Shown here one piece after another: positions 1 to 64,000 of a stretch of DNA of 64,000 bases; positions within the stretch are counted from its first letter, which is position 1, and each line of letters opens with the position of its first letter. The stretch lies in contig CACPCD010000001.1 in NCBI GenBank assembly GCA_902632315.1, positions 1 through 64,000 of the forward strand, in the 5' to 3' direction. This DNA is from an uncultured Pelagibacteraceae bacterium (GTDB lineage: Bacteria > Pseudomonadota > Alphaproteobacteria > Pelagibacterales > Pelagibacteraceae). Under the pieces are notes generated by a model. The model did not search any database and had not been told where the DNA came from. It saw only the letters and a program-made list of their open reading frames with translations. Both the position numbers and the translations under genes were made by a program.

Positions 1-2
1 GG

Positions 3-1397
3 GATGCAGCTTTTACATTGTTTGATGGAGTTCCAACTTTAAAAGACATTAAGAGACTTAAAAATGAGGTTCCAAAGCAAGAGGTTGGAAGATTGTCTTT
101 TAAAGAGCTTACTTTATCAAGAGCAAATAAATCTGTTAGATTATTTAATCATGTAGTTGAAAGTTTGAGCAATGGATACCAACCAAATTTAGATTTACTT
201 AAAAAAGTTGGTTATCTTTATAGAACTACAGCAGTATATGGTTCTGGAAAATTTGGTTTAGCAGATCGTTTTAGAATTAAAGATCGTGAAGAAATTAACG
301 GACCTTTTAGGCTTGAAATGATGTTGGTATATTTGGTAAGACAATTCACTTTTGATCAAGTTAATCATGTTTCAAAATCAAAGAACCCAGAAAAAGCAAT
401 AAAATTAGACTTAAATATATGTAAAAACCTTGGCATAGGAAATTCAACAGGTTTAGGTATGGCACCATTTATTGTTAATCATCCAACACTACTTAACAAT
501 TGGATTCTTTGTCGAGAAAAAGCTCTAAAAAAAATAAGAGAGATAAAGAAAGTAGATCCAGATCATTATAATTTATTCAAAGACTGTGTCAAAAGTTCAA
601 TAAAAAATATTATTAATTGGAATACAGAAAGTGAATATCAGCTTAAAAAAATTAAACTTTTATTCAAAGATCTCAAAAAGTTTATTGATTTTATTGAAAA
701 TAATTTCAACTTTAAAATTGATTATCCTTTTAATGAAATTTACTTATGGTTAGAGAAAGAGACTTCAGATGAATGCATTGAGTACATTGTATCAATAATG
801 ATGGAACCGTATAATGAAATAGTCAAACCTTTAATTAAAGAAATGAGCTCTGATGAGGAAAAATACTTTGATATACCAACAAACAGAACTGTTAAAGATT
901 TAATATTTATTCTTGAAAACAAATATAAGAATATCTTAGCTATTAATTTTGATGAAAAAAGAAATAATGATAAATTTTGGTTTATCTCAAAAAATAAGGA
1001 GGAGCCAAGATTGGCTAGTCGCTTTGAGGAGAATGGCTCTGAACTTGAACAACCACTTGCTATAGCCAGGGATATTAAAAGACTCTATAAAAAATTATTA
1101 AATATTAAAGGAAAATTAACAATAGACAAATTTTTATTCGAAAATTCAGATCTTCGGCACGTAGTGAGAAGAGCTTTTATTGTTGAAAAATTTCCATACT
1201 CTGAAATTCAAGATAATACAATAAGTGAAAATATTGTTCCAATAGATATGTTGCGTTTAAAGCTATCTTTTTTTGGAGCTTTGAAGTTTGATCCAAGATC
1301 TGATAAATGGCTTCGAATATGCATGTTTCAAGGAGCACCTTTACCTGAAGAGCTAAAAAATTTTGACGAACAATGGATCTATAAATCTAACTTATAA
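3..1397 (+). CDS. Conserved hypothetical protein, 5'-truncated by window edge
   Basis: Frame is open to the window start (GAT GCA GCT TTT ACA upstream of the listed TTG start); long ORF directly upstream of a DUF3726-like gene. Confidence 0.75.
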   Translation, partial: DAAFTLFDGVPTLKDIKRLKNEVPKQEVGRLSFKELTLSRANKSVRLFNHVVESLSNGYQPNLDLLKKVGYLYRTTAVYGSGKFGLADRFRIKDREEINGPFRLEMMLVYLVRQFTFDQVNHVSKSKNPEKAIKLDLNICKNLGIGNSTGLGMAPFIVNHPTLLNNWILCREKALKKIREIKKVDPDHYNLFKDCVKSSIKNIINWNTESEYQLKKIKLLFKDLKKFIDFIENNFNFKIDYPFNEIYLWLEKETSDECIEYIVSIMMEPYNEIVKPLIKEMSSDEEKYFDIPTNRTVKDLIFILENKYKNILAINFDEKRNNDKFWFISKNKEEPRLASRFEENGSELEQPLAIARDIKRLYKKLLNIKGKLTIDKFLFENSDLRHVVRRAFIVEKFPYSEIQDNTISENIVPIDMLRLKLSFFGALKFDPRSDKWLRICMFQGAPLPEELKNFDEQWIYKSNL

Positions 1398-1400
1398 TTT

Positions 1401-2012
1401 ATGAGATCTTTAAGTGAAATAGAAACCACATCTAAAAGGGCAAGTAAAGCAGTTGGATTTTCCTGGGGAGAAGCTGAAGAAGTTGGAAAAAGTGTAAGAT
1501 TATTAGAATTGTTCGGATTTCCAGGAATTCAAAATTTAATTCAGTATTATCAAAAAAAAGAAAAGAAAAAATTTGAAAATATATCGGCCATTAATAAAAA
1601 CAATAGACCATCAAAGAATCCTTTTTGTCCTATTTTGTTGGGTATTTGTTTATTGGATCAAATTAGATCACTTGAGAATTCAAAAATATATGCATTTAAC
1701 AAAGTAGCTTTTCCAATTTTACTTCTTCCTTTTTTAAGCAGAAGTTCACAAATTATCGGAAAAAAAATTTTATTTACATTTGATAAAAATAATTTTTTGT
1801 TGAATTTTAATTTAAATATCTTTTCTAATTCTTTTCGGGGAAAATTCCCATCTTTAGCAAAAAAGACTAGAATTTATTTTCTAGATAATAAAGATAATTT
1901 TTCTACGAAAGATTGGAATAAACTTTATCGATTATCCGAGAATACATTTGTGGAAGAAACAGATAGTCTAAAAAAAGGTGCAGCGGGAGCTGGTCTTAAT
2001 GACAATGACTGA
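1401..2012 (+). CDS. DUF3726-like protein
   Basis: ORF; N-terminus SEIETTSKRASKAVGFSWGEAEEVGKSVR resembles the DUF3726 family. Confidence 0.65.
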   Translation: MRSLSEIETTSKRASKAVGFSWGEAEEVGKSVRLLELFGFPGIQNLIQYYQKKEKKKFENISAINKNNRPSKNPFCPILLGICLLDQIRSLENSKIYAFNKVAFPILLLPFLSRSSQIIGKKILFTFDKNNFLLNFNLNIFSNSFRGKFPSLAKKTRIYFLDNKDNFSTKDWNKLYRLSENTFVEETDSLKKGAAGAGLNDND

Positions 2013-2166
2013 ATATCAAAAAATACCAAACGAAAACTTAAAAGATTTAGACAATATATGTGATGAGTGTAAAAAAGAAGATGAAAGCGTAACACAAAAT
2101 CTAATTTTGACTGGTTTTAAGATTTGTAAATCTTGCAGAATAGCCAAAACTATTTTTCCTATTTAA
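2002..2166 (+). CDS. Small protein with two CxxC motifs (zinc-ribbon-like)
   Basis: CDEC...CKSC spacing; in-frame ATG around 2002 overlaps the stop of the upstream gene. Confidence 0.5.
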   Translation, partial: TMTEYQKIPNENLKDLDNICDECKKEDESVTQNLILTGFKICKSCRIAKTIFPI

Positions 2167-2729
2167 CTTACAACATTAGCTTGACCTTGAAATAAAGACA
2201 AAACATACAAAAAAAATATAATTTGTGGTGCAAGAGAGATCAATGTGGTTTTTATGTAATTATTATAATTTAGGACTATATTTAATCCAATGATTAGTGA
2301 AATGTTGTACCAAATATATGTTGCTATAATGAAAAATAAAAATTTTTCATTGAAAACAATAAAATTTAAAAGAAGTGGTGCTTGAGCAAAAGCAACCACA
2401 ATTATAATTTTTCTAAAATTACAGTTTGTTTTTTCGTTTGGAAATAAAATAATTCCAACAAAGTATAAGTAAGTCGTTTTTATCAACCACATTATAAATG
2501 ATGATATAATTATAGTTTTTAAAGATGGCCCTTTAATTGGCCCTAAATCAAATCTTAAATTCATATAATTTAGGAAAGAACTATTAGGAATTATACTTAT
2601 TATTGAACCAAACAATATAATCAGAAGAGCATAGTATATAGATGCCTCACCAAAATTTTTTGTATCACTATAAAGAGATTTATCTAACTTTATAGATCTA
2701 ATTACAATATTGATAAATTCACTGAACAT
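2163..2729 (-). CDS. Yip1-family-like integral membrane protein
   Basis: 188 aa, multiple hydrophobic segments, Yip1-like layout. Confidence 0.55.
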   Translation of the reverse strand: MFSEFINIVIRSIKLDKSLYSDTKNFGEASIYYALLIILFGSIISIIPNSSFLNYMNLRFDLGPIKGPSLKTIIISSFIMWLIKTTYLYFVGIILFPNEKTNCNFRKIIIVVAFAQAPLLLNFIVFNEKFLFFIIATYIWYNISLIIGLNIVLNYNNYIKTTLISLAPQIIFFLYVLSLFQGQANVVS

Positions 2730-2834
2730 TTATTTGTTTTTATTATTTTGCTCAATATATGAAACTATTAAAGGAAATATTATTAAAATAATAACTATTA
2801 AAATGCAAATTACAATCAAGAGTGTTTTTGACAT
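2730..2834 (-). CDS. 34-aa single-TM small protein (not in ORF track)
   Basis: Minus-strand translation MSKTLLIVICILIVIILIIFPLIVSYIEQNNKNK*; its stop TAA (2732-2730) directly abuts the ATG of the Yip1-like gene (2729). Confidence 0.5.
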   Translation of the reverse strand: MSKTLLIVICILIVIILIIFPLIVSYIEQNNKNK

Positions 2835-2844
2835 CAGGTAAATT

Positions 2845-2869
2845 TTAAGGGGAGAAAATCTCCCCTTAA
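2845..2869 (-). terminator. Hairpin terminator of the GcvT-like gene
   Basis: Perfect inverted repeat TTAAGGGGAG-aaaat-CTCCCCTTAA just downstream of the minus-strand stop at 2881; minus strand continues AATTT. Confidence 0.75.
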
Positions 2870-2880
2870 TGAATATTTAG

Positions 2881-4239
2881 TTAACCTTTTACTACTTCTC
2901 TAGTGTTTGCGTTAAAAGATTCTTTGAAAGGTATATCAACCACTACAGCATCTACCGGTTCTCCGGCTTTATTTGAGTATTTTTCTGGAAGGTGTACCTT
3001 AAACTTAGTTCCAATTTTTCCTTTTGGAAAACCATTTGCATTTAAGGTTCCATCAAAAGGAACATACCCCATTGCAATATTCTGACCTTTTTCTGGGTGA
3101 TACCATGGAGAGGTTATAAAACCAACCGGATCACCACCATTCTCATTGGACACTAACCAAAAATCTGGTGCATATTCTTCAATTGGTTTTCCCCCCAATT
3201 CTAAACCAACTAATTGAAGTTTATATGGTTTTTTTCCATCTTTAAGTTCTTTACCCATTTTTTCAAGAGCTGCTTTACCAACATAATCTCCTTTTTTGTT
3301 CCATTCACCTTTTCCTGATAATGAAACTTGGTATCCAAGATTACATTGATATGGATTGTGTTGTGCATCCATGTCTTGACCCCAAGACAAAATTCCAGCT
3401 TGAATTCTTCTATGGTGAGCAGGGGCAATTACCATTAGATTATGTTTTTTACCTGCATCAAGGACTGCATTCCACATATCTTCAGCATATAAAGTTGAGT
3501 CTCTCAAATAAATTTCATAACCAGCTTCTCCAGAAAAACCAGACTGTGAGATTACACAACTTCTACCACCAACTTTTACTTCAGCTAATCCATAAAAAGG
3601 CATGTTATCAAAATCAACTTGATCACCACAAAGATCTTTCATCAGTGCTTTGGATTTTGGTCCTTGAATTTGAACTGGGCTGACATCTATTTCATCAACT
3701 GTGCAATTAAATCTGCCATCCGCATTCACACCTTGTAGATACATTCCTATATCTGAGTCTGATAAAGAAAACCAAAATTCGTCTTTTGAAATTCTTAAAA
3801 GAATTGGATCATTTAATACTCCGCCATAAGCGTTGCATAAAATTACATATCTAGCTCTCATTGGTGAAATTTTTGTTGCATCTCTCGTTATTACATAATC
3901 AACAAACTTTTCAGCATCTGGTCCTTTTACTTGAATTTGTCTTTCGACAGCAACATTCCACATTGTTACATGATTTACTATTGCATCATATTCAACCATT
4001 GCTCCACCGTCTTCAGGTTTTACATAACCTCTAGGATGATAAATACGATTGTATACTGTTGCTCTCCAACATCCTGCTTGCATTGATAAATGCCAATAAG
4101 GTGATTTTCTTACCCTTGTTGAAATTAACATTTCAACTTTTGTTGGACCACTTTGTCTTAAATTATATGGTACTTTCCGATCTGATTGATCAACAGAAGT
4201 AACATGCTTTAGTTTAGTATAGTCAAATTCTTTAGACAT
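2881..4239 (-). CDS. GcvT-superfamily aminomethyltransferase / THF-dependent demethylase-like protein
   Basis: 452 aa with GcvT-like features (VQIQGPKSKALM, SGFSGEAGYEIYLRD, C-terminal barrel); overlaps a MetF-like gene. Confidence 0.8.
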   Translation of the reverse strand: MSKEFDYTKLKHVTSVDQSDRKVPYNLRQSGPTKVEMLISTRVRKSPYWHLSMQAGCWRATVYNRIYHPRGYVKPEDGGAMVEYDAIVNHVTMWNVAVERQIQVKGPDAEKFVDYVITRDATKISPMRARYVILCNAYGGVLNDPILLRISKDEFWFSLSDSDIGMYLQGVNADGRFNCTVDEIDVSPVQIQGPKSKALMKDLCGDQVDFDNMPFYGLAEVKVGGRSCVISQSGFSGEAGYEIYLRDSTLYAEDMWNAVLDAGKKHNLMVIAPAHHRRIQAGILSWGQDMDAQHNPYQCNLGYQVSLSGKGEWNKKGDYVGKAALEKMGKELKDGKKPYKLQLVGLELGGKPIEEYAPDFWLVSNENGGDPVGFITSPWYHPEKGQNIAMGYVPFDGTLNANGFPKGKIGTKFKVHLPEKYSNKAGEPVDAVVVDIPFKESFNANTREVVKG

Positions 4240-4960
4240 AACTGTTCTCCTTCAACCACTTGTTAGTTTCCTTCAAGCCGCCGAATGTATAAATGTGGAA
4301 GAAATCTGTATGCGATTTAACTTTCCCAATTAAATCATTAGGGTCTTTAGGTTTCAATAAATCTAACGCCTTAGTAAAATTAGATTTAAGAAAGTTAAGG
4401 GAATTTTTTGCTCCAACAATATTAGCAAATTTAATTAAGCTAGATATTTTTAGAGGACCAGTAATTCCCACATGCACTGGTACGCTTTGTTTAGAAATAA
4501 AATCTATAATAGGCTGGGGATCTAGTAACCATTGAGTTACAATATAGTCAGCGTAAGGCTTTTTATCTATCATAGCTTTTTCTAATTCTGAATCGGATAT
4601 ATCAGGACTCCCCTCTGGGTGTCCAGCAATTCCTACAGTCATCTTCTCAAAATAACCAGTCTCTAAAAGCTGAAACGAGCTGTCAAATTTTCCCATTGGT
4701 TCTCTTCCGCCACCGATCACCAAAACTTGTTTAACCCCACCGTCTTTACATCTAGAAACATAATCTTTTAGCTGTTTTTCATCTTGCATTGATCTTGCGG
4801 GAAAGTGAGGAACAGGATTAAAACCCTTTTTAACTAACTCAACTGCCTGTTGAGCTGTTTCTTTATAGTCACCTCCAGGCAACATTGTAATGTAAATATC
4901 CTTAACGGAAGGGACAGTTTCTAAATCAGTTGTTGGTCCTATTTCTAAAGAAAAATTCAT
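4232..4960 (-). CDS. Methylenetetrahydrofolate reductase-like protein
   Basis: 242 aa MetF-like TIM barrel (FNPVPHFPARS, VLVIGG, VGIAGHPEG, YADYIVTQWLLD); 8-bp overlap with the GcvT-like gene. Confidence 0.7.
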   Translation of the reverse strand: MNFSLEIGPTTDLETVPSVKDIYITMLPGGDYKETAQQAVELVKKGFNPVPHFPARSMQDEKQLKDYVSRCKDGGVKQVLVIGGGREPMGKFDSSFQLLETGYFEKMTVGIAGHPEGSPDISDSELEKAMIDKKPYADYIVTQWLLDPQPIIDFISKQSVPVHVGITGPLKISSLIKFANIVGAKNSLNFLKSNFTKALDLLKPKDPNDLIGKVKSHTDFFHIYTFGGLKETNKWLKENSYV

Positions 4961-5062
4961 TTTTCAGATAATTATCTTTTTTCAAAAAGCTGTCAAAGAA
5001 ATTCATCACGCAGCTTGCTCGAAATATCTTGCTCAAAAATTGTGGTCGTGATAATTTTTTTT

Positions 5063-6256
5063 GTGGATAGTAATCTAAAAAATACAAAGCTTTCAAAATT
5101 AATTGATTTAAAAAAACTTGAGCGAGTAAATAAGCCAATTGAGGCAGCAAATGGCCTCCCTAATGAGTGTTACACCAAAGAGGATTATTTAGCTTTCGAG
5201 AGAGAAAAAGTTTTCTTTAATAAATGGACTGTTATTGGAGTTGGTAGCTCAATTCCAAACGTTGGGGATACTATTCCATACAATCTGCTCGGGATTCCAT
5301 TAATAATCTTGAGAGGAAAAGATATGGAGATTCGAGTTTTTCATAATGTCTGTAGTCATCGGGGTTTTAAACTTATTGATAAACCCTGTAATTTAAAAAA
5401 CGTAATTAGATGCCCCTATCATTCTTGGTCATATGATTATAAAGGAAATTTAGTAGCAACCCCACACATTGGAGGCTTAAATGTTCATCATTCTGAAAAA
5501 TTTAACAAAAACAAAAGTAGCCTAAAAAAAATAAAAACAAAAATATGGATGGATATTATTTTTGTTAACATCAATTCAAATGAAATTGAGTTCGATGATT
5601 ATATTAAACCATTAGAAGAAAGATGGTCTAAATTTATAAAAAAAGATGATCAAAACCTTATAGTTCACTCAAAGGACTTTGGATATTTCAATCTTGATGT
5701 TAAAAGTAATTGGAAATTTGCAATTGAAAATTACTGTGAAAGTTATCATTTACCAACTATTCATCCAGAGTTAAATAAAGTTTCTAACATTAATGATCAT
5801 TATCATATTCAAGGATTACCCAATAGATTTGCTGGTCAAGGCAGTAAGAAATATGATCAACCAATGAAAGGTAATAAAAAATTTAATACCTTTCCTAATT
5901 GGGATAAAGATTGGTTAAAAAACTCAGAATACGTAGCACTATTCCCAAATGTTATGATCGGTTTACATATTGATCACTTTTATGTTTTTTGGTTAGAACC
6001 AATTGCTATAAATAAAACTATAGAGCATATGCATATGTACTATATCGGAAATGACAGTGCAAATGGAGAAGATTTAAAAGAGTTAAGAAAACAAAATGCG
6101 AGGTTTTGGAAAGATGTCATGATTGAAGACATTAGTGCTATTGAAGGAATGCAAGATGGAAGAAACTCTCCAGTATATAATGGTGGAAATTTTTCACCAG
6201 TAATGGATCAACCAACTCATCAATTTCATAAATGGGTTGCTGAAAATTTAATATAA
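5063..6256 (+). CDS. Rieske [2Fe-2S] ring-hydroxylating-type oxygenase alpha subunit
   Basis: Rieske motif CSHRGFKLIDKPCNLKNVIRCPYHSW and catalytic-domain NWKFAIENYCESYHLPTIHPEL; GTG at 5063 is more likely than the listed TTG at 5015. Confidence 0.85.
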   Translation: MDSNLKNTKLSKLIDLKKLERVNKPIEAANGLPNECYTKEDYLAFEREKVFFNKWTVIGVGSSIPNVGDTIPYNLLGIPLIILRGKDMEIRVFHNVCSHRGFKLIDKPCNLKNVIRCPYHSWSYDYKGNLVATPHIGGLNVHHSEKFNKNKSSLKKIKTKIWMDIIFVNINSNEIEFDDYIKPLEERWSKFIKKDDQNLIVHSKDFGYFNLDVKSNWKFAIENYCESYHLPTIHPELNKVSNINDHYHIQGLPNRFAGQGSKKYDQPMKGNKKFNTFPNWDKDWLKNSEYVALFPNVMIGLHIDHFYVFWLEPIAINKTIEHMHMYYIGNDSANGEDLKELRKQNARFWKDVMIEDISAIEGMQDGRNSPVYNGGNFSPVMDQPTHQFHKWVAENLI

Positions 6257-6257
6257 T

Positions 6258-6665
6258 ATGAAAATAATTCTAATAATGGGCTTACCTGGTTCTGGCAAAA
6301 CAACGTTAGCAAATGAACTTGGTCCCTTGCTTAAAGCAAAAAGATTGAATGCAGATGAAGTAAGGAAAGAAGCAAACGATTGGGATTTTTCTGAGGAAGG
6401 TAGAAAAAGACAAGCAAAAAGAATGGCAGATTTTGCAAAAAAACTTAAGGATGCAGGAAATTTTGTTGTAGCAGATTTTATTTGTCCAACACCAGAGGCT
6501 AGAGCATTATTTCCTGCTGACTATATAATATGGATGGATACAATAAAAGAGGGGAGGTTTGAAGATACTAATAAAATGTTCGTCAAACCAGAAAAGTTTG
6601 ACTATCATGTAACCACTATGGATGCTAAAAATTGGGCACCAAAAATTTTAAAGGAGATAAAATAA
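6258..6665 (+). CDS. APS kinase (CysC)-like P-loop kinase
   Basis: GLPGSGKTTLA Walker A; LNADEVRKEAND and FVVADFICPTPEARALF resemble APS kinase motifs. Confidence 0.7.
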   Translation: MKIILIMGLPGSGKTTLANELGPLLKAKRLNADEVRKEANDWDFSEEGRKRQAKRMADFAKKLKDAGNFVVADFICPTPEARALFPADYIIWMDTIKEGRFEDTNKMFVKPEKFDYHVTTMDAKNWAPKILKEIK

Positions 6666-7039
6666 TGTCATATGAATGGGATAATAAAAAACCAACAGCA
6701 CAAATGCTTGGTAGATGGCAGCCATTTCATGATGGGCACTACACTTTATTCAAAGAAATAATAAAAAAAACTGGCCAGGTATGTATTCAAATTAGGGATG
6801 TTCAGGGTGTTGACGATAACCCTTTTGATTTTGAAACTGTAAAAAAGAATATTGAGGAGAGATTAGATCCAGAATTTAAAGGAAGATTTAAAATTATGTT
6901 AGTGCCAAATATTACAAATATTTGTTATGGAAGAGGTGTAGGTTATAAAATTGAAGAAATTATTTTACCTGAGGAAATTCAGAAGATCTCAGCAACTAAG
7001 ATAAGAGCAAAAATGAGAGAAGAGGGTAAACTAAAGTAG
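6665..7039 (+). CDS. Cytidylyltransferase-fold nucleotidyltransferase
   Basis: GRWQPFHDGHYTLF (HxGH) and ISATKIRAKM (ISxxxIR) motifs; ATG at 6665 overlaps upstream stop. Confidence 0.75.
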   Translation: MSYEWDNKKPTAQMLGRWQPFHDGHYTLFKEIIKKTGQVCIQIRDVQGVDDNPFDFETVKKNIEERLDPEFKGRFKIMLVPNITNICYGRGVGYKIEEIILPEEIQKISATKIRAKMREEGKLK

Positions 7040-7045
7040 TTTCTG

Positions 7046-7819
7046 ATGAATATAAAAATCATTAACTTTGATAAAGCTATAACTAGAGTCATAATCGATG
7101 AAGCAAAAACATACAATTCTCTCTCATTTAAAAATTTGAATGATTTGATTAAAGTTTTTAAAAAGTTAGATAAAGATCAAAAAGTTAAAGTTATTATTCT
7201 TGAAGGTGCTGGAAAAGGTTTTAGTGCAGGACATAACCTAAATGAGGTTAAAAAATTAAAAACTAAAGAGAGATACCAAAAACTCTTTAATCTTTGCTCA
7301 AAATTAATGCTTCAAATAGTTGAAGGTAGAAAACCAGTAATTGCTAAAGTTCATGGAGCAGCATATGCTGCGGGCTGTCAATTAGTTGCTAGTTGCGATC
7401 TTGCATACAGCACTAATGATGCTCTTTTTGCAACACCTGGAGTAAATATAGGATTATTTTGTAGCACACCAATGGTAGCAGTAAGTAGGAAGATAAATCG
7501 AAAACCAATGATGAAAATGCTTTTAACAGGAGATCCAATTAAACCAAGTTATGCAAAAGAAATTGGATTGATAAATGATTTTTTTCCAAAACAAAAATTA
7601 AATAGTGAGGTTTTTAAAATTGCAAAAAAAATTGCCTCAAAATCTAATTTAACAATTAAAATTGGTAAACAAGCTTTTTATAAGCAATTAGAAATGCCAC
7701 TAAAGAAAGCTTATTCATACACTAGTAAAATGATGACACTTAACATGATGTCCATGGACGCTAAAGAGGGTATCTCGGCTTTTATAGAAAAAAGAAAACC
7801 AAAATGGAAAAATAAGTGA
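7046..7819 (+). CDS. Enoyl-CoA hydratase/isomerase family protein
   Basis: Crotonase motifs GAGKGFSAGHNLNE, HGAAYAAGCQLVASCDLAYS. Confidence 0.9.
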   Translation: MNIKIINFDKAITRVIIDEAKTYNSLSFKNLNDLIKVFKKLDKDQKVKVIILEGAGKGFSAGHNLNEVKKLKTKERYQKLFNLCSKLMLQIVEGRKPVIAKVHGAAYAAGCQLVASCDLAYSTNDALFATPGVNIGLFCSTPMVAVSRKINRKPMMKMLLTGDPIKPSYAKEIGLINDFFPKQKLNSEVFKIAKKIASKSNLTIKIGKQAFYKQLEMPLKKAYSYTSKMMTLNMMSMDAKEGISAFIEKRKPKWKNK

Positions 7820-8004
7820 AAACTAAAAATATTCTAACTATTATTTTTATACTAGTTGGTCTTTACTTTATTTTTAACTTTAGAGATCATAATTTTAAAA
7901 GAGCGATTGATGCATGTGTTGCAGGAAGTCAAAAATTAGAAAAGCCTATGACAGTATTAGAGGCCAAAAAATTTTGTGAAGATAAAATTAAAAATAACAA
8001 ATAA
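7816..8004 (+). CDS. Small membrane-anchored hypothetical protein
   Basis: 62 aa, N-terminal TM, two Cys; GTG start overlaps upstream stop. Confidence 0.5.
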   Translation: MKTKNILTIIFILVGLYFIFNFRDHNFKRAIDACVAGSQKLEKPMTVLEAKKFCEDKIKNNK

Positions 8005-8009
8005 ACTTA

Positions 8010-8414
8010 ATGAGTAGCACTAAAGATATTTTATCTAAATTTAAAAGGATTGCACTAGTTGGAGCGAGTAAAAACCTAAAAAAAACATCTTCAATTGTAA
8101 TGAAATTTCTACAAGATTGTGGTTTTAAAGTTTATCCGGTTAATCCGTCCATGAAAGGTGAAAAAATTTTAGGTGAGGAAGTTTTTGGGAGGATTTCAGA
8201 AATAAAAGATCAAGTTGAAATTATTGATGTTTTTCGGCCATCAAATGAGGCAACAGAAATTGCAAAGGAAGCTGTAAAGGTCGGAGCAAAAGTTTTATGG
8301 TTGCAGCTTGATATTAAAAATGAGGAAGCTAGAAGAATTGTTGAGGCTAATAATATTATTTATATTGAGGATAAGTGTACTAAAATTGAATTTGAAAAAT
8401 ATTTAAACCAATGA
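8010..8414 (+). CDS. CoA-binding domain protein (YccU-like)
   Basis: FKRIALVGASKNLKKTSSIVMKFLQDCGFKVYPVNP Rossmann pattern. Confidence 0.85.
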   Translation: MSSTKDILSKFKRIALVGASKNLKKTSSIVMKFLQDCGFKVYPVNPSMKGEKILGEEVFGRISEIKDQVEIIDVFRPSNEATEIAKEAVKVGAKVLWLQLDIKNEEARRIVEANNIIYIEDKCTKIEFEKYLNQ

Positions 8415-8977
8415 AAAAGATTATTTTTTTTATTTTTTTAATTCACTCATCATTACATGCCCAGGAAATAGAAAAAGCATATTTTGCTGGCGGTTGTTTT
8501 TGGTGCATGGAGGAGTCTTTTGAAAAACTTGAGGGAGTTTCAGAAGTCATATCAGGATACTCTGGAGGTAAAACTGAAAATCCAACTTATGAGGAAGTGA
8601 CATATGGAAACACTGGACATCTTGAGGTTATCGAAATTATCTATGATAAAAATAAAGTTACTTTTTCAGAATTACTTGATCATTTTTGGATAAATATTGA
8701 TCCATTTGATAAATATGGCCAATTTTGCGACAAAGGTTATAGTTATAGGTCTGCTGCATTTTATCAAAACAATGAACAAAAATATTTGATTAAAGATAGC
8801 ATTAAAAAACTTGAGAAAAAATTTGAAAAACAAATAGTTACTTATGTAAAAAAATTTGAAAAATTTTACATAGCTGAGACATTCCATCAAGACTATTATC
8901 AAGTTAAATTTTTAAATTATTTGAGGTATAAAAAAGCATGTGGTCGAGAAAAAATGTTAAATAAAATTTGGAATTAA
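8411..8977 (+). CDS. msrA: Peptide-methionine (S)-S-oxide reductase with signal peptide
   Basis: AGGCFWCMEESFEKLEGV and GYSGG motifs; hydrophobic N-terminal signal. Confidence 0.92.
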   Translation: MKKIIFFIFLIHSSLHAQEIEKAYFAGGCFWCMEESFEKLEGVSEVISGYSGGKTENPTYEEVTYGNTGHLEVIEIIYDKNKVTFSELLDHFWINIDPFDKYGQFCDKGYSYRSAAFYQNNEQKYLIKDSIKKLEKKFEKQIVTYVKKFEKFYIAETFHQDYYQVKFLNYLRYKKACGREKMLNKIWN

Positions 8978-9546
8978 TGAAAAGAATTTTTATTGTTTAT
9001 GGTCATTATAACGAGAAATCTTTTAATGCTGCAATTAGAGACACTTTTATAAAAAAAGTAGAAGAAATTGGACATAGTGTTGATGTTGTTGATCTTTATA
9101 AAGAAAAATTTGACCCAGTTTTTTCAGGAGAGGAACCTGATGAAAAGGTATTAGATCACAGAAAAAGAATAGAAAATTCAGATGTAATTGTATTAATAGC
9201 TCCTATATGGAATTTCAGAATGCCAGCTATTGTTGAAGGCTGGATAGATAAAGTTCTTGCTCCTCCATGGGCTTTTAGATTTAAAAAATTGTTTGGAAAT
9301 TATGGTTATCCTCTTGGAAATTTGAAAGGTAAAAAAGCAGTAGTTTTTTGCACTTACGGATCACCACAATTTGCAGTGAGGACATTTTTTTTAAACATGC
9401 CTACTAAAAGACTTAGAAGAGGGGTATTTAATATATGCGGCATAACGGATGTTATATATAGAAGATACTTTGCTGTACCATTTGTTAAGGATGAAAAAAG
9501 AGAAAAATTTTTAGATGACGTTAAAAAAACTGCAAGTAATATTTAA
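8977..9546 (+). CDS. NAD(P)H-quinone oxidoreductase / flavodoxin-like family protein
   Basis: IFIVYGHYNEKSFNAAIRDTF, APIWNFRMPAIVEGWIDKVLAPPWAF. Confidence 0.8.
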   Translation: MKRIFIVYGHYNEKSFNAAIRDTFIKKVEEIGHSVDVVDLYKEKFDPVFSGEEPDEKVLDHRKRIENSDVIVLIAPIWNFRMPAIVEGWIDKVLAPPWAFRFKKLFGNYGYPLGNLKGKKAVVFCTYGSPQFAVRTFFLNMPTKRLRRGVFNICGITDVIYRRYFAVPFVKDEKREKFLDDVKKTASNI

Positions 9547-9991
9547 AATTTCTATTATATCAGCTTTTTTTATTTCAACATCTTATGCAGAAATATTAAA
9601 ACCTAGGAGTGATATTAAACCTGCGGAGGTAATTGGAATTCAATTAGCAGGACTTCAAAAAAATGACTATAATTTTAAAGATAGTGGAATTGAACAAACT
9701 TGGAATTTTGCACACCCTAAAAACAAAAAAGTTACTGGACCTTTGGAAAAATTCAAAAAAATGATAAAAAGTGCCTCATATCAAATGATGATAAATCACC
9801 TTAGTCATACAATTACAAAGATTGAAAGTGGGGACAACTGGGTTCAATTTGAGGTAATTATTCTAGATAAAGAGAAAATTTATCATAAATTTAATTGGCA
9901 AGTTGAAAAATATTTAATTGAAGGTCCTTTGAAAGACTGTTGGCTCACAACTATGGTATCAAGTCCAATACCTTTAGGTAGTTCAATATGA
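9515..9991 (+). CDS. DUF4864-like exported protein
   Basis: Signal-like N-terminus; length and pattern consistent with DUF4864. Confidence 0.5.
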   Translation: MTLKKLQVIFKISIISAFFISTSYAEILKPRSDIKPAEVIGIQLAGLQKNDYNFKDSGIEQTWNFAHPKNKKVTGPLEKFKKMIKSASYQMMINHLSHTITKIESGDNWVQFEVIILDKEKIYHKFNWQVEKYLIEGPLKDCWLTTMVSSPIPLGSSI

Positions 9992-10046
9992 AAGTAGTTT
10001 TACAATTTTGTTTCGTTATGAATAAAAATTTAGTAGGAATCGCTTA

Positions 10047-12479
10047 ATGAAATCAAAAACAAAAGTTGTCGTTGTAGGTGGTGGGGTAGTAGGGGTTAGC
10101 GCACTTTATCACTTAGCAAAAAAAGGCTGGTCAGATGTGGTTTTAGTTGAGCGAAAAGAATTAACTTCAGGATCCACTTGGCATGCTGCAGGATTATTAC
10201 CACTTTTCAATATGAGTTATTCAGTGGGACAACTTCATAAATACGCTGTAAATCTTTATAAAAAATTAGAAGAAGAAACAGGAAAGAATGTTGGATTTAG
10301 TGTTGTATCTAATATTCGTTTAGCAAGCACAAAAGACAGAATGGATGAATATCATCAATATGCTGGAGTTGCAAAAACAATAGGTGTTGATGTTAAATTT
10401 TTAACACCCAAACAAGTTAAAGAAATTTGGCCTTTGTGCCATACAGATGATTTAGTTGGAGCTATTCAACATCCAGAAGATGGTTATATTCAACCCGCAG
10501 ATTTAACACAAGCACTTGCAACAGGTGCAAGAAATATGGGAGCTGAAATTTATAGAAATACTACTGTGCTTGCAATGAAGCAAACTAAAGATGGATGGAT
10601 AGTTGAAACTGATAAAGGTTCAATTGAGTGCGAACATGTAATTTCTTGTTCAGGAAACTTTGCAAGACAAACAGGTGAGATGGTTGGTTTAGATATACCA
10701 GTAATACCTGTTGAACATCAATATATTGTAACTGAACCACACCCAGAAATTCAAAAAAGAAAAAAAGATGGGCTACCTGAAATGGGAGTTTTAAGAGATA
10801 GTGATAGTAGGTGGTACATGAGAGAAGAAGCTGGTGGATTAATTTTAGGACCGTATGAAGATGGTGCACCCGCTTGTTATGTAGAAGGACCATCAAAAAA
10901 TTCAGAATATGAATTGTTCCAAGAAGATTTAGATAGACTTGCACCACATATTGAAGGTGCAATACATCGTGTACCAGCTTTTGGAGAAGTTGGAGTTAAG
11001 AAAGTTTATAATGGAGCAATTTGTTATACTCCAGATGGAAATCCAATAGTTGGTCCAGCGTGGGGTTTAAAAAATTTTTGGATTAATGAAGGACACAGTT
11101 TTGGGATAACAGCAGCGGGTGGAGCAGGTTGGCAATTAGCTGAATGGATTGTAGATGGAGAACCAACTATTGATATGCTTGGTGTTGAACCAAGAAGATA
11201 CGGAAATTATGCAACCAAATCTTATTTGAAAGCAAAAAATGAAGAAGCTTACAGTCATGTATTTATTGTTCATTATCCAGATGAGGAAAGACCAGCCGCA
11301 AGGCCTTTGAGAACGGCGCCATGTTATGAAAGAATGAAAAAGCTTGGAGCTGTTTTTGGTCAAAAATTTGGATGGGAAAGACCAAATTTTTTTGCAACAG
11401 ATGGCATGGAACAAAAAGATGATTGGTCATTTAGAAGATCAAAATGGTTTGATGCTATTAAAAAAGAGTGTGAAAATGTAAAAGAAAATGTTGGTCTTTT
11501 AGATATGACGGCTTTTGCTAAGTGTAGGATTAAGGGTCCAAAGGCTGAAGAGTTTTTAGACTATTTAGTTGCTAATAAGCTCCCTAAAAAGATTGGCAGA
11601 ATAAATTTATGCCACGCTCTTAATACTAAGGGAGGTGTTCACTCTGAGTTTACAATTATGAAAGAATCAGAAAATAGTTATTATTTAGTTTCAGCAGGAG
11701 CTAACCTAAGACTAGACCATGATTGGATACAAAAATGGATGCCAACAGATGGATCAGTTATTTTTGAAGATCTAACTAATAGTACAGGAGTTCTTGTTGT
11801 AGCAGGTCCTAAGTCTAGACAATTAATGCAAAAAGTTTCTAAAGATGATTTTTCTAATGAGAATTTTAAATGGTTGACAGCTAAAAATGTTAATGTTGGT
11901 TATGCACCAGTTAATGCAATGCGAGTAAATTTTGTTGGTGAACTTGGTTGGGAATTACATCATCCTATCGAATATCAAAATCATATATTTGATAAACTCA
12001 TGGAGGCAGGAAAAGATCTTGGTATTAAGCCATTTGGAATAAGAGCTATGAATAGTTTAAGGGTTGAAAAATCTTATAAACTAGTTGGCACTGAATTATC
12101 GATTGAATACTCACCTTATGAGTCTGGACTTGATCGGTTTATACATCCTAATAAAGGAAATTTTATTGGTCTTGAAGCTTTAAACAAATGGAGAGAAAAA
12201 GGTTTTAATAACAAACTTGTTACACTAGAAGTTCACAATACTGAGGATGCAGACGTTCTTGGAAATAATCCAATTTATAAAGATGATAAGGTTGTTGGTA
12301 GAGCAACTGGTGGGGAATATGGTTTTAGACTAGATAAATCAGTAGCTTTAGCAATGGTGAGACCTGATCATGCACATGTAGGAGAAAAACTTAAAGTAGA
12401 TATTTTGGGAAAAATGTTTGAGGCAACAGTCTTGGAAGAGAGTCCTTATGATGCTGAAAATAAACTGTTGAGAGCTTAA
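10047..12479 (+). CDS. Dimethylglycine/sarcosine dehydrogenase-like FAD protein (DAO + GcvT domains)
   Basis: [47 protein letters not shown]-terminal GcvT domain. Confidence 0.88.
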
Positions 12480-13228
12480 TGAAAATTTTAGTAGCTGTAA
12501 AAAGGGTAATTGATTACAACGTTCAGATTAGGGTGAAAGATGATGGCTCAGGTGTAGTTACAGATAATGTAAAAATGTCAACTAACCCTCCTGATGATAA
12601 CGCGATTGAAGAAGCTGTCAAAATAAAAGAGGCAGGAAAAGCAAATGAAGTAGTAGCAGTAACTGTTGGTGACGATAAAGCGCAAGAGACAGTCAGAAAA
12701 GCTCTTGCAGTGGGTGCTGATAGAGGAATTCTTGTTAAAGTTGACGGCACAATTGAACCATTAGCTGTTTCAAAAGTTTTACAAAAGATTGTTGAAAAAG
12801 AAAAACCAGATTTAGTATTTATGGGCAAACAAGCAATTGATGATGATTGTAATCAAACTGGTCAAATGTTAGCTGCTCTACTTAATTGGCCTCAAGCAAC
12901 CTTTGCCTCAAAAATAGAAATGAAAGAAAAATCCTTGGAAGTTACAAGAGAGATTGATGAAGGGCTAGAGACAATAGAAGTAAATGTTCCTGCAATTGTT
13001 ACATGTGACCTAAGATTAAATGAGCCAAGATACGCATCTTTGCCAAATATTATGAAGGCTAAGAAAAAACCAATCGAGCAAATTAATGCTTCAGATCTAG
13101 GTGTTGACGTAAAACCTAGAATCGAGCAAATTAAAGTAGAAGAACCCCCAAAAAGAAAAGCTGGGATAAAAGTCGCAAGTGTAGAAGAATTAGTTCAAAA
13201 ATTAAAAAATGAGGCTAAAGTTATATAA
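12479..13228 (+). CDS. etfB: Electron transfer flavoprotein beta subunit
   Basis: [20 protein letters not shown]..., [22 protein letters not shown] signature. Confidence 0.95.
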
Positions 13229-14181
13229 TGTCAGTTTTATTAATAGCAGAACATAATAATAAAGAGCTAAAACCTTTTACATTGAATGCAATTTCTGCTG
13301 CGTCACAAATAAATGAGGATGTCCATGTTTTAGTTTTAGGATCCAATTCTGACGCTGTAAGTAAAGCAGCATCAGAAGTACCCAACGTAAAGAAAGTAAT
13401 TCATGTGAATAACCCAATTTATGAAAATTATCTAGCAGAAAACTTTACGTCTGTTGTTGTGAAACTCTCCGACAATTATTCTCATATTGTTTGCTCAGCA
13501 AATACTTTTGGTAAAAATTTGATGCCACGTGTTGCAGCTTTACTTGACGTTTCTCAAGTAAGCGATATTACAAAAGTTATATCTGAAGATACTTTTTTAA
13601 GACCAATTTATGCAGGAAACGCATTTGCAACTGTAAAAAGTAATGACAAAATTAAATGTGTCACCATAAGACCAACTTCATTTGACCCAGCTCCAACTTC
13701 AGGAGGATCAGCAGAGATTCAAAATAGTGATGCCGGAGATGCAACTGATCTATCAAAATTTATTAAAAAAGAAGAAATCAAATCAGACAGACCTGAGCTT
13801 GGAACAGCTAGAGTTGTGATTTCAGGGGGAAGAGGTATGCAAAGTGGAGATAATTTTAAATTAATTACTGCTGTCGCAGATAAGTTAAATGCTGCAATTG
13901 GTGCTTCTAGAGCAGCCGTTGATGCAGGCTATATTACAAATGATCATCAAGTTGGACAAACTGGCAAGGTTGTTGTGCCTGACTTATATATAGCTGTTGG
14001 TATTTCAGGTGCAATACAACATTTAGCTGGAATGAAAGAGAGTAAAGTTATTGTCGCAATTAACAAAGATGGTGAGGCACCCATATTTAGTGTTGCCGAT
14101 TATGGCTTAGAAGCAGATCTTTTTGATGCGCTGCCTAAGTTCTTAGAAGAATTAAACAAATTAAACACTATACAAAAATAA
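13228..14181 (+). CDS. etfA: Electron transfer flavoprotein alpha subunit
   Basis: GASRAAVDAGYITNDHQVGQTGKVVVPDLYIAVGISGAIQHLAGM signature. Confidence 0.95.
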   Translation: MSVLLIAEHNNKELKPFTLNAISAASQINEDVHVLVLGSNSDAVSKAASEVPNVKKVIHVNNPIYENYLAENFTSVVVKLSDNYSHIVCSANTFGKNLMPRVAALLDVSQVSDITKVISEDTFLRPIYAGNAFATVKSNDKIKCVTIRPTSFDPAPTSGGSAEIQNSDAGDATDLSKFIKKEEIKSDRPELGTARVVISGGRGMQSGDNFKLITAVADKLNAAIGASRAAVDAGYITNDHQVGQTGKVVVPDLYIAVGISGAIQHLAGMKESKVIVAINKDGEAPIFSVADYGLEADLFDALPKFLEELNKLNTIQK

Positions 14182-14204
14182 TTTAATCTGTAAAAAATTA
14201 GAAT

Positions 14205-15824
14205 ATGTCCAGAGAGACAATGGAATATGATGTAGTTATAGTAGGTGGTGGACCATCAGGGCTATCTGCTGCTATTAAATTAAAACAATTAAATTCTAAT
14301 TTAAATGTTTGTATACTAGAAAAAGCTTCTGAAATTGGTGCACATATATTAAGTGGTAATGTTTTTGAAACCAGGGCTTTAGATGAGTTATTACCGAATT
14401 GGAAAGATTTGAATTCTCCAATTAAAACAAAAGTGTCAAAAGAAAAATTTTTATTTTTAGGTAAAAAAAGATCATTGAGTTGGCCAACATGGTTGCTACC
14501 TTCCGTCCAGCAAAATCATAAAAACTATATAATAAGTCTTGCAAATTTGTGTAGATGGCTTGGTGAACAAGCAGAAGCATTAGGAGTTGAAATTTTTCCA
14601 GGGTTCCCTGCAAGTGAAGTTTTATATAACGATGATGGATCTGTTAAAGGTGTGGCCACACAAGATATGGGCATAGATAAAAATGGAGATAAGAAAGATA
14701 GTTTTGAACCTGGTATTGAGCTCTTAGGAAAAGTTACAGTCTTTGCAGAAGGTTGTAGAGGTCATTTGGGAAAAGAATTAATTCATAAATTTGATTTAAG
14801 CAAAGGTAAAGATCCTCAGCAATATGGAATTGGGTTTAAAGAAATCTGGGAGATAGATGAAAAAAATCACGAGGAAGGTTTAGTAATGCATACTGCTGGA
14901 TGGCCATTAGACAATAACACTTATGGTGGAAGCTTTATGTATCATGCGGAAAATAAGCAAATTTTTTTAGGTTACGTAATTGGTTTAGATTATAAAAATC
15001 CTCATTTATCTCCTTTTGATGAATTTCAAAGATTTAAAACTCATCCTGCAATTAAAAAGATAATTGAAGGCGGAAAAAGAATTTCTTATGGTGCAAGAGC
15101 CTTAATTGAAGGTGGGTTCCAAAGTTTACCAAGAATGTTTATGCCAGGAGCTTTATTAATTGGATGTGATGCTGGTACATTAAATATGCCAAAAATAAAA
15201 GGATCTCATACTGCTATGAAGAGCGGGATAATTGCCGCTGAAGCTATTAATGAGCATGTGACCGAGAATAAAGATTTATCAATTTTCGAGGAAAAACTTC
15301 AGAAAAGTTGGCTTTATGAGGAACTATATAAAGCTAGAAATGTTAAACCAAGTTTTAGTTGGGGACTTATTTTAGGAATAATATTTACTGGTATAGATCA
15401 AATCTTATTTAGGGGGAAACTACCTTTTACTTTAAAACACAAGCACGCTGATCACGAAACATTAAAATCAGCTGAGGAAATGCCAAGAATTGATTACCCT
15501 AAGCCAGATAACGTTATAACTTTTGATAAAACAAGTTCTGTTTATTTAACTGGAACCAATCATGTTGATAATCAACCTGTACATTTAAAACTTAAAGATC
15601 CAAATTTACCAATTCATTACAACTTAAAAAAATTTGATGAACCAGCGCAAAGATATTGTCCCGCTGGAGTTTATGAAGTGCAAAAAGAAAATGAAATTTA
15701 TAAATTTGTTATAAATTCTCAGAACTGTATTCATTGTAAAACTTGCGATATCAAAGAGCCGTCTCAAAATATTACGTGGGTTACTCCAGAAGGTGGTGGC
15801 GGTCCTAAATATGGGAATATGTAA
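14205..15824 (+). CDS. Electron transfer flavoprotein-ubiquinone oxidoreductase
   Basis: N-terminal FAD fold; C-terminal 4Fe-4S region CIHCKTCDIKEPSQNITWVTPEGGGGPKY. Confidence 0.95.
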   Translation: MSRETMEYDVVIVGGGPSGLSAAIKLKQLNSNLNVCILEKASEIGAHILSGNVFETRALDELLPNWKDLNSPIKTKVSKEKFLFLGKKRSLSWPTWLLPSVQQNHKNYIISLANLCRWLGEQAEALGVEIFPGFPASEVLYNDDGSVKGVATQDMGIDKNGDKKDSFEPGIELLGKVTVFAEGCRGHLGKELIHKFDLSKGKDPQQYGIGFKEIWEIDEKNHEEGLVMHTAGWPLDNNTYGGSFMYHAENKQIFLGYVIGLDYKNPHLSPFDEFQRFKTHPAIKKIIEGGKRISYGARALIEGGFQSLPRMFMPGALLIGCDAGTLNMPKIKGSHTAMKSGIIAAEAINEHVTENKDLSIFEEKLQKSWLYEELYKARNVKPSFSWGLILGIIFTGIDQILFRGKLPFTLKHKHADHETLKSAEEMPRIDYPKPDNVITFDKTSSVYLTGTNHVDNQPVHLKLKDPNLPIHYNLKKFDEPAQRYCPAGVYEVQKENEIYKFVINSQNCIHCKTCDIKEPSQNITWVTPEGGGGPKYGNM

Positions 15825-16199
15825 TTAAGATATATCTATTGCAAATTTTTTTAAAGTTTCAATAGGTATTATTTTAAGGGTATTCTCATGAGTTCTTTTT
15901 AAGTATATAGGGCATCCTTTTCCAGCATCTACAGCTTTAGCATACCAACTTGCACATACACACCAACCATCACCATCTTTTAATCCGGGAAAACCGAACT
16001 CAGGGTGAGGCGTTATTAAATCGTTACCTGCTTCTTTGCACCACTCTAAAAATTCAGTGTTAACTTTTGCACAAACTGTGTGTAAACCATGGTCATTTTT
16101 ATCAGTATTACAACAACCATCTCTATACCACCCAGTTAATGGATCTAATGAGCATTCCTCTAATTTTTCACCAAGAACATTTTTTTGAATTTTATCCAT
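15825..16199 (-). CDS. DUF2237 family protein
   Basis: MDKIQKNVLGEKLEECSLDPLTGWYRDGCCNTDKNDHGLHTVCAKV; start placed at the internal ATG (16199). Confidence 0.8.
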   Translation of the reverse strand: MDKIQKNVLGEKLEECSLDPLTGWYRDGCCNTDKNDHGLHTVCAKVNTEFLEWCKEAGNDLITPHPEFGFPGLKDGDGWCVCASWYAKAVDAGKGCPIYLKRTHENTLKIIPIETLKKFAIDIS

Positions 16200-16800
16200 G
16201 AAATACATCAAAAGTTTTTTTATCAATATCTAAATTAAAAGAAAAAGATCTTCTTTCTCCCTCACGTTTAAATGGATAAGCTGTATGCATTAAATAGTTT
16301 GGAAAAATTATCATATCACCAACTTTTGGATTATGATTGTACAAGCTATTACTCAAAAAAGATTTTGAACCATGAATAAAGTCTATTGTTCCATTTGTTT
16401 TTAATCTTTTTTTACTTTTTGTGATATTTTTTGGAATCTTGAGATACCCTACTGCAGATATATTTCCACTATGAAAATGAATTGGATTATATTCATTTTT
16501 GAACTGTCTTACTATCCAAAAACTTTTTAAATTTATTTTAGTTGCGTTTTTATTTAAACATTTCTTTAAATATTTTTGAATATTCGATCTAATAAATCTT
16601 AGAAGAAATTTATTAACGAATCTATTAGATAACCTAATTTCTTGTTTTACTTGTCCTACTAAGTTAGATGAATAATCACTTTTTTTTAGCCTAGATTTGC
16701 TTGAAATAATTTTATCAACCTCTTTATTTATTTTTACAATTATATTTTTTGGAATTTTAATGACAGCAATCTTAGGACCAAATGGATTTAATATTTTCAT
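16192..16800 (-). CDS. 2-oxoglutarate/Fe(II) oxygenase-like protein
   Basis: HFHSGNISAVGYLKIP...PKVGDMIIFPNYLMHTAYPF...RRSFSFNL: H-x-S/D and distal H/R pattern. Confidence 0.7.
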   Translation of the reverse strand: MKILNPFGPKIAVIKIPKNIIVKINKEVDKIISSKSRLKKSDYSSNLVGQVKQEIRLSNRFVNKFLLRFIRSNIQKYLKKCLNKNATKINLKSFWIVRQFKNEYNPIHFHSGNISAVGYLKIPKNITKSKKRLKTNGTIDFIHGSKSFLSNSLYNHNPKVGDMIIFPNYLMHTAYPFKREGERRSFSFNLDIDKKTFDVFHG

Positions 16801-16806
16801 TAACTC

Positions 16807-17274
16807 TTAAACTTTTGTTGGATTTGGTTGCCCTTTATAAACTTTTTTTGGATCGAATTTTTTTTCTTTTTCTAAAAATTTCATTTCAACCTTTCGGCCA
16901 TTTTCAATTGGACCTAATGGTATAGATCTATAAAAACATGATCTGTATCCAACATGACAACTCGCCCCATCACCAATATCAACAGTAAGCCAAACAGAGT
17001 CTTGGTCATCATCTATTCTGATTTCAATTACCTTTTGAGTGAAACCACTTGTCTTGCCTTTATGCCATATCGTATTTCTAGATCTGCTGAAATAATGAGC
17101 CTCTTTTGTTTCAATAGTTTTTTTTAATGCTTCAACATTCATATACCCATGCATTAGTATTTCTTTTGTTTTTGAGCACATTGTGATGACAGGTATAAGA
17201 CCATCATTATCAAATTTTGGCGAAAGAAGATTACCTTCTTCTATTTCAACGACATTCTCTCTTTTTTTGAACAT
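16807..17274 (-). CDS. hisI: Phosphoribosyl-AMP cyclohydrolase
   Basis: MLMHGYMNVEALKKT-like motif, FSRSRNTIWHKGKTSG, CHVGYRSCFYR. Confidence 0.9.
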   Translation of the reverse strand: MFKKRENVVEIEEGNLLSPKFDNDGLIPVITMCSKTKEILMHGYMNVEALKKTIETKEAHYFSRSRNTIWHKGKTSGFTQKVIEIRIDDDQDSVWLTVDIGDGASCHVGYRSCFYRSIPLGPIENGRKVEMKFLEKEKKFDPKKVYKGQPNPTKV

Positions 17275-17351
17275 AATAAGTGATTATGTAGCACATATAG
17301 GTATATTTTAAATATTTTAAAATAACTAAATTATATGTATAAAGCTTCACA

Positions 17352-17966
17352 ATGAAATTAGTAAAAGAGACAAATACTGATCAAGACCAAAAAAAGATTT
17401 CTGATAAAGAAGCTGAAGAAGCATTTAGAACAATTTTATCATGGATGGGTGAGGACCCAGACAGAGAAGGTTTATTAGAAACTCCAAAAAGAGTAGTAAA
17501 AGCGTTTAAAGAATACTTTAAAGGTTATAAAGAAGATCCAAACCAAGTTTTAGACAAAACTTTTGGAGATGTTGAAGGATACGACGATATGGTCGTTCAA
17601 AAAAATATTTCAGTTCAAAGTCATTGTGAGCATCACATGGCACCAATAATCGGAAAAGCTCATGTTGCTTACATTCCAAAAAAAAGAGTTGTTGGTCTAA
17701 GTAAATTAGCAAGAGTTGTAGAAGTATTCTCAAAAAGATTGCAAACCCAAGAAAGATTAACTATGCAAATTGCGAATACCTTAATGGAGTCTTTAGATGC
17801 AAAAGGTGTAGCAGTAACTATCGACTCTACTCATCAGTGCATGACTATGAGAGGGATTAAAAAAGAACAAGCCTCAACTGTAACAAATTATTATTTAGGA
17901 CAGTTTAAAGAAGACTTAAGTTACCAAAATAGATATTTGAGATTTATAAGTATCGTAAAAGAGTAA
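17352..17966 (+). CDS. folE: GTP cyclohydrolase I
   Basis: EDPDREGLLETPKRV, SHCEHHMAPIIGKAHVAYIP, VVGLSKLARVVE. Confidence 0.95.
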   Translation: MKLVKETNTDQDQKKISDKEAEEAFRTILSWMGEDPDREGLLETPKRVVKAFKEYFKGYKEDPNQVLDKTFGDVEGYDDMVVQKNISVQSHCEHHMAPIIGKAHVAYIPKKRVVGLSKLARVVEVFSKRLQTQERLTMQIANTLMESLDAKGVAVTIDSTHQCMTMRGIKKEQASTVTNYYLGQFKEDLSYQNRYLRFISIVKE

Positions 17967-17967
17967 A

Positions 17968-18972
17968 GTGTCAGATCAATTTAAAGCTTTAGTATTAAAT
18001 CAACAGGGTGAAAGTTTTTCTAGAGAAGTAAAATTAATAGAAAAAAACTTTTTAAAACACGGCGATGTAACTGTAAAAGTAGAGTTTTCTGGATTAAATT
18101 ATAAAGATGCTTTAATTTTAAAAAATGGAGCAAGACTTGTAAAAGAGTTTCCTCATATTCCTGGCATAGACTTTGCAGGAGTTATCGAGGAAAGTAATCA
18201 CAAAAATTTCAAACCTGGTGATGAGGTTATTTTAACTGGCTGGAGAGTGGGAGAAATTTACTTTGGAGGTTACTCTCAATATGCAAAGGTCAATGGAGAA
18301 TTCTTAGTAAAAAAACCAAAAAACTTAAATTTAAGACAATCAATGATATTAGGCACAGCTGGTTTAACAGCGCTCATGTGCTCATTTACTACTAAAGCCA
18401 CTAGAGAAGAATTATTGTTAGGTGACAAAGTAGAAAATGTGATTGTAAGCGGTGCATCTGGTGGTGTTGGCAGTATGGCAGTTATGATGTTAAGCAAGCT
18501 TGGTTGTAATGTAACTGCTGTAACAGGAAAAGAAAGTAATGAAGAATACGTTAAGTCAATAGGTGCAAAAAACATTATAAAAACTAGTGAATTAACAAAA
18601 GACTCGAGACCATTAGACAAAGGTCTTTGGGATGGCGCAGTTGATACGGTTGGAGGAAAAGTTCTCGAAAATATTTTAGCTCAAACAAAAGATGCTGGTA
18701 TTGTTTCTGCATGTGGAAATGCTGCTGATATAAAATTAAACACAACTGTAATGCCATTTATTATAAGAGGTGTTAAGCTATGGGGAATAAATTCTGTAAC
18801 TGCTTCAATAAAAAGAAGACAATTTCTTTGGAATGAAGCTGGAAAATTAATTGATTTTGAAATTTTAGAAAAGTCTATTAAAGAAATAAAGTTAGAGGAG
18901 GTTATTGATATTTTTCCAAAAATGTTAAAGGGTGAGACATCTGGAAGATATATTATTAATTTGAGTAAATAA
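17968..18972 (+). CDS. acuI: Acrylyl-CoA reductase / YhdH-AcuI family MDR oxidoreductase
   Basis: VEFSGLNYKDALILKNGARLVKEFPHIPGIDFAGVI; VSGASGGVGSMAVMML; GTG start. Confidence 0.8.
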   Translation: MSDQFKALVLNQQGESFSREVKLIEKNFLKHGDVTVKVEFSGLNYKDALILKNGARLVKEFPHIPGIDFAGVIEESNHKNFKPGDEVILTGWRVGEIYFGGYSQYAKVNGEFLVKKPKNLNLRQSMILGTAGLTALMCSFTTKATREELLLGDKVENVIVSGASGGVGSMAVMMLSKLGCNVTAVTGKESNEEYVKSIGAKNIIKTSELTKDSRPLDKGLWDGAVDTVGGKVLENILAQTKDAGIVSACGNAADIKLNTTVMPFIIRGVKLWGINSVTASIKRRQFLWNEAGKLIDFEILEKSIKEIKLEEVIDIFPKMLKGETSGRYIINLSK

Positions 18973-19862
18973 TGGATTGGGACAAATTAAAGATTTTTCA
19001 TGCTGTTGCGGAAGCTGGAAGCTTTACTAACGCAACAGTCAATTTGAATCTAAGCCAGTCAGCTATAAGTAGACAAATTCAATCGTTAGAACAAGATTTA
19101 AAAGTTCAATTGTTTGAAAGACATGCAAGAGGACTGACCCTTACAGAAAATGGCGAATACGTTTTTAAAACTGCAAATGAAGTTATAAGTAAATTAAAAG
19201 AAGTTGAGACTTCATTGGGGGATCAAAAAAATAAACCTACTGGTAAATTAACGATAACAACTGTTCGAAGCTTTGGAACTCATTGGCTTACACCAAGGAT
19301 TCAAGAATTTATGCGTTTAAATCCTGAAATTGAGATTGAATTAGTTTTTGATGATAAGGAGTTAGATTTAAGTATAAGACAAGCAGATATTGGAATCTTC
19401 ATGAGAAGACCTAAACAATTAAATTATATACAAAAAAAGTTAGTTGATATTAAATATTATATTTATGGATCAAATAAATATCTTGAGAAAAACGGTATGC
19501 CAAAAACAATTAATGACTTAAATAGGCATAAGTTTATATCTTTTGGTAAAGGAGCTCCATCACCAGTTTATAATCCAGACTGGGCACTAAAATTAGGTAT
19601 GCATGATGGAAAAAAAAGAAAATCAATAATGAAAGTTAATAGTGTGATGGGATTGCTATTGGCAGTTGAGTCCGGAGTAGGACTTGCCGCTTTACCAGAA
19701 TATCTGGTCTCAAATTCAAACAATTTAATTAAAGTTTTGCCAAAATCAGAAGGTCCAATTACTGAAGCACATTTTGTATACCCTCAATCTTTAAAAAATA
19801 CTGCTAGAGTGCAAGCTTTTAGAAATTTTCTTTTTAGCAAAATAGGCGATTGGAAAGCCTAA
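18972..19862 (+). CDS. LysR family transcriptional regulator
   Basis: N-terminal HTH WDKLKIFHAVAEAGSFTNATVNLNLSQSAISRQIQSLEQDLKVQLFERHARGLTLTENG. Confidence 0.92.
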   Translation: MDWDKLKIFHAVAEAGSFTNATVNLNLSQSAISRQIQSLEQDLKVQLFERHARGLTLTENGEYVFKTANEVISKLKEVETSLGDQKNKPTGKLTITTVRSFGTHWLTPRIQEFMRLNPEIEIELVFDDKELDLSIRQADIGIFMRRPKQLNYIQKKLVDIKYYIYGSNKYLEKNGMPKTINDLNRHKFISFGKGAPSPVYNPDWALKLGMHDGKKRKSIMKVNSVMGLLLAVESGVGLAALPEYLVSNSNNLIKVLPKSEGPITEAHFVYPQSLKNTARVQAFRNFLFSKIGDWKA

Positions 19863-19904
19863 AATCTTAAATTATTGGCTTTTATTTGTTGCTGCGACAT
19901 AATT

Positions 19905-19923
19905 GCGATTGATAATCATTATC
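19905..19923. promoter_or_regulatory. Fur-box-like site 1
   Basis: GCGATTGATAATCATTATC: 16/19 match to GATAATGATAATCATTATC by hand alignment. Confidence 0.7.
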
Positions 19924-19926
19924 ACT

Positions 19927-19945
19927 GAGAATAGTTATCATTCTC
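19927..19945. promoter_or_regulatory. Fur-box-like site 2
   Basis: GAGAATagttatcATTCTC: perfect 6-bp arms; reverse complement matches the Fur consensus 15/19. Confidence 0.65.
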
Positions 19946-19967
19946 ATTAACAATTAACAGGAGATAA

Positions 19968-20996
19968 ATGAGAAAAATATCATTATTAGCATTGATTGCG
20001 TCTTTATTTGTATCGAGTATTGCGATTGCAGCTGAAGTAAACGTATTTAATGCAAGGCACTATAAAGCCGATGGAGAACTTTATTCTAAGTTTACAAATA
20101 TGACAGGAATTAAAGTTAATCTTATTAACGGTAAATCAGGTGCATTAGAAAAAAGAATCATCAGTGAAGGAGCGGACTCTTCCGCTGATCTATACATCAC
20201 AGCAGATGCTGGAAGATGTGGTGCTATGGATGCAAAAGGTACACTTCAAGGTGGTTTAACATCTGCAGCAATTAAAGATGCTGTTCCAAAAAGCTTTAGA
20301 ACAAGTAAGTGGGTTGGAATCGCTAAAAGAGCTAGAATAATTTATTATTCACCTGAAAGAGTAACGGGTGCAGAATTATCTGGAATGACTTATGAAGGTT
20401 TAGCTGATCCAAAATGGAAAGGCAGATTAGTAATTAGAAAATCTAGTAACATCTATAATAAATCTCTTGTAGCATCATTGATTAAAAACAATGGAAAAGC
20501 TGCAACAGCTAAGTGGGCTGAAGGAGTTGTTTCTAACATGGCAAGAACACCAACTGGTAACGATAGAGCTCAGATTATGGCAGTAGCAGCTGGTGAAGCT
20601 GACATTGCTGTAGCTAACACTTATTACTTAGCTCTTATGTTGTCTGGCAAAAAAGGAGCTGAACAACAAGCGGCAGCTAAGAAAGTTAAAGCTTTCTTCC
20701 CTAATCAAAACGATAGAGGAACGCATATGAATGTTAGTTGTGCAGCTTTAGTAAAAGGTGCGCCAAACAAAGATAATGCTATCAAACTTGTTGAGTTTTT
20801 ATTAACTCCAGAATCTCAAGAGCACTTTACTAATAATACTTTTGAGTTTCCAATGATTGATGGTGTTTCACCAAGTCCATTAGTTGTAAATAACTTAGGA
20901 TTAGATTTCAAACAAGATATGAAAACTAAACTAGCTTCTTATGGAAAAAATCAAGCTGCTGCAGTAGAAGTAATGACAGCTGCTGGATGGAAGTAA
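19968..20996 (+). CDS. Fe(3+) ABC transporter substrate-binding protein (FbpA/FutA-like)
   Basis: Signal peptide; EVNVFNARHYKADGELYSKFTNMTGIKVNLINGKSGALEKRI; preceded by Fur-like boxes. Confidence 0.9.
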   Translation: MRKISLLALIASLFVSSIAIAAEVNVFNARHYKADGELYSKFTNMTGIKVNLINGKSGALEKRIISEGADSSADLYITADAGRCGAMDAKGTLQGGLTSAAIKDAVPKSFRTSKWVGIAKRARIIYYSPERVTGAELSGMTYEGLADPKWKGRLVIRKSSNIYNKSLVASLIKNNGKAATAKWAEGVVSNMARTPTGNDRAQIMAVAAGEADIAVANTYYLALMLSGKKGAEQQAAAKKVKAFFPNQNDRGTHMNVSCAALVKGAPNKDNAIKLVEFLLTPESQEHFTNNTFEFPMIDGVSPSPLVVNNLGLDFKQDMKTKLASYGKNQAAAVEVMTAAGWK

Positions 20997-20998
20997 GT

Positions 20999-21169
20999 GT
21001 GAAAGAAAAAAAAAAATTTATTTCTGATGTTGATTTAAATAAATCTTCAAAGGCATGTTCCCCATGTAATCTTGAAGTAGAAAGAATCAATAAAAGAATA
21101 AATAAAAGAAAACTTGAAGAAATTAAATCTGAGGAAGTTCCGCATCTCCTTAAGGTATTTAATTTTTGA
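20999..21169 (+). CDS. Small CxxC protein in iron-transport locus
   Basis: VKEKKKFISDVDLNKSSKACSPCNLEVERINKRINKRKLEEIKSEEVPHLLKVFNF; GTG just after the binding-protein stop. Confidence 0.45.
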   Translation: MKEKKKFISDVDLNKSSKACSPCNLEVERINKRINKRKLEEIKSEEVPHLLKVFNF

Positions 21170-21184
21170 TTTTTCTTAAACTTT

Positions 21185-21295
21185 GTGTCCATCATGGATG
21201 GGGATTTGTGGTGGACACACTCAACTGGAATTTATTTTCCTCTGTTGAAGGAGTGTTCACTGTGATCAAGTTGTCTCCTTAATTATATTGGACAC
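21185..21295 (+). ncRNA. Candidate structured RNA / 5' leader between binding-protein and permease genes
   Basis: Nested complementary segments: GTGTCC(21185)/GGACAC(21290), GGGGA(21200)/TCTCC(21274), TTTG/CAAG, ACACTC(21217)/GAGTGT(21251), GGAA/TTCC; competing GGACAC at 21213. Confidence 0.5.
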
Positions 21296-21419
21296 TCTTT
21301 GAACAGAATAAAATAAATAGATAATCCCATACAAAGTCGAAATTCTTATATAAGTGTTTTAAATAAAATTTGTTAGAGTAATTTCTATTAAAAAGTGAAA
21401 ATTGTTATATAAAACAATT

Positions 21420-23045
21420 ATGATTAGAAATTTAAACTTTTGGTTTTTTTCATCATTTATAATTTCATTAGTAGTTATAATTCCAATAGTAACGGTGTTT
21501 TCTAGTTTCTTTGAAAATACATCTAATTATTTTGAAATTTTAAAAAATACTTTTTTATTTGAGTATACTTTTAATTCATTTGTTTTGTTAATAAGTGTTT
21601 TAATGTTAACTTTTATAATAGGCACTTCCTCTGCTTACTTAGTTTCATTTTACAAATTTCCATTAAGTAATTTTTTTAAATGGGCACTCATACTTTCCTT
21701 TGCAGTACCACCATATATTTACGCGTATTCTTTGACTGCTTTTTTTGAAAATTACGGAACAGCATATACAATTTTAAAAAATTTATTTGGTGAAGGAAAT
21801 TATAATCAGCACATACCGAAATTTGATGGCATGTTTGGTAGCATACTCTCTATTTCTTTCTCATTATTTGGATACGTATACATATTAACAAGAGCATCAT
21901 TCTTATATCAATCTCAAAATTTTATTGACTTAGGAAAAAATCTTGGGTTCTCAAATTTTAGATCATTTTATTCAATAGTATTACCTGGAGCAAGACCTGC
22001 AATAGTAGCTGGATTATCCTTGGTAGCCATGGAAACATTGGCTGAATTTGGAGCTGTTGATTTTTTTTCAATAAATACACTTACGACAGGAATTTATAAT
22101 TCGTGGATTGCTTTTGATGATTTAGCGTTTGCTAATCAGTTATCTTTCTTTCTTTTGTTATTTATTTTTGCATTATTTGTTTTAGAAAACTTATCTAGAA
22201 AAAAAGCAAAGTATCATTTTAATTCAAGAGGTGGGTTCAAGCAAAAAGAAAAAATTAGACTTACAAAAAGCAAATCTTTTTTAGCCTTTGGATTTTGCTT
22301 TTTTATTTTTTTTATGAGTTTTTTATTTCCATTATGCCAAATGTTTTATTGGACAATAAAATTCCCAGAAAATTTATTTGATTTAAACATATTTGATCTT
22401 TTTCTAAATACTGTTTATTTGGTGGTTTTATCTAGCTTTGCTTTAATCGTATTTTCCTTAATATCTAATTATGGAAACAGGGTTTCTAACAATAAAGTTT
22501 TAAATTTAATGTCGACTTTATCAATTTCTGGATATGCAATCCCTGGTGTAATTCTTGCTATAGCTTTTATAACCTTTGTTGTATGGATTGATGAAAGCAT
22601 GATTAAGAACATGGGTTTATTGTCTATTAAAAAAATATTTATAGGATCAATTTTTGGGTTAGTGATAGTTTACTTTGTAAGATTTTACTCTTTAGCTTTT
22701 AATGGAATAAAATCAGGATATGAAAAAATAAATATTTATGTTGATGAGAGTGCGTATCTTTTAGGATATTCAAAAAGAAAAACTTTCATGAATATTCATG
22801 TTCCTTTTTTAAGAAACTCGCTTTTATTTGTGGGCATTTTAGTTTCATTGGAAATAATCAGAGAGCTGCCAATAGCATTAATTTTAAGACCCTTTAATTT
22901 TGAAACTTTTGCGACTACAGCTTATATTTCCGCATCTGAAGATTTATTAGAGGCTGCGGCTGTTCCCTCGTTATTTTTGATTTTAATTGCTACAATATTT
23001 ATTATGATTACATCAAAATATATTTTAAGAGATACAAATGAGTAA
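21420..23045 (+). CDS. Iron(III) ABC transporter permease (FbpB-like, two fused permease domains)
   Basis: Many TM segments, EAA-like loops (ARPAIVAGLSLVAMETLAEFGAVDFF); ATG at 21420 preferred to the listed TTG at 21402. Confidence 0.88.
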   Translation: MIRNLNFWFFSSFIISLVVIIPIVTVFSSFFENTSNYFEILKNTFLFEYTFNSFVLLISVLMLTFIIGTSSAYLVSFYKFPLSNFFKWALILSFAVPPYIYAYSLTAFFENYGTAYTILKNLFGEGNYNQHIPKFDGMFGSILSISFSLFGYVYILTRASFLYQSQNFIDLGKNLGFSNFRSFYSIVLPGARPAIVAGLSLVAMETLAEFGAVDFFSINTLTTGIYNSWIAFDDLAFANQLSFFLLLFIFALFVLENLSRKKAKYHFNSRGGFKQKEKIRLTKSKSFLAFGFCFFIFFMSFLFPLCQMFYWTIKFPENLFDLNIFDLFLNTVYLVVLSSFALIVFSLISNYGNRVSNNKVLNLMSTLSISGYAIPGVILAIAFITFVVWIDESMIKNMGLLSIKKIFIGSIFGLVIVYFVRFYSLAFNGIKSGYEKINIYVDESAYLLGYSKRKTFMNIHVPFLRNSLLFVGILVSLEIIRELPIALILRPFNFETFATTAYISASEDLLEAAAVPSLFLILIATIFIMITSKYILRDTNE

Positions 23046-24096
23046 AAATTTTTTTGAAATAAATAATGTCACATTTTCAATAGGAGGTAAGAATAAGGTA
23101 AATGATGTAAATATTTCTATAGCAAATGAAGGGGATGTTATTTGTATTTTAGGTCCCTCTGGAATTGGAAAAACTACAATGCTACGAACAATTGCTGGTC
23201 TTGAAAAAATAAATAAAGGTGAAATAATTTTAAAAGATAAAGTGATATCTTCAAGTAAAATTCACATTGAACCAGAAAAAAGAAATATAGCGTTGTCTTT
23301 CCAAGAAAATTCTTTATTTCCTCATTATACGGTTGATAAGAATATTCACCTCGGCATAAAAAAAAATTCTCCAAGTAATAAAAATATCAATGCCAAGGAA
23401 ATAATTAAGATTTTAAATATTGAAAGTATTTTAAACAAATATCCACATCAAATTAGTGCAGGAGAAGCTCAAAGAGCATCATTAGCAAGATCTCTTATCG
23501 CTCAACCAGATCTTTTGTTGCTTGACGAACCTCTTTCAAATGTTGATCAAAGTTTTAAGGAAGATATTCAAGTATCTTTAAAACAATTATTAAATAAAAA
23601 TAAGATTTCAACAATTGTGGTAACGCATGATTCATATGAGGCATTTTATTTGGGTAGTAAATGTGCGCTTGTTTTAAATAACGAGGTTAAACAATTTGAT
23701 GATCCTTATAATGTTTATCATTTTCCAAATTCGGTTGAGGTTGTTAATTTTTTAAATAGAGGAATCTTAATTCCAGCGAAGGTAACAGGTGGAGACTCGC
23801 TTGAAAATGATGATCTAGGATTAATTAAAGGCAACTTTATTAAACATTACCCAACCGGGTCTAAAGTTCAATTATTACTTCAACCAGAAGATCTAGAGCA
23901 TGACGATGATAGCAATTTAAAACTTGAGGTAGTTGATAGAAAATTCAGGGGAACAAATTTTATTTATACTTTAAAAACGCCAAGCAATAGGCTTATACCA
24001 GTTGCAGTTCATACTCACCATTGGGAGCAACATGAAGTAAATGATAAATTTGGCATTAAAAGACCTATTCAACTTGAACATATAGTTTGCTTTTAA
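23038..24096 (+). CDS. Iron(III) ABC transporter ATP-binding protein (FbpC-like)
   Basis: LGPSGIGKTTMLRTIAGL, ISAGEAQRASLARSL, LLLDEPLSNVD. Confidence 0.9.
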   Translation: MSKNFFEINNVTFSIGGKNKVNDVNISIANEGDVICILGPSGIGKTTMLRTIAGLEKINKGEIILKDKVISSSKIHIEPEKRNIALSFQENSLFPHYTVDKNIHLGIKKNSPSNKNINAKEIIKILNIESILNKYPHQISAGEAQRASLARSLIAQPDLLLLDEPLSNVDQSFKEDIQVSLKQLLNKNKISTIVVTHDSYEAFYLGSKCALVLNNEVKQFDDPYNVYHFPNSVEVVNFLNRGILIPAKVTGGDSLENDDLGLIKGNFIKHYPTGSKVQLLLQPEDLEHDDDSNLKLEVVDRKFRGTNFIYTLKTPSNRLIPVAVHTHHWEQHEVNDKFGIKRPIQLEHIVCF

Positions 24097-24116
24097 TAAA
24101 TATATTTTCATAAAAA

Positions 24117-24806
24117 ATGAAAAGTAATTTAGAAATTTTTTTTAAAGGAGTGATTGATGTTAGTCCTTTGATGATACCAGTAATCCCGTTTGGTCTTATA
24201 TTTGGAATTCTTGCAATAGATATTGGTTTTAGTCCCGTAGCCACAATGGGAATGTCACTTATAATTTTTGGTGGTGCTTCTCAAATTATTCTTCTTCAAC
24301 TATTCTCTGGAGGAGCATCTTCATTAGTAATTATAAGTTCAGTTGGTGCGGTAAATTCCCGTCATTTACTTTATGGTGCTGTTGTTTCTGAACATGTTTC
24401 AGATTTGAAATTAATCTGGAAAATCATAATCTCATATTTTTTGATTGACCAAGCTTTTGCAAGATCAAATGATTATCTAAAAAAAAGCACTGAAAAAAAT
24501 AAGTATTTTCACTTGATTGGTGGAGGCGCAACCTGTTGGGTTATTTGGCAGTCAACAACTTTTTTAGGAATAATTTTAGGAGCAGCAATACCAGAAAAGC
24601 TTGGTCTAAGTTTTGCAGTACCACTAACTTTTTTAGCTATATTAATCGATGATTTTAGAAAAATGAATAATTTAATAGTCATTATTGTTTCAGGTTTAGT
24701 TGCTACACTAGGTTTTAATTACATTCCTTACAAAGCTTATGTAATTGTTGCAGCATTCTTTGGTTTAGTTGTAGCGTTTATTTTAACTCAAATTATTAAA
24801 AAATGA
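24117..24806 (+). CDS. azlC: AzlC family branched-chain amino acid export protein
   Basis: VSPLMIPVIPFGLIFGILAIDIGFSPVATMGMSLIIFGGASQ typical of AzlC. Confidence 0.85.
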   Translation: MKSNLEIFFKGVIDVSPLMIPVIPFGLIFGILAIDIGFSPVATMGMSLIIFGGASQIILLQLFSGGASSLVIISSVGAVNSRHLLYGAVVSEHVSDLKLIWKIIISYFLIDQAFARSNDYLKKSTEKNKYFHLIGGGATCWVIWQSTTFLGIILGAAIPEKLGLSFAVPLTFLAILIDDFRKMNNLIVIIVSGLVATLGFNYIPYKAYVIVAAFFGLVVAFILTQIIKK

Positions 24807-25117
24807 GTGATTGGGCATTAATAATTTACTGTGGAATAATTACTTATCTTACAAGATTTTCAATGATAGCTATTCTTAAAAAAGAAATGTTTAACGACAA
24901 AATCAGAGAAGTACTATCTTATGTACCATCCGCAATATTTCCTGCAATAATTTTTCCAGCAATTTTTTTAGATAATGTTGGATCATTTCAATTCGAGGAC
25001 AATCCAAAAATCTTAGCAGCTGCAATTGCTATGATTATAGGTATTTTGAGCAAAAATATTATTGCGACAATATTCTCAGGATTAGCTTCGTACTGGTTTT
25101 TAATATTTGTAGTATAA
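24803..25117 (+). CDS. azlD: AzlD family protein
   Basis: Follows azlC with overlap; small 4-TM protein, ITYLTRFSMIAIL. Confidence 0.8.
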   Translation: MSDWALIIYCGIITYLTRFSMIAILKKEMFNDKIREVLSYVPSAIFPAIIFPAIFLDNVGSFQFEDNPKILAAAIAMIIGILSKNIIATIFSGLASYWFLIFVV

Positions 25118-25123
25118 GGTTTT

Positions 25124-25513
25124 ATGAGAAAAATTTTAATATTTATTATCTGTCTAATTCCATTTAATGCCAATGCAATGGAAAAGAAAACAACCTTTGA
25201 TAAAGAGTTGTTTAATAAAGCTCAATCTGAAGGTAAAGTTGTAATAGTAAGTTCATGGATAAAATATTGCTCATCATGTGCAAGCCAAATGAAAGTTTTA
25301 AATACAGCAAAAAATAATGGTGAATTATCAGATATTAAATTTGATAATATTGAATATTTTTCATTCAATGTGAGGAATAAAGAGATAGCAAATTTATTAG
25401 ATGTCCAATATCAAACTACATTAATTATTTTTAAAGGTAATAAAGAAGTTTATAGAAGTGTTGGAGAAACAACTAAGAACTTGATTTACGAGGCTTTAAA
25501 AAACTCGATTTAG
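25124..25513 (+). CDS. Exported thioredoxin-like protein
   Basis: Signal peptide and SSWIKYCSSCASQMKVL (CxxC). Confidence 0.7.
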   Translation: MRKILIFIICLIPFNANAMEKKTTFDKELFNKAQSEGKVVIVSSWIKYCSSCASQMKVLNTAKNNGELSDIKFDNIEYFSFNVRNKEIANLLDVQYQTTLIIFKGNKEVYRSVGETTKNLIYEALKNSI

Positions 25514-25515
25514 AT

Positions 25516-26196
25516 TTAGGCTCCTAAATTTATATTTTTTGAAACATTAAAATCAATTTTAGAAGGTTTTTTTAAATTTAAATTATTCATTATTTCCTCA
25601 TATTCGCTGACACAACTTACTTGTAATCTTGGATTTTGTCTTTTTTCTTTTCCTATTGTGCTTACTTTTTCACCCTTATAATCATGCGCAGGATATAAAA
25701 GTGTTTCATCAGGGAGTTTTAAAAGTTTGTTAAAAATTGAATTATATGCATCTCTAGCATTGCCATTCTGAAAATCTGTTCTACCTGTTCCATTTATTAA
25801 TAATGTATCTCCTGAAAAAAGATAATTATCCATGAGATAACTATAGCTATCTGATGTATGCCCTGGAGTATAAATTGCTCTTATCTTTAAATTATCCAAT
25901 TTAATTAATTCATCGTCCTTTACTCTAATTTCAACAGCTTCAGCAGGGGAGTGATCACCCATAATTGTAGAACATTTTGTTATATCTTTTAGCTTGGATG
26001 CACCTGTTACGTGATCAGCATGAATATGAGTATCAATAACTTTTACTAATCTTAAATTTAATTCTTTTAAGATTTTAATATAATCACCAACATTTTCCAA
26101 AACTGGATCAATAATTAAAGCCTCTCTGCCCTTAGATGAGGCAATTAAGTATGTGTATGTACTAGATTTTTGATCAAAAACTTGTTTAAAAATCAT
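25516..26196 (-). CDS. MBL-fold hydrolase, persulfide dioxygenase (ETHE1)-like
   Basis: DTHIHADHVTGASKLK, TPGHTSDSYSY, GTGRTDFQNGNARDAYNSI. Confidence 0.82.
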   Translation of the reverse strand: MIFKQVFDQKSSTYTYLIASSKGREALIIDPVLENVGDYIKILKELNLRLVKVIDTHIHADHVTGASKLKDITKCSTIMGDHSPAEAVEIRVKDDELIKLDNLKIRAIYTPGHTSDSYSYLMDNYLFSGDTLLINGTGRTDFQNGNARDAYNSIFNKLLKLPDETLLYPAHDYKGEKVSTIGKEKRQNPRLQVSCVSEYEEIMNNLNLKKPSKIDFNVSKNINLGA

Positions 26197-26218
26197 AACT
26201 AAATATTATCATATAAAA

Positions 26219-26656
26219 ATGGAATCCACTACATTTGACTGGTCCTGTAAATTTACATGGAAACAAAGTGCTAAAAATACAGCCTGGTGTTTACTAGGTT
26301 GTTCTATTGGAGATTTTGGAACTATTTTATTTTTTCAATTATCAAAAATACCATTTCCAGTTTTAGGAATTATGATTTTAGCAATTATAAATGGATTAGT
26401 TACCAGTATTATTCTTGAAACTATTATTTTAATGAAACAAAAAATGGATTTTAAAGATTCTTTACGAACAGCTATGGGAATGAGTTTTATTTCCATGATA
26501 AGCATGGAGATAGCAATGAATTTAACTGACTATATTTTCACGGGAGGTGCAATACTTAATTGGTGGATAATTCCATTAATGCTTATAGCAGGCTTTATAA
26601 CACCATGGCCATATAATTATTGGAGATTAAAAAAGTTTGGTATCAGCTGTCATTAA
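26219..26656 (+). CDS. DUF4396-like membrane protein
   Basis: WKQSAKNTAWCLLGCSIGDFGTILFFQ; multiple TMs. Confidence 0.65.
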   Translation: MESTTFDWSCKFTWKQSAKNTAWCLLGCSIGDFGTILFFQLSKIPFPVLGIMILAIINGLVTSIILETIILMKQKMDFKDSLRTAMGMSFISMISMEIAMNLTDYIFTGGAILNWWIIPLMLIAGFITPWPYNYWRLKKFGISCH

Positions 26657-27356
26657 AAATTGGGATAAAAAAAATTGGCTCTCATCTAGAAATTATATTC
26701 ACAAATTTAATAATTTCTTACTAAAAGCAAAAAAACTAAACTCTAGTTCAAAGATTTTAGATATAGGATGTGGTCGAGGTAAAATTTTAGGTCATCTGAG
26801 CTCTAAATTGAGACTTAAGAACAAACCAATTGGTATAGACTTAGTAAGTCACAAAGACAGGGATAAAAGAATAAATTTTAAGAAAATTGATGCTTTATCT
26901 TTTTTTTCTACTAACAAAGAAAAATTTGATCTAATTTTAGTAAAGCAAACTATTCATCTTATGAAATTTAATAAGATTAAATCATTGTTGGTAAAAATGA
27001 ATGAAAATCTTAAGCCTAATGGAGAAATCTTTATATTAACCCTAGATCCACATAAAAATGAAATACCCAATTTCTCTTTAATGAAAATAGAATTATTAAA
27101 ATCTCTTAAAAGAGATCTAAAAATCTTAAAATTTATTTCAAAATTGTATCCTAAAAGAATTATAAAAAATTTTTCCTATAAAGTAGAAATAACTAAAAAA
27201 AAGTATATCGATATGGTCTCTGAGAGATTTATTTCAACACTTCTAGGTTTCAATAATAAGCAAATTGTCACTGGTATTAAACAAATTGATCTAAAATATA
27301 AAAAGAAGTTAAGATTTAACGATAAATTAGTTTGTATAATTATCAAAAATATTTAA
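26637..27356 (+). CDS. Class I SAM-dependent methyltransferase
   Basis: ILDIGCGRGKILGHL motif I; non-ATG start uncertain. Confidence 0.7.
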   Translation: MVSAVIKNWDKKNWLSSRNYIHKFNNFLLKAKKLNSSSKILDIGCGRGKILGHLSSKLRLKNKPIGIDLVSHKDRDKRINFKKIDALSFFSTNKEKFDLILVKQTIHLMKFNKIKSLLVKMNENLKPNGEIFILTLDPHKNEIPNFSLMKIELLKSLKRDLKILKFISKLYPKRIIKNFSYKVEITKKKYIDMVSERFISTLLGFNNKQIVTGIKQIDLKYKKKLRFNDKLVCIIIKNI

Positions 27357-27365
27357 ATATTAATC

Positions 27366-27776
27366 ATGAATCAATTCTTTGAGAAATTTAATAATTTTTT
27401 TTCCAATTTTGAAGCTTTAGGTCCACTCTTATTTAGATTAGGAGTAGGTATTGCATTTATTATTTATGGTCTTGGTAAATTTCCTTTGCCACCAGAAGGT
27501 CTTACAGAGTATTTTGGACTTTCTCCATTTCTAGCAAGTTTAGTTGCTATATCTGAACTATCAACTGGTATAGTGTTAATAATTGCTCATTTTGTCAAAA
27601 ACCCAATTGGACATACTTTAACTAGGTTGGCAGGTTTAAATATTGTTATCTTAATGGTGTGTATATTTGCTGTAGCTCATAGAGACTGGTTCATTACAAA
27701 ACAGCTATTTACTAGTATACAAACTTTTCTTTTAATTGGTGGTCTATACTTTTTAGTTAAAGGAAATAAAATATAA
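27366..27776 (+). CDS. DoxX family membrane protein
   Basis: LLFRLGVGIAFIIYGLGKFP...LVAISELSTGIVLII. Confidence 0.75.
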   Translation: MNQFFEKFNNFFSNFEALGPLLFRLGVGIAFIIYGLGKFPLPPEGLTEYFGLSPFLASLVAISELSTGIVLIIAHFVKNPIGHTLTRLAGLNIVILMVCIFAVAHRDWFITKQLFTSIQTFLLIGGLYFLVKGNKI

Positions 27777-27792
27777 TAAGATTGGAATTTCT

Positions 27793-28302
27793 ATGTATTT
27801 AAAAAAGATATTTGCTCTAATAATTTTTACTATTTTCTCAACCACAGCATATTCTGCATCAATGAATATGATAGGTGAAAAAGGTGATCCAAACAAGATT
27901 GATAGAGTGGTTAATATTAAGATGTACGATAACTATTATGAACCGAATGTTATAAAAATAAAAAAAGGTGAAACAATTAAATTTGTTGTCGAAAATTTAG
28001 GTGATCTTGTGCATGAATACAACATAGGAACAAAAGAAATGCATATTAAGCATCAACCAGAGATGCAAAAACTAATCGATCATGAAATTTTATTAGTTGA
28101 TAAAATTGATAAAGTTAAAATGAAAAAAATGTCAAAGATGGACCATTCACTTGGTCATTCCCATGCTAACAGTATTATGCTTGAACCAAAAAAAACCGGT
28201 GAAATAATCTGGAAGTTTACAAAAGATATTAATCTAGAAATGGCATGTAACATTCCAGGACATTATGAAACTGGTATGGTTGGAAATTTTATTCTTAATT
28301 AA
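27793..28302 (+). CDS. Exported cupredoxin-domain copper-binding protein
   Basis: VIKIKKGETIKFVVENLGDLVHEYNIGT...MACNIPGHYETGMVGNFILN: Cu ligands H/C/H/M. Confidence 0.85.
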   Translation: MYLKKIFALIIFTIFSTTAYSASMNMIGEKGDPNKIDRVVNIKMYDNYYEPNVIKIKKGETIKFVVENLGDLVHEYNIGTKEMHIKHQPEMQKLIDHEILLVDKIDKVKMKKMSKMDHSLGHSHANSIMLEPKKTGEIIWKFTKDINLEMACNIPGHYETGMVGNFILN

Positions 28303-28325
28303 ATATTTACCTAATTTTGAGTTTT

Positions 28326-28404
28326 GAGAGGGTCGCTCTTTCAGCCTATAAACTAAAAGAGCTCCTCTAATAAGCCTCATAGGCAATTAAATCCAAATGG
28401 ATTT
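28326..28404. ncRNA. Candidate structured RNA element with possible pseudoknot
   Basis: AGAGG/GCTCTTT (28327-28341) pairs AAAGAGC/CCTCT (28356-28368); loop GCCTAT (28344-28349) is complementary to ATAGGC (28379-28384); followed by AAATCC-aaat-GGATTT. Confidence 0.45.
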
Positions 28405-28514
28405 TAATTTTAAATTGATTTTTTTGATTGTTTTTTCTCAGCTAAGTATCAGGTGGTGATAAATTTAACATGCTACCTCCTTATTAAGTAGGCTAATAAT
28501 TTTTTATTAATTTA

Positions 28515-28555
28515 TCAATAAATTTGTTTTCATTTATTTAAAATAAATTTATTGA
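28515..28555. repeat. 11-bp perfect inverted repeat
   Basis: TCAATAAATTT (28515-28525) ... AAATTTATTGA (28545-28555). Confidence 0.6.
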
Positions 28556-28624
28556 ATACAACCTGATCAAGTTGTAGATTCCAGCAACTTTATTAAATTC
28601 TCCTTTTAATAGAAATTGTTCAAA

Positions 28625-29854
28625 CTAAACCAGATCAATTTTGATATGTCTTTTTTTTCCGATAGAAAGTTTTAAAAAATTATTTTTAAATAGATTAATT
28701 TGTATATTGAATTTATCATCTTTAATTATTTCATTATTTATTTTTATAGCATTACCTTTAATTAATCTGCGAATTTCACTTTTTGAATTTTCTAATTTTG
28801 AAATAATTACCAAGTCAATAATATTAAGATTATTATTTATTACATCCTCTTTAATTTGAATGGATGGTAAATTTGAACCAGAAGAATTATCAGAAAAAGC
28901 CTCTTTTGCAGCAGATGCCGCTGACTGTGCATCTTTTTTTCCATGAAGCATTTCAGTTGTTTTATTAGCTAGTAAAATTTTTAAATCATTAATATTATTT
29001 TGATCCAAACTATTTATCTCGTTATTGCTCAAGTCTGTAAAAAATTTTAAAAATCTTATTACATCTCGGTCATCTGTATTTCTCCAAAATTGCCAATAGT
29101 CATAAGATGATAAAAATTTCTTGTCGAGCCAGATTGCCCCATATTCAGTTTTACCCATTTTTGCTCCAGATGCTAAAGTTATAAGTGGTGTAGTTAATCC
29201 AAAAACATTTTTATTTGAATGTCTTTTGATTAACTCAACACCATTAATAATATTACCCCATTGATCTGATCCACCAATTTGTAAGATACATTCCTTTTTT
29301 TTATTTAATTCGAGAAAATCATAAGCTTGTAAAATCATATAATTGAACTCCATATAGCTTAAAGATTGCTCTCTCTCTAACCGAGTTTTGACACTATCAA
29401 AAGTAAGCATTTTATTTATAGTAAAATGTTTTCCAATATCTCTTAAAAAAGAAATATAATTCAAATTTTTAAGCCAAGAGTAATTATTTACAAATATTGG
29501 TTTTGTTTTTTTATCTTTTGTATCCAAAAATTTTTTCAATATTTTTTCAATATTTTTTGAATTTTTCTTTATATCTTTCTCACTTAAAATTTTTCTTGTT
29601 TTGTCTTTTCCAGAGGGGTCACCTATTCTTGTAGTTCCGTCACCCAAAAGAACGATTGGTTGATGACCATGTTTTTGAAATAATCGTAAACACATTATTT
29701 GTAATAAGCTGCCTACGTGTAAGCTTTCAGCTGTACAGTCGAATCCAATATAAGCTCGAATTCTTTTTTTATCTAATAAACCAGATAGGGCATTTTCATC
29801 TGTACATTGATAAAAAAAACCTCTTTCTTTAAATTCTTTTAAAAATTTATTCAT
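28625..29854 (-). CDS. tyrS: Tyrosyl-tRNA synthetase
   Basis: AYIGFDCTAESLHVGSLLQIMCL, GGSDQWGNIINGVELIKR, GAKMGKTEYGAIWLD (KMSKS-like); S4-like C-terminus; start at internal ATG MNKFLKEF. Confidence 0.95.
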   Translation of the reverse strand: MNKFLKEFKERGFFYQCTDENALSGLLDKKRIRAYIGFDCTAESLHVGSLLQIMCLRLFQKHGHQPIVLLGDGTTRIGDPSGKDKTRKILSEKDIKKNSKNIEKILKKFLDTKDKKTKPIFVNNYSWLKNLNYISFLRDIGKHFTINKMLTFDSVKTRLEREQSLSYMEFNYMILQAYDFLELNKKKECILQIGGSDQWGNIINGVELIKRHSNKNVFGLTTPLITLASGAKMGKTEYGAIWLDKKFLSSYDYWQFWRNTDDRDVIRFLKFFTDLSNNEINSLDQNNINDLKILLANKTTEMLHGKKDAQSAASAAKEAFSDNSSGSNLPSIQIKEDVINNNLNIIDLVIISKLENSKSEIRRLIKGNAIKINNEIIKDDKFNIQINLFKNNFLKLSIGKKRHIKIDLV

Positions 29855-29901
29855 AAGTTTATAGTTCCACAATATACAAAATTTATTAAAAAAAAATATT
29901 A

Positions 29902-31050
29902 ATGAAAAAAAAAGTGTATACAGCTATTGGTCTTATGACCGGAACCTCAATGGATGGGGTTGACTTATCTCTTATTAAATCAGATGGAAATAATGAATTT
30001 GAGAGTATTTTAGACAACTATTACGAGTTTAGCGATGAGATATACGAAAATCTTATTAAAATGAGAGAAAGAATTAGGTCTAAAACTGACCTGAGTAAAA
30101 ATTCTAAGGAATTAAATAAATTAGAACGAGAAATAACAATATTTCATAGCAAGATAATAAGTGAAATTTTAAAACAATATAATAATGAAGTTGATCTAAT
30201 AGGATTTCATGGCCAAACAATCTTTCATAATTCTAGAGAAAAAATTTCAAGACAATTAGGTGATGGAAATTTATTATCACAATTATCTAGAAAAATAGTA
30301 ATAAATAATTTTAGAGAAAAAGATTTGCAAAATGATGGCCAAGGAGCACCTTTAACTCCAATTTTTCACAAATTAATTTCAAATAAAATTTACAATGATA
30401 AGAAAATTAACTTCCCAATCAATGTTATAAATATAGGTGGTATTACAAATCTTACTTGTATCACAAATGATTCAAACTCCCTGGGATCTAATTTGATAGC
30501 TTATGATATTGGTCCAGGAAATTGTCTAATTGATGAGTGGGTTAGAAAAAATTCAAAAAAAAAATTCGATGAAAAAGGAAATATCGCTAAGTCTGGCAAC
30601 GTAAATGATTTAATTCTAAATCAAGCTATAGATAGTTTTTCATCGGAAAAATATGATAAATCTTTAGATGTAAACGATTTTGATTTATCTTTTGTGAGAG
30701 GCTTAAATCTAGAAGATGGTTGTGCAACACTTACTCATTTTACAGCTTATTTAATTTTTAAAGGAATCGAAAACATGATGAAAATTAATGAAAAAGATAA
30801 TGGAACCTTCTTACTATGTGGTGGAGGAAGAAAAAACGATTATTTGATAAATAATATTGAAAAATATATTTCTCATAAAAATATAGATCTTAAAAATATT
30901 GATGATTATGGGTTTGATGGAGATTTTATTGAGTCGCAATCCTTTGGTTACTTAGCGATTAGATCGTTTTTAGGATTGCCAATTTCTTTCCCGGATACTA
31001 CAAGATGTAAAACGCCAACGGTTGGTGGAAACATAAACAAAAACTTTTAA
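29902..31050 (+). CDS. anmK: Anhydro-N-acetylmuramic acid kinase
   Basis: AIGLMTGTSMDGVDLSLI, GFHGQTIFH, NIGGITNLT, DIGPGNCLID. Confidence 0.93.
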   Translation: MKKKVYTAIGLMTGTSMDGVDLSLIKSDGNNEFESILDNYYEFSDEIYENLIKMRERIRSKTDLSKNSKELNKLEREITIFHSKIISEILKQYNNEVDLIGFHGQTIFHNSREKISRQLGDGNLLSQLSRKIVINNFREKDLQNDGQGAPLTPIFHKLISNKIYNDKKINFPINVINIGGITNLTCITNDSNSLGSNLIAYDIGPGNCLIDEWVRKNSKKKFDEKGNIAKSGNVNDLILNQAIDSFSSEKYDKSLDVNDFDLSFVRGLNLEDGCATLTHFTAYLIFKGIENMMKINEKDNGTFLLCGGGRKNDYLINNIEKYISHKNIDLKNIDDYGFDGDFIESQSFGYLAIRSFLGLPISFPDTTRCKTPTVGGNINKNF

Positions 31051-31703
31051 TAAAGAGCAGTTTCTTTTTTAATATATTTATCTAAATTCTTTACTAATGC
31101 ATTTTCACTTTTAGAAAAAAAATGATTTGCCTCTGGAACTGATTGAAATTCAACTTTTATTCCTTTTTGTGCACTTAATCTTTTATCTAATTCATTTATG
31201 AATTCATTTGGAACTAGTTCATCTTTTTTTCCACAAATCATTAAGCCTGATGTTGGGCAAGGTGATAAAAATGAAAAATCATAAACATTTGGTTGGGGCG
31301 ATATAGCTATGAATCTATTTATTTCTGGTCTTCTCATTAATAATTGCATTGCAATTAATGAACCAAAAGAAAATCCTGAAACCCAGCATTGAGAATTATC
31401 AAAATTTTCTCTTTCTAGCCAATCTAGTGCAGCTGCAGCATCTGCAAGCTCTCCTTGTCCGTTATCAAATTCACCATCACTTTTTCCAACTCCCCTAAAA
31501 TTTACTCTGCAGACTGAAAAATCATTTTCCATAAAAGTATTAAAAGTTTCTACGACTACTTTATTATTCATAGTTCCTCCGTATTGAGGATGAGGTTGTA
31601 AGACTAAAGCTATAGGTGAGGTACTTTTTTTACTTTTAAAATATTTCGCTTCTAGTCTTCCAGCAGGACCTGGTATAAATATTTCTAAAATTTTGTTATC
31701 CAT
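31047..31703 (-). CDS. Alpha/beta hydrolase
   Basis: NFRGVGKSDGEFDNGQGELADAAAALDWLE, GFSFGS nucleophile elbow. Confidence 0.85.
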   Translation of the reverse strand: MDNKILEIFIPGPAGRLEAKYFKSKKSTSPIALVLQPHPQYGGTMNNKVVVETFNTFMENDFSVCRVNFRGVGKSDGEFDNGQGELADAAAALDWLERENFDNSQCWVSGFSFGSLIAMQLLMRRPEINRFIAISPQPNVYDFSFLSPCPTSGLMICGKKDELVPNEFINELDKRLSAQKGIKVEFQSVPEANHFFSKSENALVKNLDKYIKKETALY

Positions 31704-31707
31704 TATT

Positions 31708-31726
31708 GTTATTGATTATCATTCTC
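31708..31726. promoter_or_regulatory. Fur-box-like site in hydrolase/iscR divergent spacer (approximate bounds)
   Basis: Minus strand GAGAATGATAATCAATAAC, 16/19 to GATAATGATAATCATTATC by hand. Confidence 0.55.
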
Positions 31727-31787
31727 AAAAAAAAATTACATTTATCACAACTGCGTGACAATATGTTAGCTTTTTTTTACCCAGTAT

Positions 31788-31817
31788 ACTTGACTATTTT
31801 AGTCAGGTTTATATATA
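31788..31817 (+). promoter_or_regulatory. iscR-suf promoter with overlapping operator dyad
   Basis: ACTTGACT-atttt-AGTCAGGT dyad (one mismatch) containing -35-like TTGACT (31790-31795); -10-like TATATA (31812-31817), 16-nt spacer. Confidence 0.65.
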
Positions 31818-31837
31818 CCCTGTAAAATAAAGGTTTT

Positions 31838-32263
31838 ATGAAACTTACGACTAAAGGCAGATATGCGGTAATGGCTTTAGTAGATCTGGCAAGATTTAAT
31901 AATATCAATCCAGTTTCTCTTAGAGACATATCATTAAGACAAGGTATTTCCCTTGATTACTTAGAACAAATTTTTTCTAAACTAAGAAAAAAAGAAATTG
32001 TTCAAAGTGTTAGAGGTATCCAGGGAGGGTATATCTTAAACAAAAGGGCAAAAGAAATCAAACTTACAAATATTTTTGAGGCAGTTGATGAAAAAGTAAA
32101 AACTGTTCAATGTAAAAAAGAGTCTAAAAAAGGATGTAATGGCAGATCAACAAAATGTTTAACCCATAATTTGTGGGATGAGCTTGAAAATCACATAAAT
32201 ACTTTTTTTGACCAAAAAAGTTTAGAAGATCTTATTAAAGATAACATCGAAAGAAGAATTTAA
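31838..32263 (+). CDS. iscR: Rrf2 family regulator, IscR-like
   Basis: [20 protein letters not shown]; three Cys ([18 protein letters not shown]); directly upstream of suf genes. Confidence 0.88.
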
Positions 32264-32267
32264 AAAA

Positions 32268-33710
32268 ATGGATACTAGAGAAAAAGATATAGAAAAATTA
32301 AAAGATTACAAATACGGTTTTACCACCGATATAGAGAATATTAGAGCTCCTAAAGGCCTAAATGAAGATGTGATCAAGTTTATTTCTAACATAAAAAAAG
32401 AACCGAAATGGATGTTAGACTTTAGATTAAAAGCCTATGAGCGATTAAAACTTTTAAAAGAACCTAATTGGCAAAAACCAAAATATCCTAAAATTGACTA
32501 TCAAGATTTATATTATTACTCAGCACCAAAAAGTATGAAAGATAAACCAAAAAGTTTAGATGAACTTGACCCTAAACTTTTAGAGACATATAAAAAACTT
32601 GGCATTCCACTACAAGAGCAAGCAAGACTAAATGGAATTGCCGTAGATGCTGTATTTGACTCTGTCTCAGTTGCAACTACTTTTAAAGGTGAATTGACTA
32701 AACATGGTATAATTTTTTGCTCAATGTCAGAAGCGATTCAAAAACATCCTGAGCTTGTAAAAAAATATTTAGGTACAGTAATTCCAGTAACTGATCATTT
32801 CTTTGCCACACTAAACTCCGCTGTTTTTACAGATGGTTCATTTGTTTATATTCCTGAGGGTGTTAAGTGCCCAATGGAACTATCGACTTATTTTAGAATA
32901 AACGCGTCAGAAACAGGACAGTTTGAAAGAACATTAATTATTGCTGATAAAGGAAGTTATGTTAGTTACCTCGAGGGATGTACTGCCCCAATGAGAGATG
33001 AAAATCAATTGCATGCAGCAAATGTTGAATTGATTGCTTTAGACGATGCAGAAATAAAATACTCAACTGTACAAAATTGGTACCCAGGTGATGAAAACGG
33101 TAAAGGAGGAATTTATAATTTTGTAACTAAAAGAGGACTATGCAAAGGAAAAAATTCTAAGATTTCTTGGACACAAGTTGAAACAGGTTCAGCTATAACT
33201 TGGAAATATCCAAGCTGTATATTAAAAGGTGACAATTCAATTGGTGAATTTTATTCTATAGCAATTACCAACAATCATCAAAAAGCAGATACTGGAACAA
33301 AGATGATTCATTTAGGAAAAAATACAAAAAGTAAAATTATATCTAAGGGTATAAGTGCTGGATTTTCTGATATGACTTACAGAGGTTTGGTAGATATTAA
33401 TTCAAAAGCAAAGAATTCAAGTAATTATACACAATGTGACTCTTTATTAATGGGAAATAAATGTGGTGCACACACAGTACCTTATATTAAAAACAAAAAT
33501 TTTGATTCAAATATTGCACACGAAGCTACGACATCAAAAATAAGTGAAGAACAACTACACTACTGTCAACAAAGAGGATTAAATCCAGAAGAAGCTGTAG
33601 GATTAATTGTTAATGGTTTTTGCAAGGAAGTGTTACAACAATTGCCAATGGAGTTTGCAGTAGAGGCTCAAAAACTTGTAGGTATTAGCTTAGAGGGGAG
33701 TGTTGGATAA
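32268..33710 (+). CDS. sufB: Fe-S cluster assembly protein SufB
   Basis: SufB motifs [43 protein letters not shown]. Confidence 0.96.
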
Positions 33711-34444
33711 TGCTCAAGATTAATAATTTAAATGCAAACGTTGAAAATAAGTCAATATTAAAGGGATTTTCATTAAACATTAATCCTGGGGAAGTCCACG
33801 CAATTATGGGTCCAAACGGGTCAGGAAAAAGTACATTATCAAATATTTTATCAGGAAAAAAAGGGTACGAGGTATCAGGCGAAATCTTATTTGAAAATAA
33901 AAATTTATTTGACCTTGAGACTGAAGAAAGAGCACATAAAGGAATATTCTTAGCTTTTCAGTACCCATTAGAAATTCCAGGTGTAAATACAAATATATTT
34001 TTAAAAACATCTTTAAATGCAATTAGAAAAGCGCGAGGTGAAAAAGAATTAGACGCAATTGAATTTTTAAAACTTGTTAAAGAAAAAGCTAAAGAATTAA
34101 AATTTGATGAAGAAAAACTCAATAGACAATTAAATGTTGGGTTTTCTGGTGGAGAAAAAAAGAAAAATGAAATTTTACAAATGTCAATGTTGGCACCAAA
34201 ATTATCTATTTTAGATGAGACAGACTCAGGCTTAGACATAGATGCGCTAAAAATAGTTGCAGATGGAGTTAATACTTTAAGAAATAAAAATAATTCTTTT
34301 TTAATAATAACCCATTATCAAAGATTATTAGATTACATTAAACCAGATTTTGTTCATGTCTTAATGAATGGAAAAATAATTAGATCTGGTGGTCCAGAAT
34401 TAGCGATTGAATTAGAAAAAAAAGGATACGAAAGTTTTAATTAA
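33710..34444 (+). CDS. sufC: Fe-S cluster assembly ATPase SufC
   Basis: IMGPNGSGKSTLSNILSG, NVGFSGGEKKKNEILQM. Confidence 0.96.
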   Translation: MLKINNLNANVENKSILKGFSLNINPGEVHAIMGPNGSGKSTLSNILSGKKGYEVSGEILFENKNLFDLETEERAHKGIFLAFQYPLEIPGVNTNIFLKTSLNAIRKARGEKELDAIEFLKLVKEKAKELKFDEEKLNRQLNVGFSGGEKKKNEILQMSMLAPKLSILDETDSGLDIDALKIVADGVNTLRNKNNSFLIITHYQRLLDYIKPDFVHVLMNGKIIRSGGPELAIELEKKGYESFN

Positions 34445-35692
34445 ATGAGTGAACAACTACAGTCAGATTTTGATAAAATAATGAAAAATTCAAAGATTTC
34501 TGAGGAAGAAATTTTAGTCAAGAAAAATTTTTTAAATAAGTTTATCAAAAGCGGTTTTCCAAATAGAAAACAAGAAGATTGGAAGTTTTTAGATATTAGT
34601 CAAATCATCAAAAAAAATATTAGTGATCTAAGTTTCTTTAATGATTATTCACAACCAAATATAATTGATCCCTTTATTTTTATAGATAGTTTAGAGCATA
34701 ATAAAATTATCTTTATAAATGGAAGAATTGAAAAATTTGATTTTAGTTATGAGGATCAAAATAAAATTAAAATTAAAGATGAAATTGGAAAAGATATTTC
34801 ATTCAATTATGAGAACTCATTAATTGATCTTAATAACGCATTTGCACATAAAGTTTTTAAAATTTCAATTAAAAAAGATTATTCTTTAAAGAAGCCTCTG
34901 ATAATTTATCACTCAACTAATGATAAAATAAAGTCAACAAATATTAATTTGAGATTAGACTTCGAATTAGGTGAAAATAGTTGTTTAAGGCTTATTGATT
35001 TTTTTAATAACAGTAAAGCAAAAAACTTTATAAATATTTTTTATAACTTTAATTTAAATAAAGGCTCAATTTTAAAAAATTTTAAAATTGACAAATTTAA
35101 AAGTGATAATCTAAAATATTCTTTCAATAATATTGAACAAGATATTAGCAGTATTTCTGAAACATTTATATTATCGGCTGGCTCAAATTATTTCAAAAAT
35201 GAAATTAATTGTAATTTAAATGGTGAATATTCTTCTGCTTTTATTAATGGAGTTTTCTCACTAAAGGAAAATCAACAGCATGAAATTAGAACTACAATAA
35301 ATCATTTAGTTGAAAACACTAAAAGTTATCAGCTTATCAAAAGTGTTCTTGGAAAAAACTCAAAATCTGCATATCAAGGAAGAATATTTGTTGACTCAAA
35401 AGCTCAAAAAACTGATGGATATCAACTGAGCAAAGCAATACTATTAGATGAAACATCAGAATTTAATGCAAAACCAGAGTTAGAAATTTACGCTGACGAT
35501 GTAAAATGTTCACATGGTTCAGCATCTGGAAGTTTAAATGAAGACTCAATTTTTTATTTAATGTCTCGTGGTTTAAATTACCAGCAATCTAAGGAACTTT
35601 TGATAAATGGTTTTTTATTAGATGTTGTTGAAAAGATTACAGAAGCTGAAATAAAAAAATTAATCAAAAATATTATTGGATTAAAAGAATGA
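34445..35692 (+). CDS. sufD: Fe-S cluster assembly protein SufD
   Basis: C-terminal KPELEIYADDVKCSHGSASGSLNEDSIFYLMSRGL. Confidence 0.93.
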   Translation: MSEQLQSDFDKIMKNSKISEEEILVKKNFLNKFIKSGFPNRKQEDWKFLDISQIIKKNISDLSFFNDYSQPNIIDPFIFIDSLEHNKIIFINGRIEKFDFSYEDQNKIKIKDEIGKDISFNYENSLIDLNNAFAHKVFKISIKKDYSLKKPLIIYHSTNDKIKSTNINLRLDFELGENSCLRLIDFFNNSKAKNFINIFYNFNLNKGSILKNFKIDKFKSDNLKYSFNNIEQDISSISETFILSAGSNYFKNEINCNLNGEYSSAFINGVFSLKENQQHEIRTTINHLVENTKSYQLIKSVLGKNSKSAYQGRIFVDSKAQKTDGYQLSKAILLDETSEFNAKPELEIYADDVKCSHGSASGSLNEDSIFYLMSRGLNYQQSKELLINGFLLDVVEKITEAEIKKLIKNIIGLKE

Positions 35693-36909
35693 ATATAGAC
35701 AACATTAAAAAAGAATTTCCAATATTTGACGAAAAAATTCAGAATAATGATTTGGTTTACCTAGATAGCGCTAATTCATCTCAAAAACCTAAAGTAGTTT
35801 TGGATAGAATTAATGATTTTTATTCTAAACAATTTTCAAATGTAGGCAGAAGTATTCATTATTTAGCCGTTGCAGCTACTAATTTGTATGAAAATACAAG
35901 GATTTCTGTTCAAAAATATATAAATGCGAAAGATAAAAATGAAATCGTATTTACTAAGGGTGCAACAGAGGCTTTAAATTTAGTTGCTAATACTTTGGGT
36001 CAAGCGATCTTAGAACCAAATGATGAAATTTTAATTACAGAATTAGAACATCATTCAAATTATGTTCCGTGGCATTTTTTGAGAAAATCAAAAAATATTA
36101 AAATAAAGTTTGCAGAGATTAATGAAGATGGGGATATCCCTATTGAAAATATAGAGAAAGAAATTACAAACAAAACAAAAGTAATAGCTATAACCCATTT
36201 ATCTAACGTAACTGGTGCAGTTTTACCAATAAAAGAGATAACTCAATTAGCTCACTCAAAAGGTATTGTTGTTGTTGTAGATGGATGCCAGGGTGGACCA
36301 CATTTAAAATTAGATATGCAAGACTTAGATTGTGATTTTTATGCTATTTCATGCCATAAAATGTATGGACCAACAGGACTTGGTGTTTTATACGGAAAAA
36401 AAAAATGGTTAGAGCAACTTCCACCATACCAAGGAGGTGGAGGGATGATAAATGAAGTAAAAAAAGATAGAATTTCTTATGGTGAACTTCCAAACAAATA
36501 TGAAGCTGGAACAATGGCTACAGCTCAAGTAATTGCTTTCGATCAATCAATTAAATTTTTAGAAAGTATTGGAATTGAAAATATAATTAAACATGAAAAG
36601 GAATTAATAGAATACGGGCAAGAAGTTTTACAAAAGAATAATTCTGTGAAACTAATAGGAAATCCTAAAGAGCGTGGTGGAGTATTATCTTTTACTGTTG
36701 AAGGAGTTCATCCCCATGATATTGCAACAATCTTAGATGAAACTGGAGTTGCTATAAGAGCTGGTCATCACTGTTGTCAAATACTTCATGATAAATTAGG
36801 TATTTCTGCAAGTGCAAGAGCATCTCTAGGAGTTTATAACTCTAAAGATGATTTAGACAAATTAAATGATGGAATTAATAATTGTAAAAAAATTTTTGAT
36901 CTTAAATGA
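35689..36909 (+). CDS. sufS: Cysteine desulfurase SufS
   Basis: ELEHHSNYVPWH, SCHKMYGPTGLGVLYG, AIRAGHHCCQ. Confidence 0.96.
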   Translation: MNIDNIKKEFPIFDEKIQNNDLVYLDSANSSQKPKVVLDRINDFYSKQFSNVGRSIHYLAVAATNLYENTRISVQKYINAKDKNEIVFTKGATEALNLVANTLGQAILEPNDEILITELEHHSNYVPWHFLRKSKNIKIKFAEINEDGDIPIENIEKEITNKTKVIAITHLSNVTGAVLPIKEITQLAHSKGIVVVVDGCQGGPHLKLDMQDLDCDFYAISCHKMYGPTGLGVLYGKKKWLEQLPPYQGGGGMINEVKKDRISYGELPNKYEAGTMATAQVIAFDQSIKFLESIGIENIIKHEKELIEYGQEVLQKNNSVKLIGNPKERGGVLSFTVEGVHPHDIATILDETGVAIRAGHHCCQILHDKLGISASARASLGVYNSKDDLDKLNDGINNCKKIFDLK

Positions 36910-37370
36910 ACTTAAAAGAATTATATCAAGAAATAATCTTAGAACATGGAAAGAATCCTAGAAATTTAGGAAAAACAGAAAATTTTAATAAAGATGCGAA
37001 GGGCAATAATCCTTTGTGTGGTGACAATGTTCATGTTTATTTAAAACTTAATGAACAAAGAAAAGTTGAAGATATATCATTCGAAGGCAGTGGTTGTGCT
37101 ATTTCAATGGCGTCAGCTTCAATTATGACTGATTTAATCAAAGGAAAAAGTGATAATGAAGCTAAGGAAATAATAGAAGATTTTTTAGGAATGATAAAAG
37201 AAAATCCAGAATTAAAAACTAATTTGTTAAAAGAAGATGATAAAACAAAGCTAATGTGTTTATCTGGTGTTAAGCAATATCCAATGAGAGTTAAATGTGC
37301 TACTTTATCCTGGCATACTTTAGTTTCTGCAATGGAGAATGATGGAAAAGAAGTAAGCACAGAAAGTTGA
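36906..37370 (+). CDS. sufU: SufU-type Fe-S scaffold
   Basis: NPLCGDNVHVYLKL, EGSGCAISMASASIMTDLIKGK, KCATLSWHTL. Confidence 0.9.
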   Translation: MNLKELYQEIILEHGKNPRNLGKTENFNKDAKGNNPLCGDNVHVYLKLNEQRKVEDISFEGSGCAISMASASIMTDLIKGKSDNEAKEIIEDFLGMIKENPELKTNLLKEDDKTKLMCLSGVKQYPMRVKCATLSWHTLVSAMENDGKEVSTES

Positions 37371-37376
37371 AATATT

Positions 37377-37673
37377 ATGGATGTCAAAGAAAAAATTATT
37401 GAGGAAATTAGAAAAATTTATGATCCAGAATTACCAGTGAACATTTATGATCTAGGTTTGATATATGATGTTAAGATAAATGATCGAAAAGCTGAAATCA
37501 AAATGACATTAACTACACCTAATTGTCCTGTTGCTGAAAGTTTACCTAAAGAAGTTAAAGAGGGAGCAATGCAAGTGGATGGTATAGATGAAGTTGATTT
37601 ACAATTAGTTTGGGATCCTCCTTGGAATAAAGATATGATGTCAGATGCAGCAAAATTGGAGTTAAATTTATAA
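37377..37673 (+). CDS. sufT: SufT / MIP18 (DUF59) family protein
   Basis: IRKIYDPELPVNIYDLGLIYDV, LTTPNCPVAESLP. Confidence 0.9.
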   Translation: MDVKEKIIEEIRKIYDPELPVNIYDLGLIYDVKINDRKAEIKMTLTTPNCPVAESLPKEVKEGAMQVDGIDEVDLQLVWDPPWNKDMMSDAAKLELNL

Positions 37674-38008
37674 TGAGCCAAATAATTAAGGTAAGTGAAA
37701 ATGCAGCTATTAAGATTAAAGAAATAATGTCTAAAGCTGAAAATGATGCTACAGGTGTAAGAGTATCTGTTAAATCGGGAGGTTGTGCTGGAATGTCTTA
37801 CGTAATGGAATACTCTAATAAACCTAACCCAACCGATGAAATAGTTGAGGATAAAGGAGTAAAAGTTTTTGTTGATTCAGCTGCCGTGATGTACTTGCTG
37901 GGTACAGAAATGGACTATAAAAAAGAGGAGTTTTCCTCGAGTTTTGTGTTCAATAACCCTAATGAAACCGAGAGATGTGGTTGCGGTGAGTCCTTTAAAA
38001 TTGATTAA
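37673..38008 (+). CDS. sufA: A-type Fe-S carrier (SufA/IscA family)
   Basis: VSVKSGGCAGMSYVMEY and terminal CGCGESF. Confidence 0.92.
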   Translation: MSQIIKVSENAAIKIKEIMSKAENDATGVRVSVKSGGCAGMSYVMEYSNKPNPTDEIVEDKGVKVFVDSAAVMYLLGTEMDYKKEEFSSSFVFNNPNETERCGCGESFKID

Positions 38009-38039
38009 TTTATAGTATCCTAATAGTTGCATATCAGTA

Positions 38040-38068
38040 TTGCATAATATGCATATCTAGTGTATAAG
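38040..38068 (+). promoter_or_regulatory. Promoter-like site with TGCATA dyad
   Basis: -35-like TTGCAT 38040-38045, 17-nt spacer, -10-like TATAAG 38063-38068; perfect dyad TGCATA-A-TATGCA 38041-38053. Confidence 0.5.
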
Positions 38069-38074
38069 ATTCTC

Positions 38075-38245
38075 ATGAATAAATTTGAATTTAAAAATCT
38101 TGTAAAGGGACTTAAAAATTCTTTAAAAGAAAAAAAATTTTTTAAAGATTTACGTAAGGAAGTCGAAACCGGTGCTAATGGTACACAAGATTATGTTGTA
38201 AAAAAAGGTATCAACAAAGATACAGTTGCTACAACAAGACAATAA
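38075..38245 (+). CDS. Small conserved-looking hypothetical protein (56 aa)
   Basis: MNKFEFKNLVKGLKNSLKEKKFFKDLRKEVETGANGTQDYVVKKGINKDTVATTRQ; own promoter-like sequence. Confidence 0.55.
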   Translation: MNKFEFKNLVKGLKNSLKEKKFFKDLRKEVETGANGTQDYVVKKGINKDTVATTRQ

Positions 38246-39652
38246 TTAACTACTGTAATACATCTCAAACTCTACTGGATGAGGTGCATGTTCAAATTTG
38301 TGAATTTCCTCAAATTTTAGTGCAATGTAAGCATCAATTTGATCGTCAGTAAATACTCCACCTTGAGTTAGAAATTCTCTATCTTTATCTAAACTTTCCA
38401 TAGCCTCTCTTAAAGAGCCACAAACAGTTGGAATAGCTTTCACTTCTTCTGGCGGAAGATCATATAGATCTTTATCAAATGACTCACCAGGATGTATCTT
38501 ATTTTTAATTCCATCTAATCCTGCCATCAACATTGCAGCAAATGTAAGATAAGGGTTTCCTGATGCATCTGGAAATCTTATTTCACATCTTGCACCTTTT
38601 TTACTTAGAGTAATTGGTATTCTACAAGATGCTGATCTGTTTCTTGCAGAATAAGCAAGCAAAACTGGAGCTTCAAAACCAGGTACTAATCTTTTATAAC
38701 TGTTTGTTGTTGAGTTAGCAAAGGCATTTATTGCTTTAGCATGTTTTAAAATTCCACCAATATAATGCAGTGCTGTTTCAGATAAACCAGCATAGGCATC
38801 TCCAGAAAATACAGGCGTGTTACCTTTCCAAATTGATTGGTGTATGTGCATTCCTGAACCATTGTCACCGGCAACCGGTTTTGGCATGAAAGTTGCTGTT
38901 TTTCCAAAAGAGTGTGTAACCATTTGCACTACATATTTGTAAAGTTGTACATTATCAGCTTGATCTACCAATGTTCCAAAATACATACCAAGCTCATGTT
39001 GACTTGGTGCAACTTCGTGATGGTGTTTTTCTACTTTAATTCCAACTTCTTTTAAATTTTTAAGATATTCTCCTCGCATGTCCTGCTCGCTGTCAACGGG
39101 TGGAACAGGAAAATAACCACCTTTTACCGGAGGTCTATGACCCATATTTCCATTTTCGTATTCTTTGCCTGAATTATATGGACCTTCTTTACTATCGATT
39201 TTAAATCCACATTCATTCATATCATTTTTAATTCTTACATCATCAAAAACAAAAAATTCTGGTTCTGGACCAAAAAATGCTTTATCACCAATTTTTGAAG
39301 ATTTTAAATATTCCTCTGCTTTTTTAGCAATACCTCTTGGATCTCTCTCATAAGGAGTTTTTTTAATTGCATCTAAAATATCACAAAATAAAACAACTGT
39401 GTTATGAGATGTAAAGGGATCTAAAAAAAATCTTGAAGGATCAGGCTTTAAAATCATATCTGACTCGTTTATAGCTTTCCAACCTGCAATAGAGGAACCA
39501 TCAAAGAAAACACCATCATTTAGCATATCTTCATCCACAACAGAAGTATCCATTGTTAAATGTTGAAGCTTACCTCTAGGATCTGTGAACCTTAAATCTA
39601 CGAATTCTGCTTCTTTGTCTTTTATAAACTTTAAAACATCTTTAATACTCAT
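38246..39652 (-). CDS. glnA: Glutamine synthetase type I
   Basis: [56 protein letters not shown]. Confidence 0.97.
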
Positions 39653-39792
39653 TTTTACTCCTTAAAATCTGATCGTTGTATTACCAAAAAAAGACTGATA
39701 AATAATGCTCTTTTACTAAATATCACCTATGCAATTATCACATAAGTGTATAGTTAAATATTAAAGAATTACTAACAATTAAAAGTTGAATA

Positions 39793-40272
39793 ATGAACTT
39801 ATTAGACAAAGAACCAGTCAAAAAAGTTGAGAAACTTCTTAAAAAATTTGATGAAAGTCAAAAAGTTATTGTTTTAGAGACCTCAGCGAGAACAGCGATT
39901 GAAGCAGCCTCATCTTTAGGTTGTGAAGTTGGAGCAATTGTAAAAAGTTTATTATTTAAAACTGAAGACATTTATACTCTATGTTTAGTTAGTGGTGATA
40001 AAAAAGCTTCTCTCAATAAAATTAAAAAAAAACTAAATAAAAAAGATGTTTCTATGGCCTCTGCAGATGAGGTTAAAAATATAACTGGATTTACTATTGG
40101 GGGTGTTTCACCAATAGGACATTCAATTAAAATTGATATTTTAATTGATAATTCTTTAGATAGATTTGAAATATTGTTTGCAGCTGCTGGACATCCAAAT
40201 TGCGTTTTTAAAATAACTTTTAATGATCTTGAAAAAATATCAAATGGTTTAGTTGGGGATATTGTAGAATGA
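39793..40272 (+). CDS. YbaK/EbsC (ProX-like) aminoacyl-tRNA deacylase
   Basis: TSARTAIEAASSLGCEVGAIVKSLLFK, GFTIGGVSPIGH. Confidence 0.88.
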   Translation: MNLLDKEPVKKVEKLLKKFDESQKVIVLETSARTAIEAASSLGCEVGAIVKSLLFKTEDIYTLCLVSGDKKASLNKIKKKLNKKDVSMASADEVKNITGFTIGGVSPIGHSIKIDILIDNSLDRFEILFAAAGHPNCVFKITFNDLEKISNGLVGDIVE

Positions 40273-41144
40273 GACAGCCAAAATTAATAGATTATTTGTT
40301 ATTAACTTTTCTGGCTCTTATTTGGGCCTCAGCATTCTTTAATATTAAAATTGCCACTTACTCATTTGGACCAGTAACGATTGCTTTTTTAAGGGTTTTT
40401 TTTGGCGCAATACCAGTTCTATTACTTTGCTACTATAAAGATATTAAAATTGAGGCATTTTCTAAAGACTGGTATTGGTTCGCTTTAATTGGATTTATAA
40501 ATCTAGTAGCTCCATTTTTTTTAATCGCTTATGGGGTAAAATCTGTTCAAAGCAACTTAGCTGCGATTTTGATGTCAACCACCCCATTAAGCTCAACGGT
40601 CTTAGGTCACTTTTACACAAAAAATGAAAAATTCAATTTTATAAAAACTTTTGGAATTTTAATTGGTTTTTCAGGAATACTTTATTTATTTTCTGACAAT
40701 CTTTTAATTGACGAAAATAATTTTTTTTCTGCAATTTTAATTTTGTTAGGCTCTACTTGTTATGTAGTAGGTGGAGTTTTAACATTAAAGATAAGTAAGA
40801 AAAAAAATGAAAATGTTACTGGGTCAATACTAATATGGGCTGTCATTATTTTAATCCCATTAGTAAGTTTAATTGAACAACCTTGGAATACTGTTCCAAG
40901 GTTAGATTCAACAATCTCAGTTATTTATCTGGGGCTTGTATCAACTGGACTTGCTTGGTTATTGAGATTTAAAATTTTAGTTAATAATGGTTTAATTTTT
41001 CAATCCCAGGTTTCTTATTTGATACCTATTTTTGGAACTATTCTAAGCTATATATTTCTAAAAGAATTAATAACAATCAAAGTATTAATTTCTTTAATTG
41101 CAGTTGTTGTTGGTATTTATTTTGTAAGAAAAGCAGATAACTAA
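40269..41144 (+). CDS. EamA/DMT family transporter
   Basis: ALIWASAFFNIKIATYSFGPVTIAFLRVFFGAIPVLL; about 10 TM. Confidence 0.88.
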   Translation: MRQPKLIDYLLLTFLALIWASAFFNIKIATYSFGPVTIAFLRVFFGAIPVLLLCYYKDIKIEAFSKDWYWFALIGFINLVAPFFLIAYGVKSVQSNLAAILMSTTPLSSTVLGHFYTKNEKFNFIKTFGILIGFSGILYLFSDNLLIDENNFFSAILILLGSTCYVVGGVLTLKISKKKNENVTGSILIWAVIILIPLVSLIEQPWNTVPRLDSTISVIYLGLVSTGLAWLLRFKILVNNGLIFQSQVSYLIPIFGTILSYIFLKELITIKVLISLIAVVVGIYFVRKADN

Positions 41145-41147
41145 AAA

Positions 41148-42056
41148 CTATTTAAGTTTTGAAAATGCTTGAATATGTGATGGCCTTGTTTCGCAACAAC
41201 CACCAATTATTGTAGCACCTGCATCTTTAAACTTCTTTGCAAATTCATACATTTTTTCAGGAGTTAAATCCTTACGCACTCCGAGAAACTCATTTGGGTT
41301 TCCAGTTTTACTTTTATTATAAGCACCTGTATAATTTGGTTTTGGATTAGTTGTAACAAAGGCATTTAATTTAAAACCGAATGGGACACCTAATTTTTTT
41401 ATTTCCTCTAGATTAAGTTCGTAATTTTCTGGTGACACACAAGATAAAATTAATCCTAACAAGTTTTCGTGCTTAATATCTTTAATGATATTAGTAACTT
41501 TTTCTCCACTAGGTAAATTTTTACCCTCTGAAATATGTGCACCTACAAGGTAAGGTTTGCCAAATTCTTTAATACTATCAACAGCAATTCTGACCTCTCT
41601 AACACTACTTAATACATCAAAATAAAAAAAATCTATATAGGGGTTTAATAACTTTGCTTGGCTGTTAAAATTCTCCTTAATTTCATCTTCATCTCTGTCA
41701 TCTGCTTCATACGTCAAATTTTGTGGAGGCAAACCACCAGCTATTAAAACTTTGGGATAGATTTTTTTTACTTTTTGAGCGATCTCACCAGCTTTTTTGT
41801 TTAAATACTCATATTTATCTAAAACTTTATTATCCCTCAAACGAGATTTTCTAGTTGTGAAAGTTGTTGTAACAATAATTTCAGCACCCGCTCTAATAAA
41901 ATCTAAATGAATATCCAATATAAGTTTATGATATTTCTCATGAAGCAAAGCGTTTGTGCTCCATAGAGTTCCACTTGGTTCCATACCTCTAGCTAGAAGT
42001 TCTTGACCCATTCCACCATCTAAGATTGTTAAATTTTTAAATATATTTTTATCCAT
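41148..42056 (-). CDS. Homocysteine S-methyltransferase family protein
   Basis: ILDGGMGQELLARG, GGCCETRPSHI zinc-site motif. Confidence 0.9.
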   Translation of the reverse strand: MDKNIFKNLTILDGGMGQELLARGMEPSGTLWSTNALLHEKYHKLILDIHLDFIRAGAEIIVTTTFTTRKSRLRDNKVLDKYEYLNKKAGEIAQKVKKIYPKVLIAGGLPPQNLTYEADDRDEDEIKENFNSQAKLLNPYIDFFYFDVLSSVREVRIAVDSIKEFGKPYLVGAHISEGKNLPSGEKVTNIIKDIKHENLLGLILSCVSPENYELNLEEIKKLGVPFGFKLNAFVTTNPKPNYTGAYNKSKTGNPNEFLGVRKDLTPEKMYEFAKKFKDAGATIIGGCCETRPSHIQAFSKLK

Positions 42057-42195
42057 TTTTTTTATTTTTAATCGGGAGAAAAAATATTATTCATTTAAAG
42101 GATTAACACAATATGTTGTATTACATGCAATTGCAGGTAGAAAATAAAAATTTTATCAAATAGACACGAGCAATTATTCTTAGTTTAATGCACTT

Positions 42196-43935
42196 ATGGC
42201 TACTAAACGAAAGAAAAAAACTAAGCCAAAGACCAAGAGAAAAAAAAATAAATTGGTCAAATCATCTAGAAAAAAAATAAAAACGAAAAAAAAAGTCGTC
42301 AAAAAAAAGTCTGCGACTAAGAAGCGTTCTAAAAAATCTAGAAAAAATAATAAGCTCAAATCAACAAAAAAAACAAGAGGAGTAAAAAAAATGAGTGCAG
42401 AAGCTATGAAAGTGTCATCTGTATTAGATACTTCTCATTTGAAAGTAAAATTCCCGTTTAAATCAAAGTATGGGAATTACATTAATGGTAAGTTTGTCGA
42501 GCCAAAATCTGGAAAATATTTTGACAATACTTCACCAATTTCAAATGAGGTGATCTGTTCGATTGCACGATCAAATGAAAAAGACGTGGATGCAGCATTA
42601 GATGCAGCACACGCAGCTTTCCCAACTTGGGGTAAAACTTCAATTACGGAAAGATCAAACATTCTTCTTAAAATTGCTGATGTGATTGAAAAAAATCTTA
42701 ATGTATTAGCAACAGCAGAATGTTTAGATAATGGTAAGCCAATAAGAGAATGTATGGCTGCTGATTTACCTCTAGTAATAGATCATTGGAGATATTTTGC
42801 TGGAGTAATCAGAGCAGAGGAAGGTTCAGTTGCTGAAATAAGTAATAGCGAATATTCTTATCATATTCCTGAGCCACTTGGTGTAGTTGGACAAATTATA
42901 CCATGGAACTTTCCATTATTAATGGCAACTTGGAAACTTGCACCAGCTTTAGCTGCAGGAAACTGTGTAGTGCTAAAACCAGCTGAGCAAACACCAGCAT
43001 CAATTATGTTACTTATGGAACTAATTGGAGATTTATTACCTCCAGGAGTAGTAAACGTAGTAAGTGGATATGGTTTAGAAGCTGGTAAACCACTAGCATC
43101 ATCAAAAAGAATCAAAAAGATTGCTTTTACTGGTGAAACAACAACTGGTCGTTTGATTATGCAATATGCATCTCAAAACTTGATACCAATTACGTTAGAG
43201 CTAGGTGGAAAATCTCCAAACATTTTCTTCGAAGATGTCATGGCAAAAGATGATGATTTCTTTGACAAATGTTTAGAAGGTTTTGCAATGTTTACTTTAA
43301 ACCAAGGTGAAGTTTGTACTTGCCCAAGCAGAGTACTAGTTCAAGAGTCTATCTATGACAAGTTTATGGAAAAGGCTATTGCTAGAACAAAAGCTGTTAA
43401 ACAAGACAACCCTCTAAAAATGGAAACAATGATTGGTGCGCAAGCATCACTAGAACAGATGGAAAAAATCAAATCTTATCTTGATTTAGGTAAGAAAGAA
43501 GGTGCCAAGGTTCTTTGTGGTGGTAATGTTGCAAAAATCAATAGTGGTTTAGAAAAAGGAAACTATATCGAACCAACTATTTTTGAAGGTGACAACTCAA
43601 TGCGAATCTTCCAAGAAGAAATTTTTGGACCAGTAGTATCAGTAACTAAATTTAAAGATGAAGCAGAGGCATTAAAAATTGCTAATGATACTCTTTATGG
43701 TTTAGGCGCAGGTGTTTGGACTAGAAATGGAAATATCGCATACAGAATGGGTAGAGAGATACAAGCTGGTAGAGTGTGGACAAATTGTTACCATGCTTAT
43801 CCTGCTCATGCTGCATTTGGTGGTTACAAACAATCTGGTATTGGAAGAGAAACTCACAAGATGATGTTAAATCATTACAGACAGGTGAAAAACCTTCACG
43901 TGTCTTACAGTGAGAAAAAATTAGGCTTCTTTTAA
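42196..43935 (+). CDS. Aldehyde dehydrogenase; listed ORF carries a 65-aa Lys/Arg-rich N-terminal segment, core could start at 42391
   Basis: ALDH core [31 protein letters not shown]; internal ATG at 42391 preceded by GAGGAG (42377-42382). Confidence 0.92.
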
Positions 43936-43952
43936 TAGATAACTTATATATA

Positions 43953-43986
43953 ATGGCCCGTGAGGAATCACGGGCCATATTTTTTT
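43953..43986 (+). terminator. Strong rho-independent terminator abutting next start codon
   Basis: ATGGCCCGTGA-GGAA-TCACGGGCCAT then ATTTTTTT ending at the ATG at 43987. Confidence 0.85.
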
Positions 43987-44340
43987 ATGAAAGTTAAAGC
44001 AACAGACTCAGCGTTAAAATTAATTGAAGAGCTAAAAGCTCAACATGGAGATGAACTATTATTTCATCAGTCTGGCGGATGTTGTGATGGAAGTGCCCCA
44101 ATGTGTTACCCAAGAAACGAATATATGGTTGGTAACAGTGATGTTAAATTAGGTGAAATAGGAGGTGTCCCTTTTTATATGAATGATGACCAATATGAAA
44201 AGTGGAAACATACTGATTTAACAATTGATGCAGTTAAGGGTATTGGTGGAATGTTTTCTTTAGACAATGGCACTGGAAAAAGATTTTTAACAAAATCTGA
44301 AATTTGTTTGGTTGTAGATAACGACAACAAAAAGAATTAA
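43987..44340 (+). CDS. DUF779 family protein
   Basis: HGDELLFHQSGGCCDGSAPMCYP; adjacent to aldehyde dehydrogenase, as is common for DUF779. Confidence 0.88.
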   Translation: MKVKATDSALKLIEELKAQHGDELLFHQSGGCCDGSAPMCYPRNEYMVGNSDVKLGEIGGVPFYMNDDQYEKWKHTDLTIDAVKGIGGMFSLDNGTGKRFLTKSEICLVVDNDNKKN

Positions 44341-44355
44341 TCATTTAAATTTTTA

Positions 44356-44826
44356 ATGTCTGTTTACCTAAGTTCTCAAAAGGTTATTAAAGACTGGATT
44401 GATTATAACGATCATATGAATGTTTCATATTATCTCTTAATGTTTGATAAATATGGCGCTGATACGTTAAATAATATTTTTCAGATGGGTGAACAATCAG
44501 CAAAAACAACTAAGAAAAGTACAATGATCGTAGAGTCTCATATAACTTATAATCAAGAACTCCAACTAAATGATGAAGTAGATATTAATTGTGTTTATTT
44601 TGATCATGATAAAAAAAGACTGCAATATAAAATGGAAATGATTCACAAAGAAAAAAAATTCCTTGCCTCAACAATTGAAATTCTTGCTTTATATGTAGAC
44701 CTTAATGAAAGAAAGGTTGCAGAATTTGAAGTAGAAAAAGTAAAAATAATGGATGACTTTATTGATAAAAATAAATCTCAATTTAAAAATGAAAACCTTA
44801 AATTCTCATCAAAATTAAAAAAATGA
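44356..44826 (+). CDS. Hotdog-fold thioesterase-like protein
   Basis: DWIDYNDHMNVSYYLLMFDKYGAD. Confidence 0.78.
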   Translation: MSVYLSSQKVIKDWIDYNDHMNVSYYLLMFDKYGADTLNNIFQMGEQSAKTTKKSTMIVESHITYNQELQLNDEVDINCVYFDHDKKRLQYKMEMIHKEKKFLASTIEILALYVDLNERKVAEFEVEKVKIMDDFIDKNKSQFKNENLKFSSKLKK

Positions 44827-46184
44827 AAAGAACACTAACAATTTTAGTGTTTAGCATATTAGCTACAAGCAATCTATTTGCTGAGGATTTTAAAATTAGA
44901 ATTTTTGATGAGTGGCTTTTCAAAAATGGATATCATCAATATTTAAATCTTGAACAAAACCCAATATGTAAAGAAGAGCCAAAATATAGTAATAATTGGT
45001 ATTATAATAATTGCGATAAGTTTCAAGGATCTAACAATCTAAATATTAAGATAAACAATAAAGAATTATCAGGTACTAATATTGCTTATCATTCAAACCC
45101 AAATAGGGATACGCTAATTTATTATTTATGGAAATATTCTTATAGAGATAGAAGTTCACACTTAAAGGAGTTTAAACCCTCAAATAATCCATACGATTTT
45201 AAATTCAACTTAATTGAAGATAAATATTTAAAAAAGCAAATGAAAACTAAAGGCATCTTAAGCTATTTATATTACCAAGATGGTCAGGTTTTAATCGATG
45301 AATTTTCTCCAAAAGAAAGGTTGGGAGAGTTTTTGAATAATGAAACAAAATTTTATTCAATGTCAATGGGTAAGTCAGTTACTTCTTATATTTTAGGTCA
45401 TGCGATATGTGAAGGTTATATTGAGGGAGTTGATGCAACAATGAATGATTGGCCTCAGTTGCAAAATTCGATTTATTATAACCAAAAGATAATTAATTTT
45501 TTAAATATGAACACTGGAGATCAAAGATATATCGATGAATTTGAAGATGGCACCAGTAAATTAGGTGCATATGAAGATAGAGACATTCAAACAACTATGC
45601 TCTTGCATTTTAGAAACAAAGATACAAAAAAATCTAAGGAAATATATAACTATAATGGATTTGTTACTCAATTAATTTTAAACTATATAAAATTTAAAAC
45701 TGGTGAAGACTATAACAAACTTTATACAAAGATTTTTAATGATAAAGTAAAGATCAAAAACAGTATTCTTTATGGTTATACTGGTCAGCGAGAAGAAAAT
45801 GGAAATGGACATCCAAATATAAGCGCGACAAGGTTTGATTATCTTAGAATTGCAAAAGCTATGATGGATGATTATCAAAACGATACATGTGTTGGTAAAT
45901 ATTTAAAAGAAATCCATAAAAGAAGAATACCTAAAAAATATAACGAGAATAAGGGTGAACCAGAATATAATCGTACTAAATCATATGGAGGACAATTCCA
46001 TATGGATTACCCAGGACTTAAAAATAAAGTTGTTTTTGGTATGGGTGGCTATGGTGGACAAGCTATTTTAATTGATATGGAAAACTCAAGAATTGTCGTT
46101 CTTAATTCACTTCATTACAATAACGGTCAATATAAATATAGTGTCAAAAAACTTCTTATAGACCCAATTAAAAACGGTAAATGA
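44823..46184 (+). CDS. Exported beta-lactamase-family serine hydrolase
   Basis: Signal peptide; SMGKSVTSYILG (SxxK) and a later tyrosine-containing motif. Confidence 0.72.
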   Translation: MKRTLTILVFSILATSNLFAEDFKIRIFDEWLFKNGYHQYLNLEQNPICKEEPKYSNNWYYNNCDKFQGSNNLNIKINNKELSGTNIAYHSNPNRDTLIYYLWKYSYRDRSSHLKEFKPSNNPYDFKFNLIEDKYLKKQMKTKGILSYLYYQDGQVLIDEFSPKERLGEFLNNETKFYSMSMGKSVTSYILGHAICEGYIEGVDATMNDWPQLQNSIYYNQKIINFLNMNTGDQRYIDEFEDGTSKLGAYEDRDIQTTMLLHFRNKDTKKSKEIYNYNGFVTQLILNYIKFKTGEDYNKLYTKIFNDKVKIKNSILYGYTGQREENGNGHPNISATRFDYLRIAKAMMDDYQNDTCVGKYLKEIHKRRIPKKYNENKGEPEYNRTKSYGGQFHMDYPGLKNKVVFGMGGYGGQAILIDMENSRIVVLNSLHYNNGQYKYSVKKLLIDPIKNGK

Positions 46185-46191
46185 GGATTAA

Positions 46192-46222
46192 TATAACCTC
46201 CAGTCCGCAGCTGGAAGTTATA
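46192..46222. terminator. Bidirectional hairpin between convergent genes
   Basis: TATAACcTCCAG-tccgcag-CTGGAaGTTATA with one C/A mismatch. Confidence 0.6.
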
Positions 46223-46229
46223 CTAAAAA

Positions 46230-46547
46230 TTATTGACCGGGTGCTTTATAGCCAATCTTACTTGCTTTTGTCGTAGCTTTTGTAAAATCAATCGCTTCAA
46301 GTATTGTAAGATTTTTAACAGCACCTGATGCTTCAACAACAAGCTTAATTGCTGCAAAATCATCAAAACTTGGCACGTCAGTAACGACTACAAAGTCATA
46401 AGAACCTCTAACAATATCCATACTGTGCATTGTTCCACCCATAGCTTTTGTTAATTGCTCTACTACAGCTTTTCTATCACTTGTTGGATCTTTCAAGAAT
46501 CCTTGAAAAGCTTTTTCTGTGTAGTTACCCATTATGTATGCTTTCAT
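46230..46547 (-). CDS. GYD domain protein
   Basis: MKAYIMGNYTEKAFQGF...SMDIVRGSYDFVVVTDVPSFDDFAAIKL. Confidence 0.85.
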   Translation of the reverse strand: MKAYIMGNYTEKAFQGFLKDPTSDRKAVVEQLTKAMGGTMHSMDIVRGSYDFVVVTDVPSFDDFAAIKLVVEASGAVKNLTILEAIDFTKATTKASKIGYKAPGQ

Positions 46548-46585
46548 AATTAACTCCTTTTTTTAATAGATTAGAGTATCATCAA

Positions 46586-46617
46586 TATGTAATTACTTGA
46601 TGTGTAAAAATTACATA
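46586..46617. promoter_or_regulatory. Inverted repeat in divergent spacer
   Basis: TATGTAAT (46586-46593) ... ATTACATA (46610-46617), perfect 8-bp arms. Confidence 0.4.
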
Positions 46618-46652
46618 GTAGACACAACCTATAGTAATGTTAAATTAAAATT

Positions 46653-48095
46653 ATGTACGAAAAGTTTGGCCAATTTATTGATGGAAAGTGGTGTCAATCA
46701 TCTGACAAGTCAACATATGACGTTATTAATCCTGCAAACGAGGAAATTATTGGCCACGCGTCTAAAGCAACACCGCAGGATGTTGATCGAGCATTAAAAT
46801 CAGCAGAAAAAGGATTGGAAATTTGGAAAAAAACACCACCTTGGCAAAGGTCATACGTCATTAGACGAATTGCAGATAAAATGAGAGAGAAACAAGATGT
46901 CTTAGCTAAATGGATGACACTAGAAGTTGGCAAACCTTTTGCAGAAGCTAAAGGTGAAGCAAATGGGGCTGCTGATATTTTTGAATGGAATGCTGAAGAA
47001 ACAAAAAGAATTTATGGTCAGACTGTAGAAAGTAGATTTGAGGATACTAGAGTTCATGTTTATTACCAACCGGTAGGTGTTGTAGCAGCATTATCTCCGT
47101 GGAATTTTCCAGCAGTTTTGTCGGCAAGAAAAATCTCTACGGCTTTGGCAGCTGGGTGTTCTGTTATTATTAAGCCAGATGTTATTACTCCAGGCGTTGT
47201 AATGGAAATGGTAGATATTTGCAGGGAATGTGGGGTACCAGCAGGTGTTGTTAATCTTTTATCTGGCGATCCTCCAAGTATAGCTCAACAATTAATTTCT
47301 TCAGATATAATCAAAAAGATTTCTATAACTGGGTCTTCAAGAGTAGGAAAATTAATCTTAAAGCAAGCAGCTGATAAAGTTCAAAGAGTGACAATGGAGT
47401 TGAGTGGCCATTCACCTTTTATAGTTTTTGATGATGCTGATATTAAAAAAGCTACCGACATGGCTATAGCTGCTAAATTTAGAAACAATGGTCAAGTTTG
47501 TATATCTCCCAATAGATTTTATATCCAAGAAAGTAAAAAAGATGAATTTGTAAATTTATTTATAGAAAAAACAAAAAAGTTAAAGATTGGTGATGGAATG
47601 GACCCATCAGTTCAGCTGGGTCCTCTTACTACAAAAAAAAGATTAAATGAAGTTGAAGAGTTGGTAGAAACTACAAAAAAAGAGGGGGCAAAAGTTCTTT
47701 TAGGTGGAAAAAGACCACAAGGTTTTAATAAAGGTTTTTATTATGAGCCAACTATATTTGACAATGTTAAAGATGATTTTACAATAATGAAAGTAGAACC
47801 TTTTGGTCCATTAGTGCCAATGTTATCTTTTAAAACTTTCGATGAAGTAATTGAAAGAGCTAATAATCATGAATTAGGTCTATCAAGTTACATTTGTACT
47901 AATTCAATGGATAAAGCACACAAAGCTTCTGAGCTTATGGAAACAGGAACAGTAGCTGTAAATACTCCACTCGTTGCTATAGCTGAAGCGCCATTTGGTG
48001 GAATTAAACAAGCCGGTTATGGAAGAGAAGGTGGTTCAATGGCAATTAAGGATTATCTTAACGTAAAGTACACTCATCTAGGCTTAAAAGGATAA
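46653..48095 (+). CDS. Aldehyde dehydrogenase (succinate-semialdehyde dehydrogenase-like)
   Basis: SPWNFPAVLSARKISTALAAGCSVIIKP, MELSGHSPFIVFDDAD, RNNGQVCISPNRF. Confidence 0.92.
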   Translation: MYEKFGQFIDGKWCQSSDKSTYDVINPANEEIIGHASKATPQDVDRALKSAEKGLEIWKKTPPWQRSYVIRRIADKMREKQDVLAKWMTLEVGKPFAEAKGEANGAADIFEWNAEETKRIYGQTVESRFEDTRVHVYYQPVGVVAALSPWNFPAVLSARKISTALAAGCSVIIKPDVITPGVVMEMVDICRECGVPAGVVNLLSGDPPSIAQQLISSDIIKKISITGSSRVGKLILKQAADKVQRVTMELSGHSPFIVFDDADIKKATDMAIAAKFRNNGQVCISPNRFYIQESKKDEFVNLFIEKTKKLKIGDGMDPSVQLGPLTTKKRLNEVEELVETTKKEGAKVLLGGKRPQGFNKGFYYEPTIFDNVKDDFTIMKVEPFGPLVPMLSFKTFDEVIERANNHELGLSSYICTNSMDKAHKASELMETGTVAVNTPLVAIAEAPFGGIKQAGYGREGGSMAIKDYLNVKYTHLGLKG

Positions 48096-48107
48096 ATCTA
48101 AAAATTA

Positions 48108-48815
48108 ATGATAGAATTAATTGTAGCATTCGGAGCTGGTTTAATAAGTTTTTTATCTCCATGCGTCCTACCTCTTATACCTGGATATATTTCCTATATT
48201 TCTGGAAATTCATTAAATGAATTGATTGAGAATAAAAAAGTTAATATTTTTCCAATTATTTTATTTACAGTTGGGTTTTCAATAGTCTTTATAGTTTTTG
48301 GGGCAGCTTCAACATTTCTAGGCCAAGTCTTACTTCAGAATTCTCATGAATTAAGAATAGCCGCAGGATTAATTATAATTATACTTTCGCTTCATATTAT
48401 TGGAGTAATAAACATTAAGTTTCTTAATTATGAGAAAAGAATACAAACAAACTCTAATACAAATTTTTATAGTCCTATTTTAATTGGTATGGCTTTTGCT
48501 TTTGGATGGACCCCTTGTATAGGTCCTATACTTGGTTCAATTTTGGTTCTTGCAGCTACCGAAGAAAGTTTAAATAAAGGTATTTTACTGTTGTTTTCTT
48601 ATTCATTAGGTCTAGCAATCCCATTTATATTGTCAGGATATTTAATACAAAAATTTCTAATATTTTCAAAAAACTTCAAAAAAAATATTACTTTAGTATC
48701 CAGAGTTGGGGGAATAATTCTTTTAATTACTGGAGTTTTAATATTAACTAACCAGTTACAAGCTTTGGGATATTATTTATTAAATATTTTTCCATTCTTA
48801 CAAAATTTTGGATAA
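48108..48815 (+). CDS. ccdA: Cytochrome c biogenesis protein CcdA
   Basis: GLISFLSPCVLPLIPGYISYISG, FGWTPCIGPILGSIL. Confidence 0.93.
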   Translation: MIELIVAFGAGLISFLSPCVLPLIPGYISYISGNSLNELIENKKVNIFPIILFTVGFSIVFIVFGAASTFLGQVLLQNSHELRIAAGLIIIILSLHIIGVINIKFLNYEKRIQTNSNTNFYSPILIGMAFAFGWTPCIGPILGSILVLAATEESLNKGILLLFSYSLGLAIPFILSGYLIQKFLIFSKNFKKNITLVSRVGGIILLITGVLILTNQLQALGYYLLNIFPFLQNFG

Positions 48816-48821
48816 AAAATA

Positions 48822-49409
48822 ATGAAAATTTATCAAATTGACTCAAGCGCTAGAAAAGAAGGTTCAACCTCCAGAGCTCTCGCAAAAAAATTATTAGATA
48901 AAATAAAAAAACCTGGTGATGAAATTGTTTACAGAGATTTAGATGATGAAATGGTTTTTGTTTCAGGTTTGACGGAGTCTGGTATGAAAATTGAAAAAAA
49001 AGACCAAACAGAACATCATAAAAAAATGTTTGATTTATCTGACACTCTTGTAAAGGAGCTCAAGGATAGTGATATCATAATTATATCTGCTCCAATCTAC
49101 AATTATGGTCCACCAGCAACTCTTAAAGCGTGGTCAGATCTTGCAGCAAGAGTAGGAGAGACATTTAGATTTAAGCCAAATGGGAGAAGAGAAGGCTTAT
49201 TAAAAAATAAAAGAGCTTATTTAGTAATTACATCTGGAGGCACCAAATTAAATAGCAATGAAGATTTTTTAACTCCATGGTTAAAATTTATTTTAAATTT
49301 TTTTGGGATAGAAAAAATTGATATTATTTGCGCTGATCAAATGGCGCTAGATTATAAAAAGTCTATTAGAGATGCAGAAAAACAAATTGAGAATATTTCT
49401 AGAGATTAA
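48822..49409 (+). CDS. FMN-dependent NADH-azoreductase family protein
   Basis: MKIYQIDSSARKEGSTSRALAKKLLD, APIYNYGPPATLKAWSDLAARVGETFRF. Confidence 0.85.
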   Translation: MKIYQIDSSARKEGSTSRALAKKLLDKIKKPGDEIVYRDLDDEMVFVSGLTESGMKIEKKDQTEHHKKMFDLSDTLVKELKDSDIIIISAPIYNYGPPATLKAWSDLAARVGETFRFKPNGRREGLLKNKRAYLVITSGGTKLNSNEDFLTPWLKFILNFFGIEKIDIICADQMALDYKKSIRDAEKQIENISRD

Positions 49410-50499
49410 ATTTTCTTTTTAAATGTTTTAATTTTCCTTCGGTGCTATCATAGTCAATATAGCATCCTTGTAGAAAACGTTTACCCTCATTTGCATCATA
49501 AACGGTTCTTCCATGAAGCAATCTATGATTATCCATCATCAATAAGTCACCAGGTAAAAGTTTAAATTCAATTCTAAACTTATCTGAATTATAGAGTTCA
49601 GATATCTTTTTTCTCGCAGCATAATATAAATCTAGTTTTTCTTTATCCATTAGTGGGACAAAATCTAGTCTTGGACTAAATCTTACTTGTTTGAATTCAC
49701 CGTATTCATCTAACTGTATCATTTCTGCCCAATCTTCTAAAACAACACTGTCATCAATAAATTGAAATCTTACTTTTACTTCGGTAAGAATTTTATAATA
49801 ATCAGAAAAATCTTTTTTTAGTTTTTCTGTAACAGTAAAACCATCGACCAAAGTTGAATGGCCTCCATTAACTTCATTTTCAATACAATGTAACATTTGA
49901 ATACACGGCACTGGATTTCGGTAAGGATTATCTGTATGTGGCGCTAGTGGCAATGAAGTGTAAGCTAAATCATTCGGATTGGGTTTAGATTTTACATTAA
50001 AAAACTCTCCAAAATTAGTTCTTCTTATACTTCCAATAGAATTTGCAAAATTTACGATATAATTATTTTCTGTTGGAACATTTTTAAAAATAACAAATCC
50101 AAATTTATAAAAACTCTGTAAAGCTTGATACATCTCTTCGTTATCAAATAAATTTTCGCTAAAGTTAAAATTGTTAAAATTTTTTAATGAGGAATCCCAT
50201 TGAACTTTATTAATATATTTCACATCATTAACGTTTGAAAATTCTTTTAAAATATTTGTTATTGCTAGTTTTGTGAAAGTTCCATCTTTAAATTTTACTT
50301 CTAAAAAATCTTTAGATAAGTCAATATTGTCTATTTCAATATTTTCTTGAAGATTTGTAGGATCAAATAATCTTTGTTGTGTACCTTTATCTACATGAGC
50401 ATCACCATTTACTCTTTCTCTAAGCCAAAAGGGGTGAATTTCTTTTTTCGACCCGTGATTTTCGAAAAAAACCTTGTTATCTTTTAATTCTATTTTCAT
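49399..50499 (-). CDS. Gamma-butyrobetaine/trimethyllysine hydroxylase-like TauD-fold dioxygenase
   Basis: N-terminal DUF971-like IHPFWLRER plus PLAPHTDNPYRNPVPCIQMLHC and LMMDNHRLLHGR Fe/2OG motifs. Confidence 0.85.
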   Translation of the reverse strand: MKIELKDNKVFFENHGSKKEIHPFWLRERVNGDAHVDKGTQQRLFDPTNLQENIEIDNIDLSKDFLEVKFKDGTFTKLAITNILKEFSNVNDVKYINKVQWDSSLKNFNNFNFSENLFDNEEMYQALQSFYKFGFVIFKNVPTENNYIVNFANSIGSIRRTNFGEFFNVKSKPNPNDLAYTSLPLAPHTDNPYRNPVPCIQMLHCIENEVNGGHSTLVDGFTVTEKLKKDFSDYYKILTEVKVRFQFIDDSVVLEDWAEMIQLDEYGEFKQVRFSPRLDFVPLMDKEKLDLYYAARKKISELYNSDKFRIEFKLLPGDLLMMDNHRLLHGRTVYDANEGKRFLQGCYIDYDSTEGKLKHLKRKFNL

Positions 50500-50574
50500 A
50501 TAATTCTTAAATGATTATTTAAAATTTTGCTTTAATCAATAGGAATTAAATAGTATTAGTGCCCTGTGCTAATA

Positions 50575-51372
50575 ATGAAACCTTCAGATTATAGAGTTTA
50601 TTCAAAATTTATGGAAAATTTGGCCAAGAAATTAACCAAGTTTTACTATTCTAAATTAGATAAACCTTTTGTGGTCTCTAATAAATTAAAGGGTAAAGGC
50701 TATGACCCAGTAACAAGTGCCGATAAGTCTTTTGAAAAATTTATTAGAAAAGAAATAAAGAAAAAATTTCCAAATCACCAAATAATAGGAGAAGAATTTG
50801 GACATCAAAAATCTAAAAGTGATTTTTCTTGGATTATTGATCCAATAGATGGAACCAGATCTTTTGTAATTGGAAATCCAACTTGGAGTAACTTGATTTC
50901 TTTGAATTACAAAGGAGAACCAATATTAGGTCTTGCAAATTTTCCAATTTTGAAAAAATATTATTTTAACACATCTGGTAAATCCGCTTATGTAGCTGAA
51001 AATGGAAGAAAAAGAAAAATAAAGGTAAATAAAAATATTTTATTTCCTAATGTAAAATTATCGTGTGCATTTAATGGAGGGCTTTCTCTTAAAAAACAAA
51101 AAAAAATTCCTTACATCTTAAAAATAATGCAATTTCCTTGCACTGATGCACTTAGCTACGCACATTTAGCTGAGGGAAAAATTGATGTTGTAATTCAAGC
51201 GGTAAATAAAATTTGGGATATTCATCCTTTAATTCCAATTATCAAAGCAGCTGGTGGAATAGTCACAACTTGGAATAATCAAAGTGCTTTAAAAGCTGGA
51301 AATATTTTAGTTTCGACTAACAAGAATGTGCATAAAAGGTTTTTAAAACTTTTAAGACCTGTTGCTAAGTAG
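50575..51372 (+). CDS. Inositol monophosphatase family protein (HisN-type)
   Basis: IIGEEFG, WIIDPIDGTRSFVIGNPTW, IWDIHPLIPIIKAAGG. Confidence 0.9.
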   Translation: MKPSDYRVYSKFMENLAKKLTKFYYSKLDKPFVVSNKLKGKGYDPVTSADKSFEKFIRKEIKKKFPNHQIIGEEFGHQKSKSDFSWIIDPIDGTRSFVIGNPTWSNLISLNYKGEPILGLANFPILKKYYFNTSGKSAYVAENGRKRKIKVNKNILFPNVKLSCAFNGGLSLKKQKKIPYILKIMQFPCTDALSYAHLAEGKIDVVIQAVNKIWDIHPLIPIIKAAGGIVTTWNNQSALKAGNILVSTNKNVHKRFLKLLRPVAK

Positions 51373-51700
51373 TTTTGCCAAGAGTATTTAATAAAATTAC
51401 ACCAATTATTATTAATGCAATCCCTATCACTCCATAAATATTTGGTACTTGGTTATATTTGAACACCCCAAACAAAGTTACTGCTGTGATAGTTAAACCT
51501 CCATATGTAGCATAGGTAAATCCAACTGGAATAATATTCATTGCTTTAGCTAAACAAAAAATACAAGCAACTATTGAAATAACACAAAAAATTGTTGGAG
51601 AAAAATTTGTAAAGCCATTAGTTGATTTCAAAAAACCATTCGCTGCTATTCCAAGAATTATAGCTAAAAGAAGAAAAATATATCCTGATAAATTACTCAT
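51365..51700 (-). CDS. SMR family small multidrug-resistance-like membrane protein
   Basis: 4 TM, 111 aa, AYATYGGLT-like segment (FTYATYGGLTITAVTLFG). Confidence 0.75.
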   Translation of the reverse strand: MSNLSGYIFLLLAIILGIAANGFLKSTNGFTNFSPTIFCVISIVACIFCLAKAMNIIPVGFTYATYGGLTITAVTLFGVFKYNQVPNIYGVIGIALIIIGVILLNTLGKTT

Positions 51701-51715
51701 TTTAAAAGACTACGA

Positions 51716-51937
51716 TTATTTAGTTATCTTATCCACAAATTTTTGCACAATAGGAGCTATAATTGTGGTTGCTATCATTGCAACTGGTAAGCTTACAGAC
51801 CAAGCTTTGAGAAATCTTTTATAATAAAGATGATCGAAACCCGTGTTAATGAATGTAATTATCAGTGTCATTAGCAGACTCATGCCAAGACCCATAAAAA
51901 ATATGAAAAGTATATTTGAATATTTTTTTTTAAACAT
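51716..51937 (-). CDS. DUF2798-like small membrane protein
   Basis: 73 aa, two TM; AWSVSLPVAMIATTIIAPIVQKFVDKIT. Confidence 0.7.
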   Translation of the reverse strand: MFKKKYSNILFIFFMGLGMSLLMTLIITFINTGFDHLYYKRFLKAWSVSLPVAMIATTIIAPIVQKFVDKITK

Positions 51938-51939
51938 TA

Positions 51940-52491
51940 TTAAATACTCTCTTTTTTAATTTGCATTTGCAGTTGTTCAATCATGATTAGTGGAGATTTC
52001 ATGTTTGGATGAACTTTATGAGCTTCTATATAACTATCGATTGCCTTTTGATAATTTTTTAATGCACTTTGAACTAGACCTTGTCCCGATAATGCTCCAA
52101 AGTGTCTTTTTTCAAGCTGAAGAACTTTATCAATATCTGCTTGAGACAATTCATACTTGCCCATTAAATACAAAACCGTTGCTCTTTTATTCCAAGCTTC
52201 AGCCCAATTTGGATCCAGTTCTATTACTTCAGTAAATTTATCGTAAGCAGTTTTAAGTTTATTATCCATCATAGCAGATGACCCATCAGCTAATAATTTA
52301 GTTAAACCATTTTTAGACGGATGAGTTACCCAAAGTTTCCAAATTTGATCCTCTATCTTTTTTGAATTTTCAAAGTCGATAGCACTTTTTAATTGTATGA
52401 ATAATCTATCTAACTCTTTTTGGTGATTATCATCAGCAAATAATGATGTTGAAAATATTAAAAATAAAAAAATGATTGAAATTTTTTTCAC
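51940..52491 (-). CDS. Exported TPR-repeat protein
   Basis: Signal peptide; tandem TPR (AYDKFTEVIELDPNWAEAWNKRATVLYLMGKYELSQADIDKVLQLE). Confidence 0.82.
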   Translation of the reverse strand: MKKISIIFLFLIFSTSLFADDNHQKELDRLFIQLKSAIDFENSKKIEDQIWKLWVTHPSKNGLTKLLADGSSAMMDNKLKTAYDKFTEVIELDPNWAEAWNKRATVLYLMGKYELSQADIDKVLQLEKRHFGALSGQGLVQSALKNYQKAIDSYIEAHKVHPNMKSPLIMIEQLQMQIKKESI

Positions 52492-52812
52492 TTATTTTGA
52501 TATAGGAGTAGCGCCAGTTTCTAAACTAACAATTTTTCCATCTTTATACCTATAAACTGCCATTACAGCTTCTACATTTCCATCGTTAAATGTAACTAGT
52601 GAATGGTGTACACCCACTTCATCATTTTCATAAATAACTCTTGTCTTATCTTGATTGATGTCACCACTCATCGCCCATTTAATTACATCAGCTTTTCCTA
52701 AAGAATTTCCAGATTTATGCATCGTGAACTTAAAATCATCATGTAAAAGTTCATTCATTGTTGCTTCATCCTTCTTATCAATTGCATCAGTATATCTTTT
52801 TAATATAGACAT
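52492..52812 (-). CDS. NTF2-like (SnoaL-type) protein
   Basis: YTDAIDKKDEATMNELLHDDFKFTMH pattern. Confidence 0.65.
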   Translation of the reverse strand: MSILKRYTDAIDKKDEATMNELLHDDFKFTMHKSGNSLGKADVIKWAMSGDINQDKTRVIYENDEVGVHHSLVTFNDGNVEAVMAVYRYKDGKIVSLETGATPISK

Positions 52813-52821
52813 CTATTCCTC

Positions 52822-53136
52822 TTAATCGTTAAATATAACTCTCATTTCGTCCTGAATAGTTCCTTCTTTAAAAACACCCTTCATTTTTTTTTGAAGATCA
52901 ATAAATTTTGGATCTGCAGACATATTTTGATCATTTTGAAATGCTTTGTCTGTAAACTGTTCACCAACAAGAGTTTCTCTTACTGTTCTAGGATTTCCAC
53001 CAATTTGAAATGAAAAATAAACTTCATGATCAGGATAATGCTTCTTTCTAACTTCAGCTAGACCTTTAGCAATTTCCATTGCTTCATTTAGTTTATCGTC
53101 ATAAACACCTATAGTTCTGGTGTAGATTGCTTTCAT
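52822..53136 (-). CDS. Small dimeric alpha/beta-barrel-like hypothetical protein
   Basis: 104 aa; layout consistent with an ABM/ferredoxin-like fold. Confidence 0.5.
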   Translation of the reverse strand: MKAIYTRTIGVYDDKLNEAMEIAKGLAEVRKKHYPDHEVYFSFQIGGNPRTVRETLVGEQFTDKAFQNDQNMSADPKFIDLQKKMKGVFKEGTIQDEMRVIFND

Positions 53137-53138
53137 TC

Positions 53139-53384
53139 TTAACCTTTAAGAATTGTTAAAGCTTTCTTTAAAAAGATTTCAGACATTTCATGACTTCCTT
53201 CATCATGAGCTTTTTTACCTTTATCTCTTAAAGTTTGAGCTTCTTCAATTTGAGCAGCAGTTTTACCACTGTCTTTTGCTGTCTTTAAAAGCTCATCTAC
53301 TTCTCCCCAAAGCATCGGACAAGAATAAGAAAATGCCGACGTTGTAAAAAATACAAAAGCTAATGTTGTTATTATTTTTTTCAT
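53139..53384 (-). CDS. Small exported hypothetical protein
   Basis: Signal peptide MKKIITTLAFVFFTTSAFS; 81 aa. Confidence 0.6.
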   Translation of the reverse strand: MKKIITTLAFVFFTTSAFSYSCPMLWGEVDELLKTAKDSGKTAAQIEEAQTLRDKGKKAHDEGSHEMSEIFLKKALTILKG

Positions 53385-53399
53385 TTTTTCTCCTTTTTT

Positions 53400-53705
53400 T
53401 TAATAAGAGTCTGATTCTTCACAGATAACAATTGTACTTTTTGGATCTGTGGCTGCTCTTCTATGAGTAACAATATTTTGATGTGCTTCAGAATTATACC
53501 ACCCTAAAGCCTTTTCTTTGTTTGGAAATTCCATCACAACTGTAAGAGTGGGCTCGTCTCCTTCTAAGACTAATTTATTTGGAGTTCTTACAAGAAACTT
53601 TCCATCAAAAGGTTTAAGTGTGTCCGCAACTTTACTTGCATATTCTTTTGCAAACATATCTTTGTCTGTAACTTTCGGAACTGCTACTAAGTATGCTTTT
53701 GGCAT
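53400..53705 (-). CDS. DUF1330 family protein
   Basis: AYLVAVPKVTDKDMFAKEYASKVADTLKPFDGKFLVR...VVMEFPNKEKALGWYNSEAHQ. Confidence 0.85.
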   Translation of the reverse strand: MPKAYLVAVPKVTDKDMFAKEYASKVADTLKPFDGKFLVRTPNKLVLEGDEPTLTVVMEFPNKEKALGWYNSEAHQNIVTHRRAATDPKSTIVICEESDSY

Positions 53706-53723
53706 TTTATCTCCTTTGTTAAA

Positions 53724-54095
53724 TTAATATAAAGTTTGAACTACTTTTTTTACTCTTTCGGCACCGTTAGGAATCGTGGATGCTATAAATGAATGACATT
53801 CTTCAGTTATAGCTTTGTCGTACTTAGAGCCATAGTACTTATCTACAGCTTTATTTACACCTTCATCCCATTCTTTTTCTGAAATTCCAATCTCAAGCGC
53901 ATATGTTTTCATGACTTTTACAGATGCCATAGACTTTTCTTTCATACTGTACTCAAAGTCTTCACCGGATGGTAAGAAATAGTTTGCCATATAAATTCCG
54001 CTACATTCCCATGCTTTAGATTTATCGCTATCACTCATACCTGCATAAACAGATGTGAAAGTTAAAAAAGATAATAATAAAATAATTTTTTTCAT
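53724..54095 (-). CDS. Exported hypothetical protein
   Basis: Signal peptide, two Cys, 123 aa. Confidence 0.6.
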   Translation of the reverse strand: MKKIILLLSFLTFTSVYAGMSDSDKSKAWECSGIYMANYFLPSGEDFEYSMKEKSMASVKVMKTYALEIGISEKEWDEGVNKAVDKYYGSKYDKAITEECHSFIASTIPNGAERVKKVVQTLY

Positions 54096-54162
54096 AATTT
54101 ACAATTATTAGTTAAAATTATTCAAAACTGTAACTGTTTTAATACATTACTGGTATGCGATA

Positions 54163-55164
54163 TTATAGCCAGCTTGGAATGGGTAGCTTTTTTTCTTGTA
54201 AAAAAGATTTATTAAACATCTTTGAGTTGTATTTATCTGACTTATCGCAAAGAATAGTTACGATTGTTTTACCAGGCCCTAATTCTTTTCCTAACCTAAT
54301 TGCGCCAGCAATATTTATTCCACAACTAGTTCCTAAACTTAAACCTTCATTTTGAATCAAATCATAAAGAATAGGAAGAGCTTCATGATCATCAATAGAA
54401 TAAGCATCATCGATTTTTGCGTTTTCAAAATTTTTTGTAATTCTACTTGAACCTATTCCTTCAGTTATCGAACCACCCTCAGATTTTAACTCACCATTTT
54501 TAATATAATTGTACAGCGCTGATCCTTTTGGATCTGAAAGGTAAATTTTTACATTCTTATTTTTTTCTTTTAGAGCATTACTTACTCCCGAAATTGTTCC
54601 ACCAGTTCCTGAAGAACACACAAATCCATCTACCTTTCCTTCAGTTTGTTCCCAAATTTCTTTTCCTGTACCTTCGTAGTGTCCTTTTGCATTGGCTGTG
54701 TTATCGAATTGGTTAGCCCAAACTACACCATTATTGTTTGTTGGTTTTAGTTCATCAGCCAAACGACCAGCAATTTTTACAAAATTATTTTCATCTTTAT
54801 ACGGTTTAGCTGGAACTAATCTCAATTCAGCTCCTAAATTTCTAATAGTATCTTTTTTTTCCTGTGTCTGGTTATCATTCATTACGATAATTGTTTTATA
54901 ACCAAGTGAGTTACCTAAAAGTCCTAATCCAATACCAGTATTACCCGCAGTTCCCTCTACAACTATTCCACCTTTTGTTATTAATTTTTTTTCTTGAGCA
55001 TCTTTGAGAAGTGCAAGAGCTGCTCTATCTTTTACAGATCCACCAGGATTCATAAATTCTGCTTTACCATAAATGTTACAACCTGTAATTTCTGAAGCTG
55101 CTTTTAATTTAATCAAAGGTGTATTACCAATTGAGTCAGTAAAATTATTTCTTATGTGTGTCAT
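54163..55164 (-). CDS. cysK: Cysteine synthase
   Basis: IGNTPLIKL, NPGGSVKDRAAL, EGTAGNTGIGLG. Confidence 0.92.
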   Translation of the reverse strand: MTHIRNNFTDSIGNTPLIKLKAASEITGCNIYGKAEFMNPGGSVKDRAALALLKDAQEKKLITKGGIVVEGTAGNTGIGLGLLGNSLGYKTIIVMNDNQTQEKKDTIRNLGAELRLVPAKPYKDENNFVKIAGRLADELKPTNNNGVVWANQFDNTANAKGHYEGTGKEIWEQTEGKVDGFVCSSGTGGTISGVSNALKEKNKNVKIYLSDPKGSALYNYIKNGELKSEGGSITEGIGSSRITKNFENAKIDDAYSIDDHEALPILYDLIQNEGLSLGTSCGINIAGAIRLGKELGPGKTIVTILCDKSDKYNSKMFNKSFLQEKKLPIPSWL

Positions 55165-55730
55165 TAATCTTCTTTATCAGTAACTGCATAAGGTTTGAAT
55201 CCTTTTGTAGCATCCCCAATTCTTTTAGCAGGGATTCCAACCATGATTGATTTTTCAGGTACATCTTTTGTAACAACTGCATTAGCTCCAATTAAAGAAT
55301 TTTTACCAACAACAACTGGTCCTAATATTTGTGCACCAGAACCTACTACAACATTATCTTGTAATGTTGGATGTCTTTTTAAATCTCTTTGTTCATTTGC
55401 ATTAATACTTGGAGATATTCCACCAAGAGTAACATTATGATAAATTGTTACATTATCTCCAATATCTGACGTTTCTCCAATCACTACTCCCATGCCATGA
55501 TCAATGAATAAATTTTTTCCAATTTTCGCTTTAGGATGTATTTCAATTCCAGTTAAAAATCTTGAAAACTGAGAAATAATTTTTGCTATTAAGTCAAACT
55601 TTGCAACTGCAAAAAAGTTTGCAAATTTATGAAAAAAAATAGCTTTTACTCCTGGGTAAGTTAATATTAAACTTAATTTAGATTTTGCCGCAGGATCTCG
55701 GTCAATTATAGATTGTAAATAATCATTCAT
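55164..55730 (-). CDS. cysE: Serine O-acetyltransferase
   Basis: Hexapeptide repeats, [43 protein letters not shown]. Confidence 0.94.
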
Positions 55731-55802
55731 AATATTTTGTTAGCTTGATATCAAAAATTGATGGATATATAGTTACTTTATTAACTTTTTAAAGGATTTA
55801 TT

Positions 55803-56213
55803 ATGTACAGAAATACTAATTGTTTTCATTTAGCAATTCCGTGTGGAGATTTAGAAACAGCTAAAAAGTTTTATAGCGAAACACTTGGATGTAGATTAGA
55901 CAATTCAGCACAAGAATGGGCTGATGTTGATTTTTGGGGTAATGAATTAACTCTTCATGCAAGTGAGCATAAACTAGATAGCGAGAGACATGATGTTGAT
56001 ATGGGAAATGTTTCAGTTCCTCACTTTGGAGTTCATTTATCCAGAAAAGATTTTGATACTCTTAAAAAGCGATTAAAAGAAAAAGGTGCAAAATATTACG
56101 ATGAACCTTATTTAAGATTTAAAGGTACAAAGTATGAGCAAGAAACTTTTTTTGTCAAAGATCCTAATGATAATATTTTAGAGATTAAAACTTTGACTTC
56201 AAATCCAGAATAA
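55803..56213 (+). CDS. VOC family glyoxalase-like protein
   Basis: FHLAIPCGDLETAKKFYSETLGC, TFFVKDPNDNILEIK. Confidence 0.88.
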   Translation: MYRNTNCFHLAIPCGDLETAKKFYSETLGCRLDNSAQEWADVDFWGNELTLHASEHKLDSERHDVDMGNVSVPHFGVHLSRKDFDTLKKRLKEKGAKYYDEPYLRFKGTKYEQETFFVKDPNDNILEIKTLTSNPE

Positions 56214-56229
56214 ATCATAAAAAATTTTT

Positions 56230-56934
56230 TTGGACTTAAATCAGTATATACCTAGCAGAATAACAATTTTTTTCCGAAGAATGTTTTTTTATTTACTTGG
56301 AGAAAAGTTTTATAAAAAACTTAATTATGATTGGCATCAATATCAGAATAGATTTGACATAATTAATAAGATCATAAAAATTAAAAGTTACAAAAAATAT
56401 TTAGAAATAGGCTGTCAATCTGATGTAAATTTTTCAAGAATTCAAATTGATCAAAGAATTGGCGTGGATCCATATGATGGTGGAACTCATAGAATGACGA
56501 GTGATGACTTTTTTAAAGAAAACAAAGAACGTTTTGACATAATATTTATAGATGGTCTCCATGAATATGAACAAGTTTTAAGAGATATAAAAAATTCGGT
56601 AAAATTTTTAAATGACAACGGAATAATAATTGTACATGATTGTCTTCCTTCAAAAATATGGCACCAGACAATACCTCAAACTCACTCGAGCTGGAATGGA
56701 GATGTTTGGAAAGCTATTGTTGAGTGTAGAACTCTTGAAAATTTAGATACATATACATGCATTGCAGATCACGGCTTAGGGATCATACTTAATAGAAATA
56801 ATAGAAATAGATTAAAGTTGGAAATAAAAAATTTTAAGGAACTTAAGTTTAAAGATTATTACGAAAATCATAAGGAATTTATGAACACAATTTCAGAAAC
56901 TGATTTATTCAATCTTATTGAAAATAAGATTTAA
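56230..56934 (+). CDS. Class I SAM-dependent methyltransferase
   Basis: YLEIGCQSDVNFSRI, FDIIFIDGLHEYEQVLRDI; TTG start uncertain. Confidence 0.7.
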   Translation: MDLNQYIPSRITIFFRRMFFYLLGEKFYKKLNYDWHQYQNRFDIINKIIKIKSYKKYLEIGCQSDVNFSRIQIDQRIGVDPYDGGTHRMTSDDFFKENKERFDIIFIDGLHEYEQVLRDIKNSVKFLNDNGIIIVHDCLPSKIWHQTIPQTHSSWNGDVWKAIVECRTLENLDTYTCIADHGLGIILNRNNRNRLKLEIKNFKELKFKDYYENHKEFMNTISETDLFNLIENKI

Positions 56935-56943
56935 ATTTAAATC

Positions 56944-57558
56944 ATGGAATATCTTGTATTAGGTTTTTTCACAGGCCTAAGTTTAATTTTGGCTATAGGG
57001 GCACAAAACATTTTTGTAATAGAGCAGGGATTAAAAAATCAATTTGTTTTTCTAGTTTGTATAATTTGCTCTATTTCAGATTTATTATTGATTTTCTTAG
57101 GAATTTTTTTATTCCATTTTTTTCATCAGTATTTCAACATATTCATTGAACTCACATTGAATATTCTTTTAATAATTTTTTTAATTTATTTCATTTATTC
57201 TAAAATAAAAACGTTGCGAACTAATGTTTATTTTAACAGTGATGTAAAAGAGATCTCACAATTAAAGATTTTTTTTAAGACACTTAGTTTTACATATCTA
57301 AATGCTCATGTTTATTCAGATACTGTATTTTTCTTGGGAAATTTTTCAAAAAATTTTCTTTTAAATGAAAAAATTTATTTCGGAGTGGGAGCTTCAATCG
57401 CATCATTTCTATTCTTTTTTGGATTAGGATATTTATCCACCTATTTCTCAAAATATGCTCAGAGTGATAAGATATGGAAATACATTAATTTATTTATAAT
57501 TATTTTTATGTCTGTCTTAACAATTTATATAATTAGAGAGACATTATATTTCCTTTGA
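56944..57558 (+). CDS. LysE/ArgO family amino acid exporter
   Basis: GLSLILAIGAQNIFVIEQGLK. Confidence 0.9.
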   Translation: MEYLVLGFFTGLSLILAIGAQNIFVIEQGLKNQFVFLVCIICSISDLLLIFLGIFLFHFFHQYFNIFIELTLNILLIIFLIYFIYSKIKTLRTNVYFNSDVKEISQLKIFFKTLSFTYLNAHVYSDTVFFLGNFSKNFLLNEKIYFGVGASIASFLFFFGLGYLSTYFSKYAQSDKIWKYINLFIIIFMSVLTIYIIRETLYFL

Positions 57559-57624
57559 AAACCTCATCTTTTGAAGACAATTTTGGCACATAGCAATTTT
57601 CTGTAGAGTGGTTATTTAAGTTAT

Positions 57625-58323
57625 ATGGAAGAATTAAACAAACATTACATGCCTAAAAACCTAAGTGACAAAGTTGCTTTGTCATTTACAAAGTTTTTAA
57701 GATTTTTAGCGGATACTTTTTTTAAGAAAAGGTATGGTCATAGAGCAGTTGTTCTTGAAACAATCGCAGCAGTCCCTGGCATGGTTGCAGGTATGCTACT
57801 CCATTTAAAATCTTTGAGAAAAATGGAAGATGATCGAGGTTGGATAAAAACTTTATTAGATGAAGCTGAGAATGAAAGAATGCATTTAATGACCTTTATA
57901 CATGTTGCTAAACCAACTTTTATTGAAAGATTTATAATCCTTATAGCTCAATTTATATTTATAATAACTTATGCAATAATCTATTTAGTTTCTCAAAGAA
58001 CTGCACATCGAATTGTTGGATACTTTGAAGAAGAAGCGGTGATAAGTTATACTGAATACCTTCATGAATTAGAAAGTGGCACAATTCCAGATGAGCCTGC
58101 TCCAGAAGTTGCAATAAATTATTGGAACCTTCCTTTGCATTCAACCCTAAAAGATGTAGTTCGAGTAATTAGAGACGATGAGGCAGGACATCGAGATGTC
58201 AATCACAATTTTGCAAATGTAATTGACAATAGAATTAATTCTAAAAAATATAATGAGGAAAAAGAAAGTGCCTCTAAAAAGGAAAATGCTTCCGATAAAG
58301 AAAAAACTTTCTCTAATAAATAA
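57625..58323 (+). CDS. aox: Alternative oxidase
   Basis: Di-iron carboxylate motifs LDEAENERMHLM, YFEEEAVISYTEYL, IRDDEAGHRDVNH; two central TM segments. Confidence 0.94.
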   Translation: MEELNKHYMPKNLSDKVALSFTKFLRFLADTFFKKRYGHRAVVLETIAAVPGMVAGMLLHLKSLRKMEDDRGWIKTLLDEAENERMHLMTFIHVAKPTFIERFIILIAQFIFIITYAIIYLVSQRTAHRIVGYFEEEAVISYTEYLHELESGTIPDEPAPEVAINYWNLPLHSTLKDVVRVIRDDEAGHRDVNHNFANVIDNRINSKKYNEEKESASKKENASDKEKTFSNK

Positions 58324-58336
58324 CAGATAAAATATT

Positions 58337-58777
58337 ATGGAAAATAATTTAAGTATATTATGGGCATCTATGTCAGGTACAGCAGAGAATGTTGCAGACA
58401 CTTTAAATGAAAAAGCAAAATCAAAAGGTTTTGTAACTAATCAATTAGAATTAAACCAAGTTACTATGAATGATCTTGCAAAAATGAAAAATGTTGCAAT
58501 AGTTACCTCTACCACTGGAGAAGGAGATTTACCAACAAATGGTGAAGATTTTTGGGATGATCTAAAAAACTCAGATAAAAATTTAAAAAATTTAAGATAT
58601 AGCGTATGTGCTTTAGGTGACAGTTCTCATGATATATTCTGCGGAGCAGGAAGAAAAGTTGACGAGAAATTAATACAATTAGGCGCACAAAAGATACTTG
58701 ATAGACAAGATTGTGATGGATCTGATGAGGGTTCAGATAGTTGGGGAAATAATTTTTTAGACAAAATTAAAATCTAA
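58337..58777 (+). CDS. Flavodoxin-domain protein
   Basis: LWASMSGTAENVADTL, TSTTGEGDLPTNGEDFW. Confidence 0.88.
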   Translation: MENNLSILWASMSGTAENVADTLNEKAKSKGFVTNQLELNQVTMNDLAKMKNVAIVTSTTGEGDLPTNGEDFWDDLKNSDKNLKNLRYSVCALGDSSHDIFCGAGRKVDEKLIQLGAQKILDRQDCDGSDEGSDSWGNNFLDKIKI

Positions 58778-58779
58778 AA

Positions 58780-59241
58780 ATGTTCACAAAACGTAAAACT
58801 CTTAAAGTTTTAGGTGCATCTTTTATTTCGTTAATACTTTTACCTATTAACTATTTATATTCAGCAGCAAAAAAAGTTATAAACCCAGAACTAACAGATG
58901 AGCAAAAAAATATAATGTTTAACGAAGGAACCGAAAGGCCTTTTACAAGTTCATTACTTGAAGAAAAAAGAGTAGGGTTTTATCATTGTGCGAATTGTGG
59001 AGCAAAACTTTTTGCATCTAATGCAAAATTTGACAGCGGTACTGGATGGCCATCATTTTCAGAAGCTTTACCTGGAGCATTCAATACTAAAACAGATTAT
59101 TCTTTTGGCATGAAAAGAATTGAATATCATTGCGCTAATTGTGGTGTGCATCATGGACATGTTTTTGATGATGGACCTTCATCCACTGGTAAAAGATTTT
59201 GTAATAATGGTTTGTGCTTAATTTTTAAGCCAGAAAATTAA
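58780..59241 (+). CDS. msrB: Peptide-methionine (R)-S-oxide reductase with N-terminal export/anchor segment
   Basis: CANCGAKLF, GTGWPSF, CANCGVHHGHVFDDG, RFCNNGLCLIF (catalytic position appears as C). Confidence 0.9.
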   Translation: MFTKRKTLKVLGASFISLILLPINYLYSAAKKVINPELTDEQKNIMFNEGTERPFTSSLLEEKRVGFYHCANCGAKLFASNAKFDSGTGWPSFSEALPGAFNTKTDYSFGMKRIEYHCANCGVHHGHVFDDGPSSTGKRFCNNGLCLIFKPEN

Positions 59242-60524
59242 TTTGAAAATCCGTATTTTCTTAATCTAACATCACCAGTTCTTGCATGAGCTTCCATTCC
59301 CTCATATCTTGAAATTCTAGCACAAGCAGCACCAACAGATTTGGTAGACTCTTTTGTCATTCTTTGAAAGCTTAAAGTCTTAATAAATTTTCCTACAAAC
59401 AATCCTCCTGTATATCTGCCTGCACCTTTAGTTGGAAGAATGTGATTAGTTCCAGAACATTTATCACCGTACGCAACTGTAGTTTCCTCACCAATAAATA
59501 GTGATCCATAGTTTTTTAATCTTTTATGAAACCAATCAAGATTTTGTGTTTGCACTTCTAAATGCTCAGGTGCATATTCATCACTGATTGTAGCCATTTC
59601 TTCATCGGTATCACACAAAATTACTTCACCATAATCTCTCCATGCTGCCTCAGCACTTTTTCTAGGTAACTCTGGAAGTTCTGAAATCAATTCTGGCACT
59701 CTTTTCATTACTTCATTTGCAACTCTATGACTTGTTGTATACAACCAAGCAGGTGAGTTATAACCATGTTCTGCTTGCCCAACTAAATCTACAGCTACCA
59801 TTTCTGCATCTGCTTTATCATCAGCTATGACTGCAATTTCTGTAGGACCAGCAAATAAATCAATTCCAACTTTACCAAATAAAATTCTTTTAGCTTCAGC
59901 AACAAATTGGTTACCAGGACCAACTAATATATCCGCTGGTGGATTTTTAAATAAACCATTTGTCATCGCAGCAATACCAGGAACTCCACCTAAGTTTAAA
60001 ATTGCATCAGCGCCACATAAATTAGCAGTATATATAATTGCAGGATGAGCACCTACATCTTCTTTTGGAGGACTACACGCAATAATATTTTTTACCCCAG
60101 CAACTTTCGCAGTTGTCACGCTCATCACTGCAGAAGCAATATGAGCATATCTTCCACCTGGAATATAACAACCCGCAGTATTTACAGGTATCAATTTTTG
60201 ACCAGCATAAAGACCTGGTGAAAGTTCAACTTCAAAATCTTGACCGTAATTTTTTAGTTGAGCCTCAGCAAATTTTTTTACTCTTTCATGCGAAAATTGA
60301 ATATCATCTTTTGTTTTTTGATCTAATTCTTTATTAATTTTCTCAATTCTTTCTTTTGAGACAATTATTTCACCACTATAATTGTCAAATTTTTTAGTCA
60401 AATCTATACAGGCTTGCTCTTTTGAAACCTCAACTTCTTTTAATAAATTTTTTACAATCTCAGTTGTTTTAGTGTCATCAGTCGAGGGAGTTTTCGGAGA
60501 TTTTTTAAGATATTTAATTGCCAT
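59238..60524 (-). CDS. HisD-family dehydrogenase, likely sulfopropanediol 3-dehydrogenase (HpsN)-like
   Basis: HisD family: PGGRYAHIASAVMSVTTAKVAGV, AGPTEIAVIAD, QAEHGYNSPAWLYTTS; sulfonate-type genomic context. Confidence 0.78.
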   Translation of the reverse strand: MAIKYLKKSPKTPSTDDTKTTEIVKNLLKEVEVSKEQACIDLTKKFDNYSGEIIVSKERIEKINKELDQKTKDDIQFSHERVKKFAEAQLKNYGQDFEVELSPGLYAGQKLIPVNTAGCYIPGGRYAHIASAVMSVTTAKVAGVKNIIACSPPKEDVGAHPAIIYTANLCGADAILNLGGVPGIAAMTNGLFKNPPADILVGPGNQFVAEAKRILFGKVGIDLFAGPTEIAVIADDKADAEMVAVDLVGQAEHGYNSPAWLYTTSHRVANEVMKRVPELISELPELPRKSAEAAWRDYGEVILCDTDEEMATISDEYAPEHLEVQTQNLDWFHKRLKNYGSLFIGEETTVAYGDKCSGTNHILPTKGAGRYTGGLFVGKFIKTLSFQRMTKESTKSVGAACARISRYEGMEAHARTGDVRLRKYGFSN

Positions 60525-60584
60525 AAAATTTAATTTTATTGTTGAATTATTTAAAGCAAATTAGATTTTATTTCAATCAAACAA

Positions 60585-61496
60585 TTAATCTAACGCTACA
60601 ACTGCTGCTGCTATTGATGCCAATCTTGCAGGCGCTTCATCTGAACGACTGGTGATGACCACAGGTACTTTTCCACCAACCACTACTCCTGCTGCACAAG
60701 CGCCACAAAAATAAATTAACATTTTTACTAGAGCATTTCCTGTCTCTACACTAGGCACAAGCAATACATCTGCCACACCCGCAACATCACTTTTAATACC
60801 TTTGATTAATGCTGATTTTTTTGAAATACTATTATCAAATGCCAATGGACCAAAAACATCTGCATTTAAATTTTCTTTTTTTGCAAGTCTTGTAATCTCT
60901 TCAGCTTCTTTAGAACTTGGAATACTATCTAAAATTTCTTCAGTTGCAGATAATATAGCAATTTTTGGTCTTTCAATTCCAATTCGATTTGAAAAATCAA
61001 TTACATTTTTTAAAATATGCATCTTAGTTTTAACATTAGGTAAAACATTTAATGCACCGTCAGTAATTATTAATGGCTTATCTTCTTTTCCTAATGACAT
61101 ATGCCAGATATGACTTAATCTTGTTTTTCCTAATAAGTTATATTCCCTTTTAAGAACTTCTTTCATAAGAACATCAGTATGAATATGTCCCTTAACAATT
61201 ATTCTAATTTTTTCCTTACTTGCAAGTTTTGCAGCAACTGCAGCAGTATTGTTTTCAATAGGTTCGTTAATAATTTCAAATTTTGAAATGTCCCATTTTA
61301 AATCATCAGCGCATTTTAAAATTTCTTTCTCATCTCCTATAAATATAGGTTCAATTAAATTTTCATTTACCGCATCCTGAACTGATAACATTGGCAATGG
61401 CTTACCAGCATTAACAATTGCTACTTTTACACCTTTTTTTTTGTGAGCTACATTTAATAAATTATTTGGGCAGACAATTTCTTTATTTGAGAGCAT
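60585..61496 (-). CDS. Phosphate acetyl/butyryltransferase family protein
   Basis: IVKGHIHTDVLMKEVL, ITDGALNVLPN, VADVLLVPSVETGNALVKML. Confidence 0.88.
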   Translation of the reverse strand: MLSNKEIVCPNNLLNVAHKKKGVKVAIVNAGKPLPMLSVQDAVNENLIEPIFIGDEKEILKCADDLKWDISKFEIINEPIENNTAAVAAKLASKEKIRIIVKGHIHTDVLMKEVLKREYNLLGKTRLSHIWHMSLGKEDKPLIITDGALNVLPNVKTKMHILKNVIDFSNRIGIERPKIAILSATEEILDSIPSSKEAEEITRLAKKENLNADVFGPLAFDNSISKKSALIKGIKSDVAGVADVLLVPSVETGNALVKMLIYFCGACAAGVVVGGKVPVVITSRSDEAPARLASIAAAVVALD

Positions 61497-61498
61497 AA

Positions 61499-62524
61499 TT
61501 AATTTTTTAAAAATTCTAAATCTTTTTTGATACTGTTTGAAATTTTTATATTATTTTTTGAATTCATCTTAAGCCTTTTATATTTATTTTGTCCTGGATA
61601 AACAATTTCTTTTACACCTTTAATTTTAGGTAGTTTTTTTATTCTTTTAATATTTTCTTTAATTCTATTATTATAATCTTTGACAAATAAATTTGTTTTA
61701 AATGTGATAAACAAATGCCCTATATTTTGAGGGCCTGAAAAATCATCAAAAGGATCTTTTACACGACCAGAATGATTACCACCAGTAAGCACACCACTTA
61801 AAATATCTACCATCCAAGCTAACCCAGATCCTCTAAAGCCAGCGATAGGTAATTGAACTCCCAACAATGCTTTTTTTGCATCAGTGGTGGGTTTTCCATA
61901 CTTATCTAGCGCAACACCTTCGGGAATCTTTTTATTATCCCTCGCTGCTACTCTTATTTTTCCTCTGTTAATCATTGAGATAGAGGTATCTAAGATAAAA
62001 GGAATTTTTGATCCAGTTGGTGTACCAAAACAAATTGGATTAGTCCCAAATAAACTCTTTAATGATCCATGCGGTGCAACCGCAGGAGGGGCATTTGTGT
62101 AAATCATGGTAACTAATTTTTTTTTGACAGCTTGTTCTGCATAATACCCTGATAGACCGTAGTGACCACTATTTTTCACTGCAACTAATCCAATACCAGT
62201 TTTTTGTGCATTTTTAATTGCTGTTTTAATTGCTATATCAGCAGCAACAAATCCAATACTGTCATCAGCATCAATATGTGAAATAGAATTTGAGATTTTT
62301 TTTATTTTTATTTTTGGTTTAGGGTTGATTACTTTTTTTTTAATTCGATCACAATACATTTTTAATCTTGCAAGACCATGCCCATACGCCCCAACAAGTT
62401 CCGCATTTATAAGTGCGTCTGTTGAAATTTTGGCATGTTCATTTGATAAATCATGTTTTATGAGAATTGTTTTTATGATATTTTTTAACTGACCAGTATT
62501 CATAGTGTCTATTAATTCATCCAA
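61499..62524 (-). CDS. Ldh2-family (malate/sulfolactate) dehydrogenase
   Basis: AELVGAYGHGLARLKMYCDRI, NSGHYGLSGYYAEQAV, GTNPICFGTPT. Confidence 0.85.
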   Translation of the reverse strand: MDELIDTMNTGQLKNIIKTILIKHDLSNEHAKISTDALINAELVGAYGHGLARLKMYCDRIKKKVINPKPKIKIKKISNSISHIDADDSIGFVAADIAIKTAIKNAQKTGIGLVAVKNSGHYGLSGYYAEQAVKKKLVTMIYTNAPPAVAPHGSLKSLFGTNPICFGTPTGSKIPFILDTSISMINRGKIRVAARDNKKIPEGVALDKYGKPTTDAKKALLGVQLPIAGFRGSGLAWMVDILSGVLTGGNHSGRVKDPFDDFSGPQNIGHLFITFKTNLFVKDYNNRIKENIKRIKKLPKIKGVKEIVYPGQNKYKRLKMNSKNNIKISNSIKKDLEFLKN

Positions 62525-63447
62525 TCATTAATTAAACGCATACTGATAGAGGATTTTTCTATACCAAATAGATTATTTTTCAAATTTTCATCCATAAAAC
62601 TTTTGGAAACATTTTCGATTTGATTAGCATAAACTGACAAATTAGATTTTATTTGTTTTATATAAAAATGATTTTTATTGGAAATTTCAATAACAGTCTC
62701 TTTATTTGGTAGCCATGGACTATTTACTTTTATTGATCCTTTTGTTCCATGAATAACACAACTATTTTCTAAATTAGATTTGATACTCACTTTAATTTTG
62801 CCTTTAAATTTATTATTGTATTCTAAATTTGCTGTTGCCTCATCATCCACACCTGACTTTGCATAACTTAATTTTTTATCATTGAGGGAAATTTTATCCT
62901 TGGAGTTAGCAAATAACATAAAAAAACTTATAGGATAACAACCCAAATCTAAAATAGAGCCACCGCCTAGTTCTTTATTATATATTCTAGAAGACGGTCT
63001 GAATTTTGCTTTGAAACCAAAACTACTTTCAATAGTCTTAATTTCTCCTATCTCGTCATTTTCAATTAAATTTAGCAATTCTATTGTTTGGGGGTGAGAA
63101 TAATATGCAATTGCTTCATAAAATTGAATTTTTTTTTCTGAAATAATTTTTTCAACTTCAAACATGTCTTTTAAATTCATAGAAACTGGTTTTTCACATA
63201 AAATTTTTTTATTTTTATCACTTAATAATTTAATTAAATCTTTGTGGGTATTATTTAAAGTTGAGATATATACTGCATCAATATCTTTATTATTGATCAA
63301 ATCTTCATAAGTCTTATTTTCGAAGTCATTAAAAGTTTTTCCAGACTTACTTGCTATGTCTATTAACTTTGAATTAGAGGTTTCATTTATAGCATTCGCA
63401 AATGTTGAGCCCATTCTTCCTAAGCCTAAAATTCCCCAATTAATCAT
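62512..63447 (-). CDS. Gfo/Idh/MocA family oxidoreductase
   Basis: WGILGLGRMGSTFANAI, VYISTLNNTHKDLIKLL, KILCEKPVSMN. Confidence 0.9.
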   Translation of the reverse strand: MINWGILGLGRMGSTFANAINETSNSKLIDIASKSGKTFNDFENKTYEDLINNKDIDAVYISTLNNTHKDLIKLLSDKNKKILCEKPVSMNLKDMFEVEKIISEKKIQFYEAIAYYSHPQTIELLNLIENDEIGEIKTIESSFGFKAKFRPSSRIYNKELGGGSILDLGCYPISFFMLFANSKDKISLNDKKLSYAKSGVDDEATANLEYNNKFKGKIKVSIKSNLENSCVIHGTKGSIKVNSPWLPNKETVIEISNKNHFYIKQIKSNLSVYANQIENVSKSFMDENLKNNLFGIEKSSISMRLINDWMN

Positions 63448-63484
63448 TTAACATCTCTCATTAGATTAATGAATCAAATAAACA

Positions 63485-64000
63485 TTAACCTTTACCACGC
63501 CATGGGATAGTTTTATCTATAATCTTTCTCAATGTAATATCAAATAAAAGACCAAGCATTCCCATTATAAAAATAGTGATCCAAATAACCTCATATTGGA
63601 AATACTTTTTAGCCACGTTTTCAACGAAACCAATTCCTGTCGTTCCCGCTAAAAATTCTGCTGCAACTAAAGTTCCCCAGCACATACCAACAGCAACTCT
63701 TATTCCTGTTAAAATTTCAGGTAATGAATTGGGAAAAATTACATACCTTAATATTTGTTTCTTAGAAGCACCTAAAGAGTGAGCAGCATGAATTTTTGAT
63801 AATTGTGTTCCTGATGCACCAGCTCTTGCTGAAATAATCATAATAGACAACGACACCATAAATAATAAGAAAACTTTACCTGTATTATCAATTCCTAAAA
63901 CGGAGATAATTAATGGTGCCCAAGCCAAAGGAGGAACTGGTCTGTAAAGTTCAATTAATGGATCAAAAAAACCTTTTGCAAATCTATTTAATCCCATAAA
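63485..64000 (-). CDS. ABC transporter permease, TauC/SsuC-like, truncated by window edge
   Basis: FDPLIELYRPVPPLAWAPLIISVLGI close to the TauC signature; EAA loop AAHSLGASKKQILRYVIFPNSLPEI; frame open to window end. Confidence 0.85.
   Translation of the reverse strand, partial: FMGLNRFAKGFFDPLIELYRPVPPLAWAPLIISVLGIDNTGKVFLLFMVSLSIMIISARAGASGTQLSKIHAAHSLGASKKQILRYVIFPNSLPEILTGIRVAVGMCWGTLVAAEFLAGTTGIGFVENVAKKYFQYEVIWITIFIMGMLGLLFDITLRKIIDKTIPWRGKG

Follow-up and report, generated by a model that had tools for sequence, protein, structure and literature searches.

A conserved predicted RNA hairpin between the binding-protein and permease genes of an iron-transporter operon in Pelagibacteraceae

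We analyzed a 64,000-nucleotide stretch of DNA from an uncultured Pelagibacteraceae bacterium (contig CACPCD010000001.1, positions 1 to 64,000; hereafter the window), in which the genes for an iron(III)-type ABC transporter are arranged in the order binding protein, permease, and ATPase (Table 1). This is the sfuC-sfuB-sfuA arrangement of Candidatus Pelagibacter ubique, and the binding-protein gene, with permease and ATPase downstream, appears to correspond to the sfuC locus of that species (PMC2864753). An exact Fur-type palindrome precedes the binding-protein gene, and Fur-type box-like sequences are retained 5′ of this gene in relatives. The distance from the binding-protein stop codon to the permease ATG is 423 bp, short ORF included; the spacer of roughly 230 bp reported in a preliminary description of this DNA, made from the sequence alone, is obtained only if the short ORF is counted as coding. 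Elsewhere in the window, overlapping partial Fur-type matches (GTTATTGATTATCATTCTC, positions 31708-31726, + strand) possibly mark a second Fur-regulated promoter.

Table 1. Features of the iron-transporter operon and its spacer, with positions in the window.
Feature	Position	Strand	Remarks
Fur-type box, exact palindrome GATAATCATTATC	19911..19923	+	44 bp 5′ of the binding-protein gene
Iron(III)-type ABC transporter periplasmic binding protein (SfuC/FbpA-like)	19968..20996	+	ORF; Pfam SBP_bac_8/6
Short ORF, conserved, 56-60 aa, previously unlisted	20999..21169 (GTG start 20999, in-frame ATG 20987)	+	ORF list, relatives
UUCCGCA motif within the short ORF, predicted to lie in a small hairpin's loop	21138..21144	+	
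Hairpin 1	21184..21219	+	16 bp, loop GGGG, -20.8 kcal/mol; window copy of the conserved intercistronic hairpin
Hairpin 2	21241..21307	+	-29.4 kcal/mol; orphaned here, leader of a peroxiredoxin gene in relatives
Loop of hairpin 2, C-rich anti-Shine-Dalgarno motif UGUCUCCUU	21272..21280	+	Invariant in 10/10 aligned sequences
Putative deletion scar	21375..21430	+	Aligns collinearly with L042 across the 3′ end of the peroxiredoxin gene and the permease leader
ABC transporter permease (SfuB-like)	21420..23045 (ATG 21420)	+	ORF; Pfam BPD_transp_1; tblastn of relatives
ABC transporter ATP-binding protein (SfuA-like)	23038..24096	+	ORF; Pfam ABC_tran

The short ORF, which has 56 codons in the window and is followed immediately past its stop by the hairpin region, was located by tblastn at the majority of the 70 loci compared first. 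Its predicted product is a CxxC small protein with the core C-S-P-C...E-C-K-K-I-N-x-R-I-N..., for which Pfam and NCBIfam returned no convincing family. Of 93 distinct ORF 3′ halves, 92 use CCG as the Pro codon within UUCCGCA, and CCG accounts for 5.2% of the Pro codons in the genome. Several codons of the ORF (TCC, GAG, ATC, AAG, and CCG) are unusual for the genome yet conserved, as would be expected if constraint also acted on the RNA; because codons other than CCG (TCC, ATC, AAG) are among them, the constraint may extend beyond UUCCGCA.

The + strand between 21170 and 21310 folds with a minimum free energy (MFE) of -55.5 kcal/mol, against -30.4 ± 3.8 kcal/mol for 200 dinucleotide shuffles (z = -6.6; 0/200 shuffles as good), and the - strand of the spacer folds less well (z = -3.3). 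The spacer is a structured RNA of the + strand made of two adjacent stacked hairpins and no rod (Table 1), which bears out the structured RNA in cis that the preliminary description had placed between the iron-binding-protein and permease genes. In stretches totaling 762 kb of the 917 kb of this genome, hairpin 2 (extended to 21230-21318) was the most stable intergenic hairpin, and hairpin 1 ranked among the top 15. The same description had proposed a nested rod closed by GTGTCC (21185) and GGACAC (21290), with mutually exclusive alternative pairings. The complementary segments that it listed are all present, no more than a few bases from the positions given, but their arrangement was misread: the forced nested rod reaches -32.3 kcal/mol and its forced outer helix alone -39.8 kcal/mol, so that the rod costs about 16 kcal/mol or more relative to the MFE and has a pairing probability of about 5e-10. 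The pairings offered as alternatives are those of the dominant fold, with GTGTCC (21185) and GGACAC (21213) forming the stem of hairpin 1, and GAGTGT (21251) and ACACTC (21292) pairing within hairpin 2. No either/or switch is visible, because hairpins 1 and 2 do not compete. The outer helix of the rod would join two separate hairpins, both of which keep their own stems in the 13 loci carrying hairpin 2.

Sampling 201 genomes of the genus gave us 90 downstream regions as homologous spacers, and 88 of these could be anchored. In all 88 anchored Pelagibacteraceae loci a hairpin with the outer stem is present shortly after the short ORF and before the next gene. The outer 9-bp stem occurs as 54 distinct arm pairs, in which 473 of 486 positions are paired (shuffled mean 389, maximum 406 in 2000 shuffles), with 47 G-U against 2 A-C combinations. 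A parsimony count, made on a FastTree phylogeny of the flanking genes and leaving out the imperfectly anchored L042, L092, and L110, returned about 59 inferred double compensatory changes, 50 single compatible changes, and 8 breaks. A second collection, consisting of Pelagibacteraceae single-cell genomes and MAGs, contributed 59 loci with new spacer sequence and gave a similar picture (26 distinct arm pairs, 226/234 positions paired, 25 G-U against 1 A-C). Since a G-U pair on the + strand corresponds to an A-C mismatch on the other strand, the large excess of G-U points to selection on the sense RNA and rules out a DNA-level inverted repeat. A repeat or mobile element is likewise ruled out, the hairpin being single-copy in this genome. 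Judged by these comparisons, hairpin 1 represents a conserved RNA element of the sense strand, with a stem that compensatory changes maintain as its sequence diverges. Both stem and loop differ freely from locus to locus, and only short C-rich loop motifs recur.

Hairpin 2 has a narrower distribution. It is present at the corresponding position in only 12 relatives, most of which retain a peroxiredoxin gene after it. In G003, G180, and G235 a redoxin/peroxiredoxin ORF comes next and the permease after it, the ORF matching NCBIfam peroxiredoxin and AhpC models significantly, at scores below the model cut-offs; L210, L224, L242, L249, L250, L256, L259, L261, and L272 carry copies with or without the peroxiredoxin gene. 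An alignment of 10 hairpin 2 sequences has a mean column identity of 92%. The scar upstream of the permease matches L042 over 17 nt exactly and, continuing along one diagonal, with 92% identity over 24 nt. On this sequence evidence, hairpin 2 and the leader hairpin of the relatives' peroxiredoxin gene are homologous, the gene itself is absent from the window, and the simplest reading is that the gene was deleted and its leader hairpin left behind. The presence of the peroxiredoxin ORF in some relatives and its absence in others make the slot a site of recurrent gene gain and loss within the iron operon. Relatives with a peroxiredoxin/redoxin ORF in this slot, 3′ of the short ORF and 5′ of the permease, include L042, L044, L045, L068, L071-L073, L075, L080, L085, L087, L103, L116-L118, L224, L242, L250, L259, and L261. 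The lack of covariation, or absence from relatives, that the preliminary description had named as evidence against a structured RNA is thus not seen for hairpin 1, and applies by half to hairpin 2 with its restricted distribution.

The hairpin loops often carry one of two C-rich motifs, CUCCUU or UUACCC, complementary to Shine-Dalgarno (SD) sequences, and predicted pairing between the loop and the permease ribosome-binding site reaches 7-12 bp in some clades, but not in the window, where the loops pair poorly with their own permease start (-3.8 kcal/mol). CUCCUU-type loops were found at 21 of 36 loci with the permease SD AAGGCGGA, and UUACCC or UUAUCC loops at 12 of 12 loci with the SD GGGUA; 0 of the 21 CUCCUU-type loops face a GGGUA-type SD. 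Nearly all loci with the GGGUA SD allow 7-9 bp of loop-SD pairing, and the hairpin 2 loop of L256 (UUGUCUCCUUAA) is a perfect 12-nt complement of its permease SD region (UUAAGGAGACAA). Matched loop/permease-SD duplexes had -6.6 kcal/mol against -5.4 ± 0.24 kcal/mol for permuted ones (0/2000), and the loop alone gave 28/2000, both permutations ignoring shared ancestry. Such covering of the SD is not universal, because a C-rich loop is missing from 15 of the 36 loci with a GCGGA-type SD and, at 13 loci, is present without a complementary SD. Given these one-partner loci, the slight complementarity in the window, and permutations blind to ancestry, we infer SD covering by the loop only as a clade-dependent function. 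RsaE and FsrA, C-rich-loop sRNAs of Firmicutes, are similar in having C-rich loops able to pair with SD sequences, and in their iron context. The SAR11 loop differs from them in showing no enrichment of long complementary sites that would indicate trans targets: at 780 gene starts, the longest runs complementary to the hairpin 2 loop were no commoner than those for flank-shuffled loops.

The UUCCGCA motif of the short ORF has a potential partner at the head of the operon. Where the ORF has UCCGCA, the leader of the binding-protein gene contains UGCGGA in 29 of 45 loci, against 0 of 25 loci where the ORF lacks it; among loci with new spacer sequence, the figures are 35 of 52 with the motif and 1 of 7 without, the single exception (L212, ORF UUUCGCA) keeping the helix through a G-U pair. 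The next base co-varies, with the His codon CAC accompanied by leader GUGCGGA in four loci and CAU by AUGCGGA in most. In the clade with UUUACCC loops, GGGUAAA is present in both the binding-protein leader and the permease SD, with 7-9 bp of pairing. This co-occurrence and the co-varying base are the trace expected from a spacer segment that pairs with the starts of its operon. They are consistent, as is the near-invariant CCG in a genome that seldom uses it, with the short-ORF/hairpin segment being the operon's own base-pairing RNA (processed or within the mRNA), with a loop motif that would pair with the binding-protein 5′ leader and the permease SD in an autoregulation resembling that of OppZ and CarZ. 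We regard this as possible but rather improbable. It stays a rival and not a conclusion because about a third of the loci, the window included, keep UUCCGCA without an operon-leader partner, because single leader mismatches are uncompensated in L032, L033, L204, and L231, and because the other unusual codons of the short ORF suggest a broader constraint. Two further points against it are that the co-occurrence of the motifs is partly one swap between clades and that Hfq (PF17209) was found in 0 of 59 SAR11 genomes of the genus, in a search that matched the control genomes (completeness cut-off 88%; the genome of the window is 83% complete). Among loci having both, permutation of UUCCGCA against the permease SD gave no support, since the motif hardly varies, and a search for UUCCGCA targets elsewhere in this genome returned none that was convincing. 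It is unlikely, in our estimate, that short ORF and hairpin form a dual-function segment, encoding a small protein and serving as a base-pairing RNA, which would pair with its own 5′ leader and the permease start without Hfq, and whose motif would have been swapped wholesale between clades (UGCGGA/UCCGCA against GGGUAAA/UUUACCC) with pairing kept. OppZ and CarZ are autoregulatory sRNAs derived from 3′ UTRs (Hoyos et al. 2020, PMC7398697). The likeness lies in a segment of operon RNA (for OppZ, a transporter operon) complementary to translation starts of its own operon; theirs, however, is the operon 3′ end and depends on RNase E processing, whereas the SAR11 segment is internal and occurs in a genus for which the search returned no Hfq.

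The same complementary motifs could be protein sites. In that case UUCCGCA/UGCGGAA and GGGUAAA/UUUACCC would be bound, as DNA or RNA, in both orientations, and the hairpin would be merely a stable 3′ end. The near-invariance of the ORF motif even at loci without a complementary leader fits this better than it fits pure pairing, and the leader sites lie just 3′ of the Fur-type boxes. The copies in ORF and spacer are, however, always in the leader-complementary orientation and in predicted hairpin loops, and two motif pairs in two clades would require two proteins, so that we consider protein sites distinctly unlikely. Still less weight can be given to a plain intrinsic terminator separating two transcription units: stable G-C containing stems do stand at a gene end, and U tracts follow the stem in a few relatives (L081, L082), but most loci have no U tract after the hairpin, no promoter above chance was found 5′ of the permease, and in Ca. 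P. ubique induction of sfuC is accompanied by that of sfuB (PMC2864753). A riboswitch or transcription attenuator built on alternative, mutually exclusive helices, which the preliminary description had put forward first, has complementary segments on paper; with a rod that is essentially unpopulated, stems that are kept separate in relatives, freely varying loops and stems in place of a conserved aptamer-like core, and no U-tract terminator at either full stem, it is hardly credible. A free-standing 6S-type sRNA, also raised there, is just as implausible. A long stable hairpin in a streamlined genome would suit it, but there are two short separate hairpins and not the single rod of about 160-200 nt with a central bubble that is typical of 6S RNA, no 6S match appeared at any listed threshold, the hairpin lies between co-directional operon genes, and promoter matches are no more frequent than by chance. 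The Rfam 15 scan returned no match at gathering scores and, in permissive E-value mode, only sub-threshold matches at chance level.

We have concluded, with fair but not high confidence, that the locus carries an intercistronic post-transcriptional element that lowers permease relative to binding protein, the mechanism being reconstructed as follows. The conserved hairpin would act post-transcriptionally as a boundary within the iron operon mRNA. It may shield the 3′ end of an abundant segment comprising the binding protein and the short ORF from exonucleases and, in clades whose permease SD is complementary, its C-rich loop may cover the permease ribosome-binding site; far more binding protein than permease would then be made. 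For the window, only the boundary or stability role can be claimed, because its loops are barely complementary to the permease start; what the window has is a stable same-strand hairpin between an upstream and a downstream cistron, as is characteristic of intercistronic stabilizing hairpins. A processing or stability element that makes binding protein exceed permease was among the options of the preliminary description, and is the most plausible of them. In ABC-transporter operons, intercistronic hairpins of the malE-malF REP type stabilize mRNA. The SAR11 element is like them in preceding the permease and directly following the binding-protein segment, and in the excess of binding protein that would result; it differs in the short ORF in between, in its single non-repetitive stem (one copy in the genome) in place of a dispersed repeat, and in the anti-SD loop motifs of many SAR11 relatives.

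In iron-limited Ca. P. ubique, mRNA increased 16-fold for sfuC, 10-fold for sfuB, and 5-fold for sfuA, and among the three proteins an increase was observed for SfuC alone (27-fold; Smith et al. 2010, PMC2864753). The decreasing mRNA gradient from sfuC to sfuA and the rise of SfuC protein alone are as an intercistronic boundary predicts, although missing SfuB peptides may be technical, membrane proteins being described by the authors as hard to recover. The same study reports that SAR11 protein levels are largely decoupled from mRNA under iron stress, with only SfuC up in both, and proposes post-transcriptional control, speculating on mRNA secondary structure via CspE/CspL; the passages considered name no element. 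SAR11 bacteria rank among Earth's most abundant cells and often face iron limitation; few regulators are known in the group, and no Hfq within the genomes searched. A hairpin at the SfuC/permease boundary with dozens of inferred compensatory changes would offer a concrete, testable post-transcriptional site for this decoupling of mRNA and protein.

SAR11 spacers have been mined before, with candidates at rpsB, rpsL, and ffh and a methionine-biosynthesis motif (Meyer et al. 2009, PMC2704228). These resemble the present element in being cis-acting hairpins in the few long spacers of SAR11, that of ffh also being a single covarying hairpin. They belong to other genes, the words 'iron' and 'permease' do not occur in PMC2704228, and the iron-operon element has no Rfam counterpart. 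A full-text literature search returned no title or abstract that describes the present element.

Two further observations concern other loci. A KatG catalase-peroxidase gene (G000 C4:12498-14735; relatives L284-L313) is present in 99 of the 201 sampled genomes, some copies having internal stops, and its leaders often contain CATGGGGAA, which is complementary to TTCCCCATG of the short ORF; co-variation was unsupported. As a trans target, katG gave the best hit (9 bp) and was rejected, the match not being conserved in katG leaders and the complementarity between katG leaders and short ORFs being no better than permuted. The window contains another long structured spacer on the - strand (28303-28623), which has no Rfam match; its segment 28303-28520 folds with z = -4.6, and the spacer holds a nine-codon ORF (MLNLSPPDT) with AAGGAGG 5′ of it.
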